Shown piece after piece: positions 1 to 64,000 of a stretch of DNA of 64,000 nucleotides. The DNA lies in assembly GCA_026874595.1 (NCBI GenBank), contig CM049321.1, forward strand, positions 23,987,979 to 24,051,978. Reading direction: 5' to 3'. The notes below the pieces were generated by a model, which saw only the letters and a program-made list of their open reading frames with translations, was not told the DNA's origin and made no database searches. The stretch is from Sipunculus nudus. Taxonomy: Eukaryota; Annelida; Sipuncula; Golfingiida; Sipunculidae. Position numbers and translations under genes: made by a program. Every line of letters begins with the position of its first letter. Position 1 is the first letter of the stretch.

Positions 1-44
1 CCATAACTATAATTCTCAATTACAGAAAACATTACTTATTTTCT

Positions 45-450
45 TCCTCTTGCTCTTCTCCATAACCTGAGTAAGTCATGTGGTCTCATTCTTGTGTAAC
101 TTTGTTGGTATGTCTTTCTGTTTATCAGTTGTCCTCAAATTCGCCTGCTTGCTTTTTCTTGTATCTTACATATACCATTCTTCAGGCCACAGTTTTGAAG
201 GAATGTCTTACACTAATATCTCGAAAAAGATACTTCATTTTCCGAAAATTGCCGCTAGGGGGCGCTGCACATGACCTTCCCAAAAATTAAATTTTATTTT
301 CTTCCTCTGAGCCTTATCCATAACCTGGTTAAGTCATCTGGTCTTAAGCTTGTGTCACTTTGTCAGTATTTCTGTCTGTTTGTCAGTTGTTGTCAGCTAT
401 GTCTGCTTTCAGGTTCTTTTGTGTGAAATATGTCGTTCAACAGGCCTAAC
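45..450 (+). repeat. Dispersed repeat, two adjacent copies
   Basis: A unit containing 'ccataacct', 'taagtc', 'tggtct' and 'tttgtcagt' ends near the phrase ctagggggcgctgcac at about 258-273. A second, shorter copy starts at about 296 and a third lies at 1524-1795. The short open frames in this stretch are conserved only as repeat sequence. Bases 450-1120 hold nothing else that I recognise. Confidence 0.6.
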
Positions 451-1523
451 TTTTCACCAGTCGTTCTGAAAGTCACTCAATTGTTAGAAAACCGAAAGTT
501 TATTATGTCTGTCCGTCTGTTTGTGATTTCAACTTCAGGCAAGCGTTCGACCTATGGTCGTCTATTCTCCATATTGTGAAAAGAAACTATCAGATGTCCC
601 ACCAGTCCATGCAACACGTATGGACTGATTTTTATATTGCTCAAAAAGGATTCCATTGATTACCCTTGAGACCCTTTTTAATATATAAAAAATAAAGTTA
701 CCCGAATTCAATCTATCAAAGTCTTTGCTGGCACCCAGGCAACAGCGATACACTTCACTACCTCGTGATTAATAAAAAGACGCAATATCCTTAAATATTG
801 TTGCATACATTTGTTGTGGAGTAATTCTCTTTAAATACCCATGGGGTGACATTGCACTTTAGAAAGAAGAATGGTAGAATCATGCATACTGTTGTCAGAA
901 AATAAACTAGATGGTCCATCTGTTTCCTTTTTTCAGCATATGTATCCCCTTTACTACCTGTTGTACTGTTAATGTATGATCTCACGAAATATATTTGAAT
1001 CATGTGTAATCTTAGCCTGAAAAGTCTCCATTATTTTCTTTCTTTAAAATCTGTTGCACATAAATTGTATAAATTATTGTAAATTTTGAACTTATTTTAA
1101 TAATTGCATGCCAAAAATCTTTGATTTCGGCAAGCATGTTGGTCAGTTCCGTGTGTCTGTTTAATTGTTTGTGTGTCTGTCTCTACTTGTAAATGCACAA
1201 TTTTGAGCGATAGCTTTCAAACTTACAAAGTTGATAGAAAACCAACAGTCACAGTCCTTGGAGCTTATTGATTTTTATAAATATCGGGAAAAGGTCAAGG
1301 TCAAGGTCATCAAAAGTTTGCAAATCTTTTTTTTTATATCTTTGTCACTATTTGTCGTATCTACTTTTAACCGTGGCTAATTTTAATCGCCATTCCAAGG
1401 CCTTTCTCTGGGTGTGTAGCTGCCTCTCTTGTTGTGTTGCTGTCACCATGGTTACACATTTTGGGGGAAAAGTCATGATATTCAAAAATAAGGGGTCTTA
1501 CTTTTCTTACTTTTTCTAACTTA

Positions 1524-1795
1524 TTTTCTTCATCTGGGTCTTCTCTGGGTCATAACCTGTGCAAGTCGTCTGGTCTCAATCTTGTTGTGTCACTTTATCA
1601 GTATGTCTGTCTGTTTGTCAGTTCTTAAACTTTCCTGCTTGCTTTTTTTTGTGTCTGACATATAGTTTTCTACAGGCCACAGTTTTAAAGGAATCCTTTT
1701 TCAAAAAGGTACAGCTTATGTCATACACTAATATCTCGAAAGTGACCTTTCATTTTTGGGAAATGACCACTAAGGGGCGCTACAATCGAACCACT
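1524..1795 (+). repeat. Further copy of the repeat at 45-450
   Basis: The same order of phrases as at 45-290 is visible: cataacct, a TGGTCT phrase, 'tgtctgtttgtcagtt', 'caggccacagttttaaagg', 'actaatatctcgaaa' and 'aaggggcgct'. The direct orientation suggests local spread of a short mobile repeat. Bases 1800-2200 show no gene. Confidence 0.6.
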
Positions 1796-2209
1796 GCAGA
1801 ATATCATTGTTAGGCCATACCTCCAAAAACTACACCTTAGCTGCAGTGCTATGCGTTTAGAATTAAGAACAAATCCCTGGCAATTGTGATTATTTTTTTA
1901 TTGGATATGCCGTCAGACGATGGTGAGTGGAGAGCAAATGGCCAAAGAATTATGTTTGCCCTTATTTATTACAATCTTGAGGTTAACCGAAGACCCGGAC
2001 TGATTTTTTAAGACATTGGTGGGTTCCCAGTTATGGATTATACTTCCGACTGAATTTGAAAGATGCCCGTCCCATGTATACTTCAAAGAAATGTCTTCAA
2101 CACCTTACACCCAAACTGGAGGTCTATGCAGCTTAGTTGGGGGACATTTTTTTTTAAATTTTACATAAATGTAATATTTCTCACTTTTATATCATTTTAT
2201 ATTTTAACT

Positions 2210-2375
2210 TGTTTCAGATCTGTTGCCATTTTAAGCGGAAGCTTTTGGCAGATAATATTAAACCGGAAAATATTTTCCTGTGCAATTATTTATTTTTTAG
2301 TAAACATATAAATTATGTGCAAACTGTATACTTGTATACAAATATTATACCTATGAGGGACATGATAGTTAATAA
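2210..2375 (+). repeat. Dispersed repeat, paralogue of 8700-8896
   Basis: Shared phrases with 8700-8896 include 'ttggcagataat', 'tttcctgtg', 'agtaaacat', a CCTATGAGG phrase and 'gatagttaa'. After gatagttaa this copy continues with taacctc, while the 8.7-kb copy continues with CAAGGGACC. The pair therefore marks the 5' boundary of the composite element at 8897. Confidence 0.5.
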
Positions 2376-2729
2376 CCTCAGCTCGCATAATGTATACACA
2401 AATAATTCTATGTCACCTGAATCTAGTTTGTATTTTCTCATTTGCCTCCAACAATGGCATTGCTAAACATAGATGTGTTCATGTCAATCCCACTATTGAA
2501 TCTTAGGAATACATGACAATAAAGGACATGCGCATGATAAAGGCGCAGACGCGTATGTTATTCAAAAAGTTGTATGAGGTCCTGATTTGACAACAAACTC
2601 GACACTAAACAACAGAAATGTTGATTAGAAGACAGCTGACGATTAACTGCTTAATGGTCACGTAATAGGCGGGCTTTCCGTGCATGCAGAAGTGCTACTC
2701 TTCCATAACAGGGTTTGTACAACCTGCTG

Positions 2730-5700
2730 ATGATATTGTCGCTGACCATGAGGCAAATATTTAAAACCAACGCTCAGTATGTACTAACATCTATCATTTG
2801 TATGATCATAACAGGTAAGATTAAATTAAATCACCTATTTCTAATAAGTACATGGTTACTTTTGAATTTTTATTTTCCCAACGTTAATGACACATCATGT
2901 TCAAATAGTAATTTACCATCTGTCCCACACCTTGACCTATACATGTAATCATATGTGCTTATATGTAGTTCATAAAAAGCAAACGCTATAATCTACTTTT
3001 AGAAGCAGATGCGTTGATGCCGTTTGATACTTGGTATCGAATACAAACAGGGGGGAGGATGTTATCAATACGTTCACAACGGTTCTACGTGGCCGGGCTA
3101 CCTATGACATGCACGTTGGAATGTCTTACTTACTGCAATGCCTTTCCTTTGTGTCACGTGGCAACAATAGTAACTAGACACAGTGAATGCGTCCTTGGAC
3201 TTGCAGGCAACTGGTCTACAAATCCCACGGATATAGCCATCAACTATCACAAAATGAAAGGTATAAATTATAATTGAATGCTACATTACATCATATGAAC
3301 AATATAACAAGCATTCGATCCACAATGATGTAACCGAGTGGTATTAACGTTGGTGAAAACCCAAAATAGGCGTAAAAAGTTTGTAATACCTCTCCGTGGT
3401 CGTATACAAACTTACATTTATTTCCACACACGCCCTGTAATGAAACAATGGATGTTATTTTTTTTCTTTTTGTTGTATTTTGATGTTAAGATGATGTTTG
3501 TCTAATAAATCTGTTCAAATGGCTATCGTAAAAAATAACAGACGGACAGAAGCGAAGAGTGTTTCAAAATAGTGTACTGACCACTGTAAGTGTCCGGGGT
3601 AGCACACATATTCCGGAAACCATGGAACATTTCGGTAAGTTTCAAAACTAAACCTCACCGGTTTCCGTTTTGTTAATACTTGTTACATCTGGAGTTGTCA
3701 GTGCATATAGTTCTTGAGGAAAGAAGGGTGGAGGTTGCACCCTCGGTTCCCCTGAGGCATATTTTGAAATGTCGATGTATCCACTTTTAATTAAAAAAAA
3801 TTATTTTTTCTAGTAGTAAAGACGCAGTGGTGTTCTCTTTATGGAGAAAGGTACTACAAATTGTAATCTGTTCAGAAGAGACAATAATGCCTTGAGCACA
3901 ACGAGTGGTTTATAAATAAATTTTTCAAATGTTTGATGGACATACCATGGTGGAATAACATATCACCACAATTCATTAATCTGCCTTGTGTGGCCAGGCT
4001 GTCAGGTGTTTTATATGTTTAGGTAGAAAGAAACGTCTATTCTTAAGATTTATATATATACGTTCGACGGTAGTATTTTTAATACCTCTAGAAAAATGAT
4101 TCAAGATTAGGATTTGAGTCAGTTAACATTTATTGCAATGTGAATGAACATGTGGCATCAGTATTATACATAATGTCATTATGAATCCAAGGACCACACA
4201 CACAGCTTGACTGGTTATTTTTATTTACTGTGTTCATATTCGGGAAATTCCAGGTTTCTTTCACGTAAATAAATCGCAGGTGATCGTTAATCTCTAAAAC
4301 TGAATGAGACATTATTACATTATTTTCTATAAACAAAATGTTTATTTTCCTTTCTTTTTTTATATTTCACGCATAACAAAGTTATGCTCTTTATAACCGT
4401 GTAAATATATGTAAAAAAATATATTATTGTAAACGCAAAACACCTTCGCTGTCAGTCTATTATGAAACGCATTGTGTTTGAAAGTCCCACTGTGCCTCAA
4501 ATATTTTTCGAACGGTAGGGTATGTGTTTTTGTGGCTCTCTGCACATTCCACTTTGGGGGTCCTTGGATCTGGTCGCACTCACATTTGTCTCAGTGTCGA
4601 AATGAAAGAACAAAGAGGGCTCTATTCACAATAACTGACAAGTGCACCTTCAGGTATCTCGAGCGAGCCAATAAACTTTGAAAATACTGCGGCCCACAGG
4701 CCGTGCAAGATATATAGGTATACCAGTTACATGCTATTTTTAAAAAGAGAATAATTCTTGTTCCAAAAACTCTGACGACATGATATGAAAGAAATACACG
4801 TCTTTTACACTTTGATGCATTATAATTCTTACTGGATTACGACTGTAGTCCGAAACCATCATTTGCAGAATGCCAAGAAGAGTTCGAAGACATGTTTGAA
4901 CCATCACGAGACGGCGGCGAAAGAAAGATTCCGTCTTGCTATATTCATGTTACGGTAATTACAACATCGGGTATTATTTGCAGTTCATCATTTCTAGCAA
5001 CAGATTTACAAGAGAATTTGAGTGTTAGCTGACAGATGAACATTAACTTCTACGACGCTCTGGTATTTAGTGCTGCACTGTTATCCAATCTCCTATACCA
5101 ATAGAAAGCCTGCCACCATTCAGAAAGTGTACCAAGTATGAATTATAAAAAGAAAAATAGATAACATTCCTTTCTTCATGGTGAATGATCCAACGAGTTC
5201 ACTCTGATCTATAATATACATGGTGAAAACTATTAATGACTCGGGAATTGCCAGTAATTAAACAGCTTAGCTTTATCTCGTCGTGGAAAATGTCCCCGAT
5301 GAAGTAGTATGATACATGGAGCCAGGCCATTGTTAGGCTTTCCTTGATAGATTCTTTACTTTTCAATGTATTCCCAGATACTCTATGGTTATTTATAAAC
5401 TCCAAAATTCCACTGATTTGACACTGCCTCAAACAGCGCCAAAGTATTCACCTTTTTATTTTATTAATAGGAAACCCTGCTTTGGGATAAAGCTGAAGAT
5501 GTGTGCCAGGAGAAGGGTGGGTACATGATCACTATAGAATCAGAGGGAGAACAGCAACATGTAGCGGAATTCCTGAAACAAAGACGTGACCTCTTTATTA
5601 TATTCTTACGAAAACAATATACAATTGCTTATTCTTTGAATTTTAATACTTTTCTAAAAATTCTAGCTGAATGTGACAAACGTGGTGGAAAATTAAGAGT

Positions 5701-6228
5701 GCAAAGAAACTAACCGAATCTGGAATGACTTAATTTTTATTGATGGCTTAAACATATAATAAACAATCCCAAAATATATTAACTATACATATGTAACAAA
5801 TTTTCATTTATAAATGTAGTTACATAATAACTGGTCCAAGTTACCTTTTATTATATAAGAAAATGATACAAAATAATGCAGCATCTTCGACAGGGGATAT
5901 GGGGCATAATACGTAGGTGTTAATAACGAATCAAATAATACTTTTGTATGTTACTCATGTGACAGTGTTTTCTTCAGTAACGGTGTCTTACCACTGGCTT
6001 TCCCTGTCTTACAACCCGAACACCGAAAAATGGTACTGGACGTCGACAGGCAAAGAAATGAAGTACAACAATTGGTTTCCTGGAAATCCGCTCTTCAACG
6101 CAAAAATGTCGTATTGTGCAGTTATCAATCCAGGCGCTGGATACCACTGGGGAAACGCGGGTTGCCACTTTCAATTTAGTACTGTATGCGAGTCACCGGC
6201 AAGAAGATACAGAGGTATGAAAAAATAA
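2730..6228 (+). CDS. Secreted PAN-like / C-type lectin domain protein (five exons)
   Basis: Exons that join in phase are 2730-2814, 3003-3260, 4869-4954, 5471-5585 and 5978-6228. Junction phases are 1, 1, 0 and 1, all GT-AG. They give about 264 residues ending at a TGA-free read-through to the stop at 6228. The start may instead be the in-frame ATG at 2748. Exon 1 gives a hydrophobic leader (VLTSIICMIIT). Exon 2 has a PAN/apple-like cysteine pattern (TCTLEC, TYC, LCHV, SEC). Exons 3-5 form a C-type lectin fold: SCYI, then WDKAEDVC, ITIES, HWLSL, NNWFPGNP, SYCAV, GC and TVCE. The usual EPN/QPD and WND calcium motifs are replaced by GNP and WGN, so sugar binding through calcium is doubtful. The protein is probably an extracellular lectin-like recognition or mucus protein (family inference). 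The last exon may instead splice at AGAG/gt 6214-6215, leaving a further exon unseen. Confidence 0.72.
3797..4100. mobile_element. MITE-like repeat inside the lectin gene intron
   Basis: This segment matches 13066-13435 over its length. Shared phrases include 'tttgatggac', 'caattcatt', 'aggtgtttta', 'agaaagaaa' and 'gtctattcttaagat'. Its ends are weakly inverted: TTTTTCTAGTAGTA on the left against TTTTTCTAGAGGTA when the right end is reverse-complemented. It lies in the 1.6-kb intron between exons 2 and 3. The superfamily is unknown. Confidence 0.45.
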
Positions 6229-6269
6229 TATGTCCAATGTAGCAAGTTAAAATTTGGTATTATTACCAT

Positions 6270-6303
<34 letters not shown>
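6270..6303. repeat. (AAT)n trinucleotide microsatellite
   Basis: About eleven ATA/AAT units lie just after the last lectin exon. Bases 6304-6800 show no gene. Confidence 0.9.
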
Positions 6304-6304
<1 letters not shown>

Positions 6305-6802
6305 GGAAACACTCGATGATTATCTGAGATTATCAAGACACACAGAGCAATATGATTATTCAAATGAAATCTGTAAATTCAGCAAATCAGATAAGCCGAG
6401 GCCTTAAATATTTAACGCGTGCAAAATAGCTTGATTATGAATTGTATATTGTAAAGAGAAAATAATGAATCTTCTGAACGAAATGATATATAATTTGTCT
6501 AAATATATAGCCTTTGCATATCTTTATGTCTCACGTGTTTGACATTTTACTAGGGCCATAGATGACTAGGGCCAATTGTCGTCATCAAGATGAAAATGTG
6601 ATATGGGTGTGCTAGATGCATACTTGCATTACCAAAAAAGAATCAATTCACTGGTGTCGTTACTAGTCTGAACCAACTTTGCCATGAGAAATCTGCTGAA
6701 TTTGTATTGCCAGCCGTCTGTATAGCAGTGTATTGCGAGTATATATTGAATGTATGTTACACAACCTGAAATGTGCATAATTTCATGAACTTAACAATTT
6801 TG

Positions 6803-6908
6803 TTATATATCCACGTTGTTTTACAGAAGTGAGCTAATTATATTATCATTATTATATATATCCACGTTGTTTTACAGAAGTAAGCTAATTATATTATCAT
6901 TATTATAA
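6803..6908 (+). repeat. 51-bp tandem duplication
   Basis: The phrase 'ccacgttgttttacagaagt' occurs at 6811 and again at 6862. The same AT-rich flank follows each time, so the period is 51 bp. Confidence 0.85.
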
Positions 6909-6989
6909 ACTATATCATGTGTTTGTTATAAAACTCGATGTGCCGCCTGGGGCAAATAAGAAACATTTGTAAAATTTTGAAACTTTTTT

Positions 6990-7790
6990 TAAGTTCAGGA
7001 GGTGTCGTATTGTCAAATGTAGGTCAACAAGGGCAAAATGCAAACTCTATCTGTAACGGGTCATTATCAAGCAACACACCAAAAATCATGCAGTATATGC
7101 AGGCATTGTGAAAAAAGTCCATACATGTGCTTTTCCATAAAAATTTCGGTCTTTCATGAAATTTTCTATGTTTAGGGGTCGTAAAACAATCAAAAGTAGG
7201 TCAACCGGGACGAAACGCGAACTCGATCTGTAACTGTCATTATCTGCCCACACATAAAAAATCAGGGTGGTATCTGCAGGCACTGAGGGAAAAAAGTCAG
7301 TACATATGCATTTGTTATGAAAATTTCTAAGTTAGAGCACCGTGAAACGGTCAAAATTAGATCAACTGGGACAAAACGTGAATTCGATCTGTAATTGGTC
7401 ATTATCTGCCCACACACCAAAAATGAGGCCAATATCTGCAGGTATTGCGAAGAAAAGTCTGTTCAAGTGTATTTGTCATGAAAATTTATATTTTACATGA
7501 AATTTTCTATGTTCAGGAGCCGCAAAAGTAGGTCAACTGGGACGAAACGCAAACTCGATCTGTAACTGGACAAACTCTGCCAACACATAAAAAATCAGGC
7601 CACCGATTGCGAAAAATGTACGTACATGTGTATTTGTCATGAAATTTCATATTTTTCATTTTTTTTCAAAAATCAGGCCAATATCTGCTTGCATTGCAAA
7701 AAAAATCCATACAACTGTTTGATTTCGGAATGACGGAAGGACGGAAAGACGGAAGGACAGACATGGGTAAAACTATATGCCCCGGCCACT
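6990..7790 (+). repeat. Tandem array of a ~160-178-bp unit
   Basis: The phrase 'ggtcaac' plus 'gggacgaaacgc', 'tcgatctgtaac' and 'catgaaaattt' recurs at about 7019, 7197, 7356 and 7528. A degenerate unit follows to about 7700. The array ends in a GGAAGGAC-rich tract (7731-7765) and the phrase 'gtgacgggggcata'. Two overlapping minus-strand open frames at 7666-7960 are repeat artefacts. Bases 7800-8350 show nothing recognisable. Confidence 0.75.
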
Positions 7791-8353
7791 TTGTGACGGG
7801 GGCATAAAAAATCTTTGCCCTTTGTAAATATCTTAGTACAATTGATACGTCTTCTCTTTGGACTCTCGGCATGTATAATGTGCTTGAATTTACAAACATT
7901 GAATGAATCCGACCATAATATATTATTATTAATACCATAAATAATATAATAAACAATCATTCTCGCCGTTCGTTAATATATTGGTACATTTTTTTTTTAA
8001 TTTTAAATATACGTCTTCAACAGGAACTGACTGGTGGATATAACTGAATTTTGTAAGAAAAAAGCACATTTAAAAATTTGATGGTGACAAAAAAAACTAT
8101 AGATTATGTGCATATATCAATAATTTTAAAGTTTCTCTTTAACCGCTGTGCATTTTGAGCTTTCTCATATTAATCAGGTATATTGTGTCTAAAAAATATA
8201 AGGTCTCTTCACTCGTTAACTAAATGCGCCTTAACATTTATTTTGTGGCACTCAGTTGCTTTATCAATTGATGTATAGACTAAATTTAAGATGTCTAGTA
8301 AAATTTCGCATCAAGCCTGCAATATAACCTTTATATTGAAAATATTGCACTTG

Positions 8354-8505
8354 GGTTATGGAATTAAAGTAATATTAATCTAAAGTGTTTGTAGTCCAAT
8401 TTGTAAGGATTGTCTTTGGTATTGTTCAGGTTATGGAATAAAAGTAATATTATTCTATAGTGTGTGTGGTCCATCTTTTAAAGGATTGCTTTTGGTATTG
8501 TTGAG
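8354..8505 (+). repeat. ~76-bp tandem duplication
   Basis: The phrase 'ggttatggaat' followed by 'aaagtaatatta' and 'tttggtattgtt' occurs twice in direct orientation. Confidence 0.75.
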
Positions 8506-8699
8506 TGAACCAGCTGATTTGGTATCTGGAAAGCACCGAGTTTGCGTTTCTGCCTCCTGTGGGAGCTGCAGTGATGTGCTGAGGACACAGGCTTTCTAGA
8601 CTCGACTGTTAGCATATGCTTTCATTTATTATACACCTATGTCTTGGCCAGTTTTGTTGATATTAGACGTCCAAAGCCGCCACTATATATCTATTATCG

Positions 8700-8896
8700 G
8701 TAGGATTTTTATTTTTGGCAGATAATTTATACCCCAAATATTTCCTGTGTAACAATTTATTTTCTAAGTAAACATTTAAATAATACACAAACTGTAAACT
8801 CTCTAACCAAAAACAGTATTTGTATCTATGTTTACATGTCACCACGATAAAATATACATTTACAGATGTTCTCCCTATGAGGAACACGATAGTTAA
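8700..8896 (+). repeat. Dispersed repeat, paralogue of 2210-2375
   Basis: See 2210-2375. This copy is interrupted immediately after gatagttaa by the composite element that starts at 8897. Confidence 0.5.
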
Positions 8897-10597
8897 CAAG
8901 GGACCTGTGGCTCACGGCGCTCAGCTGAAATTGATTCTGAGACCACCTGTTACAATCCCAGTAGTTGTGTTGACTGTGCACTTTTATAGAGAACATGGAA
9001 GATGGAGGAGCCTCTCAAGATGAAATACATGAATTAATAAAAAGTTCAGAGTTTCAACTAAGTGACTGTAATATGCATGTAAATATATCCACCGGGAATC
9101 AGAAACCCTTTGATTATAGAATAATGGACATGAGCTGAAGCATTATAGTAAACATTTGATTTAATAACTGAAATAAAATCCTGTAAAACATTAACTTTTC
9201 CTTTTTCAGGTGGGCAAAATCTAAATTTAAAGCAAGTTAAATCAAGCAATTTAGGTCTACACTGCATCTACACTAAGTAATATATGAAACTTGTGACCTG
9301 AAACCATTTGATGATGCAATAAGGGGGAAATGATAATGAATAAGGGGGTTACTTGAAATGATACATTTAAAAAAAAAACAAAAAAATATGTGTAAATGTA
9401 ATAGTTCTCAGCAGTTAAATATATGGCCATGTGAGCTAGGAAATAAATTCCATGAACTTTGCCAAATATTCCTAATTATTTGAGAGAACGAGTGTTATTT
9501 ATAGCTAGGTCTAGCCGACTTTAAGAGTTAAGAAGAAATGCTCCTAATATTTACAAATTAATTTTTATATATTCAAACATGTCAATGGGCACTTATATTA
9601 GATCCCGATTTTTAATCACATCTGAATATTAACCTCAGGTGGCCTTTTTTTATTATTTTTACGCTATGTTCTTATAAAAACTTGCATACAAATTACAAAT
9701 TTATCATTTGCTTTCAAATTTAAGATCTTAAAAGCTTAACTCCTTATATGTGCAGCCTATGAAATAAAATCAAGAGAGCTTACAGGTAAATGTGTGGAAC
9801 TGAGGGGAACGGCCTATACTTAGCTGGGCAAATGGAGCTAGAAGTGAAGTGGGTTATTTATAGGTTAGGGGGTCCATGGGTGTAGCGAGCTCTCTGCATA
9901 CCACTGTCGTGGGGCTTACCTGATGAGAATAATACTTGAATAAAGCTAGATTTTGACCAATTAACTTCAAATATCAGATTATAAAAGATTAAATCCTTAT
10001 GTATACAAGCCGAGTAAACTAAGGTAACAATGCCCATAGGATCAAAATGTGTCATGGTCAAATATGGGCAAAATTTAAGATACCGATTTTATATCTATGC
10101 TGCAAATTGAAAAAAATACAAAATGATGATATATATTCTGGTATACAATTAAATCTAAAATAAATAGAGTTATGGCCTTCAAAAAGACTCTCTTGTTTCA
10201 ACATGTTAAGTAAGTAAATATATTTGCTGATGATTTCACAATATACATGTTTTAGCACATAACTTCTAACACTTACGCTATAATCACCTTATATCTGGCA
10301 AGTACTTAGGAAATATAAAGGGGAATATATTTGACGAAAACAAACAAAAAAACACCGGTAGTCATGAAGTGTATTAATAGTTTTTTTTTAAATTAAATAT
10401 GGAGGTTTTTGCCTAATTTCGCGAAGGAACGAAGCCGCGTTGACCTCATTTTCGGTGTGGCAGGAGACCTTTGGAACATCTAACTCTATGTCGAATTTTG
10501 TATTCGTATGTCTTACAGTTTCATAATGTGCCTTGTTAAAGGACGGCCGGACGGACAAAGGATAATGACTTTAGCTCAGATGACTTATAGTCAGCTA
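8897..10597 (+). mobile_element. Composite non-autonomous element, copy C
   Basis: It begins CAAGGGACC followed by 'ggcgctcagctga'. Its interior contains 'aaatccttatgtatacaagc', 'gggcaaaatttaag' and 'gcgaaggaacgaagcc', as in copies A and B. It ends in a GGACGGCCGGACGGAC tract (10541-10556) and a partial terminal hairpin at 10572-10597 whose outer right arm is damaged. No transposase ORF is present. Confidence 0.55.
8995..9138 (+). CDS. Possible 47-residue small ORF inside the composite element
   Basis: An ATG in a good context (gaacATGGa) opens 47 codons ending in TGA. The composition looks protein-like (start MEDGGASQDEIHELIK, many D, E and S, no low complexity). It lies about 100 bp inside copy C. 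I recognise no domain, and a chance ORF or an exon fragment carried by the element are both possible. Confidence 0.15.
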   Translation: MEDGGASQDEIHELIKSSEFQLSDCNMHVNISTGNQKPFDYRIMDMS

Positions 10598-10634
10598 ATT
10601 ATAAGCATATTTATGAATCCCCTTTTAATTAAAA

Positions 10635-13054
10635 CAAGTGACCCATGGGTCATGACGCTGTCAAGCATGAACTGCGACATCATGGGCTGAGATTCAGAAC
10701 TTCCAGTCAAATTTCGAGGAACCAATTTGCCAATGTGTTGAAATTTTCTACGACAACAGACAAAAATATATCACCTATGTCTGGTTAAAACACAGTGAAC
10801 TGATGGTCTGAGGAAACGTGTATGATTTTTAAGCTATCAGGAACTATTCCCACAGCTTGCCTGATACCTGTCAGTTTCAAAAGGAAATACACAAAGGGCG
10901 AATTTAAGAACAAAATATATAGCAAAAATCAAGGAAATCCATGCAAGAATTTATCAGACACGGGTGCTTCTGTATGAATTTTTATTCATTACGAGCCAAC
11001 TGTACTGCACTTTTATAAATGATGTAAATATTAAGAAATATTTAACCCAATCCTTTGCAAGATTACAATAATATACGTCCGACTGTATTCACTTTAACAG
11101 TTCCTGAGATAATGTGATCAAAAGGGATTTAAAGATGGTTGCCTTGTGGCCATATTGGACTTCTGACAGGTCTGAAATCAGACAACAAACATTCTCTATA
11201 TTGGGCCAAACACTGAAGAAAAATCACTGAAACTGCACTGAAAAAAAAGGATTTCTAAGGTGGGTAACTGGCAGACATAATGGATTTCTGACAAGTCTGA
11301 CATTTGATATCACACATCCTCAAATAAGAAACGAAACTAGAGGCAAATTCTTCGAAGGATGTATCGGTAATGAATGTCCAAAACAATTCAAAAGGCATGT
11401 TAAGGCATGATTTTTAGATATGCAAATGTAAAAAAGTGTAAGTCCAATATTTTTATTATCACTCTGCCTTTCATTGGGGTCAGCAGGGTAGGTAAACTGC
11501 AAAACCTGAAAGAAAAGAAATGCAGAAAGCATGACTAAGAGTGTTGTAATAAAAAAAGCCATCCTAAATCCAGGTACACATCCACATATTATAAGAACAA
11601 ACCCTTGCTTTTATATGTGGTGATTTATATATAAATATTCAGATATCTAGGAAACTAAGTTTTATTTCTATGATTCCATAAAATAAACTGCAAAATGTTC
11701 CCATCATCTTATAAATCAGTAGCTAAACCTTATTCTATACTCTGATAGTCTTAATGCCTGGCTGAAGCATTCTGACAACAATGATTTTGTAATGCAGTAA
11801 CGAGGTACCTTTCACTCAAACTTATCACCTAATATGCTGATACAAAAGGGAGTCATATGTCACCAGTGTCACTCACAATTACAGCCACACAGTGAGAAGT
11901 ACCAGCCGGAGTGCAATGATAATCTATACAAGAAAAATAGAGATGGTCTACAAAATAAGTTATTGTGAACATCCCTGACCTATGACCTTGGCCTTTTGCC
12001 CACATATCAACTGGATTCTTTCTAAATGATGGGTAACTAATAACCACTTAAATCTGGTGTAATTACTTCGCAACCAATGAGTGAATAACTTTGACCTGCA
12101 ACCTTTAACCTCCAGACCAGCTGACCCAAAAAGCAATAAGTTTTTCCTTCAAGCAAAAAGACCCATAACTATGAAGTTTGAATAAAATTGAGTGATGCAT
12201 AGCTGTGGCATATGTGAAAGACTGAAGGATTGGGTTAAACAGGTTCACTTGAAATATGTTCACGAGCATTTAGAACAATTTACTATTGTGACCTTGACCT
12301 TTGACCTTTTGAACTCAACATCTATAGGCTTCTTCCCCTACTGGTAGGTAAGCCATATATGACAGACGGAAGGTATATATTGAAATGTTTGCCTAAAAAT
12401 GACTGCACGCAAGAAGTGGGTGCTGTGAACTTGACCTTTGACCTCAAAATCAACAGGTCTTTTCCCCTGTTGGCAGAGAAACGATACCAGTGCTGGAAGG
12501 TTTGGAATGAAAAGTCTAGCTTGAAATATGTCCACAACCTTTTCAAAGAAGTGGATCTTGTGACCCTGACCTTTGACCTTGTGACCTTGAAATCTATAGG
12601 ATTTAGTAAGGTCACTTAGTAGGTCAGCTTTATGTGAAAGATCAAAGAATTGGGATGAAAGGTTTGGCTTAAAATGCATCCACAGGCGTTTAAAGAAGTG
12701 GCTCCTGTGACCTTGACCTTTGGACCTCAAAATAATTATGGTTCTTCCCCTGTTGGTAGGTGAGCTGAATGTGAAAGATAGATGGTTTGGGATGAAAATT
12801 TTGGAATAATTTCTGGGGGTGCAAACACACCCTATAACTTCGAGAATAAAGGTCACATTGACCTAATTTCAGGTTTGCAAGATCTTTTTAGAACCTCTAT
12901 GACTGCATAGGGTTCATCACCCAAACCAATACGGTCACGATTTGTGCCCTGCTAACGGACGGACGGCCGGCCGGCCGGCCGGACGGACGGAAGGACGACG
13001 GACAATGACCCATCGCTATAGCGCAGCATGACTGAAAGTTGGCTGAGCTAAAAA
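10635..13054 (+). mobile_element. Composite non-autonomous element, diverged copy D
   Basis: The start resembles the others (ACAAGTGACCCATGGGTCAT, then a GACGCT phrase). The end has a GGACGG/GGCCGG tract at 12957-13005 and 'ggctgagctaaaaa' at 13040-13053. The interior differs from copies A-C and carries the TGACCTTTGACC tandem array. Treating both ends as one element is inference. Confidence 0.4.
12240..12860 (+). repeat. ~140-bp tandem repeat rich in TGACCTTTGACC
   Basis: About four units share 'gtgaccttgacctttgacct', 'cttcccct', 'ttggtagg' and a GATGAAA phrase. Minus-strand open frames across 12322-12856 are created by the repeat and show no domain. Each unit carries a DR1-like nuclear-receptor half-site pair on the opposite strand. 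Confidence 0.7.
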
Positions 13055-13065
13055 TGAACATTCTT

Positions 13066-13435
13066 TATCTAGTAGTGTAGACAGTATTTTCGCTTCAATG
13101 GCGAAATGTACTACGAATTATATTTTGTTTCGGACAGTATATTATGCATTAAGCACCACACTTGGTTCATCCATTAAATTTGCAATCGTTTGATGGACAC
13201 GACGTTGTTGAATAAATTATAAAACGACAATTCATTGATTAGCCTGGTGTGCTCCGATTTTAAGGTGTTTTATTAGTTTAAGAAGAAAGAAATGTCTATT
13301 CTTAAGATGAGGTGTATTATCCTTTTTAAAAGCTTGTCAAAATTGATTTGTAAGACAACGCTGGGGGTTTGCAGTGAGGACATGCACACGACGGTAACAT
13401 ATTTATTACCTTTAGTAAAATAAATAGGGATTAGT
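13066..13435. mobile_element. MITE-like repeat, copy of 3797-4100
   Basis: It shares ordered phrases with 3797-4100, including 'tttgatggacac', 'acaattcatt' and 'gtctattcttaagat'. Confidence 0.45.
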
Positions 13436-13830
13436 ATTTAAGTCTTTGAAAGGATCGGCCCTGTGACCTTGAATTTTGACCCCAAATCGAAAAGAATCTT
13501 CCCCTACTAGCAGATGTGTATAATATCTGGAATATGGAAGGTTTGAAAAGTTTGGCTTGAAATGCATACACATTCCTTCTGAAGAAATAGGTCCGGTGAC
13601 CTAGACCTTTGGACCTCAAAATCGAAAGAGTTTTTAATTTAGTGGTGAGCCATGTTGAAATGATATGGTCACTATTTTTTTAACAGATTTGACCTTGACC
13701 TTTGACCTTGTGATACAAATTCATTTATGCTCTCCCCATACTGGCAATTCCGCTAAATGTGCAAGATGGACAGTTTAGAATGAAAAGCTTGGCTTAAAAT
13801 GCAGCCATAATCTTTTTAAATAAGTGACCC
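13436..13830 (+). repeat. Second block of the TGACCTTTGACC repeat
   Basis: It contains the 'cttccccta', 'ggtttgaaa' and 'ttggcttgaaatgca' phrases of the 12.3-kb array and 'tgaccttgacctttgacctt' at about 13690. A GGATGGACAGATGGACAGAC tail sits near 13937. Confidence 0.6.
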
Positions 13831-14159
13831 AAAAATCTCACAGGTTCTTTCTTAAAAGTAGAGCCATATGTGGGTCATGCTTGAAATCCATATGTCAAAC
13901 CAACCTGGAGTTATTATTTGGCAACAAATTTGTTTGGATGGACAGATGGACAGACAAACAGGGTGATTACTATAGGGCATCCACTTGTAATCAATAAACA
14001 CACCAGGTTTTGGGACACTAGATGGAATCACAGATGAGAAACTGACATGATTGTTGTCATTTATAGTAAAAATATAGAAAAATATACGTTATTCCCATAT
14101 TTTGTGGGAGTAATGTCCAATTATTCCCACAACATTTAATATGTGACAGTTTTTTTCCA

Positions 14160-14540
14160 TAAAACTTGGAGATGCTAGCTCCTGCTATTACTGAGAATTG
14201 ATGGTTTAATGTACTGATGACTGATGCCCCCTGGCGCCCCCCCCCCCCCCATAAAAAAGGTTGATGCAGGTGGCGGGATCAGTACCTCAATTTCAAATAT
14301 AAATCATGTGATTAACATTTGCATACAATTTGGTGATGATAGCTCCAGCCGTTTCTGATTTTGTAATTTTATTATCCTTTTTTGGCCAAAGACTAAGTTC
14401 AGTTTCCTGAAACTTGGCCAAGATTCACAAAACTGGAACTATTCAATGAAACCTGAGAGAGATCGTTTCAGGGATTTTTTCTGTGAAATATTAAATTATT
14501 TGTCTTGACAGTTTCGAAGAAGAAGATTTTTAAAGTTTTT
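14160..14540 (+). repeat. Dispersed repeat paired with 18835-19120
   Basis: Shared phrases include 'caggtggcg', 'catgtga', 'tttggtgatg', 'agctccagc', 'gtttctga', 'ctaagttca' and 'agaagaagatttttaaag'. A C13+ homopolymer lies at about 14237-14250. Bases 14700-15340 show no recognisable feature. Confidence 0.6.
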
Positions 14541-15348
14541 AAGTAACTGCAAAACCGATAGTGTTTAGTGATTTTTTGCATAAGATTTTGCAATGCTAGT
14601 TCCAGTAGTTTTTTAAGATAGTATGGGTAAACATACAGATGCAGCCATAACTGATGCCGCCACACCATCGCATACCGTTAGTTCAAAGGTTCACTAAAAA
14701 GAGCACATGCACTGAAAGTGTGTCGACTTCATGCATGAAGGAAGTCCTTGAGCGGGTGCATATCTTATGGATTTGTCTCTTTACAGATGGTGAGACATAG
14801 GAATGCATAGACAGATACCTATTTTATATGTCTTAACTTTGATATATTTAAACCATGAAGTGAAGTGATTGAAAAAAAAAAGATGAAGAAAACAAAATGT
14901 ATGACTTAATAATCTCAAACCTGTTACTTGTGTGTTTTATTGTCCATACTCTTCGTATTTGAATGGTTTTCCAGATGTGTGAATTCTTTGGGGCATCTCC
15001 TCTCATGTGTTTTTTCTTACATATTTGATCAGTGTACACACACATCAAATATATTTCCTACAAGACCCACTTTTAAACTGCCTCTGTCACACATGACTTT
15101 GGTGTGTAAGGTATGGCCAGAGGATTTAGAAAGCATTTGCAATATTTTTCGCATTTTGCTTCTATCAGTGTAAGGACTGTTTTCGATGTGGATACCGTAA
15201 GATCAGTATTAATTTCACCGTTTTATTGAGAACTGTTGGTCTCTGGCATGAATTTGTTGAGCCAGATTGACAGAAGAGGATGAGATGGATGAGATAAAAC
15301 CTGTGTATGTTTCCAGATCATCAGAACGATGAAAACTTAATCACATGA

Positions 15349-16720
15349 TGCACATGTGTATGGTTTGTCTGTATAAGTATGAGTTCTGTTGTGTCTAGCC
15401 AACTGAGATGAATAAGTGAAAAACTTTCCACATTTTCATATTGGTATGCTTACTCTCCAGTGTGAATCCTGTTGTGCGCTTTAAGATCAGAGGCGTCGGA
15501 AAAGGATTTCCCGTATAATTCACACTGGAATGGTTTTTCTCTGGTATGTGTTCTTAAATGAACTTTCAGATGGTGTGAACGTGTGAAGGCTCTACCACAT
15601 TGTTTACATATATGTGGTTTCTCCCCGGTGTGAATTTTGTTGTGTCTGGATAACAGAGAAGAATAAGAGAAACACTTCCAACACTTTTCACATTTGTATG
15701 GTTTCTCTCCAGTATGAATCATGGTGTGCATTTTTAGATCGGAGGCTTTGGAGTAGGATTTCCCACACACCTCGCATTGGAACGGTTTTTCTCTGGTATG
15801 CGTTCCCATGTGTGCATTCAGATGACATGCACGGGTGAAGCTCCTACCACATTGTTCACATTTGTATGGGTCCTCTCCCGTATGAATTCGGCAGTGAACA
15901 TTAAGATGAGAGGACCGAGAGAAAGACTTCCCACACCAATCACAAATGAATGGTTTTTCCCTGGTATGAATCTTTAATTGTTTTTTCATATCACTTTGAC
16001 GTATGAAGCATGTACCACATATTTCGCAAGGGAATGGTTTGACTCCAGAGTGGCTTCGTTTGTGTTCTTTCAGAGAAAATCAGCGCGTAAAAGATTTAAC
16101 GCACTGCTTACAACTATACTGCTTTTCTCCAGAATGACTTATAATGTACAGATAGATTATACGAGTAGTAAAAACATTTGTCACATTTTTCACATTTAAA
16201 TGGTTTCTCTCCAGTATGACTTCCGATGTGCATTTTTAGATTGGAGGCCCCAGCGAACGATTTCCCACACAATTCACACTTGAATGGTTTTTCTCCAGTA
16301 TGAGACCTAACATGCCTCTTCAGACCAGCAGAACAAATGAATCTCTTCCCACAGTGTTCACATATATATGGTTTTTCTCTTGTATGAGTTCTGGTGTTCA
16401 TATTCAGATGAGAGGACTGGGAGAAAGATTTCCCACACCATTCACATATGAATGTTTTATCTCCGATTCGAGTTCTGATGTGTGTTTGCAGATCAGCTGG
16501 ATTGTTGAAACATTTACCATCTGCTATACAGCTCTGTGATTCTTCTCCAGTGTGGGTTTTTTGTGTTCATTCAAAGAAGATGAACAAGTTAATGAATGAC
16601 TACACTGACCAGATTCCACATTTTGGGTACTGCTTTTACTGCAATCCTTGTCCTCTTCATCTTTAACAAACATATCAAGATCCTGTTGTATAAAACTTGT
16701 TGAATACATATTTGATTCAC
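15349..16720 (-). pseudogene. Decayed C2H2 zinc-finger array
   Basis: Reading down the minus strand, an exon opens after a pyrimidine-rich acceptor at 16721-16723 (start MYSTSFIQQDLDMFVKDEE). About 13 Krueppel-type fingers with TGEKP-like linkers then follow at 84-bp spacing. Clean finger runs are 16401-16114 (three fingers) and 15989-15450 (six fingers). The frame is broken several times: a one-base shift at about 16555 in an A run, a shift near 16140, an in-frame TGA at about 16082 inside a finger, and a stop plus shift at about 15448, after which one more finger (KCGKFFTYSSQLARH) is readable to about 15349. One finger has Y for its second Cys (CELYGKSF). It was formerly a nuclear DNA-binding protein. 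Truncated isoforms remain possible, but the breaks favour a pseudogene. Confidence 0.75.
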
Positions 16721-16899
16721 CTGCAAGGAAAAAAAAAGAAAACAAACTTAGTACATTGAGGCACTGTCATGATCATGATTGCTACAGGATAAATTATGAC
16801 AGACTTCAAAGGTTCATTTTTAAATTGAAATATCTCTGTTATTTACTAACAAGAGCACCGCAAATGGTGCATAAATATGTGTGAATTTTGCTGAGAATG

Positions 16900-17253
16900 T
16901 AACACAAGAGAGAAACTGTATTCTGGTGTGCATATTTAGATGAGAGGACTGGGAGAAAGATTTCCTACACCATTCACATATGAATTTTTTTTTCTCCAAT
17001 TTGAGTTCTGATGTGTGTTTGCAGTTCAGCTTGATTTGTGAAACAGTTACCACATACTATACAGCTCTGTGATTTCCCTCCAGTGTGGTTTTGTTGTGTA
17101 TGTAAAAAAAGATGAGCAAGTATACGAATGACTACACTGACTAGATTCCTGATGTTGGGCATTTCTGTTGATGCAATTCTGGTCCTCTTCATCTTTAACA
17201 AACGTATCAAGACCATTTTGAATCAAACTTTTTGAATCCATGTTTAAATCACC
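16900..17253 (-). pseudogene. Duplicated 5' segment of the zinc-finger gene
   Basis: This segment parallels 16405-16720. It has a pyrimidine-rich acceptor near 17254, a start resembling MDSKSLIQNGLDTFVKDEED, a TCSS region, one degenerate finger (CIVCGNCF) and one good finger start (FICEWCRKSFSQSSHL). Frames shift before the first finger and again in an A9 run near 16990. No finger array follows. The offset between copies is about 530 bp, so this is a tandem duplication that also includes upstream intron sequence. Confidence 0.7.
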
Positions 17254-17339
17254 TGCGAGGAAAAAAAACAGGAAACAAACTTAGTACATCCGTGCACTGT
17301 CATGATCAGGTCCACTGGGCTGAAAAAGGAAATACTTTC

Positions 17340-18480
17340 AACTTGAGAAACAATATTTTTCACATAAAAGGACAGAAGGTGGCACCACCTGTCTTCCGTA
17401 GAAGACAAAGCTATCCAAGATCTTCGATCAATTTGTTGGACCAATCCATGCATCCCGACTGAGAAATTTATGATTTTGTGTGATTTTCACCATATATGGC
17501 AATATTCAAAGTCAAGGCAACTCTCGTAGTAAAGGTCATGAACCCAATTTAAAATACCTCATCCGATAACCCATGTTTATGTTTATGTATAATATGAAAG
17601 AAATCTGTCCATTAGTTTTTAACTTATAATCTTCACAGTACTGTCAAGAAGCGAGAATGGGGGTATTAAACCGCATGAAAACAAATAAAGGATAACAGGT
17701 ACCGCCACCAGTTTCCGGAAAATGAAAACACTATCCAAGATTTTGTTCAACTAGGTTTTTTGATCAATCCAAGCAAGATTTCTTGAGACATTTAAGAATA
17801 TGTGTGATTTTCCCCAAAAATGGACATATTCAAGGTCAAGGTCACTCTCCTTATAAAGGTTATGGCCCCATTTTGAATAGGCTTCATACCCATATCAATG
17901 CATATGTCAAGTTTTGTAAAGATCCGAGAAATCTTGTGGCGGTCAGGGTCACTGGTCACATGCAAAAACAGCCTCAACTGACAGCTTCCGATTGGATGAT
18001 TTCATGTAAATGAAAGATCTTGAGCTGCAGAGTAAACGTGAATATAGGTGGCGCCACCTGTCATAAAATGGAGAAAGCTGTCCAGGATGTATAAACCTGC
18101 AAAATTTCAGGTGGAAAAGTCAAACCACTGCTGAGATATGCTGATTTTATCCCAAGGCAGATGAACAGATGGATGCTGTGCAAAAATGGCTGCAGGTGGC
18201 ACCACCATTTTTATGTATTTATAAAGCTATCAAAGGGCTACATTCGTGCAAAATTTTTAGCCTATTTGGTCAAATGGTTCCGAGATATGTGGGTTTATGT
18301 GTGGACACAGACGCACAAATGGACGCTGGGCAACGAGGAAAGGTCAGAGGTCAACCAAAAATGAGAGCGCAGCAGTTTACATGTGACCTGATGATAAACC
18401 TGATTCGCTTAAAATGCAAACCAAGTTTTTTCAAACAGTTAAAAGATATAGTTCCAATAATCTGGGAATTCAGCATCTAG
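17340..18480 (+). repeat. GGTGGCGCC-type repeats, including a copy related to the 60-61-kb array
   Basis: A roughly 325-bp unit recurs at about 17375 and 17700 ('ccacc', 'tatccaagat', 'tgtgtgattttc'). From about 18030 to 18330 the sequence matches, in reverse complement, the unit of the array at 60220-61535: 'aggtggcgccacctgtcat', 'aaagctgtccaggatgtat', 'aaaatttcaggtgg', 'gcagatgaacagatgga'. The plus-strand open frames here are repeat artefacts. Confidence 0.7.
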
Positions 18481-18526
18481 ACATTGTGTCTAGACGTCTA
18501 GATGCTGTGTCTAGACGTCTAGACCC
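18471..18526. repeat. Nested palindromes around CTAGACGTCTAG
   Basis: The arms CAGCATCTAGAC (18471-18482) and GTCTAGATGCTG (18496-18507) are perfect reverse complements. The 12-bp palindrome CTAGACGTCTAG occurs twice. Its function is unknown. Confidence 0.8.
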
Positions 18527-18834
18527 CCGTTAGAACCAGGTCAGTTGCCATGGTGATGTCTGGACCCCACCTGTTTATACTGAGTGACCTCTTGACTTGG
18601 CTGCTGAAACTTAGCATGTTGTCAAATCTGTTTTCAAACACAGAAAGCCTTTTTCAATTGGCTACATTGCTTCTTTAAAGCTGTATTTACCCAATCTATT
18701 CTTATAAACCTGGTAGAACCCTACCATAGAATAATTCTTGTAAAGTTTAAACCAATCAGCTGAATAGTTTCTTTAAAAAACAGTGTATAAGCTAGAAGAG
18801 TCTAAACTTACATTTTTGCTTGTAAAAAAACAGA

Positions 18835-19120
18835 TCAATGTAGGTGGCGCCACCAACACCTCCATTTCAGATATGACTCATGTGACAAACATTGGCATAA
18901 AAATTTGGTGATGGCAGCTCCAGCTGTTTCTGAGATTTTTAGTTTAGTTTGCTTTTTTGCACAGATGACTAAGTTCAACTTCCTGTAACTCGGTCAAAAA
19001 TGATTGAACTAAAACAATTTAAACAAATTTGAAAAAGATTTTTCCAAGGAACATTTCTGTGAAATATTGGACAATTTGGCTGGACAGTTTCAGAGAAGAA
19101 GATTTTTAAAGGTTTTTAAG
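18835..19120 (+). repeat. Dispersed repeat paired with 14160-14540
   Basis: It has the same ordered phrases as the 14-kb copy, starting 'taggtggcgccacc'. Bases 19150-19570 show no gene. Confidence 0.6.
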
Positions 19121-19574
19121 CTTTTTCTCTATAAAATCGGAATTAATGCAGATACCCAATAATAAGCTCCAAGGCACCAAGTTTCACATGTAACTAATTC
19201 TTACATGTATATCATGTTGAAGCTGCTTTAATTAATTCTTTCTAATGTGGCAGGTGATTCAAAGGCTCTGTGTAAATAGAATTATCTTCCACGAAGGTCA
19301 GGTTTTATTCTAAGTCCCTTCCACCTTGTTGGTTGATATGATATTGGTGCAAATGGTCTTCACAAAGAGCAAAACAATGTAAAGAAGATGAGCTTACACC
19401 TGAATATAATGCACAAAATAATCTTAGTTTTTGGCCAGCAAAAATGGGTGAATAAAACTCTTTTGGAAAAACCAGATTTTTCCTGATCACACCCATGGTT
19501 TTTACAACCCTTTGCAAAAATTTGCCAACCCTACTACAAAGTGAAGAAAGCCATAATATGTTTGCACAAAAGTA

Positions 19575-20213
19575 CAGTAGAACGCCTGCTAACGGCCATG
19601 CCTCAATAACGGTCAATACGTCTATAACGGTCAGACTTTCCGGTCCCGAATTTTCAACCGTTATATTTCATATTCATTTTGTTGCAATAGGTCTCTCGGT
19701 CCCGCAGGCCGGGAAATGCCTCAATTACCCACCGTGACTGAGATCTTTGACACAAAGCCAGCGTTGCACTACCCCATTCAGCCTCATTATTATGCACAAT
19801 AGTAAGGCATGTGTTCCCACCATCGTGTATGTTTGGGAATAAGTCGTTCGAGCTGGATCTTCATCAGGGTGTTAGTATGCTTTGATGGATACAAAGGGCT
19901 TCTCAACATTTGTACAAAGATTATTGATATACAATCTGTTAGTACTTTAATAACAAACACTGCATTTGTATATATTGTTGGTAATTGTTATAAATAGTAT
20001 TTATAATAGATTGTATTTTTTTATATTTTTCATTGATAACAGTAATTATACTAATACTCTGTATATACGTTTATTTTGTTGATTGTAATAAAGATTTGAT
20101 CTTGGTTTCGTGTATAATCCCCTATCCTGGTGAAGTCCAGTATAACTGCCACTCCTGTATTAAGGCCACTTTCATCCAGTCTTGATGGTGACCGTAATAC
20201 AGGCGTTCTACTG
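19575..20213. mobile_element. pogo/Tigger-like MITE with TA target duplication
   Basis: The left end is TA then CAGTAGAACGCCTG. The right end, reverse-complemented, is CAGTAGAACGCCTG then TA. The 14-bp terminal repeats are perfect and flanked by TA. 'CAGTAGAAC' resembles pogo/Tigger ends (family knowledge). The 639-bp interior has no transposase. Confidence 0.8.
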
Positions 20214-21273
20214 TATATTATGAAAAATAGACTATGAAGATAAGAACCATGAAAGGGATTATTATAACTCTTGATCAAGCATCTTGCAGAAAATAAGTTT
20301 CTGAAGAAATCTCACCTGTCACGATAAACAGTCTGAAGGATTTAATTTGAATGTTTTAATTTGTGTCTGCAAAAATGAGCAAGGCTGATGGACAGCATGC
20401 AAAAAGACTAATCACACAAGGTCTGTATATTTAACTAGAATCACTTTGCTCCCCATCCCCTACAATGGATGTCCATCCAAAATTTGAAAGTAGCAATTGA
20501 TCCACGGGTCATAACACTCAGCTGACTAGCATAACAATAATAGCCTTTTCTTCACAAAAGGAATTGTATCATCTTAAAACCAAACTGAGAGGAAATTTTT
20601 TATGTGATCTTGACCTTTGACCTCCTGACAAAGAATCTGACAGGGTTTTCCTTAAAAAATGGTGGCTCACAATAAATGAAGACTAAATAAAATCAGGATT
20701 GGTCTATTTAGGTATAAGATTTCTTAACATGTTTGACCCATTATGTTCAAATTGCTTGTTGATGGGAATATGTGTATAAACTGAATACCTTTTTTGCAAT
20801 AACATGAAGATGTCTATCCATGGGCCCCGATCCCGAATGCAATGGACAAAAACACTATATTTTTGTAGAATCAAGTTTGAGGGTCAAGGTCAGTAGTTTA
20901 GGAACTCCTCCAAGTAGCTTGCTGAAAGAATTTGTGTATCAAATTTAGGGGAAATATATGCAAAAGATATGAGATTTACAAGCCAATACTTTGTCAGATT
21001 TGATCTGAAAGATCAAGGCCACCAGTTTTCAAATTTATCTAAATCAATGATGGAAACAATTTTAAATGAATTAAATCTAAGATATAAATACGCCATGCTT
21101 CAAACATCTTAACAGAGTCCAAACCCCCTTGTGCTGAGAGGCATTTGTTTGTTTTGTAGCTCACAGAAAATAGGTCACTGTGACCTAGTCTCTGTTTTCC
21201 AAGGAGATTTCCCAATGCCCTCCCTGGATGTTGAGTATGAAATTTAAAGTCTATGGTTATGATTTGTGCCCAG
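20214..21273. other. Gene-free stretch with repeat fragments
   Basis: It holds a TGACCTTTGACCTCC fragment at about 20609 and fragments related to the composite-element interiors. No exon is apparent. Confidence 0.4.
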
Positions 21274-21788
21274 TTAAAGGGACATAATCAAAATAAATAA
21301 ATGCCTGTTCATTCACATTATCAATTCAGGTTTGCTTTATACGAAAGTATCCCAGCAAAACCATCCCAGTAACCAACCTTAATACCTTGCATAAGGCCGT
21401 TTAACACCTTGTTATGGCTGTGTGAATTGGTAAACACAGTCCACATGTGTATATTTCCATAACAAGGTGGCGTGACTGGAGGTCTAATTGTGATCTGCAA
21501 AATGCAATGTTTCAGCCAACAGTAACATGTATTAGATTTTTTTGGGCCAAGTCAGTCAGGGCATCTCCTGATTGACATGTGTTGTGGCTTCCGATGAAAA
21601 AGGCACTATGCGCTGTGTTTTTTCTTGACACCTGCGATTGCTCTCAGTTCACTGTTTTTAACACTTGTTTACAGGAGTAAGCAAACAGTTTCAAGTCAAT
21701 TTTTTTGCAGGTACAGATTTATTTTAAAGGGAAGCAGCTAATTTTATGTAAATTCATCATGCTTTAAAGGTGACTGGGGCCCCTTCAA
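21274..21788. mobile_element. 0.5-kb TIR element, copy 1
   Basis: The left end is TTAAAGGGACATAATCA and the right end, reverse-complemented, resembles TTGAAGGGGCCCCAGTCACC. It matches 46799-47303 along its length (a CACCTTGTTAT phrase, 'gtcagggcatctcctgatt', 'ttaacacttgtttacaggag', 'ggcaggtacagatt'). It is non-autonomous and the superfamily is unresolved. Confidence 0.7.
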
Positions 21789-21860
21789 CAAATGGCAGGA
21801 TGATGGACAAAACAACATCAGTATAACTCAGCTTGACAGAAAGTCTTCTGGAAATGAAAA

Positions 21861-24202
21861 CAAGGGACCCATGGGTCATGGCGCTCAGCTGATCCTGATT
21901 GGACTATAAATGTTTCTCCACTGTGATACTTTATCGAGTCGATAAAGCTTATGAATATCATTGACATGTTGGGCTATTATAATGGAATGTAATGTAATAT
22001 GTGAGTAAATGACAAATGAAATTACCTGACTGATGGATTAATAGAGTCAAATATAGTGGTTTATTTTCTATTGATTTAGGAGGGGTTGAAAATTGTGATA
22101 TATTTGAGCAAATATGAATGCAATGACAGCAGTAATAAGCAGTAGTAGAATGATGATAAGGCAATTTGTTGAATTACTAAAGTGTATGGTAGTCTGCAAG
22201 CTTTCAATTTGACAGATATGATGTTATGATAAACTATGCTGATGAAGTGATTTATGAATTTGTGACTGTATGACACAATATCTCTTAAGTCTTGACAAGG
22301 TACATTATTGTGATGCCCACTATGTCTACATATTACACAATATTGACAAAATTTCTGGCATGTACATAGGTACCTATGGATGAATAGTTATACAAAATAT
22401 TAAAGTATGAATATATCTGATTCATCTTGTTCTTGCTTACTGAGGCTGATTATCTTATCTCATGAACATCCACACTTTCATAGCAATACACCACTTTGTG
22501 GACACAATTAAATGTACACTTTAATCATTGTGATCCTGGTGGTACAATACAAAATCTAAAATGTAGCATGTCCAAGAATAAAATAAAATACAGAAAATTA
22601 TAACATTCATCTAGTTTATACACCAGCTGGGGGGGGGGGGGGGTGAGTGCAGGGCAGAGGGTAAGCCTGCTAGTAGTGGCCAAGCTGGGTCAAGGCATGC
22701 TGCCTGGGGTGGGTTACATAATGCAAGTGAAGGTTGTACTATTAGGTGGGCTAGATGTAAACAACACTTGACATGGTGTATGAAAACATGGATAAAAGCT
22801 ATTCTTTCCAATCAATTTCTTTGAAATTTCAGATTTTAAAAGATTAAATCCTTATGTATATATGCTGTGAAAATTAAATCAACAGTGCTTACAGGGGAAA
22901 AACGTGCAATTGCCAAAGTTGGACAAAATTTAAGGTATTGATTTTTAATTATGCTAATAACTTGAAAAATTTGCTAAATTCAGATCTAATTTTGGGTAAA
23001 CAAATGAATCTTGATTAAATAAAGTTATATTCCTGAAAAAAAATCTCTAGGTTCAGCAATTCTCATGTTAGGTGAGTATATATGTTTCCTCATTTTTTTA
23101 AAATTGCATTATATTTTGGCCCATAACTTCAAAATAATACCCAATACTGACCTAATTTTTTGGTATGTTCATAGAAAATGTATGAAAGAATTTGAATACT
23201 AAATATGATCAAAAACAGATCAGTGGTTTTGTTATTAGGCAGCCTTGAAGTGTAACAATGGTTTTTTTATGGAAAACAGAGTTTTTTCCTTAATATCTCG
23301 AAGGAACGAAGTCCTAATGAACCCAATTTTCGGTATGGTAGGAGATTTTGGGGACATCTAAAATTATGCCAACAGCCTGGGGAGCATAGAGATGTGCACT
23401 GAATGACCTACAGTCATCAAAGTGGACTGCTTGACAATGTTAGGGAATACAACAAGAGCCTCCAAAAAATTCAATAACTAGCCTAATTTTGCAGCTTTTA
23501 TTTTCAGATTTCAGATTTTAACAGAATAAATCCTTATGTATACATGCTGTGAAAATTAAATCCACAGTACTTACAGAAAAACGTGCCGTGGCCAAAGTTG
23601 GGCAAAATTTAAGGTTCCAATTTAATATTTTTGCCAATATTTAAAAAAATTTAACAGATTTTGATCTAATTTTTGGTATACAATTAAATTTTGATTAATT
23701 AAAGTTGTATTACTGGAAAAAAGTCCCTGCCTTTAACCCTTTTGGTCTTAAGTGACCAAATATCTTCCTAATTTTTTACAAAGTCCATTATGTTTGGGCA
23801 CTAACTTTTTTAAATTATATAATAGAGACTTAATTTCTTGCATGTACATAAGAACTATATAGAGGAATATTGGTGGTAAATATGAAGAAAACCAGATGAG
23901 TGGTTTTGATATTAGGCAGTCCTGAAGTGTGAAAATAGATTTCTAATAAAAAATGAGGTTTTTCCTTAATATCTCGAAGGAACGAAGTCCTATTGACCAA
24001 ATTTTTTGCATGGTAGGAGACTTTGGGGACATCTAAATGTATGCCAAATTTCAGATTCGTAGGTCTAACGGTGTCAAAACGTGCCAGTCTTACGGACGGA
24101 CATCCAGACGGACGGACGGACGGACAGACGGACGGACGGACGGACAACGGACAATGGACCACGACTATAGCTCAGATGACTTATAGTCAGCTGAGCTAAA
24201 AA
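21861..24202 (+). mobile_element. Composite non-autonomous element, copy A
   Basis: It begins CAAGGGACCCATGGGTCATG and a GCGCTCAGCTGATCC phrase, and ends with the terminal hairpin and AAAAA. Two internal direct repeats of roughly 600-700 bp (about 22825-23420 and 23505-24100) share 'aaatccttatgtata', 'gggcaaaatttaagg', 'cttaatatctcgaagg' and 'gggacatctaaa'. A (GGAC)n tract lies at 24093-24147. No coding sequence is found, so any transposition needs enzymes from elsewhere. Confidence 0.7.
24168..24198 (+). repeat. Terminal hairpin of composite element A
   Basis: The left arm TAGCTCAG-A-TGACT, the loop TAT and the right arm AGTCA-G-CTGAGCTA form a 14-bp stem with one mismatch. AAAA follows directly. 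The same structure ends copy B at 28032-28062 with one arm base changed. Confidence 0.85.
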
Positions 24203-24779
24203 TACTCATGGTCAATAAACATCCGAGGTTTATAGAAACTAGATGGAACAGCAGCTGAGACACTAATATAATTTTTTTAATATTTTTACTAGTCTCAACA
24301 ATAGAGGAACAAGGGATGAAAAATTCCACCAGTCTTGTGTGAAAGTAAAAAAAAAAAAAAAAAAAAGTATTGGTGGGGCCACTGGTCTTCAGGAACTGAT
24401 AAAACTAGTTATGACTGATATACACGTAAGGCATCAGGACAATGAATCAAACTACAAATGCTGTCATTTGACAGTTGCAAAATATGTAAGAAGGGCCCAA
24501 TGACCAAAAACTCACTTCTGAATTCTTATATTTAATATACTGAACTGTTAAGCTAGAAATACTTTTATTTCATACATGAAACTTTTTCATATCTAATAGT
24601 TGATTACCACTGAAAAAAAATGCAGAAAAATGTGATAGAATCTAGGGAGTTCATGGATTTTAACGGAAAATTAAGGTGTTACCTTAATTTCTTGTAGGAA
24701 CAAAGACACAGTTTTGAGTTTAGTAGTAGAACTTAGGGACATCTTATTGTAAGTTGAATTCAGTCAAGAATTCTAGAGT

Positions 24780-25030
24780 CATGTTAGAGTCAAGATTCTA
24801 GGTCCAATGGTTATGATTTGTGCCCTGTTTACCACATCACTGAAGGTCTCAAAAAATAAAAATTTAAAGAAAATGTGTAAAAATTTGAAAAAAAAATCCA
24901 GGTGGTGCCACCAGTTTGCAGAGTCAAGCATTGGTTGTTCAGATACTGGAGCTTTTGTATCAAATTTTTTATTATTATGGGGGGGGGGGGGTACTTCTGA
25001 GCCCCATAGTTCATCAGATATGGATAATAG
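24780..25030 (+). repeat. Dispersed repeat fragment related to 28450-29230
   Basis: It shares 'ccaatggtta', 'gaaggtctcaaaaa', 'ggtgccacc', 'gttgttcagatactggagct' and 'gggtacttctga'. A G13 run sits at about 24979-24991. Open frames on both strands here are repeat artefacts. Confidence 0.6.
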
Positions 25031-25177
25031 ATACATAGGGTGTGTTTTGGCGAGTTGTTTGGTTTGTTTGTGAACAGAAGCTGGTTGCTGGATTGCACTA
25101 AAACGCGTTTGGTCAAGAACAAAAATGGCGTCCTTGAAATGACGAAATCAAGAGTCAACATTTGCCGCCTTTCTTAA

Positions 25178-25422
25178 CAAGGGACCCATGGGTCACGGCC
25201 CTTAGCTGATCCTGATTGGACTATAAATGTATCACCATTGTGATACTATATTGAGTAGATAAAGCTTAGAATATCATTACTATAAATTTACAGTATAACA
25301 TACATGTGATTGTGAATATATCAGTTGATTCACATTTCTAAATTGCATCAACGTTTATAGCTAATGTATCTAGTTTATAGAACCTGTCAACAGAATGGGA
25401 TGGAGGGAGGAAGGGATGCAAT

Positions 25423-25481
<59 letters not shown>

Positions 25482-28066
25482 CAAAGAAAAATGGAGAAAG
25501 AAAGAGAAAAAGCAGAGGAGAGATAGAGAGAGAGAAAGAGAGACCTAGACTGCCAGAGAGAGAGAGAAAGAGAGGCTCTCTAGTTATTACTGCCTGACCC
25601 AGCCTGACCCAGACACTCACAGTGGCAGTTGGTCAGACCTGAAGGTGTTATGCTACTGCCCAGTACACTGCATTTATACTGATCAGATGCAAACAATAAA
25701 GACATGGTACCTGGAAACTTGAATAAAATCTACAGTGTTTGATCAACTGGTTTCAAATTTCAGATTTTAACAGATGAAATGTTAATGTGTACATGCTGTG
25801 AAAATTATATCCACAGCACTAACAGGAAAAATTTGAATGTTTATATTTTTTTAAATGGTATCAGGAAAAAAAAAGAAAAGTATTCTCAGCTATAAAACTA
25901 ATACATGTGTTAAAATTAATCCAAGGATGAAAACACCCAATATATCATACCAGGAGCAAACAGGAGATGGGAATGTTTAATTTTATGAACTGAAATAAAG
26001 GACCAGCAATATAAATTTTGATTATTTAGCCAGTCTCATGTAACAATTTATACAACCATGAGTTATAAGTGAAACAAATTAAAATCTTTAATGAACACTT
26101 GTCTGAGTAATATTTTAAATTTTTGACATATTTATTTATTATTTTAATTTTGTATTAAATATAAACCAACAAGTTAAAGATCTGGAAAAGACCTGGAAAT
26201 TTAGATTAATTTAATATAATCAACTGCATCCTTGTCTTTCATAATCTTGCTTCATATAATCCCTAATAGTAAACAACAATTTATTTTAATTATTTATTTT
26301 TCATTTTTATGGTTGAAATGAAAAATACCCAATGGTGACTGCATGGTGTTATTTGAAATACAATTTTGGCCATCCATGGAAGATCTATAAATGATCAGTA
26401 ATTGCAAGGTAATCCCCTGTAACTCATTAACTATAAATTCCTTTTCCATTTATTTTTTTAAATTCTTATCATAAACCAAATATTAAAGAAAAAGTTTATT
26501 GTTATGTTTATGGCCTAAACAAATACTAGTGGAGGGGGTTGGACAGTTAGATTCAGTTGAAGCCACCCAAGAGCTGGCTGGCTGCAGAGTGCCTCGCTTC
26601 AAGCATGCATAATTGGCCTGAAAGGTCAATGTGGGTACATAAAAGAGGGGCTTCAGTACAGCCAAGGTGTGATATGATCTCATAAAAACTTTCATAAATG
26701 CTAGTTTTTGACCAATTCCTTTAATAACTTCAGAATTTAGAAGCTTAAATCCTTACCAGTGCAAGATATGAAAATTAAATCAACAGTGCTTACAGTGAAA
26801 AAACATGCCATGGCCAAAGTTGGGCAAAATTTAAGGTACTGATTTTATATTTATGCTAATAACTTATAAAATTTGAAAAATTCAGAACTAATTTTGGGAA
26901 TACAATTGAATCTTGATTAAATAATGTTATATCCCTGGCAAAAAATGTCTACCTTCAGCAATTTTCATGTTAAGAGAGTAAATATATTTCTTGATTTTTT
27001 ACAAAGTGCATTATGTTTGGGCCTAGAACTTAAAACAATTACACGATACTGACATCATTTCTGGCATATGCATAGCGAATGTATAGAAAAATATGTATAT
27101 TATATATTATCAAAGTAAGATCAGTGGTTTTGATATTAGGCAATCTTAAAGTGTAACAATGGGGTTTTATTGGAAAAAATGAAGTTTTTTCTTAATATCT
27201 CAAAGGAATGCAGTCCTAGTGACCAAACTTTTAGTATGGTAGAGGATTTGGGGGACATCTAACTGTATGCAAAATTTAAGGAACTTGGAGCTGAAGCTGG
27301 AGAGCTGAGCTCTAGTAAACTGCATAACACTAGCTCAATGTAAACAATATGTGACATGGTGCTTGAAAACTTGAATACAATCTACAGTTTTTGATCGACT
27401 GGTTTCAATTTTTTGTTTTAACAGTTGAAATGGTAACAAAAACATGCGTTGAAAATTAAATCCACAGCAGTTACAGGAAAAAAACGTGCCATAGTCAAAC
27501 TTGGGCAAAATTTAAGATATCAATTTTATATTTTTGCCAATATTTTAAAAAAATTAACAGATTTTGATCTAATTTTTGGTATACAATTCAATTTTGATTA
27601 TTTAAAGTAGTATTACTGAAAAAAAATTCCTACCTTTAACACTTTTGGTCTTAAGTGACAAAATATCTTTCCTCATTTTTTTACAAAGTCCATTTTAAAA
27701 TTAAATAATACTGACTTAATTTCTGGCATGTACATAGGAACCATATAGAGGAATATTTATGGTAAAAATGAAGAAAACCAGATGAGTGGTTGTGATATTA
27801 GGCAGTCCTGAAGTGTGAAAAAAAGATTTCTAATAAAAAATTGAGTTTTTCCTTAATATCTCGAAGGAACGAAGTCATATTGACCCATTTTTTGGCATGT
27901 TAGGAGATTTAGGGGACATCTAACTGTATGCCGAATTTCAGATTCGTAGGTCTAACGGTGTCAAAACGTGCCAGTCTTACGGACGGACATCCAGATGGAC
28001 AGACGGACGTACGGACGGACAGCCACGACTATAGCTCAGATTACTTATAGTCAGCTGAGCTAAAAA
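25178..28066 (+). mobile_element. Composite non-autonomous element, copy B
   Basis: It starts CAAGGGACCCATGGGTCACG and runs to the hairpin at 28032-28062 plus AAAAA. The first 90 bp match copy A almost base for base ('ctgatcctgattggactata'). Two internal repeats (about 26720-27300 and 27400-28000) match those of copy A. A (GA)n block at 25428-25475 and extra sequence make it longer. Confidence 0.7.
25428..25475. repeat. (GA)n microsatellite
   Basis: An uninterrupted GA run, followed by GA-rich sequence to about 25573. Open frames of RERE or SLSL across it are not genes. Confidence 0.95.
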
Positions 28067-28449
28067 CAGGCAGGTGTTTTTATGAAAAAAAGGTAAACAG
28101 GTTTTTTAGATCCACAATGAGATGGTTTATCCTGATGTCTGTATTCAGCTTGTTGTGGTTTCGTGTTTTTCAAGGCAAAATGATCCTGAAGCGACTGGGT
28201 TTCGACCCGTTTGCAGTTAATGTCTAATAATACTTATGCTCGTAACGGAGCCACGTGTAGAGATGTTTAGGCCCCGGTAATTTGATTTACTATGAGGGCT
28301 TTATATACCATCCTCTGTCTGTGCAGAACCAACAGTCATTCTCGGTTCAGCTTGGTCCGACCACTGGTTCAACCAAAGCCCTGAACTGGAGCGCCAAAAC
28401 GCATTTGGTCTTAACCAAACGTACAACCATGGTCAGAGCGCCAAAACTC

Positions 28450-29230
28450 GCCCATAATTTCACGTTTCCATGGAGATTTTTCATGGACCTACCTGGATGT
28501 CAAGTATAAAGATTCCCAGTCCAATGGTTACAAATTACGCACTGATGGCCGCATCTATGAAGGTCTCAAAAATAAAAAAAATGCGTAAAAATTAGAAAAA
28601 AAACAGTTGGTGCCTCCAGTCTGCAAGAACTGATGAAACACTCCATGATGAATATGCATACAAAGAATTATGGTGATCAAAGCATTAGTTGTTCAGATAC
28701 TAGAGCTTTTGTTTCAATTTTTTTTTCAATTATTCTTGGGGTACTTCTGAGACCCATAGCTCGTAGGATATGAGTATCAGACACCTAATTTCAGGTTTCT
28801 ATCAAAATTTTTCATGTATCTCCCTGGATGTCAAATATAACGATTCCCAGTCCAATGGTTAAAAATTACACAATGACGGCCGCATCTATTAAGGTTTCAA
28901 ACAAATAAAAATGCGTAAAAATTAGAAAAAAATACAGTTGGTGCCACCAGTCTGCAGGAACTGATGAAACACTCCATGATGAATAAGCATGCAAAGAATT
29001 ATGGTGATCAAAGCATTTGTTGCTCAGATACTGGAGCTTTTTTATTATTTATTTACCGTAATTATTCTGGGGGTACTTCTGATACCCATAGCTTGGTGGA
29101 TATAATTGGCGTCAGAGACCTAATTTCAGATTTCCCCCAGGATGTCAAGTTAGAAGAATTCAGATCCAGCAGTTATGATTTGAGCCTGTTTAATACACAG
29201 ATGGACATACAGACGGACGGACTATGGACA
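28450..29230 (+). repeat. Two tandem ~330-bp units
   Basis: 'cagttggtgcc' with 'ccagtctgca', 'ctgatgaaacactccatgat', 'gatcaaagcatt' and 'gggtacttctga' recurs at about 28600 and 28935. It ends in a GACATACAGACGGACGGAC tail near 29202-29220. Confidence 0.7.
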
Positions 29231-30100
29231 AAGACTGCATGATCACTATATATATATACAGACACTTAAAACTGAATACAAACTGGTTCTTATAATTCTT
29301 GCTTTTTAATTCTTGATAATTTAATTTGAATTTGTAAAATTTCATTGTCAATTGAATTTATTAATTAGGCCAAGGTAATATGCTAATAATTGGAGTCACA
29401 CGAGAAACGTTTAATTAATTCTCTTTGGCGCCACCTGATGCTTGCGGTGGCGCCATCTGCGTTCTTCTCGTGGTGCAAGATTAAGTTTTATATTGATGTA
29501 ATTACTAATTTGAGATGGATATTGATGTTTAAGGGTGAATTGCCCTATGATGATAAATAAAGGCTTTACCAATTTTATGAAAATGTTTTGAAGTTGTGAC
29601 AAAAATTTATTAAAACATTAAATTTGTATTATCATTATTATATATATTTTATAACCTTGTTATTATTATTGACATTATAATTATTGTAAATATAGAGAAG
29701 AAAGAACCTTTACAAACAATTACTTTAATACTACACTGAAAACATACAAATATGCCTCTGTTTGCTGGTTTATATAAGCAAGGCATTCGAGATTGACGGC
29801 CGACTTGGAATCCGACATCCAGGTTTTATTCTGTGCCGTTTATAACACAGATAAACCTTAGGGAGCCGAATGTGAATAGGTGATTAAACGACTGTGGCGA
29901 CGACTCGACTTGTAACACGATCCTAACTGAAGCGCTAGAATAACTTGTACTGTGGTCTAAACTACAACTTGCGGAGCCACTATAGAACGCGGGCTTCGCT
30001 TCATTTGAGGAAATATAAACAAAATTGTCTCCTCTCATTCCCTATTTTAACTCCTACTTTTCCCTATAGATGTCCCTACATTCAACTCTTCTAACATAAA
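29231..30100. other. Gene-free stretch
   Basis: AT-rich to about 29740, then a higher-GC part. Two GGCGCCA motifs lie at 29426-29456. A minus-strand open frame of 70 codons at 29826-30038 has no recognisable domain. Confidence 0.35.
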
Positions 30101-30114
30101 CAACTACTAAGCAT

Positions 30115-30185
30115 CAGAAGTCGCCTGAATCGGGAATCGAACCTACACGCTAGGAGCCCTACACGCTACTGTGTAAGCCGTGAAG
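30115..30185 (-). repeat. tRNA-like fragment with a B-box
   Basis: The reverse complement contains GGTTCGATTCCCG, a perfect RNA polymerase III B-box context. It is preceded at tRNA-like spacing by 'cacggcttacacagtagcg'. A clean acceptor stem and anticodon loop are not evident. It is probably a decayed tRNA or a SINE head rather than a working tRNA. Confidence 0.35.
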
Positions 30186-30295
30186 ACGAGATACCAGCAG
30201 GAGCAAGTTTTGTTCATTTATATCTGCGATTGAAGAGGCATCTGTCGCGAAAATGGGAAACCATTTACTATTTTAACAGGAAAATTAAGCTTTAG

Positions 30296-30332
30296 GTGGG
30301 GGCTCCGCCCCCACTACCCCGTTAAGACGGGG
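30296..30332. repeat. Two adjacent GC-rich hairpins
   Basis: GTGGGGGC-TCC-GCCCCCAC (30296-30314) is followed two bases later by CCCCGT-TAAG-ACGGGG (30317-30332). Both stems are perfect and stand out from the AT-rich background. Confidence 0.9.
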
Positions 30333-30741
30333 AACCTCCTCCTCTAATATAATAAACTCCAGCTATGAGCAAAATTAAATACGGGGATTCTGAGGTAAAT
30401 GATATGTATCGCCCTTTTCCAGGAAACAAATTATTATGCGACACCCGTTGTACCGGCGGTACGCTGAAGCCCGGTTTCTATAGTTCTGCCCAACTGGCTA
30501 CAAGAGTGTGTCAAGTCTGTACACGCACAATGTCTTAACATACACTTACCTTAATTTAGGAAAAAAATACAGCGCTGAGGCAGTGTCCAGCGCATACCGT
30601 CCATTGCCGTCAACCTCCACGCATGGGGCAAGATTTGTTATGGGTTCATAACTGAAATGAGTATGGAGCCCAGGTCACCTAGTGTGTAATTCTCAGCCTT
30701 GCACCAAGGCAAGATCTATTGTAGCCATGACAACATGACAC

Positions 30742-30963
30742 TCACTGAATAAGGCCTGAATTCGGAAATAAACTGATAGGGCCTGGATCATCGTTCTCCA
30801 GTTCATCTAAAATCGACGTTTGGGGTGACAGGCTGTCGCTAGATCTATTGGGACAAATGATGGGCTGCTGCACCTGTTCATGCACACCGTCTGGCAATCT
30901 CCCAAGCTGTATCATTAGCTGCAAAACGGCCTTAATTACCCTCGTCTTACTCCAGGACCCCAT
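30742..30963 (-). CDS. Unrecognised 73-residue ORF, possible exon
   Basis: It has a true ATG start (MGSWSKTRVIKAV) and protein-like composition with an acidic, proline-containing C-terminus (DELENDDPGPISLF). It lies in a locally GC-richer stretch. No domain or splice partner was found. Confidence 0.2.
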   Translation of the reverse strand: MGSWSKTRVIKAVLQLMIQLGRLPDGVHEQVQQPIICPNRSSDSLSPQTSILDELENDDPGPISLFPNSGLIQ

Positions 30964-30989
30964 GTGAGATCCGGTTCTAACGCTATTGT

Positions 30990-31193
30990 GTAATTTGAAT
31001 AGACCCTGGATATAACAAAGTTGGGTTTTATCCGGATAAACTTTTTTAATCTAGGACAATGGATAAAACTGGGTTTTATCCGGTTTAATCTTTCAGTGGC
31101 GTCAATATTTCTTCCAGGGTGGGGGGGGGGGGATGACTGTATATTTATACCCACACACATATACATTTTTCAGCGTCTCTGAGTGACAAATTC

Positions 31194-31258
<65 letters not shown>

Positions 31259-32920
31259 CCCCATCCCCCTATATTGACGCCTCTGTAATCTTTTTTATCC
31301 GGATAATACAGGATTAAACTGGATTAAATTATAAGAATCACCTTGTAAAATTTAATTAAATTAACAAAAATGATAATCTTGATAAATAAGTTTAGAAGGT
31401 TTATTGATAAATTAACAATATATAAGTTATATTATATATATCAAATTGGCAATTTCCTCCAGGTTCATGTTTCACCGTTGCCAGCATCCACTATTATAAT
31501 ATAGCTTATGCTCAAAACACCAGACTAAGGAGCTGTTCCTTTTTCTTCTATGTTACTATTCTGGCTGGTATTCAATTTCTCATTAGGATAAACCATCTTT
31601 ATATAGTCCATTTCACTACCTGCTGTCCACCTGTTTTTTTTTTTTGGTAATTTATTTAAAAGTTTATATTTTTCAATATTTCCAAGTAAATAACATATGG
31701 AAGTGACAACCTCATATGGCAGTTAAGAATTTTACAATAAATCCCCTTTAGTCATCTTTGTTTTAGCTGGTTATATTTTTTGGAGTATTTACATGAAATC
31801 ATCCAATCAGCAGCTGTCAGTTGAGGCTGTTTTTGCATGTGACCAATGACCTTGACCGCCATTGGTGGGTCTGATATGTTGTAAAATGTAGACTGATTTC
31901 TCATATTTTCAGAAAATTCTGTTTCTCAAATAAGGAATAAGGTAAGTATTTAGTTACCTAATTGAAAATTAGGTTCTGTAATCCTTTCCTCTACACTATA
32001 ATTGTTTCCCTTGAAATGTAACAAATAATAATTTTCATAGCAAAAAACAGGTGGACATGAGGGGATGAAACGGACTATAGCATCATCCTCAAATATGTAC
32101 TCATAGTCACAGGGCAGGCTTATAGGTTGACTTTTGCAGCCCAATTGTCAACAGCTAATCATAGAGACTGTGGAGGAGGATGCCTGAATGACTTTGATCC
32201 GATGAAAGTATCTCCTCTCAGGCTGTCATGACTGGATGATTGTCAAATGGTAGCCCATTATTGCTGCTTGTATGAACATACCTTTCCAGTGGTCAAGTAA
32301 TCACACTACTACCCGACATTCAGAGAAACCTACTTGGGCAAGATAACTTTTCAAGTATTTTATCCTTTGCTTCTTGAAAGGTCTTCCCCACAAAATTATT
32401 GACATAGTGATTGATGTCAGTGTATATCTTTAGTCATTTATACAATAAATGACTGGATTCTGTACATCTCTCTCAGATGTAAGAATAGATGCTTATCTGT
32501 GAATATATGATATTCTATAGTACCACTGATTGTTGTGTTTAACTAAACATGTGTGAACTGCATTGTTTAGCTTTTTTATAGTGTAATGTACAAAATAGGT
32601 GATCATGTTTAATAAGTCATACTCGAACTGACCTCGCTGAAGAAGAGAAATATATAAAGTTTCAAAATTATTATTAAAATCGTGGTATGACTACCTGTGA
32701 CATAAACAATGAGTTTTATGTATAAATATAAAGTCACATAATAATTCAGTTAAATGTTCCTTATAAGAACTGTATTCTTTACAGTGGAAAGCTACACTTA
32801 ATTTAAAATGTCTACTTCACAGACAGTATTGCCCCAAATTTTGGATAAAACTGGATAAAACCTGTTTATCTAATTCGGATTAATCCGGATTTATTCAGTG
32901 GATAAAACCGACTGCTGATA
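30990..32920. repeat. Scattered TTTATCCGGATAAA-type repeats
   Basis: Variants of 'ggataaaactggataaaac' and 'ttttatccgga' cluster at 31010-31090, 31290-31330 and 32835-32920. Nothing else recognisable lies in 31330-32830. The family is unknown. Confidence 0.4.
31094..31285. mobile_element. hAT-type MITE with perfect 8-bp target duplication
   Basis: The left end is CAGTGGCGTCAATAT and the right end, reverse-complemented, is CAGAGGCGTCAATAT (14 of 15 match). TAATCTTT flanks both sides exactly (31086-31093 and 31286-31293). CAGNGGCG ends with an 8-bp duplication are diagnostic of hAT elements (family knowledge). The interior is a G run, a short spacer and (AT)n at 31197-31255. It sits inside a TTTATCCGG-type repeat. 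Confidence 0.92.
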
Positions 32921-33379
32921 AAACTGCTTACTAAATTTATATCCATTTTAGCTTGCCTTACATTTTAGTGCTGGAGTTCCATCTAGCGTGAAAATCTAGT
33001 ACTAACGCGTAACCTGTGATTAAATTGATGGCAGTGACATCTGGCGGACTTAGTATATTGAGTTTTTATGCTGCGTTCGTTACCCCTCCGAAATATGGTA
33101 ATAACGAGTTTCCCAGTGGAAAATGCCGGAACGTGATCCAATTAAGTCGAACGTACCACTGGTAAACTGGGATTTTGCGGAGCAAAAAAAAAAAAAAAAT
33201 GTGACATGAACAAATGTGACATGAAACGTATTTATTTAATCAGTTTCTGTTTTGGTTACTATAACAAATAATGGTCCAAATTACACTCAGGTGGGTCATT
33301 TTACACATCAATGGAAAATTTCATTCGATTTACTTCTTTCTTCTAGATTACGTTGATATGGACCTAAATCACTTATATG

Positions 33380-33770
33380 TATATATATATTTGAGGTAAC
33401 CGCCTCCATATTTTAATGCTCGCTTAACTAAATATATGTACATCTGCAGATGTACATCCCGGTTTCGGACTACGTGACAGGGCAGTATCACACGCTTCCT
33501 CACATTTTGATATCCTGGCGTTAACCAGGCCCGGTGACTACTGCACCTGCGGGCCTTGGGTTGATAATTATACCACCAAGGATCCACGAAAGGCGCACCC
33601 GTTTGTGAGTGAAACACAGCCGTTGAGCACGACCTCCCGTTTAAGCCTCCAGAGCGCTCTCCCCAGGTTGGGGCCGACCGTGAAAAACCTCACTGCCTCG
33701 GCTGAGATTCGAACTCACGATCTCCCGACTTTAATTCCTGCGCTCTACCCCTAAGCTACAGAAGCCGGTT
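33380..33770 (-). mobile_element. tRNA-derived SINE, near full length
   Basis: Read on the minus strand, a tRNA-like head starts near 33768 with an A-box TAGCTTAGGGG (33758-33748) and a B-box GTTCGAATC (33714-33706) about 44 bases apart, as in tRNA. The body ('cggtcggccccaacctgggg') and a tail with 'ggaggcggttacctc' then run into an AT repeat. The tail recurs at 52510-52632. Molluscan V-type SINEs such as RUDI should be compared; I cannot assign the family by eye. A minus-strand open frame here is not a gene. Confidence 0.8.
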
Positions 33771-33829
33771 ATACTCGTATATGATTTTGTAAGATGGTTG
33801 TTTCCATGTTTCTATCAGCGTTTAAGCGT

Positions 33830-33854
33830 GAAAATCGCCACAGGAGCGATTTTC
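33830..33854. repeat. Perfect 9-bp hairpin
   Basis: GAAAATCGC, a 7-base loop and GCGATTTTC, in a CpG-containing stretch upstream of the CRE at 33894. Confidence 0.85.
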
Positions 33855-33893
33855 GAGCATAGGGTCTACGCGAGCTCGGGGTTCGGGGTATTA

Positions 33894-33901
33894 TGACGTC
33901 A
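33894..33901. promoter_or_regulatory. CRE palindrome TGACGTCA
   Basis: A perfect CREB/ATF consensus 215 bp upstream of the ORF at 34116. A promoter role is inferred. Confidence 0.35.
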
Positions 33902-34115
33902 CTATAGCATCTTTTTGTTGAAGGCCCGCTCGATCCACTGTACAAATAGGCCTATATACGTCAGCCAGTTCACGCAATTACGCATATATACGTGTACAGT
34001 ACATGGAAACACACCTTTTTTCACGCATTAACGCACATACGCATATACGCGCACATGGAAATATATACCTTTACAAAAACAGTAGTACATTTATAGAGGG
34101 CTAATACTAGCTGAC

Positions 34116-34280
34116 ATGACTACGCGGGCATCCAGGAAAGCAAAAGGCAAACATGGCAAGTGGGCATCCGACGACATGAAGGTTGCCCTGGCAGCTGTTA
34201 GAGAAAAAATGCTAGGGCTAAACACAGCAGCTGAGGTGTCTATTAGTCCTCTACAGGAGAATATACTAACTGGACATTGA
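34116..34280 (+). CDS. Pipsqueak/CENP-B-like helix-turn-helix fragment
   Basis: A 54-codon ORF with a true ATG. A basic start (MTTRASRKAKGKHG) is followed by KWASDDMKVALAAVRE and a GLNTAAEVSIS segment. This has the spacing of the psq helix-turn-helix found at the N-terminus of pogo/Tigger-like transposases and related DNA-binding genes. The motif stops before its final helix. The last 14 residues come from a repeat that recurs at 34392-34440. GAG/gtgtct after AAE could be a splice donor. It is a transposase relic or a first exon; no downstream exon was found. Confidence 0.5.
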   Translation: MTTRASRKAKGKHGKWASDDMKVALAAVREKMLGLNTAAEVSISPLQENILTGH

Positions 34281-34369
34281 GGAATACTTGTACTCCTTAT
34301 GTTTTTCCATGAAACACACACACACAAACACACACACATATATATGTATTTATATAAATATATTTATAC

Positions 34370-34450
34370 GCACATATGGGGTTGATATGGGGAGGGAGTA
34401 GTCTATTACAGTTCTATACAGGAGAATATACTAATTGCACACACATTGAG
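34370..34450 (+). repeat. Left arm of an inverted repeat pair (with 36120-36205)
   Basis: 'ggggttgatatggggaggg', 'tagtctatt' and 'acaggagaatatacta' are reproduced in reverse complement at 36120-36205, about 1.7 kb away. An (AT)n block lies at 34503-34559. Confidence 0.6.
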
Positions 34451-34502
34451 GAATAAATAAGAAAACATGCTTGGCTTTTATGTTAGGTGCATGTTCTTCT
34501 TC

Positions 34503-34564
<62 letters not shown>

Positions 34565-36052
34565 GAGTGTAAAACTGACATTTCCTTTTTCCTTTTTTGA
34601 AGTGAATTTTAACATAAATAAAAAATGTTAAGGTAACATCAGTGTTATGTTCGGTCTCGTTTAAGTTTCGCCTCCAAGTAGTATTTACAGTGAATATTAT
34701 CGACGATATGTGTATTATAACTCATTTTCTTTCATGATAAATTTTAAAACATGCTTGGCTTTTATGCTTAGATAAATGTTCTTCTTAATTATTGATCACA
34801 TTAGAGTATAAAATAATATTACTGCTTTTTGAAGTGGATATTAACTTTGTATGATTCTGTTGAGGTAATGGTCCAAATTACACTTTTGGGTGGTCCATAT
34901 TACATTCAGAGTGTGTAATATGGACCAGAATTAATTATTTTTTTCTCTAACTTTAAAGTCGGTAATATTAATTTTTGCAAGTCTACTTTCACAGGAAAAT
35001 TGTTCTTGTACCAGGTTCCTCAATAAAAAATTATTTTAAAATTTTCTATATGTTTTACATATTTAAAATTTTCGAAAATGTTCGTTAAATGGTCCAAATT
35101 ACACGGGTATTTTCCCTACTGGATATTCCGCCCTCCCTTCATTTCAGCCAAGTGATCAATCTTGTTGATTAATGGTGAACTGGCCATAACATATATCACT
35201 GGATGATCAAAATGCATATTCATACATCTTCAACAGTTACAGAAACAGATATCACGGTATCTCGTAATATCATGCACGAAGGAAGCACGTGCATCATGAG
35301 TACCAGTGTTGTTTCGTTACAATGCCGGATCATGAATATACTACACTGACATCAAAATTTAAAAAGTTCCACATGACTGGCAAAATATAAAATATGTTTT
35401 AACCGACAATACTTTATATTGGTTGTATTAGCAATGGATGTTTTCATCACGTGCTCTATATTTGCTCCATTTACATGATTATTGCAATTTACAATATCAG
35501 GCGAAATAGCTGATTTTTGAGCTTATACAAAAGCATGATGTGCGCATGATTACAGACAGGAGATCTGTCCCTGAAATTCTTATGTAGACAGATCGTCTGT
35601 GTCACGTACCCTCCATGTGTATGTTTTGCGCCACTGATCACGCCGGCTGCAAGTTTATTATTTTCACTCGTGTACAAGGGCAATACCTCATTCCTCATGC
35701 ATAGGCCTACGCACTGAACATAATTTATGGTACCGGAATATGAACAGATCCTTTTGAAAAAAGACCGGCTTCACTTACGGTTATCTTAATTATCGTATAT
35801 CAGAATTCAAAACATATATGATCAAGAAGACCTCACCTTTTGTTTTTATTATTATTGTGAATACGGTATACGAAACACCCACTTATGCATGTTAAGATAA
35901 ATCGTGTAGGCCTATAGGCAGTGATTATATAAATATGTTATTTATTGAACCGACATTTCGTTGCACAAATTTTATTACAGGTTTATTTTTAAAAGCAAAT
36001 ATTTGTTCAGTCTCCTTAAACGGAGTATGCATCAGTCATAGGCGGCGAAACT

Positions 36053-36205
36053 GGTGGGGGGCGGGGGGGGGGGGGTCTTTTGAAGGAAAAAACGCAATAG
36101 GGGGGGGGGCATAAGGAGTACCAGTATTCCTTAATGTACAATTTGTATATTCTCCTGTGGAGGAAACGCAATAGACTACCCCCTCCCAATATCAACCCCG
36201 TAAGT
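36053..36205 (-). repeat. G-rich segment and right arm of the inverted repeat
   Basis: G runs lie at about 36055-36075 and 36101-36110. The arm matching 34370-34450 then follows in reverse orientation. Bases 34560-36050 show no gene; 'atggtccaaattacac' copies occur at 34869 and 35091, and another is at 33270. Confidence 0.55.
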
Positions 36206-36389
36206 GAGTACATATATATATATGTGTGTGTGTGTGTGTGTCTAATATTTGCACCCCCCTTAAATATTTAGCTTCTCCGCCAATGTCAGTGATGATCTTT
36301 GCAAAACATTACATTCCACTACCGAGTCCACTAGTATATCTCGTTTCTATAGCTACTGTGTATTTCGAAACGTTGAAAAAACGGAACAA

Positions 36390-36900
36390 GTTTTTGATTT
36401 CAGAAAGAAATGGACTATGTACTCCACCAGGTCTGCATTGGCAATAAAGGTGTTGAAATTGTTAACAGTTACAAATATTTGGCACTAACATAAGAGATGA
36501 CCTTAAGTGGTCGGAACCATCATAGCTAAGATGATGTATTTTCTGAGGAAGATAAAAGAGTCATTCAATAATGAAAATATTTTAATCCTCAGTATTTAAA
36601 ACATGTTGCTTTGTTTAGTTTTATTATCTGGTACAAAAACAGCATATTCCTGTGACCATAGACTGTTAGCCTGAGTTAGGCAAATAGCCCTAAGAGTTAT
36701 AGGTTTGTCGGTCGATAACTTCGATGATATTTACAAAAAGAAAGGTCATGCTAAAGTATGAAACATTGTAAGTGATGTCAGTCATCAAGTGAATGTACAT
36801 AATATAAGCTGCTACCATCTGGTAAGAAACTGAGAAACGAAGCATGCAAGACATGGAAGCATGCCGCATCCTTCATGCAAACGTTCATATGTTTGTGCAA
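36390..36900 (+). pseudogene. Decayed LINE reverse-transcriptase C-terminus
   Basis: Across frames one reads VNSYKYL, then DDLKWS, YFLRKIKESF, a tryptophan-poor QKQHIPV region, FDDIYKK, VSDVSHQVN, and a final SCYHLVRN-type segment. This order matches the end of LINE ORF2 proteins (YKYLG, LRKL, SHPL, LPSGRR motifs; family knowledge). At least one frameshift just after YKYL and several stops show it is dead. An (AT)n block follows at 36959-37044. Confidence 0.55.
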
Positions 36901-36957
36901 AAACAATCTGATCTAATGATTTGAATGTGAGTGAATCATTAATAAAGTAATAAGGTA

Positions 36958-36958
<1 letters not shown>

Positions 36959-37044
<86 letters not shown>
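36959..37044. repeat. (AT)n microsatellite
   Basis: About 43 AT units, one of the longest in the window. Confidence 0.95.
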
Positions 37045-37046
<2 letters not shown>

Positions 37047-37229
37047 ATTGTTTAGTCATTGATGTATGTTTCAGTCATTAATCCTTAGTCTCGATTGTGT
37101 TTTAGAAATTTTAGGCATCTGTGTATATTAGGTCTGCATGTTTTGCGTCAACAGCACAACTTATTCCTGTATTTTTATATATGCTCACTAAATTTATTTT
37201 ATCTTTAAGGGATAGTCATGTTACAGTAT

Positions 37230-38350
37230 AATAACTGGTGTGTCAAGTCCTCATATAGACTAGTGGTTGTGATTTCAATCGTCGCCATGGTGACGTGGTT
37301 GTATTACTGGGTCTGTCGTGTCGCATTTGTCATGTAAGTAGGGTGTTTGTGTAATTAAGTTGGTCATGTCGCTTTTGCCATGTTACTGGCTTAGTTGTGT
37401 TAGTTTATTGATTATCGTAGACTTGTTATGTAGCTGGGTTGGTTGTGTTACTGAGTTGATCTCGGATTCATCATGTTACCTTGGCCGTTGAGTTACTAGA
37501 TTGGTCGTGTCGCATGTGTCTTGTTACTGGGGTATAAATATATTTGGGTTGTTACTGATGGATTTGACCTGTTATTGGGGTGTTTGTGTTACTAAGTTGG
37601 CCGTGTCGCATTTGTCTTATTACTGGGTTGTTTGTGTTACCGATTTGATCCTCTTGGATTTGTCCTTTTACTAGGGTGTTTGTGTTACTAGGTTGGTCGT
37701 GTGGCATTTGTCTAATAACTGGTTTGGTTGTATTACCGAATTGATCCTCTTGGATTTGTCCTGTTACTAGGGTGTTTGTGTTACTAGGTTGGTCGTGTGG
37801 CATTTGTCTAATAACTGGTTTGGTTGTGTTACCGATTTGATCCTCTTGGATTTGTCCTGTTACTGGGGTGGTTGTGTTACCGGGTTGGTCATGTCGCATT
37901 TGTCTTGTTACTCGGGTAGTTGCGTTTCTGGATTGTTCCTGTTGGATTTGTCCTGTTACTGGGGTTGTTGTGTTACTGGTTTGGTCGAGTCGCATTTGTC
38001 CTGTTACTGAAATGTTTGTGTTACCGGGTTGGTCATGTCGCATTTGTCTTGTTACTCGGGTAGTTGTGTTTCTGGATTGTTCCTGTTGGATTTGTCCTGT
38101 TACTGGGGTTGTTGTGTTACTAGGTTGGTATTGTCGCATTTGTCTTGCTACAAGGGTGTTTGTGTTACTGGGTTCACCGTGTCGCATTTGTCTAGTTACT
38201 GGGTGTTTGTCTTACTAGGTGGCATAGACAGAGTCTATGCTAGGTGGGTCTTGTCGCATTTGTCTTGTTACAGGGGTGTTTGTGTTACTTGGTTGGCCGT
38301 GTCGCATTTGTCATATAATTGTTTTGGTTGTGTTACTATGGAATGGGTAT
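37230..38350. repeat. 48-bp minisatellite made of three 16-bp subunits
   Basis: Subunits look like GGGTTGGTCATGTCGC, ATTTGTCTTGTTACTC and GGGTAGTTGTGTTTCT, repeated for about 1.1 kb. Because 48 is a multiple of three, frames stay open on both strands (211 codons minus, over 110 codons plus). The translated repeat (NTTTPVTGQ-like on the minus strand) has no recognisable domain. Confidence 0.85.
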
Positions 38351-38597
38351 GTCATACCAGTAATGGTAGTTTTCAGCTGGGCTCATGCGTCAAAAAATCG
38401 TAATTCTCAACTTGGGTCATGAATTTAACACACCATGACAACCATGACTGGTTGACTGACTTCGTCATTTAAGCACCTTCCATGTGTGAAGTAAAAATGT
38501 ACATGTTTCTCTATGGTTTATTCAAGGAATAACCGGTCGGATATAATATTGGCGTCAATTAATATGAATCATATACGTGGGTGGTCAATCAAATTTG

Positions 38598-38647
<50 letters not shown>

Positions 38648-39890
38648 TAATCAACTTTTAATGTCTGTGGGACATATTTTAAACAATTAGAGACTTTATA
38701 CGCCCCTGAATATTAATAGTGTGGAAGTTGTTTTACCGAGGTGACAGAGAGGTTAAATACTAACTTAGACAAACATCTCAAATTAAAGTCTCTAGATTTT
38801 CTTTCAACTCATTTTGCGGTCATAATACAATAACATTTTAAATATGATATAGGTTCCAATACAACATCGAAAACGATTTGGTTGTAATATATTTATTCTA
38901 AACTGCTTTTAGCCAAGCAAATCTGGAAACCGGACATGCTTAGAAAAGAAAAGACACGTTAGTCATAAGTCATGACTACGCAGGAAAAGCTCACATGACC
39001 AACATCATGACAAATGATAATTATTAACTTTGAATCCAATATTACATAAACAGATGCCAGAATTATCTATTTAACAAAATATTTTCATGAAGTTTAAACC
39101 GTTATTTATCCACTAGCCCAAGTCCTGTAGTTAACAAGAGAATAGAATGCAACTGTATAATTCTGGGCTGCCACGTTACGCTGCATAGACGATGAGTCTT
39201 TTTTACGGTCTTACATTTTGGCGCGCTGACCTGCTACTTTATAGAGAACGAGGCTCTTATCACAATGATGGTATAAGAAATGGGTTTCTTCGCGGAAATG
39301 GCTTTTCCCCATGTTTCGATTCCAGTTACTGCAAGCTCATATATCCTTCACGAAGGCGTTATAAGAATTTTTCACAACCAAAATTACCCTTAGAATATTA
39401 ATATAAACACATGGGAAGCCAGATATCACAAATTCCTTCTCAAAAGGTAGGTGAATGGGCCCTTTTAAGGTATCAACCATGCCAAAAAAATATATTTAAA
39501 ATCAAAACAAAAGTTGTTTAAAATTCTCTAAAGTATTCATCATCTGCACTCGTGCAATGTTCTTTTTGTTGGTATACATTTTTTTCAGGTTCATTCATTT
39601 AAATATGATATTTTAACAATTATTGTTTTTGTTGTTGATTTGAAATGCTTGTAGTACATTTTTTAAAGCACCCGGTAACATGAATCCAATTTTAAGTAGG
39701 CTAATGTTAAACTACATGAAAAAATCTCAAACCCAGTCGTTTTATTTTCCTCTTTCATGTTTATCCTGTATAAATTATATTTTAATTTTAAAAAAGAAAG
39801 CCACATGAAAGAGGAAAAACAAAAACACTATTTACATTTGACTGATTCTCCACTGCTGTATGTTCGAACATGACCATAAGGAACCCCGAT
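38350..39890. other. Gene-free stretch
   Basis: It contains an (AT)n block at 38602-38650 and AT-rich sequence. A plus-strand open frame of 69 codons at 39192-39401 has no recognisable domain. The part below 39900 is probably 3' UTR and flank of the zinc-finger gene. Confidence 0.35.
39746..39818 (-). repeat. Perfect 16-bp inverted repeat downstream of the zinc-finger stop
   Basis: TTTTCCTCTTTCATGT (39746-39761) and ACATGAAAGAGGAAAA (39803-39818) are exact reverse complements with a 41-base loop. They lie about 85-155 bases past the stop codon, probably in the 3' UTR. A candidate AATAAA lies on the minus strand just beyond, near 39742. Confidence 0.8.
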
Positions 39891-39900
39891 GGTTAAAACG

Positions 39901-42900
39901 TTAACCATAGTTTTCCCATGTAAACGGCTGTCCTTCTATATGTGTATACATATGTCGCTTCCTGTCATATTTACGTGTAAAATATTTGCTACAAAACTCG
40001 CACTGAAATGGTTTTTCACCACCTTGCCTTCTTGAACACGTACTTCTACTGTAACAATTACCACAATAAACACATGTGTAGGGTCTCCCTATCGTATATC
40101 GTTTCAAGTATCTGCTTAGATCACAATGGTAACAGAAACATTCTTCACATCGCTCATGGAGGTATGTTTGCTCTTCAAGATGCACATTTACATATTTATC
40201 CATGTTACTCTTGTCTGTGAAACGTCTCCCACACTGGTTGTAGGTATATGGTTTCTCTCTGCGATGCGTCCTCATATGTTTTATCATGTTACACCTCTCA
40301 GAAAAATACCTTCCGCAAAGTTCACACTTAAAGGGTTTTTCTCCAGTGTGGGTTCTCATGTGTCTAGACAACATAGACTTGAACGGAAAACTTTTGCTGC
40401 AGTACGCACATCTGTGCGGCTTTCGATTACCCTGCACAGAATGAAACATGCTGGAATCCAACCCATGTTCTTGTTCATTGGGTATCACAGTTGACACGTG
40501 CACTGTGATTAAACTTGAGTCTTCTTGATTTGACATCATATTTTCTTCTTCATGTTGGGTACTCTGACTGGTGTTTACATGTCCTCGGGGGTCGTCACTG
40601 ATTTCAATGCACTCCGTGTCCTCTGTAACGTGGGGTGCCTCATACACATCCGGTTTTCCACAGGCACGCACAGTTTCCGCTCCAGGAGACGCAGTCGAAA
40701 TGTCATATAGAACCGGAAATTCCTCATCCACTTCCTGTTTTACATGTTCACAAACACCTTCCGCCCTGGAAGAAGTACATACTACTTCAGAACTTATCTT
40801 GCTCTTTATAGGATTGGTTTTATTATCTGCCCAAATATCCGGTGACAGGTTCACTTGAATCCAATTTGTAAAAGATCCCACTGAAAAGAAACAAATAAAA
40901 AATCAAACAATTAATACATTACCTGCATTATATTTACAACATTAAAACATTATAACTCAGTTTTTATTTCTATTCAGGTAAGACAAGCACTCATTATGTT
41001 GAGGAAAGAAAACGTTTTAAAAAAATCATATCACACATTGAGTCATTGTACGGGAAATACTTATTTTAATAACATTTGAATTTCTGCTCGATCAGGAGTT
41101 CGTGAACAGAATAGGAACCGTGGAAAATCCCTTCGAGACATAAATCGAGACCAATCGAAACCTGCATGGACTTCATGAGACCAGGAATAGCAAGGCAAAC
41201 CAAAATGGAATCCAGACTATGTCCGGTCCTTATAGAGGTGTACGTCAGTGCTTGTTGATGGAGATACAAACACATCCGAAGGTGGAAAAGAAGGCCACGA
41301 GTTTGATTTTTATGTAATATAAAAAATATATTGATTATACGTAAGACTTGGAGTCTTTCCATGCCTAAAGGCTTTGGAAAATGAGGTGATTAAGGTAAAC
41401 CCGTAGCCGTGAATATACGGCTCAGTAGGCATTTATATTGGGCTGGAAAACATGAACTGAGTCATGATACAAGCCATACGGAGAATAACATTGTACTGGT
41501 CATATAGTGGTAAACAGCCCATAATCCTAACATTAAGATACGAATCATGAATTAACACAAAAGAATACATGTGAACTCACAACCCAAATTGAAACTCCGA
41601 CTCTATTGAAACGAGTCATTTCCTGTATTGTGTGCAAATCGGCTTCCGTCCAGTAACTCGTGCTTGTATTCATGCGGTCAGAAATTCAACAAAAATTAGG
41701 ACTCCAAGACTTCGAGACCGATCAAAAGAATTGCAGTGCATGAGTATATCATCCCTGTAACATGCATACTTTTCATGGCTAGGCTCGGCAATTGTCAACA
41801 TTGATACGGTAAATAATCCAACTGAAGTAAATGTAGTTTGAAATAATGTTGAATACCATAACTTTAGATAATTTACAGTGGGTGTGTATTGTCTTGCATC
41901 AATTTTTCTCACATGTTGGTGGTCGGAATAATTCTGTGGACATTTAGAAACGTGTCCAATATTACCTATGATATTTATTTGCCGATCTGTGGCCTACACA
42001 CAAATGGAGGTTCTAATTAGATAATAAAATGCAAAAATGCACGGAAAATAGGCCTTGATAACTAGAATAAAAGCAAAGCCTTACCATATAAACTTATTTA
42101 GGAATGAACGGGGCTTTCAATAGGAAGACAATTTGAAGAGTCTGTGACGCTCTGAAAAAAAAATTTATGCGTCAAATGGAAATTAGGAGTGGCTTAATCT
42201 GAGGTGATCTGTGTCACATTTAGTAAGATTGTAATTTTTTATCACTTATAGTCCGTTCCACAATCCCTGTCCACCTGAATTTTCCGCGATTATCTCTACA
42301 CAGGACACACTTGCCAAAAAACTATTGCACCAGTGGCAAATTTTGTTTGGCAATTAAGAGGCAAAAGCGTAATTTTTGGTACCTGCTCACTATATAAATA
42401 TTATTTACTTTACGGTGGTTCATGGCGTCCCCAATAAGTGGCCATTGTTTATCTTCCTTGGAAATGGATATAAAGTAATGTGACGAAACAGTGAAGAGTG
42501 TGCACGCGAAGAATATCTGTTGTTAGTCTTGCTGTAGATGTCGGCAGCTCTTGATCCTTAGTTCCATTAATTTTGGTGCATCTTTAGTATGTCACGTCCA
42601 TTATGACTAATCCCTTAGGCCAAAAAAAAATAAAATAAAAGGTATGGTTCACAGGCACCGTCCGCATCAATTTTAAACCCCCGCATCAGGAATTTTTATT
42701 TTGGTTTTCAATTTTTTTTCAATTACCAATTTCGAACTGCAGCCACTCGTACATTTCTTTCAAGAAGATAAACTCGTATAATTTCCTTTGTTATGTAGTG
42801 CTTTTACTTGTTTAGCAATATAAATCTGTTATTATCATGTTTTTTCAGTTTTAATTTGACATTTTTATCGAAACATACAAAAAAAATAAAAATAAAAAAA

Positions 42901-43221
42901 CCGCCCGCCCGCATTGATTTCTGAAAAAAGTGCCTTTTTTATTTTGGCCTTATATGCCCATTTCACAGATCAGTGGCAAGATGTCGCTTCCGAATAGACT
43001 AGTTAGGCCTACTCATAAAATGGTTATAATTGTTTACAGGAAAATGACATAAGATAGGCTATTATTTCCATTATAGTTAACTACGAATTTTCCTCTTTCT
43101 GCCCTACGTACAAAAATTTTTGGCGTTCTTAGACTCGCAAAAAAATAATCGCGAAAAAAATGGTGGACAGGGGTGCTGGAACGGACTATACTCCTTTTCA
43201 AGAAAACAAGGTCCACATGTT

Positions 43222-43290
<69 letters not shown>

Positions 43291-43947
43291 GAGAGAGAGA
43301 GAGAGAGAGAAAGTGAAGGTAGATATCATAACAAATCTTACAAAATGGTGTAGAAGAAACATCCGCCTAATTTTACATAAAACATTTAAAACTAGACTCT
43401 GCATGTTGTTTTCGCAATCGATTTTTTTCTGAAATGTTAGAGTTTACAAACTTTGCGACACTTTGATGAAGAGGCGTTTGTAAAGAAGGGGTCACGGACG
43501 ATGCCCTGGTATTGCTGGGAGAGTCCATTTTACCAGAAGGGGTGAAATGGTTTATGCTGTTCCTGTGCTGTGGTGACACATAGCGTGTTGTTGACCATGT
43601 TAATCGTAAATTAGAATATATACACATTTAAAAATCCAATTTACAATATTATTTTAATAAGAAGAGGATATAAATGTATGATTGATGAGAGGACAGAGAG
43701 CGGATGTGAAATATAATGAATGTTTGAAATGTTTTTATTGGCCATTTTCACTGGGACAAGCATATATAGGCCCAAACCCCCTCCAGGCGGAGGAACGGTT
43801 ATGAGGAGTTGCTCCTGTTGTAGGCCTATACGATATTTTAATCAGGCATATTAAGCAGAATATACATAAGCCCATTCACTGAAATATAATATTTGTTATC
43901 CATATGTTTATTAACATTAAGTACATAGCGAAATAAAATGAGACATG

Positions 43948-44018
<71 letters not shown>

Positions 44019-44204
44019 TATTATGCATTTTTCTTGAATTGTATCACAAATATTTATGTTCAAATCAGATGCATCTATAAATTGAAAAAATATATAATAA
44101 ATTGAACAATTTCCTGAATGTTTTACCATTCAGCTCTTATTGTATTCTTCCTATATCAAATACATAATATGTACTTATAATTTTTTAAATTTTGTTATAT
44201 TATT

Positions 44205-44255
<51 letters not shown>

Positions 44256-44335
44256 TATATTCAAAAACATATAATATATTTATAATATATTTTCGTTTTT
44301 ATTATATGGTTCATTATATATATAAAATTTTTCGT

Positions 44336-44366
<31 letters not shown>

Positions 44367-45339
44367 TGTGTGTGTATGTGTGTGTCAGCGGGTGAGTGTG
44401 TGTAAGGTATGTTCTTCTGCCTGAAGAAAAATACAGAGCAGATATAAATTATTATGTATAGAAATATAGGTCATACACATTAAATATTCCTGACTAGTAA
44501 AGAGCTAGGCCGTAGCGCATCCTCAAGGGCACCATGAGCAAGGACCTGAGTCACCTGACGCCCCCACCCAAGTTGTCGGTAGGCACAGTCGAGCCTCTGT
44601 GACGTCATACCTCCCCTTCCGCTATGGTTGCCGCCTAACAAGGTTCAGTGTCGCTGCATTAAAAATGAAGCAGCGTCGCTAGGTAATATTCTTTTATTTC
44701 ATCAATTATTGTTCAAAAAAAAAATTAGGCGGTCTTTCTCATCTGTTGGTCCTTGCAACACAAAAGCCTGAAATTTAGTTTGTAACAAAATAAATGGAAA
44801 AATCTGTCATGTGGACCATGGTTCGTGTAACGGAGTATTTAGTCATTATTGCACCATTTTAAGATAAAATATCGTGTCATTACATGATTATTTGATAAGA
44901 TTGAAAACTTAGGGTTAGTTCTAAGCACAGCGATTATACGAATGACTCAAACCTGTTCGTGTACACGTGTGTCTGTGTGTGTTTGTTATAACTATTACGC
45001 AATCATGAACGAAGTCTCATGAAAATTTCCCGGCATTTCGGGAATGGACCAAAGAAGATTCAATGAGATTTTAGTTTGATTCCGACACATGATCCAAATT
45101 CAGAAACGTCCTCGAGGAGTATTCATAAATGTAAAGTTACTTATGAACGAATGAAAAAAAATCAACCCCCGACCAATCATCCTTTTCAGCAATGCCATGA
45201 ATCATCTTTCTATAAAGCGCAATTTAAATTTAGTGAAAACTTTTCGAGATATTGACAACAGGCAAAAATTGTAAACAATATATCATAACTTTAGCTTACC
45301 GACTTCAGTTAGCTTGTATCGTCTCCAGTTTGTCTCCAT
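39901..45339 (-). CDS. C2H2 zinc-finger protein (two exons)
   Basis: Exon 1 is 45339-45300 (ATG in context aacATGG, METNWRRYKLTEV, donor GTAAGC). Exon 2 is 40880-39901 after a 'tttcttttcag' acceptor. The phase-1 join gives V and the reading continues GSFTNWIQVNLSPDIW. The product is about 339 residues. The N-terminal half is acidic and serine-rich (ECIEISDDPRG, HEEENMMSNQEDSS). Six finger positions then follow. Fingers 1 (CAYC...HMRTH), 2 (CELC...HMRTH) and 6 (CEFC...HMYTH) are complete. Finger 3 lacks Cys1 and the first His, finger 4 is badly degenerate, and finger 5 is truncated without its His pair. It is probably a nuclear DNA-binding regulator with reduced finger use. The frame itself is intact. 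The 4.4-kb intron holds a MITE and microsatellites. Confidence 0.78.
41583..41673 (-). CDS. Possible short exon inside the zinc-finger gene intron
   Basis: On the minus strand an ATG at 41673 starts MNTSTSYWTEADLHTIQEM and reaches RVGVSIWV before a GTGAGT donor near 41584. The phase (0) does not fit the zinc-finger exon (needs phase 1), so it is not an alternative first exon of that gene in this form. It may be chance. Confidence 0.15.
42618..42949. mobile_element. PIF/Harbinger-like MITE, copy 1
   Basis: The left end is GGCCAAAA plus 'aaggtatggtt' and 'caggcac'. The right end is 'attttggcc'. TTA flanks both sides (42615-42617 and 42950-42952). Internal phrases 'cctttgttatgtagtgcttt' and 'ccgcccgcccgcattgattt' recur in copies 2 and 3. 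TTA target duplication and GGCC ends suggest PIF/Harbinger (family knowledge). Confidence 0.75.
43225..43311. repeat. (GA)n microsatellite
   Basis: GA units with two substitutions. Reads on both strands are not genes. Confidence 0.95.
43952..44014. repeat. (AT)n microsatellite
   Basis: A long AT run. Another lies at 44210-44260 and a short one at 44343-44360. Confidence 0.95.
44600..44607. promoter_or_regulatory. CRE palindrome in a GC-richer island
   Basis: TGACGTCA lies in a GC-richer island (about 44500-44690). A 22-codon ATG ORF (MSKDLSHLTPPPKLS...) on the plus strand precedes it at 44534. Whether this is a promoter is unknown. Confidence 0.3.
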
Positions 45340-45416
45340 GTTTCTTACTCGAAATCACAGAAATATCGTTTACGCACTGGTTCGACTAACGTAATTCTTG
45401 TATCCTCCTAGTATTA

Positions 45417-45438
45417 TGACGTCATCTTGGTGACGTCA
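45417..45438 (-). promoter_or_regulatory. Paired CRE sites upstream of the zinc-finger start codon
   Basis: Perfect TGACGTCA at 45417-45424 and 45431-45438, centres 14 bp apart, with a TGACGTA variant at 45460-45466. They lie 78-127 bp upstream of the ATG at 45339, where a core promoter is expected. Control by CREB/ATF factors is inferred. Confidence 0.6.
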
Positions 45439-45466
45439 TTGCTACATTAATTTCCATTATGACGTA

Positions 45467-46318
45467 GGATGGCCCGAGTCCTCTCCGGACACCAGGCTGT
45501 TGATTGCTTATAAATGGCTTGTTTTATGTTTGTCCAGGCATATAATGTCTCACAAGTTCTTAATGGATTTATAGGAAAATAAGGAATTATGACTGATCTA
45601 TTATGTGAAAACTGTCATGATAATTTTTAAGATACCGTATGGATTGGAAACAAAATAGTTACAAACACAATTTGGTTAAAAATGCCTTCATTAAAATAGC
45701 AATTTATATAGCCTATATGTACGTGGTACGTATGCGTAATAAGACAGAAAACGGACCTCTGTGATTCCATTAATACGTATGTGCATTAGGTACGGATGCA
45801 GCGAAATCGGGCCGCTAGTGTTAGGCAGCATGAACAGAGAGGTCATCTGCCAGAGGAATACTCTATTCGATGGTCAAATGTAATGTGAATATTGTCTTTG
45901 CTAATCCTTTAACATGTTCGCTATCTGTCAGTCTCAAATAACCATTAAACTCTAAGGGGTAGGGATGAAGTAGGTGGCGCCGCCAGTCTGGTAAAATTTA
46001 TTGAGATATCTAAGATTAACGGGCATAGCAAGTGCAAACGTATTTGTGCATTATTAATTGAGACAGTTTTATAAAAACTGTGAAATATTTTTTACTAAAA
46101 ATGTACCATTTATAATAAAATTTCATATTTTAGTCTTATTTTTCAAAACCTACTTGATTAAAATTTCCCGTGATAACTGCACAGTTTTTAGAGCGTATGT
46201 ACTCAATCTCTGTTTATAAATCAAAGGTAAATATAGGAGTACAGAGGTAAACTGCCACTTGATTTTTTATGAAAACCGCAATTATTTTTATTAACTTGTG
46301 TAAAAAAATGATCAAATA
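45467..46318. other. Gene-free stretch upstream of the zinc-finger gene
   Basis: It holds a GGTGGCGCCGCC motif at about 45972 and otherwise AT-rich sequence. Confidence 0.35.
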
Positions 46319-46321
46319 TTA

Positions 46322-46602
46322 GGCCAAAAAAAAGGTATGGTTCTCAGGCACCGCCCGCGTCATTTTTTTTTAAATTTATTTTTATTTTCTTCTTTCAGGA
46401 AGATAAGTATTATAAATAATCGAATTTTGATAAGATTTCCTTTGTTATGTAGTGCTTTTACCTGTTTAGCAAAAAAAAATCTGTTATTATCATGCTTTTC
46501 CCGGATCATATGGCATTTTATCGAAACCATAAAAAAGGTAAAAAAAGCGTCCTCCCGCACTGATTAAAAAAAAATGCCCATGAGCCATACCTTATTTCTG
46601 TC
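46322..46602. mobile_element. PIF/Harbinger-like MITE, copy 2
   Basis: The left end TTA plus GGCCAAAAAAAAGGTATGG matches copy 1. The right end is decayed ('ccataccttatttctg' then 'tctta'). Confidence 0.7.
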
Positions 46603-46798
46603 TTAGATAGCTAAGCTAGCCTCTAAGTACAGATATAACATTCCAGGATGCAGAGCCATATCTTATTTCAAGGCAAACCTTGCATTATGTAGAGGCTATT
46701 TTTTTATACTTTGAGATACTTGGTAGACAACAATCAAAGCTGATGAATTAAACCATAGCAATCTTTTTTTTTCGCGAAGAAATTACTAGATACGACTG

Positions 46799-47303
46799 TT
46801 AAAGGTACATAATCAGGAGCAATATTATACCTATTCTTTAACACTATCAGTTCAATTTTGCTTTCCACAAAAGCTTGCCAGCAAAACAATTCCAGCACAC
46901 AGTCTCATTTCCTCGCATTCGACTGTTAAACACCTTGTTATAACCCTACGTGTTGGTAAACACAGTATGGTTATAGTAATAATGCCGCATGTCCGTAGTC
47001 CGATTAAGAGGGGCAACACACGGGGTTTCAGCCAGGGGGAACATGTATATTATTTTTTTAGCAAAGACAGTCAGGGCATCTCCTGATTGGCACGTGTTGT
47101 GGCTCCGCGCAGCACACGCCCCGATGCACTGTTTATGTTTACATCTGCGATCGCGCCCGGTTCACTGTTTTAACACTTGTTTACAGGAGTACGGTGTTTA
47201 CGGTTTAAGGGCAATATTTTGGCAGGTACAGATTAATTTTAAAGGGAAGAAAATATTTTTCGTGTTAACTCAACATGCTTTATAGGTGATTAGGCCCCTT
47301 TAA
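46799..47303. mobile_element. 0.5-kb TIR element, copy 2
   Basis: The left end is TTAAAGGTACATAATCA and the right end, reverse-complemented, is TTAAAGGGGCCTAATCACC. The interior matches 21274-21788. The apparent TTAA at both ends may be part of the terminal repeat or a target duplication. Confidence 0.72.
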
Positions 47304-47960
47304 GAGAACTTAGTCTAATGGATTCACCAGACTGTGACATGAAAGATCATGTTTTGTATACTCTATGCTTAAAGGGACCTTTTCTAATACCATGTATGTT
47401 GATGACACATGAAATATAGTGTTTTTCCCTTGTTATCTGCCAATTTATTATAAAACGCTTGCTTACTCTCGTATAAAGAAACTTGCATCGCGCTTGATCG
47501 GTTGCACAAAACGTAAACATAGCCATCACGCCACCTGTTGGTCGCACCTGAAAAATTATCAAATCTTGATTTTCTAAAAGTCGAACCAATATTTATTTTT
47601 ATGTTTTGTTTCGTGTTTCTTCTCTTTTGGAGCAAAAGCGGAAGATCGGACCTATGTATAAACAAACACAAGTGAACTCTGTTACTCTCACAGAAGACCT
47701 AAACAACGTGTAAAACGGATGAATCGAAGACCGCAAGTCTGTATAAGCGGAAGGTTTTTTAGGGAAACTTTTGTATCCAACTAAATCTAACAAATAGCGT
47801 TAGATAAATATTTACACATGCTATTTCAAATGTTTGTGTACCTTTGAACCAGTAGGAAAACCGCACCAACTTGTTCTTCATGTTACTGAGTTCCCTATTT
47901 ACATCAATTTGAAAAATACATGTGCATAGGACATTGAAGCATTTTGGCTGTTCATGATAT
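47304..47960. other. Stretch with overlapping minus-strand open frames
   Basis: Another TTAAAGGGACC start lies at about 47371. Open frames of 95 and 80 codons overlap in different frames without recognisable domains. It is probably mobile-element DNA. Confidence 0.3.
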
Positions 47961-48787
47961 CGACGTTGGAAAGTTGTCGGGATGTTATGTTATCGGAACC
48001 TTCTTGTTGTATAGATGATCATATTACCAGGATGGACTTGTTATCGATATCGTGTTACCGGGCTGATCATATTGCCAGAGTGGACATGTTTTGGGAATAG
48101 CCTTTTTGCGGGCGTGATAACATTAACAGGGTGGACATATTATCTGCATGGTCGTGTAACCAGGTTGTTTATATAACCAGGTTGGAAATTTTATCAGAAT
48201 GGATATGTTAAAAAGATGATAATATTATATAACAAGGTGGAAATGTTATCGGGATGGTCGTGTCACTGGGGTGATGATATTTCCAGGATGGAAATGTTAT
48301 CGGGATGGTCGTGTTACTGGGGTGATGATATTTCCAGGATGGAAATGTTATCGGGATGGTCGTGTTACTCGGGTGATGATATTTCCAGGATGGAAATGTT
48401 ATCGGGATGGTCGTGTCACTGGGGTGATGATATTTCCAGGATGGAAATGTTATTGGGATGGTCGTGTTACTGGGGTGATGATATTTCCAGGATGGACATG
48501 TTATCGGGATGGTCGTGTCACCAGGTGGTTAATACAACCAGGTTGGAAATGTCATCAGGGTAGATGTGTTACAAAGATGATAATATTACCAGGATGGAAA
48601 TGTTATCGGGATGGTCGTGTTACAGGGGTGATGATATTTCCAGGATGGACATATCACCGGGATGGTCGTGTTACTGGGGTAATCATATCACAAGGAAGGA
48701 CAGGTTACCGGGATGGAAGTGTTACCGGGGTAATCATATTACCAGGGTTGACATATTATGTTGATGGTCGCGTTGCCGGGTTTTATA
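47960..48787. repeat. 51-bp minisatellite made of three 17-bp subunits
   Basis: The subunits AGGATGGAAATGTTATC, GGGATGGTCGTGTTACT and GGGGTGATGATATTTCC repeat with high fidelity at 48280-48500 and more loosely on both sides. The plus-strand frames (115 and 177 codons) stay open only because 51 is a multiple of three. Confidence 0.88.
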
Positions 48788-48957
48788 AATATAATAAGAA
48801 TTGAATAACTGGAAGGGTTCCTTTTTTAACCGAAGAACTGTTTCCTTACAGATATATATATATGGGATGTATATGAACAGAGGTTTCCACAACACGGACT
48901 TACCTAGAAAATTCTTTCATAAGATTTTCCAACTCATCGTCTAGATCACATTTGTTG

Positions 48958-49097
48958 AATTTATTGACATATATTCCACATATACAATATCTATGCTGAT
49001 ACGTTTTATACTGTAGTTTTGTTGATTAATCAACATATATTTCACATATACAATATCTATGCTGATACGTTTTATACTGTAGTTTTGTTGGTTAAGC
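48958..49097. repeat. 66-bp tandem duplication
   Basis: 'caatatctatgctgatacgt' starts at 48985 and 49051 with matching flanks. It lies just downstream of the PLAT/PAN gene's stop. Confidence 0.85.
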
Positions 49098-49106
49098 AAC
49101 ACATAA

Positions 49107-49112
49107 TTTATT
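49107..49112 (-). terminator. Candidate polyadenylation signal AATAAA
   Basis: AATAAA on the minus strand, 45 bases after the stop codon at 49157. Confidence 0.5.
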
Positions 49113-49156
49113 GTTTCTTTTTGCTTCCTGTATAAATGCTCAGCATGATTCAGCAT

Positions 49157-51583
49157 TTAACATCTCCAGTATGTTCTTATTTTGGTATTTGCCGCTTGTA
49201 TATCAAAGAGCAAGTCACACTCCCAGTTACCAGGTGGCGCTTGCGTCATTGTAAATCCAAGACAACCTTTCTTGGCCACGCACTTTAAAGCACAATCGGT
49301 CTTTGCATCAACTGGCCATATTTTACCCCCTGTGCGATCGATCTTGCAGAATCTGTGTCCAGATGCTTTTTCTGGTTTTCCTGCAAAATGAGTAAAACAT
49401 GAATGTTCTGTATATTTACATTTTATTCAAGATATGATCTGCATTTTCTTTGAGGTTTTTGGAAGTTTGCTTAGTCAGCCATTAAGTCCTTTGATAAGAA
49501 AAACCTAAAGAACCACATACAAAATCTTTCGTTCCTGTCAAGTGTCTGGAAATCTGGCTTTAATATTAATACGTTGACATATGCGTTGGCTAATTTGACG
49601 ACATGATGTCCGTTCCAAGGAGCTTGTTTTTATTTTTTTCTAATCTGCTGGAAGTGATAACCAATCCAAACCACCACAGCATAATCAACCGAATAATTTT
49701 AAACACCCTGAGCGCCAGTCTCCAATTGTCCTGTCAACGACGCACAGCCAGCGGTTGTTTTCCCCTTCGTCGTGGATAAGTCGATTTCCATATTGCCGCT
49801 TGCGAGAGTGCAGGGGCATGGGATCTTGTATTCACGTTTGGAGGGATAGTGAACAAGGATCATCTGACAACAATAATCATAATCAAAAAGATTTCAATTA
49901 TATTCAATAATACTCAATGATAAAATCAGTTTGTACTCGTGCAAGACTGATAAAATTATATAACGTTTCCAGTGACGCTTTAATTGACATCCGGCATGTA
50001 TCATCTAGTATAAAGAACTTATCAAATGGTGTAAATGGTTGCATATAATTGCAGTTCACTTTCTTTTGTTTATACATACCCCCTTTAACTATTCTAAGAA
50101 TACTATGGGCTTATTTTTATTTTTATTTTCAAAGAATAATTTATATATACAAGACAAGCGATTTCCAGAATACATATTTCTGTTGTCCCTCCATTAATGA
50201 CAAATATATTCAACTTTGAATGTGATATTTATAAATAACAAAAGCAAGGATTAACATTACATATATATTAATTATTAGCAAAAGTTTGAAGTTCTATGTT
50301 CTGATTCCTATAAAATAACATATGAAAATGATTTATAATTACAATGGCAATATGAGAAAACGTTGAAATTAAATCATTTCACCTCGAAAAGTGATGTCAG
50401 CTTTTGCGTTTGAATAGCATTTTTGTTTCCATTTCCTGCTACTTTCCCTTTCATTTTGTCTTTCTTTTTAACATGTATAATATACATCTCAATGCATAGA
50501 AAAGCAGGATTATCACGGGTTTGATAAAACCACGTATCGTGTTAATGGGATTAACGTTTGCGTCACTTTCAACCATGAATTTCTAAAGCCTCGGTCACAA
50601 CCGTGATACGGTCACCGTACGGCGAGTGTTTTGGGCTATTCCGTGCGGTTGAATTATTGTGTTCAACAGGTATATTATGAGACATGTAGAATTTTGAAAG
50701 GTGACCCTGAGCCTGATTTCAATTAAAAATTTTTTTGTATTGACTCCTAAATAAGGCAATGTTGGCAACCAAGCTTCTCTTTACATCTATTATACCTATC
50801 GACTTGTAATATCCCAATAATCCTCTTACAGCAGTTTAGGTTTCGGAATTATTCTTCTTGATTATTCCCATTTTGGTGGCTTTGGTTACTTTCAAACGAC
50901 AAAAAAAAAACGATTACAGTCCAGCAGAACCTATATAATACAAAAACTACCATACCAAAAACTGATTCCTGAAATATTCTAAGACACTTGTCAGGAGAAC
51001 CTAATATCCATAAGCTCAGATTATATTAACGGCGTTCTTATGTGATCCAAAATGAAATATTCCATATGCAACATCCATTTTAAACAAATTCACTAAAATT
51101 ACCTGCGACACCTTGCTCTGCTGACCGGTGCTGTCGTGCATTAGAACGATTTTCGTGAGATTTCCGATTTCCGTGTAGTGTTCAGTCGATGCATTTATTA
51201 CTCTGGGAAAAATATTCCTTCCATAAGACATTTTAAACTTATCATCCATTAAATAGAGAGAACAATATTTATATTTAAGGTAAGTTCATTTGTATTAAAA
51301 GTATTTAAATTTAATCAACTAAAATGTTAAAATAAACAGGGTTAGAATGGTCTTTTTTTACATATAGGTTCTTTTGTAGTTCTAGTTTAATCCGTTCAAG
51401 TCCTTCTCGAAAAATAATCTACCCTGAATCCCCGAATAACATGTTTATCTTCATAAATAAAGTCTAGCTGAATACCTGAAGTAAATCGGTAAAATCGGTA
51501 TTGAGATTTTACCAACTCCTTTTTTTGCTCAAGACAACAGTTAATATCTTTCGTTTTTGCCTTGGTCATATTAAATTAATTTA

Positions 51584-51651
<68 letters not shown>

Positions 51652-54600
51652 AACATATTGGTGTTTATTAGGATTTAAAAAGAGCACATAAATTTATTCT
51701 TACCCAGATAGAAATGAGAATTGTTTTGGAATCACCTCCCAGTTGTTGGATGTGCCACATGTTCCATGCAGTTTCAAACTGAGTGACCCATTCAAATCGT
51801 TAGGGTCAATCTTCAGAGTTGCCTGCCACCTTTGAACTGAACTATCTAAAATAATGATTTACTTGCATCCATCAAGGTTTTACGCCATTTAAGAAATGTG
51901 TGTGAAAGCTTGCATTTTGCTATGTTTGCAAACAAAATTGAAAATGAACTGGACAACCAAATATTTACATGGAGACTAATTGTCTGGAACTTTTTCACAA
52001 GACCAATTGTCTTCATGCAAGTTTGGCATATATTTATCCCTATGTTTATTATTGAGTTTCAAGAACATATCCCAGATACATAAACAGAATGTCCTTCTAA
52101 ACTTATTTAGACGTTATCAAATATTTCCAGTTGTAGTACAATTGGTTCATGATAAATGAAACGCATGGACAAAGGGGAAATTAACAATGTTAAATACAAT
52201 AATTAAGTAACAGTTGTATATGACATAACCAAATATAGTCTTTAAAATTTACAAATGTTTAAGCAGAGGTAGGTTACCAATACTGTTTACACCCTATAGC
52301 AAATTGATATATTCTCTGGGAAAATATTCTTAACAGACTGACAACCTATATTCCATATGGTGCTCGACCTTGTCACGGAGATATTTAGTGATACCTATGG
52401 AGATATTAAATAAACACTTCATAAACCAGGCATGTTCAATGAAATGGGGAACAAATGAATATTACTGGAAAAAAGAAACGCCCAAAATGCGTAAAAATCA
52501 TTGACATATAAATTGAGAGGAAGCGTTTGATGCTGCCCTGTCACGAAGCCCGAAACAGAATGGAATTCTGCAGATGTACATATATATAATTTAGTTAGCA
52601 TTGAAAAAAATGGAGGCGGTTACCTCCACCAAAAATATAAAAAAATAGATTTGCAGGAGAGGAAATGATTGATGTACCTTAACGCTGGTACCTATATCTT
52701 AGAAAAAAAATATTTAACGGTCACTTAATAGCTTAATTGTGAAATGTTTTATACCATCATTGTAGAATGTTACTGTTGATTCGCCTTTAATCAGAAGTCC
52801 TGAACCTTGGAAAGTCAGTTCCTGTGTGCCCCTCTTTATGAGAATAGTCACCTATAAAATAGATATAATAAATTCCGAATTTGAATAAAAGGGATCACTT
52901 TCCATCACACAACAATCAAATCAAATACCTTTGTTCATCTGTGAGGCAAACAATGCCCATTTTATCACCATGGACAGCTACACGCTGCAGGCCCAATTCT
53001 ACAATGGTCATATCATAACCCCGTGTATGTTTTTTATACTGTTATATCGCACACACTAACCAGTTCAATGGTGAGAGTTAGTCGTGAGCTAGTAACACCG
53101 GGGAATAGAACAGACATATAAAGAAAGCCCTGAAATAAATTGTGTTTCTCTCATAAGGAAGTATGACTTTAAAACAGTAAATGTTTAGTTTGGCTAGTTT
53201 GTCTTATATAAGTAATCACGACCAAAATGTTGCACCGAGTAAAACAACAAGTCAAGGTTATGACCTTCCTTTTCCATAAAGTTCACTTACACTTGTATCT
53301 CACATGGTTGACATATATGTAATTAACTACTATACAAGCAAATAAATATAAAATTATACCTCCTCCACAGTCACTACTTTGTCTGTTCAACAAATAAATT
53401 CGTCATACACATATTCATCTCAAAACAAACACTTTTTTATTAATTACATTTAAATCAAATATTTTGCACTCAGCATACGCACAAGTTTATTACGACTTAT
53501 TAAAAAAATAAAAAAGTTAAAAGTTTTTCTCCTAAGCAAAGACATAATTTAAATATCCTCATTACCTTACTCCTCATACATACTAGTCACATAATGTACA
53601 TTCTGTTGCATCTTACACTGCATTTATAGAAAACGGTTTGCTGTTTATCGTCCCTAGGTGTTGGCAGATTGCCAGAAATGTTCCGATCAATAGGACCGTC
53701 TATTGCGGGCGCCGCATTTAGTCTTAAAAGTTTGGACCTTGCCCGAACTGTCTGCTGGCGATATACGGTAATACTACAGTCTCTCTGAGAGTCTCTCTGC
53801 ATGGAAGAAGCTGGTTTAACTAATGTAACGAATGTATTCCGGCCATTATATACATTATATACATGACTTACCTTTGAAATGATGATTTGAAAACGGGTAT
53901 TTGTGTAAATCTGAATAATTTCCACTCCTCCTGTTGGACATGTTTGCACTATTTTCGTAGTGCGAACCTTGCTATTAAAAGATAAATGCATGAGCGCGTT
54001 AAATGAATCCTCGAATGGAGACCTCTATTGTAATACCAGCAATAAGAGGTTATTATTAGTGCTTCTGAGTGGTCAAGGACAAAGTTACGGGCAATAATTG
54101 GTGGTATTTTCTTAAAGTTACCTATATACATACCCGAGTTTGTTAAATATACATGATTTTTAATGCGTTCTCCTAAAAAAAGTATGGTGTATGCCCGTAG
54201 TTTCTCCTTAAAATAGTTTTGAAGCTTCCACCCGGTGTTTTCATGTAATTTCAAGTTTAACACTGTACAGGACTTTACGGAAAACAGAGATAATCATAAC
54301 AAAACAATAACAAAGTATAGTGCAGAGGATTTGGATACAGTAAGTCCATGTTCCGGGGTGGATTTGCTAAAAAAACTTTTGTATTCAACTCTAAGTTTTG
54401 AATTTCTAAGATACACATATAAGGCAAAAAAAAAATGAAAAAAATGTATAGTTCTCAGGCAATACCCGCATCTATCCCCCCCCCCCCCCCCGGATCAAAT
54501 TTTTTTATTTTGATTTTCGTCTTGAAAAAAGTTAAAATAATACAATTTCTATAAGATTTCCTTTGCTATGTAGTGCTTTTACATGTTTAGCCTTAAAAAT

Positions 54601-56773
54601 CTGTTGTTTTCAGGCTTTTCCCTAATCATATGACATTTTTATGGAAACATAAAAAATAGGTCAACAGTAAAATATCGCCCGCCCACACTGATTTATGAAA
54701 AAAAATGCCTAGGAACCATACCTTTTTATCCTTTGGCCTTATTGCAAATATTTATGTAGCTGTACATCAATGCACAGGGGCGGATCCAGGATTTAGGAAA
54801 AGGGGGGGGGGGGTCCAAGCAAGGAGGACTAATTGAAAATCCTAAAATAAAAGGTCATCAGGTCTTGAATAGGGGGTCCAGGCCGCATAATTTCGTCTAA
54901 ACCCTTCGGGTGAAGAAGGGGGGGGGGGGGCTGCGGACCTCCTGGACACCCCCCCCCCCCCCCCGGATCCGCTTCTGATGCAATTGTAACATGCCACAGT
55001 CTTACGTTGGCCTCGCACAACTGCAACTAGTATTTTTCTACGACCAGTGTTTGGTTATGACTATATGTATGAATGACAGAAGCAAGGTTGTCGCTGTCTA
55101 AGGATCTTTCATGAATCGCCGCATGTCCTCCATGAAACACTTAAAATCTTATTTGAAACCAGTCACACACAAATCAGATCTTACAACTGACGGCCTGGCG
55201 TTGCGAAAATCATTTATCTAGTTTTATGGGACTTTTAATACCAGTTGCAATACGACAACGCACCTTTGTCAAGAGAATTTCATAAAATAGCCACGCCGCT
55301 GTTTAAGGTCACTTGATTTGTTGCTCCTTAGTCCCATGCTTATGTTTATTCATAAATGAATATGCGATTAAGGTCGCAAAGAGTTCATGGATAGGTCAAT
55401 TGAAGACATCGATACCAGTTTATGAAGCCAGTCAATACGACATCATTCGTCATCGAACTTTGTGACATCATTATTATATTGTAAGCAGCTCTCATTACCA
55501 TGGGCATGGACGAATTTCTGTGTAGGAGCGTTTATTGGGGCTCATTATCATAATTAGGTTAAAAGGGCGGAGCATTTGGCCTGTGGTGGACAGGTCAATT
55601 CTACGCTCTTAATTAAAAGATTATATTACTTACATATTTCTCAAACTTATCCTTTAGCCACAAACATCAAAGGAGTCATTCACATGCCAATGGTTATTAC
55701 ATGTCTACAACATGAAAAACTCACTTTGCTTTCCGTAGTGTTTTGATAAGAAGTGTTTTAGATGTATTCGCTCCAGACGGTCCAGTAAGCCCTATCTCCA
55801 GCCTAATATTCTTCGCATAGGTTTTCGACGTTCTAAAGCTTAGGCGCATCATACAGCTTTCCCCGTCTGTCATTTATGAAAAGAGAGAGAGAAAAAAACA
55901 TGCTGTAATTGATTTTTACACTTAGAATAAAAAATGACCAAGGTTATACAGATCATTCGTTGCTTTACAGGTAATTCTATAATGTATGTCAGTGTCCAAC
56001 GGGGCTCTAGTTTAAAGAGATATATGCGTATGCCCCATAAATTACACAAGCCATGATACAAGGTACAGCAAACACGGAACATTGCGTAATCAGCATACAT
56101 ATACATGAATACCTGCCGTGATTCTCAATTATCAGTGTTTTATCTACGACTTATTAATTAACTTTGTTCAATCATTTTTTAATACTCATAGATGTAGCAT
56201 TTTATTTTATTCCATAAATGTATATATTCATCAACACCTTTAAAACGAATCGTTCCATCCATTGTTCCAGTTTTACTTAATTGTAATATTGATTTTTATA
56301 TTTCCTTGTGTTATAAATATCATAATTTATGGGAAAAACAGCACACAAATATGGGCACTCAGGAATATTTAATAAATTAACTATAACTGCATAATGTGCC
56401 CTGTAAATTTGCGGCGATAACTCTTCTTATACCACTTTTCTGGAGATTTTAAAAATAAATCCCTTTACACCAAGGATATTTAAACGCGTACGTTTGGTGA
56501 ATGCAGAAAGTAATATGCTGTTACAGAAATGCGTTGTCGACAAGTCACTTATCTTACAGTATAGTAGTAATAAATGGAACTGTTTTAAGATCAGGTTTGT
56601 TATAAATTTATTCGAACTCAAAAATCTCAATATCAATCAGACACCAAAAGTCTGAGGGAGTTTAAACAAGATAATTAATAGAAGATATGGTATCCATAAT
56701 TAATACCTGCAGAAACATAGCCACATAGAACGGTCGGTAAGAGCAATACCCAGGAGGTCTTCATCATATACAT
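49157..56773 (-). CDS. Secreted double-PLAT-like / PAN-like protein (nine exons)
   Basis: Exons in transcript order are 56773-56707, 55866-55725, 53971-53872, 53129-53061, 52851-52755, 51845-51704, 51202-51103, 49863-49707 and 49380-49157. All junctions are GT-AG and phases match (1,2,0,0,1,2,0,1), giving 365 residues. Exon 1 is a signal peptide (MKTSWVLLLPTVLCGYVSA). Exons 2-5 form one PLAT-like repeat (IRLEIGLTGPSG; VEIIQIYTNT). Exons 6-8 form a second (WQATLKID; LSLKLHGTCG; IGNLTKIVLMHDSTG; YKIPCPCTLA), which resembles PLAT/LH2 strands well, although the usual terminal Trp-Leu is absent. Exon 9 is a PAN/apple-like cysteine module (RFCKID; DCALKC; GCLGFTM; WECDLL) ending TYWRC. No hydrolase domain is present. 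It probably acts outside the cell in lipid, membrane or glycan contact (inference). Introns carry a MITE, a hAT MITE and a SINE tail. Confidence 0.82.
51590..51649. repeat. (AT)n microsatellite in a PLAT-gene intron
   Basis: Thirty AT units just downstream of the exon that ends at 51704. Confidence 0.95.
52510..52632 (+). mobile_element. SINE tail, 5'-truncated copy
   Basis: It matches the tail of the SINE at 33380-33770 ('gaggaagcg', 'tgccctgtcacg', 'gatgtacatatat', 'ggaggcggttacctc') but lacks the tRNA-like head. It lies in the intron between exons 5 and 6 of the PLAT gene. Confidence 0.75.
54423..54738. mobile_element. PIF/Harbinger-like MITE, copy 3
   Basis: It has the same ends and internal phrases as copies 1 and 2 ('cctttgctatgtagtgcttt', 'aggaaccatacctttttat', then 'ggcc' and TTA). 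It lies in intron 2 of the PLAT gene. The C15 run near 54478-54492 is internal. Confidence 0.72.
54775..54977. mobile_element. hAT-like MITE with G/C runs
   Basis: The left end is CAGGGGCGGATCC and the right end, reverse-complemented, is CAGAAGCGGATCC (11 of 13). ATGCA flanks both ends, a partial match to an expected 8-bp duplication. Long G and C runs lie inside each arm. Confidence 0.65.
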
Positions 56774-56837
56774 CGTACGCCGAATAGGCTTCTCTTGGGA
56801 ATGAACTTAAACGGAGCACTAAAGAACTAGTGTCAAA

Positions 56838-56871
56838 CATATGCCAAAGACAGTGAGGCTTGTCATATATA
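56838..56871 (-). promoter_or_regulatory. Possible TATA box of the PLAT/PAN gene
   Basis: TATATAT at 56871-56865 on the minus strand lies about 95 bases upstream of the ATG, with 'cctcactgtc' about 20 bases later as a possible start site. AT-rich DNA gives many such matches by chance. Confidence 0.25.
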
Positions 56872-56899
56872 TTCAGTACTCAATTCTTATATGACCGAT

Positions 56900-58640
56900 G
56901 TAAATCTATTAAACTCGTGTATCTTGACAGATTGTCTGAATTAGCTCGATTAACATATCACTACAAGGGTCGTTGGGGCATTAATATGCCAATACTTTGT
57001 AAATAATGGTGCACTGATATTAATTGCACTGAACCTGAACCTTTTGTACTTGTGTCGTAAATTAGTTCACTTAAATACAAAGATCAGGTTCAAAAAGGAC
57101 TGCATACATATATTCGATATTCCGTCTCTAATATACTATCCTTCATAAAAATAATAGACGAAATATTAAAATAAAACTCAGAGAAATGTATATTAATTAG
57201 AAATAGGTGCGAATCTGTATGCAGGAGTAAAATAAAAATATAATTGTTTACCTTCTAATTTCTCTGTAGTCTCATGGTAAATTTAATCGTATATTTTTAC
57301 CTAAAATGCACTAAGATAGGAAGGTGCTAAATATATTGAGGATTTCGTGAATTTCCGTTCAAAGCTTTTTGCATTACCACGTTCGGTAATCTAAAATGTC
57401 CTTGCAGTTATACCTAGTTTATAGCATGCGTTTCTGAAATATTCTGCTCAGGAGAGGGTGAATAAAAATTATATTGAACCTTTATATAGAACATCGAAAT
57501 AAAAGGACATTGACAGAGCAAGGTGGTTAAAGATCGCAGACCGGGTGTAAAGAGAACACCTGTCTATAAAATGTCAAATTAGAAAATTTAAAAGGTTATT
57601 AATTTAAAGACCGTGTCATAAAATCAATATGTAGAAATGCGTAGTTGATTCCAGAGAAGAATCTCTTATTAAGAGAAAATTTGGATTCAAGTATCAGTTC
57701 AGCGTTTTGTAAGCTTAAAAAAGAATAAATTCAATAACATGCAGCATATATTTATCCCTACTCCCTCGGGCTCAAATGTACATCATTGTGGACGACATGT
57801 GCGGAAATAATTTAATATTTTGTCCAGTAGACCTATGGTTAACATGCTTGTTGAGTTCAGTGTATAAATATTTACGCAAAGATATCTTCCCATTATTCAG
57901 TTTATCCCAGTTGAGTAAGGTTTAACGATTTGAAGCAAATGAATGTTGCTATGGATAATTACTCAACTTATTTTATGAACATTTTATCTGGTTAAGAACC
58001 ACATTTACACTCATATTACTCCAGTGCTGGAGATATGTCATTCAAACTATACATATGTGTATTTTGGGAAGCAGAAGCAAAATATATGTTTATATTATTT
58101 ATTTATTTGCTATTGTATTTTCCGGGTAGTCCTGTTATAACCGGTAGACCAGTGGCACGAACAGAATACTATCAATATAATAATTATGAATGATTAGGTT
58201 AAGTTGATTTTCCTTTAGCCTCAAACTTTCCACAACATGCTCATTCTTTTAACAAGAAGGGTCACTGCCTGTGCTGAGAGACAATTTCAAAACACGTGTG
58301 AGCGATGGCGACAACATATTCGCAGCTTCTGTGAATAAAAGACAGGGCGTATTTTATAATTGGCATGTAATGGTCAATTAAAATGTTCATATAACTAAAA
58401 TGGGAAGGACATTTTATAGTGACGTGTGCATCACCATCTACCATGTAGATTGGGAGAGAAAAAGATGAAATAGCATTGGTACCTTTTCACGTAGGCCTAT
58501 AGGCAAATCAAGTTATTATTTATCACCTGGTTCAAATCCCAGCGGTGCTTAAACTGTATTGTGGTGAAATTTCGTTGAATCGCAGAGAGTCGCTCTAATG
58601 TTTTTACGGTAGGTTAGGACTTCAGGATTATCGCTATCCC
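56900..58640. other. Gene-free stretch
   Basis: AT-rich with no exon, repeat pair or RNA gene that I can support. Confidence 0.4.
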
Positions 58641-58650
58641 CGAACAGGGG

Positions 58651-59625
58651 TACGGACAAAAGCCCCCCCCCCCCCCCGGACAAAAGCCCCCCCGGTCAAA
58701 AGCCCCCCTACCTTAATGATAAAGAGGACAAAAGCCCCCCCCCCAAAAAAAAAAAAAAAAAGTTTTTTAAATAAACTTTGAGCCCCTTGAAGTAATGTTT
58801 CTCACTTGAATTGGCTGATAAAAATTGGGAGCTAAAATTAGTTTTATTATTTGTATCAATGATATTAATGAAATTGATCCTGTATAGTCATATATCATTA
58901 TACTGTGTAAAATATAATATATATTGTAAAATATTTTATATGACTACTATATATTAATCATGCATACTTAACAGATTTATATGAGATAATACACATATTA
59001 TACATATATTTACATAGTCTATATATATAATATAATATAATATAATATAATATAATATAATATAATATAATATAATATATACATATATATAGAGAGAGAG
59101 AGAGAGAGAGACATAGATCGATATAGATATTTCTATATGAGAGGGGGACTTTGGTCCTAGAGCTTTATAATGAAGCCACTCCTTCAATAATCATTCAGGT
59201 GAAACAGGTCGTGTGAAACTGTCCCATGGGAGTGGTTTCCTAATAAATAGATAATTGAGACCATTTATGTTGTTACAAGTCTCAGTTTTAGTACCCTAAG
59301 TCTTGAATAACAATTTACTAGTGTGGGTCAGGTGATTATGTAAAGTATAGATTGATATTTCTATTGTTAACTATAAGATAAATTGTAAGTATGAATTTTG
59401 AATGTAATTAAATAATTAAATGAGATAACACACATAGTTTGTATTTACATTATATATTCATAGATATAGATATAAATATATTGGAGGGGGGCTTTTGTCC
59501 TCTTTATCATTAAGGTAGGGGGGCTTTCACCGGGGGGCTTTTGGCCCGGGGGGGGGGGCTTAATACCGGGGGGGGGGGGGGGGCTTTTCACCGGGGGGGG
59601 GGGGGGGCTTTTGACCTACATCCCC
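58651..59625. mobile_element. Foldback-like element with G/C-rich inverted arms
   Basis: 58699-58740 is the exact reverse complement of 59486-59527 (42 bp). Outside this, both arms contain several 'gacaaaagccccc' / 'gggggcttttgtcc' units. The interior of about 740 bp is AT-rich with no ORF, apart from (ATAAT)n at 59027-59080 and (GA)n at 59091-59110. No target duplication was found. Confidence 0.75.
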
Positions 59626-59636
59626 CCTAACATATA

Positions 59637-60215
59637 AAACCTGAAATCCAGAAAGCTGAAATAATAATATATCATTCTTATCGTATGGATCCTTCATCCT
59701 CATTCAATGGACTGTGCCACCAACTAGCCTTGGACCAATCCTTTAAAAAGGTGTAGGACAAACCATCTGATACAAATAAGTATACTTGAAGGACAATATA
59801 AAATACTTCAGAGTAACTAGTCTCTCTGTAGCGTCCATCGTAATGTACATAATGATTATTGATTAAAATAGACAAAATTTAACAAAACATAGAATATTCT
59901 TGGCATATAAACGTATTGTGCACTAAGTTTTACAAAGCGTTAAAGGCTATATATAAAGTCTTTTCAACGAATGCACTCTTTTTTATTTATCGATCAGTTC
60001 CAAGGGAACTCAATTATAAAATATAACGTTCTGTTATATGTCTCTATTTTATTTAAGACACTATCTTAATTGTGAAGTGCAAAATGTTCGAAATAAGTGC
60101 AACATCGATTTAATGCCCCTTCCTCAGTACAAACGTTATCTTTTCACTTAAAATAAGACTAAACGACAGGTTTCGACAAATATGTTTTTTTATGTTACCT
60201 CTTTAATTAGTTGTA
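59637..60215. other. Gene-free stretch
   Basis: No feature recognised before the tandem array begins. Confidence 0.4.
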
Positions 60216-60219
60216 AAAG

Positions 60220-61535
60220 AACTGGATGACATTCACCATAGGCAAAACTGGTGTCGCCACCCGCAACCACTTATGCACAGCTTCCATCTGTTCATCTGCC
60301 TTGGGATGATATCACTCATATCTTACCAGTGGTTTGACTTTTCCACCTGAAATTTTGCAGGTTTATACATCCTTGGCAGTTTTCTCGATTTATAACAGAT
60401 GGCGCCATCCACATCTACGTTTACTCTGCAGACATCTAAGCTCATATCTGAAGAATGGTTTGACCGATTGGGCCAAAATTGTGCATGTGTACAGATCTAA
60501 CATAGCTCTTCATCATCGGCAAAACTTGTGGTGCCACCTGCAACCATTAATGCACAGCACCCATCTATTCATGTCCCTTGGGATAAAATCACTCATATCT
60601 CAGTAGTGGTTTGACTTATCAGCCTGAAATTCTGCAGGTTTAAACATCCTGGACAGCTTTCTCGATTTTATGACAGGGGGCGCCACCTACATTCACGTTT
60701 ACTCTGCAGGCATCCAAGCTCATATATCTCGGGAACCGTTTGACCGATTGGGCCAAAATTTTACATGTGTATAGATCTCACAAAGCTCTTCATCATTAAC
60801 AAAACTGGTGGCACCACCTGGAACCATTTATGCACAGCATCAATCTGTTCATCTGCCTTGGTGTAAAATCACTCATATCTCAGCAGTGACTGAAATTTTG
60901 CAGGTTTATACATCCTGGAAAGCTTTCTCGATTTTATGACAGGTGGCGCCACCTACATTCAGTTTTACTCTGCAGACATCCAAACTCATATCGCGGAAAC
61001 CGTTTGACCGATTGGGCCTAAATTTTGTATGAGCATAGATCTCAAAAAGCTCTTCATCATAGGCAAAACCGGTGGTGCCATCTGCAACCACTGATGCACA
61101 GCATCAATCTGTTCATCTGCCTTGGTGTAAAATCACTCATATCTCAGAAGTGGTTTGACTTATCCACCTGAAATTTTGCAAGTATATACATCCTCGACAG
61201 TCTTTTTATGACAGGTGGCGCCACCTACATTCACTTTACTCTGCAGACTTCCAAGCTCATATCTCGGGAACCGTTTGACCGATTTAGCCAAAATTGTGCT
61301 TGTGTATAGATCTCAGATAGCTCTTCATCTTAAGCAAAACAGGTGGCGCCACCTGCAACCATTTCGACAGCCTCCGTCTGTTTGATTGCCTTGGAATAAA
61401 ATCACTCATATCTCAGCAGTGGTTTGACTTATCCACCTGAAATTTTGAAGATGTATACATTCTGGCCAATTTTCTCGATTTTATGACAGGTGGCACCACC
61501 TACATTCACGTTTACGCTGCAGACATTAATGCTAA
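60220..61535. repeat. ~270-bp tandem array, about five units
   Basis: 'atcactcatatct' recurs at about 60308, 60588, 60867, 61130 and 61400. Each unit has two GGTGGCGCCACC-like palindromes plus 'caggtttatacatcct', 'cgattttatgacaggtgg', 'gtttgaccgattgggcc' and 'tctgttcatctgcctt'. The unit is the reverse complement of single-copy sequence at about 18030-18330. Open frames are repeat artefacts. Confidence 0.85.
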
Positions 61536-61710
61536 TATGCAACGCACCTCACTCTATTCCCCTTCACCGTCCATCTCTGATTTCCGTGAATACACATAAT
61601 CGCTTGCCGATAAGATATATTTATATATATATCAGGGCCGTAGGCTACCCAAATGGCAGGGGAAAAAAGCGGATTTGAGGGGAAACCCCGATGGGGGAGG
61701 GTGTGGGAGA

Positions 61711-61712
<2 letters not shown>

Positions 61713-61774
<62 letters not shown>
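61713..61774. repeat. (AT)n microsatellite
   Basis: Thirty-one AT units. 'IYIYI' open frames on both strands are artefacts. Bases 61790-62785 show no gene. Confidence 0.95.
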
Positions 61775-61777
<3 letters not shown>

Positions 61778-62839
61778 AATACTCAATAATCAAATATAAT
61801 GGATGTTTTATACCCATGAAATTGTTGGGGGGGGGGCTCATGTCTATGGTCAGGTTTTTGGGGCATATTGTTTAATGGGTCCGATTGATAATTGTTTTAT
61901 AATGTTCTCGATTTGGTAAACTCATGTATAGGCGGATAAAAGAACTGAGAAATGTTCGTACACAACACCTTCGCGCGGGTAATCAAGTGTGTCCATTGCG
62001 CTAGTATATGCCATACATAACCCTGCATCAGATGTAAATGTAAGAACTTCGCTCCGACTGGCGAGGTCTGTATGGCCTTAACTACATATAAAGCAATGAT
62101 TGCCAAGGGATGAGGATCACCAGAAACAATGGCTTTTTTAAGTTTACTGTTGTACTATCACGGTACATCTTTGCACATTTAATTTGTATACATAGTTCTC
62201 AAAAATAGATTATATAACATGAATATTATGATGGATTTATGAATAGAAAGTGACAAAATATATCATTACTAAATAAAAAGAATAGCATGTTTGCAAATTC
62301 ATACCGTAGCAAATAATATGGTGCATAACCTAGAGTCCATGATGAAATAAAGGAAGTATTTTTTTTCAGTTCATAAAGGGACTGAAACTGTATCAATTAT
62401 AAAACTGCAAACATCAAAAAATTTCAACTGCCTTTTTTCCATTTTAAACTGCCAAATAGGGAACAACTGAACGCTAAAATATATATTGGCAAAATCCTAC
62501 CCCTTTTTTGTTATTAAGCATATTATTCTATTTTCCAGATCTTTAGGTGGAAAAAGATTATAATTCCCCCTTGATTCTAGATTCAGAATCTAGAATGCTA
62601 TGTAGTTTTTCCCAAATAAAAACGGTTTGGTTTATTGTACAATGGTTGAATTTATAGGATGTTATTTGAATATACATTATTTGATTGAAAAATCCTGTCG
62701 TGGGAAATTCTAGCCTATATTTCTTTTCTATTTTGTTCAAACTACATCACAGTTTCCTTCCGTAACAATATTTCCCTTTGAATTATTGCTTTTGGCAACA
62801 GCATATACTCGGGTTTATATCTGTATACTATGTTTTCGT

Positions 62840-62899
62840 TTGTTGCTTGTCTTTCAGGGTTTATACGTGTTTTACACAAGCAACAAAGACAAGCAACAA
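62840..62899. repeat. 15-bp hairpin spanning a candidate splice acceptor
   Basis: TTGTTGCTTGTCTTT (62840-62854) and AAAGACAAGCAACAA (62885-62899) are exact reverse complements. The loop of 30 bases contains the CAG at 62855-62857. Confidence 0.8.
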
Positions 62900-63091
62900 C
62901 GTTTCACTATCACGTGGCCTATAATCCAACAGTCCAACACATTAATGACCTCTTTACATCAGCGCAACTTGTGTTTGGCAGAGAAACTAGCAATTATAAG
63001 CTTTAAAACAAAAGAACCTACTGAACAAACGCTCGGAAATTGTTTCCATCTATCGCCATGGACCGAGGGCACCCAACCGTGCGTGTTATAA
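62858..63091 (+). CDS. Possible terminal exon of an unrecognised gene
   Basis: After a 'tgcttgtctttcag' acceptor, 77 codons stay open to a stop: GLYVFYTSNKDKQQ, FTITWPIIQQSN, LCLAEKLAIISF, NCFHLSPWTEG, PCVL. The composition is protein-like with three cysteines. I recognise no domain and no upstream exon. The frame also extends upstream without splicing into a hydrophobic stretch, so it may be chance. Confidence 0.25.
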   Translation, partial: GLYVFYTSNKDKQQRFTITWPIIQQSNTLMTSLHQRNLCLAEKLAIISFKTKEPTEQTLGNCFHLSPWTEGTQPCVL

Positions 63092-63436
63092 AAGAAATGA
63101 TTTAAAACCAACATCGCAATTATTTGAACTTGAGTCAACTGCTGATCAGCCGATGAGACGAAACCGACGGTAGTGATCCAGATGCATTACAAACCTTAGC
63201 ATATCTTGCTCTGTTGCAAAACATAGAGCACTGCGTGACTGTGGAGATCATCGCTACTATATGTTCAATAGGGAAAAAAAATTAGAGTCCGGGACGCTAA
63301 GGCCAAAATGTTGGAGAGTCCCATCGTCTGCTTCCCGATTGGATATAATATGTGAAACTCAGCGTCCGAAAAAGATTTCGAGCGTCATATACGCTTACCC
63401 CCGCGTTCCTGAAAGCCTTTAAATATAAATAAATAA

Positions 63437-63489
<53 letters not shown>

Positions 63490-64000
63490 TGTTTATTTTA
63501 GGTTTTAAAAATATTATATTTACATATGTGATTCACGCTCATCTGTAGTATCCAAAAGAAAACGGTGTTATTTATGAATGTGTTCTTAAGGTTGCCGTTT
63601 TAGGTTTAATTTAGCGCCCTGCTCCGTGAACCGCCACTATATATAAATATAATTTCTTTATTCGAGCAGAATGTATGGATAACCGATCGAGCAGACTTAT
63701 ATAGTATCGGTAAAATCTGAAGTAGGTTGAACATGTTTGTTTCTACCCAGTACTGTTCGAGTTAATCTTAATATTTCAGATGAATCTCCGAGAGTTCTTA
63801 AAGGGGTACCTTAAAATGTGTCTTCATTATCAATTACGGTTAAACCGCTATTGCACCTCAGCGCCATCCTTTGGTCATATAGTGAGTCACATATCGTTTG
63901 TATTAGGTATTAAAACTGGATAATTCCTTTATACATTCTTATACATTTGAATGGATCGCTAACATACACAAAGTTTTATTGCTTTGAGCTGAAATATGAC
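63092..64000. other. Gene-free window end
   Basis: It contains (AT)n at 63441-63486 and no recognisable exon. Confidence 0.4.

Follow-up and report, generated by a model that had tools for sequence, protein, structure and literature searches.

Gene structure and paralogues

The question at this locus is whether a set of short, scattered exons in a 64,000-nucleotide stretch of the Sipunculus nudus genome (contig CM049321.1; hereafter, the window) forms a gene, and what kind of protein that gene would encode. A first-pass annotation had proposed nine exons with frame-keeping junctions, encoding a secreted protein with a signal peptide, a pair of PLAT domains, and a cysteine-rich PAN end. The nine-exon gene is real. 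It occupies positions 56773–49157 of the window on the minus strand (C16:24037135-24044751), all eight introns are GT–AG, and the window exons join into a coding sequence of 1098 nt with an unbroken frame (365 codons plus stop). Together with an intact nine-exon paralogue described below, this confirms the proposed exon structure.

Exon 1 (56707..56773; all exons are on the minus strand) contains the start codon and the signal peptide (MYMMKTSWVLLLPTVLCGYVSA). A hydrophobic N-terminal signal sequence is recognizable by eye, as the annotation had claimed, and paralogue B has a homologous first exon. The first PLAT-like module is encoded by four exons: exon 2 (55725..55866; 142 nt, phase 1 to 2) opens it, exon 3 (53872..53971; 100 nt, phase 2 to 0) covers its middle, exon 4 (53061..53129; 69 nt, phase 0 to 0) is the least conserved exon of the gene, and exon 5 (52755..52851; 97 nt, phase 0 to 1) closes it. 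The second module is encoded by exon 6 (51704..51845; 142 nt, phase 1 to 2), exon 7 (51103..51202; 100 nt, phase 2 to 0), and exon 8 (49707..49863; 157 nt, phase 0 to 1), which respectively form its opening, middle, and closing parts; exon 4 is the counterpart of the first half of exon 8, which is a single exon in this module. Exon 9 (49157..49380; 224 nt, phase 1 to stop) encodes the PAN/apple cap and ends in ..YWRC-stop. A possible polyadenylation signal, AATAAA, is located at 49107..49112 on the same strand, with the stop codon 44 nt upstream of it. The joined protein contains four N-glycosylation sequons and 13 cysteines.

Exons 2 and 6, and exons 3 and 7, are equal in both length and phase. 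As a control, 20,000 random in-frame chains were attempted on the same DNA, with the real exons included in the pool; 11,089 were completed, and 5 of these had two consecutive pairs of this kind. Exons have a GC content of 0.44 versus 0.33 for introns. Codon usage trained on the zinc-finger frames of the window did not separate the exons from non-coding background. Three donors are weak: among all GTs, those of exon 1, exon 5, and exon 8 rank at the 84th, 68th, and 82nd percentile, respectively. Without splicing, exon 8 would be extended by two codons (G-V) and then a stop, giving a product that lacks the PAN module; in all three relatives, this position is likewise occupied by a GT donor, yielding the 157-nt exon.

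Paralogues were searched for in the 1.43 Gb S. nudus genome. The best proof of the gene is paralogue B, an intact nine-exon copy of 354 residues at C16:14593949-14605161, 9.4 Mb from the window gene. All nine exons are present in the same order and phases, with eight of eight introns GT–AG, and exons 5–9 have the same lengths as in the window copy. These five exons measure 97/142/100/157/224 nt in all four copies (window, B, A1, and A2). A chance chain of open segments is ruled out by the exon-length repeats and by paralogue B, and the PAN exon as a separate gene is ruled out by its identical linkage in the four copies. Copies A1 and A2 retain exons 5–9 with open frames; their damage lies in exons 3 and 4. 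Exon 3 has a frameshift in A1 and a stop in A2. Exon 4 was not found as an exon in either; DNA homologous to it is present (match scores 25 and 27 versus 16 and 14 for shuffles), with no acceptor AG. In B, exon 4 was located by its splice sites, frame, and KGF-x-Y-x-S start, and at the DNA level the matches in B and in a remnant, A3, did not exceed shuffles (10 and 14 versus 14). No relatives were found in viral contigs, queried with the PAN exon, or in prokaryote genomes, queried with the second module plus PAN, as expected for an animal gene.

The PAN cap and related exons elsewhere in the genome

PAN/apple domains follow the pattern C-x3-C-x(4-6)-C-x2-F with a C-x-L and an outer cysteine pair, and fold as a beta-sheet with a helix packed onto it. 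Exon 9 has the spacing C-x3-C-x5-C-x2-F with a C-x-L and an outer pair (cysteines at protein residues 303, 321, 325, 331, 346, and 365), and this is kept in all three relatives. Two further cysteines present in all three are both missing from the window copy. In Pfam, exon 9 matched PAN_1 (E 0.005, 17.1 bits) and PAN_4 (E 0.028, 14.9 bits), neither of which reached the gathering score (21.4 and 27, respectively); the whole joined protein matched PAN_1 at E 0.06. Across the four copies, PAN_1 was matched in one and PAN_4 in two, below the cut-offs where shown. Single-sequence AlphaFold2 prediction for exon 9 gave one helix followed by three strands in a poor model (mean pLDDT 45.8). Against the PDB, exon 9 alone matched only the unrelated Nup153 (E 0.11), and a four-copy PAN profile gave three weak matches (E 1.7 to 7.9), the last of which is micronemal protein 4, presumably an apple-domain protein. 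Judged from cysteine spacing and the sub-threshold profile matches, a PAN identity for the cap is well supported, in line with the cysteine-rich PAN end first proposed. Constraint on exon 9 is not clear (pN/pS 0.91 versus B, 0.63-1.56).

Such PAN caps are not confined to the window gene. Related terminal PAN exons follow three kringle exons on one contig (C15; E 3.9e-25, 3.7e-22, and 8e-18) and a SUEL lectin exon on another (C7; E 4.1e-19), each with a phase-1 acceptor on our reading. Given these exons, the protein of the window gene seems to be one among several shuffled proteins with a PAN cap.

Identity of the two upstream modules

The second module of the window copy is supported as a PLAT domain by sequence comparison, and the same signal is weak or absent in its relatives. 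Against a PLAT profile it scored 19.9 bits, equalled by 0 of 2000 shuffles, and against a wider PLAT profile 8.0 bits (1/1000 shuffles). Smith-Waterman alignments to DENND5A, 11R-LOX, and AOS-LOX were in register with z values of 8.1, 7.3, and 6.8 (0/1000 shuffles each); DENND5A was the top match of a search, whereas the two lipoxygenases were not picked that way. The only PDB match (E 0.93) was likewise to DENND5A, within its PLAT region and in register. ALOX5 and ALOX15B were not matched by the window copy (z -0.4 and 1.0). Module 2 of B was equalled by 5/2000 shuffles and was borderline with the wider profile (43/1000), and that profile did not beat shuffles in A1 or A2 (150 and 388/1000). 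A four-copy profile of module 2 retrieved nothing from the PDB up to E 10, and for the joined protein the matches there were all to unrelated chains (a phage-protein chimera, E 0.25). Profile-profile comparison with an assembled PLAT set gave module 2 a probability of 12% and module 1 one of 0.3%. The PLAT tryptophans (GW-F/Y-L-D-K and RWL) are missing at those positions in both window-copy modules. The Pfam PLAT profile (PF01477), which the first-pass annotation had put forward as a check, matched neither window module, nor the joined protein, nor the second module in any of the four copies, and none of the 41 matches listed from a genome scan with it, a list drawn from the best candidates, fell at the gene loci.

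Module 1 of the window copy was near chance against the PLAT profile (37/2000 shuffles; 238/2000 for B). Its alignment to module 2 was equalled by 1875 of 2000 shuffles, and exon pairs between the two modules were unconvincing (75, 247, and 984/2000).

Exon anatomy gives a second line of comparison. One canonical PLAT unit in this genome (L037) has exons of 145/103/133 nt in phases 1-2-0-1 with an intron at WYLDK^V; its last donor is weak, and the phase-1 end of the 133-nt exon is our reading. In another unit (L036), the final exon is 136 nt long, runs from phase 0 to phase 1, and has a strong donor. The window gene has modules of 142/100/157 nt and 142/100/69+97 nt with the phases of L037, exons 4 and 5 jointly carrying the phases of exon 8. 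The W-x-L-D-K^V intron occurs in 7 of 46 scored PLAT matches in the genome, and exon 7 ends at the corresponding place. The position of the middle intron differs by one codon, and most of the other units for which a donor was scored there have it in phase 0. In intron sites and phases, both modules agree with the L037 unit. From this exon/intron anatomy we infer that module 1 is also a PLAT domain, one with no significant sequence match. The proposed PLAT pair therefore stands for module 2 on window-copy sequence and intron anatomy, and for module 1 on anatomy, with the sequence near chance.

Substitution rates

Over exons 5–9, synonymous divergence of the window copy is 0.34-0.38 from A1/A2 and 0.90 from B. 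Its pN/pS is 0.64 (0.52-0.78) versus B, 0.88 versus A1, and 0.82 versus A2. The window branch has 17 synonymous versus 44 other changes in these exons (omega ~0.9). The A1/A2 branch has 8 synonymous versus 44 other changes, which suggests an omega near 1.9; positive selection is not called there because the copies are damaged. These rates suggest a fast-evolving family.

Interpretation

We favor, as somewhat probable, a secreted PLAT–PLAT–PAN protein that arose by exon shuffling and acts as an extracellular binding adaptor. It would be modular and non-enzymatic: behind a signal peptide would come a pair of beta-sandwich modules derived from PLAT, of which the first has diverged strongly, and then a PAN/apple domain with disulfide bonds at the end. 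An origin by exon shuffling and duplication is suggested because the modules are phase 1 at both ends and related phase-1 PAN exons occur elsewhere. The PLAT pair may grip a lipid, membrane, or protein surface while the PAN cap binds a second partner, although the partners are guesswork. Its role would evolve fast, for example in recognizing microbes, gametes, or matrix.

Other readings depend on how much weight is given to sequence and how much to anatomy. It is rather unlikely that only module 2 is a PLAT domain and module 1 is an unrelated beta-rich domain, or one diverged beyond working as PLAT, in which case function would lie with the second module and PAN. The near-shuffle scores of module 1 agree with such a view, as does damage in A1 and A2 that falls in its exons 3 and 4 while exons 5–9 stay open; against it, exons 2-3 match exons 6-7 exactly in length and phase, exons 4 and 5 as a pair reproduce the phases of exon 8, and the 1-2-0-1 pattern is that of a canonical PLAT unit in the genome. 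The doubt can be extended to both modules, which would then be some unnamed, different beta-sandwich, with the window-copy match a chance peak in one member of the family. The window copy alone scores well, A1 and A2 fail against shuffles, the family profile matches nothing in the PDB, and Pfam is silent, yet three PLATs were matched in register with no shuffle in 1000 doing as well, two of them lipoxygenases not selected by search, and the intron site and phases are common to canonical PLATs. We consider this quite unlikely.

Whether the window copy is a working gene is a separate matter. It might be decaying towards a pseudogene, as A1 and A2, with their exon-3 frameshift and stop and missing exon-4 acceptors, seem to be. 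Three weak donors, a lost cysteine pair, and a near-neutral rate on the window branch are in keeping with decay. However, 365 of 365 codons are open despite the synonymous divergence from the other copies, and the extra cysteines are gone as a pair, as in a protein that still needs to fold; decay is improbable. A bolder extension of the PLAT–PLAT–PAN reading, which we regard as unlikely, is a lineage-specific recognition family under diversifying selection, in which worn PLATs would have been repurposed from membranes to variable microbial or gamete targets and the PAN exon would be a shared docking cap through which proteins of the PLAT, kringle, and lectin types all attach to a single partner or matrix.

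Comparison with known systems

The finding does not amount to a new type of system. Its value lies in showing that short-exon animal genes with domains below Pfam thresholds are recoverable via gene anatomy: exon lengths and phases that repeat were matched to those of a canonical PLAT unit found in the genome itself, and paralogues confirmed the result. Terminal PAN exons behind PLAT-like, kringle, and SUEL-lectin exons also make a testable case of exon shuffling for secreted binding proteins.

To call PLAT without a lipase or lipoxygenase unusual seems an overstatement, considering the single-PLAT proteins of spider mites (PMC6288829, in the part consulted) and clustered PLAT matches in this genome, counted as PLAT hits alone. 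No paper in the open-access literature was found to describe a family with the full combination, which agrees with the first-pass annotation. The accessible part of the spider mite study reports an expanded family of single-PLAT-domain proteins, in which PF01477 was reported in 3 of 20 (PMC6288829). Like the window gene, these are mostly missed by Pfam PLAT; they have one PLAT domain, PAN is unmentioned with it in that part of the text, and PAN-domain proteins are a separate group (PMC6288829).

Within S. nudus, the closest anatomical parallels are multi-PLAT clusters on two contigs (C14 and C4). Both clusters are putatively LOXHD1-type. Shared features are the 1-2-0-1 phases, in unit L037, and the W-x-L-D-K^V intron, in 7 of the 46 scored matches. 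The clusters are above the Pfam PLAT cut-off, whereas the window gene is not matched by that profile and differs in having just two, very diverged modules plus a signal peptide and PAN cap. Module 2 aligns with the PLAT/LH2 domains of the animal lipoxygenases 11R-LOX and AOS-LOX and of DENND5A (Rab6-interacting protein 1), but the window protein has neither a lipoxygenase nor a DENN domain, nor the PLAT tryptophans. The kringle-kringle-kringle-PAN and SUEL lectin-PAN regions, for which gene models are partial, likewise end in a related PAN exon with ..Y-x-R-C-stop, and differ in their upstream modules. Set beside these systems, the window gene seems to join familiar modules in a new arrangement and not to represent a novel type of protein.

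Structure of the window gene

The window gene is encoded on the minus strand in nine exons, located at window positions 56773-56707 (exon 1), 55866-55725 (exon 2; 142 nt, phase 1 to 2), 53971-53872 (exon 3; 100 nt, phase 2 to 0), 53129-53061 (exon 4; 69 nt), 52851-52755 (exon 5; 97 nt), 51845-51704 (exon 6; 142 nt, phase 1 to 2), 51202-51103 (exon 7; 100 nt, phase 2 to 0), 49863-49707 (exon 8; 157 nt, phase 0 to 1), and 49380-49157 (exon 9; the PAN module, starting in phase 1). All eight introns are GT-AG, and the spliced ORF of 1098 nt encodes 365 residues. The first-pass annotation, which had proposed nine exons with eight in-frame junctions at 49157..56773 and a signal peptide at the start, is borne out in both respects, the latter by a hydrophobic N-terminal sequence (judged by eye). 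The product contains four N-glycosylation sequons and 13 cysteines, and AATAAA occurs 44 nt 3' of the stop codon.

The window contains 1385 frame-open AG..GT segments of 50–250 nt, so an in-frame chain is by itself weak proof of a gene, and codon usage gave no help in telling the exons from chance segments. Exons 2 and 6 are identical in length and phase, as are exons 3 and 7, and exons 4 and 5 together (166 nt) share the 0-to-1 phases of exon 8. Of the random in-frame chains drawn from this DNA, 11,089 were completed, and 5 of these had two consecutive equal pairs. These repeats, the relatives on the same contig, and their preserved exon order place the gene beyond chance; both the gene and its small family are real.

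Other features were observed in the window. Immediately 3' of the gene lies a minisatellite with a 51-base unit (about 15 copies, 48016-48774), 48/96-base units make up a second array (37295-38220), and upstream of the gene is a tandem array of 264–271-base units (about 4.7 copies, 82% matches, 60243-61526). Two long minus-strand ORFs (39904-40902 and 15453-16566) look by eye like C2H2 zinc-finger arrays. A minus-strand tRNA match (33694-33765) is barely over threshold (34.1 bits, gathering 29) and is possibly a tRNA-derived repeat.

Paralogues and constraint

Relatives of the gene in the 1.4265-Gb genome were found on the same contig, C16, where the window occupies C16:23987979-24051978. Copy B (C16:14593949-14605161) has nine exons of 64/136/88/57/97/142/100/157/224 nt, 8/8 GT-AG introns, and 354 residues; it aligns with the window copy end to end, and the first exons are similar. 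Its exon 4 was assigned from its splice sites, the reading frame, and a common start (KGF-x-Y-x-S), its DNA similarity to window exon 4 being no higher than that of shuffles. Copies A1 (C16:22573766-22581652) and A2 (C16:22589862-22597870) have exons 5 to 9 identical in length to those of the window copy, with a frameshift (A1) or a stop (A2) in exon 3, and both lack the exon 4 acceptor. Remnants of one more copy occur at about 22.609–22.617 Mb. The weak exon 8 donor of the window copy (GG^gtgttt) is supported because all three relatives have a GT donor at that position, better formed there.

For exons 5–9, pN/pS between the window copy and B is 0.64 (bootstrap 0.52–0.78), and values against A1 (0.88) and A2 (0.82) have intervals that include 1. 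Exon 9 alone gives 0.91 (0.63–1.56) against B. By parsimony, the window branch carries 17 synonymous and 44 other changes, about 0.9 of neutral. Weak constraint with an entirely open frame suggests that the window gene is fast-evolving, not dead. The neighbouring A1 and A2 (C16:22573766-22597870), open in exons 5–9 and damaged in exons 3–4, share a branch with 44 amino-acid-changing and 8 synonymous changes, for which decay, relaxed constraint, and diversification are possible readings.

The PAN cap

The cysteine-rich end had been annotated as PAN. The cysteine spacing of exon 9, which we take to be apple spacing, and a PAN_1 match (E 0.005) agree with this, but the Pfam scores, including PAN_4 (E 0.028), are below cut-offs. 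Across exon 9 of the four copies, Pfam reported PAN_1 in one and PAN_4 in two. B, A1, and A2 have two additional cysteines, whose places are occupied by D and W in the window copy, a joint loss that fits a disulfide between them. A PDB sequence search with exon 9 found no PAN relative, and an AlphaFold2 model built without relatives was poor (pLDDT 45.8).

Exons related to exon 9 follow other modules elsewhere in the genome: three kringle exons (E 3.9e-25, 3.7e-22, and 8e-18) at C15:55.09 Mb (C15:55087001-55092400) and a SUEL lectin exon (E 4.1e-19) at C7:68.28 Mb (C7:68279001-68284100), the linkage in each being one of exon order. The two terminal exons are 28% and 25% identical to exon 9, respectively; both end in Y-x-R-C-stop, begin with a phase-1 acceptor by our reading, and are unrecognized by Pfam. 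Exon shuffling has likely placed a phase-1 terminal PAN exon behind several module types.

On the plus strand of the window, the cysteines of an open segment without a Pfam match (2969-3274) are arranged in a PAN-like way, and 2.6 kb beyond it lies a C-type lectin segment (5917-6225; Lectin_C E 2.9e-08). These are possibly another PAN-plus-lectin gene.

Origin of the two modules

The proposed PLAT pair fared unevenly: module 2 (exons 6–8) is backed by sequence and both modules by intron anatomy, which is not decisive, but Pfam is silent and module 1 (exons 2–5) scores near chance. Pfam reported PLAT for neither module of the window copy, nor for module 2 in any of the four copies. Against PDB, module 2 of the window copy had a single match (E 0.93), in register within the DENND5A PLAT region. 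In a comparison set gathered by PDB search, with DENND5A chosen as the top match and lipoxygenases reached through DENND5A and ALOX5 searches, its z values were 8.1 (DENND5A), 7.3 (11R-lipoxygenase), 6.8 (AOS-lipoxygenase), and 3.5 (polycystin-1 fragment); it was unlike ALOX5 (-0.4) and ALOX15B (1.0). A small PLAT profile that detects all eight PF01477 loci fetched from this genome scored module 2 at 19.9 bits, a value reached by 0 of 2000 shuffles. When these eight loci were added, the score dropped to 8.0 bits (1/1000 shuffles), copy B gave 43/1000, and A1 and A2 were at chance. A four-copy module 2 profile had no PDB match. Module 1 gave 37/2000 shuffles (12/1000 and 14/1000 in a later comparison) and 238/2000 in copy B. 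The modules do not align with each other, and both lack PLAT-typical tryptophans. By sequence, module 2 is probably PLAT and module 1 only possibly so.

Intron anatomy was compared with canonical PLAT units. The genome has 41 listed Pfam PLAT matches, with clusters on C14 and C4, from which ten 10-kb stretches containing 46 PLAT matches were fetched. One unit, L037, comprises a 145-nt exon and a 103-nt exon (phases 1-2-0), with WYLDK^V at the end of the latter, and a 133-nt third exon for which we read a phase-1 end from a weak donor, at a place where a donor scan scored none. Another unit, L036, has a strong donor after its 136-nt third exon (0 to 1). The window gene modules are 142/100/157 and 142/100/69+97 nt with phases 1-2-0-1, and the exon 7/8 junction aligns with the WYLDK^V intron. 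Of the 46 matches, 7 have a scored phase-0 donor at W-x-x-x-K^ and about eleven cross this site uninterrupted, so the intron is widespread without being universal. L037 has its middle intron one codon beyond that of the window gene; the phase 2 of this L037 intron recurs in L041:7861, and most other units with a scored donor there have phase 0.

This anatomy speaks well, though not decisively, for descent of both modules from PLAT. That neither is PLAT we regard as unlikely, even with profile-profile probabilities against PLAT of 12% (module 2) and 0.3% (module 1) and the weakness of the final L037 donor on its side.

Likely function and comparison with known systems

We consider it fairly probable that the product is a secreted, non-enzymatic modular protein, with a signal peptide, two PLAT-derived modules, and a PAN cap, serving as a binding adaptor. 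In lipases and lipoxygenases, the PLAT domain attaches to membranes or to protein partners; PAN modules are protein- or sugar-binding. The protein would be secreted, would have no enzymatic role, and may bind two partners, through the PLAT pair and the PAN cap respectively. Since both modules lack the tryptophans, the usual membrane binding is not to be assumed.

Exon shuffling has made such module combinations many times in animals. The architecture, described initially as unusual, puts known modules together in a new way and is of that same kind, with related PAN exons behind other modules in this genome. A search of the open-access literature for PLAT, PAN, and bivalve found no paper, and the architecture may still be published. 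The open-access match for a PLAT domain with a PAN domain was a spider-mite paper (PMC6288829), and the available parts of two PLAT-with-bivalve papers (PMC12001498 and PMC4890752) and of two from broader open-access searches (PMC6626399 and PMC6299612) are unrelated.

Recognition proteins that act in immunity or reproduction typically show multiple copies, damaged copies, and weak constraint, as here; neither of the two roles is favoured.
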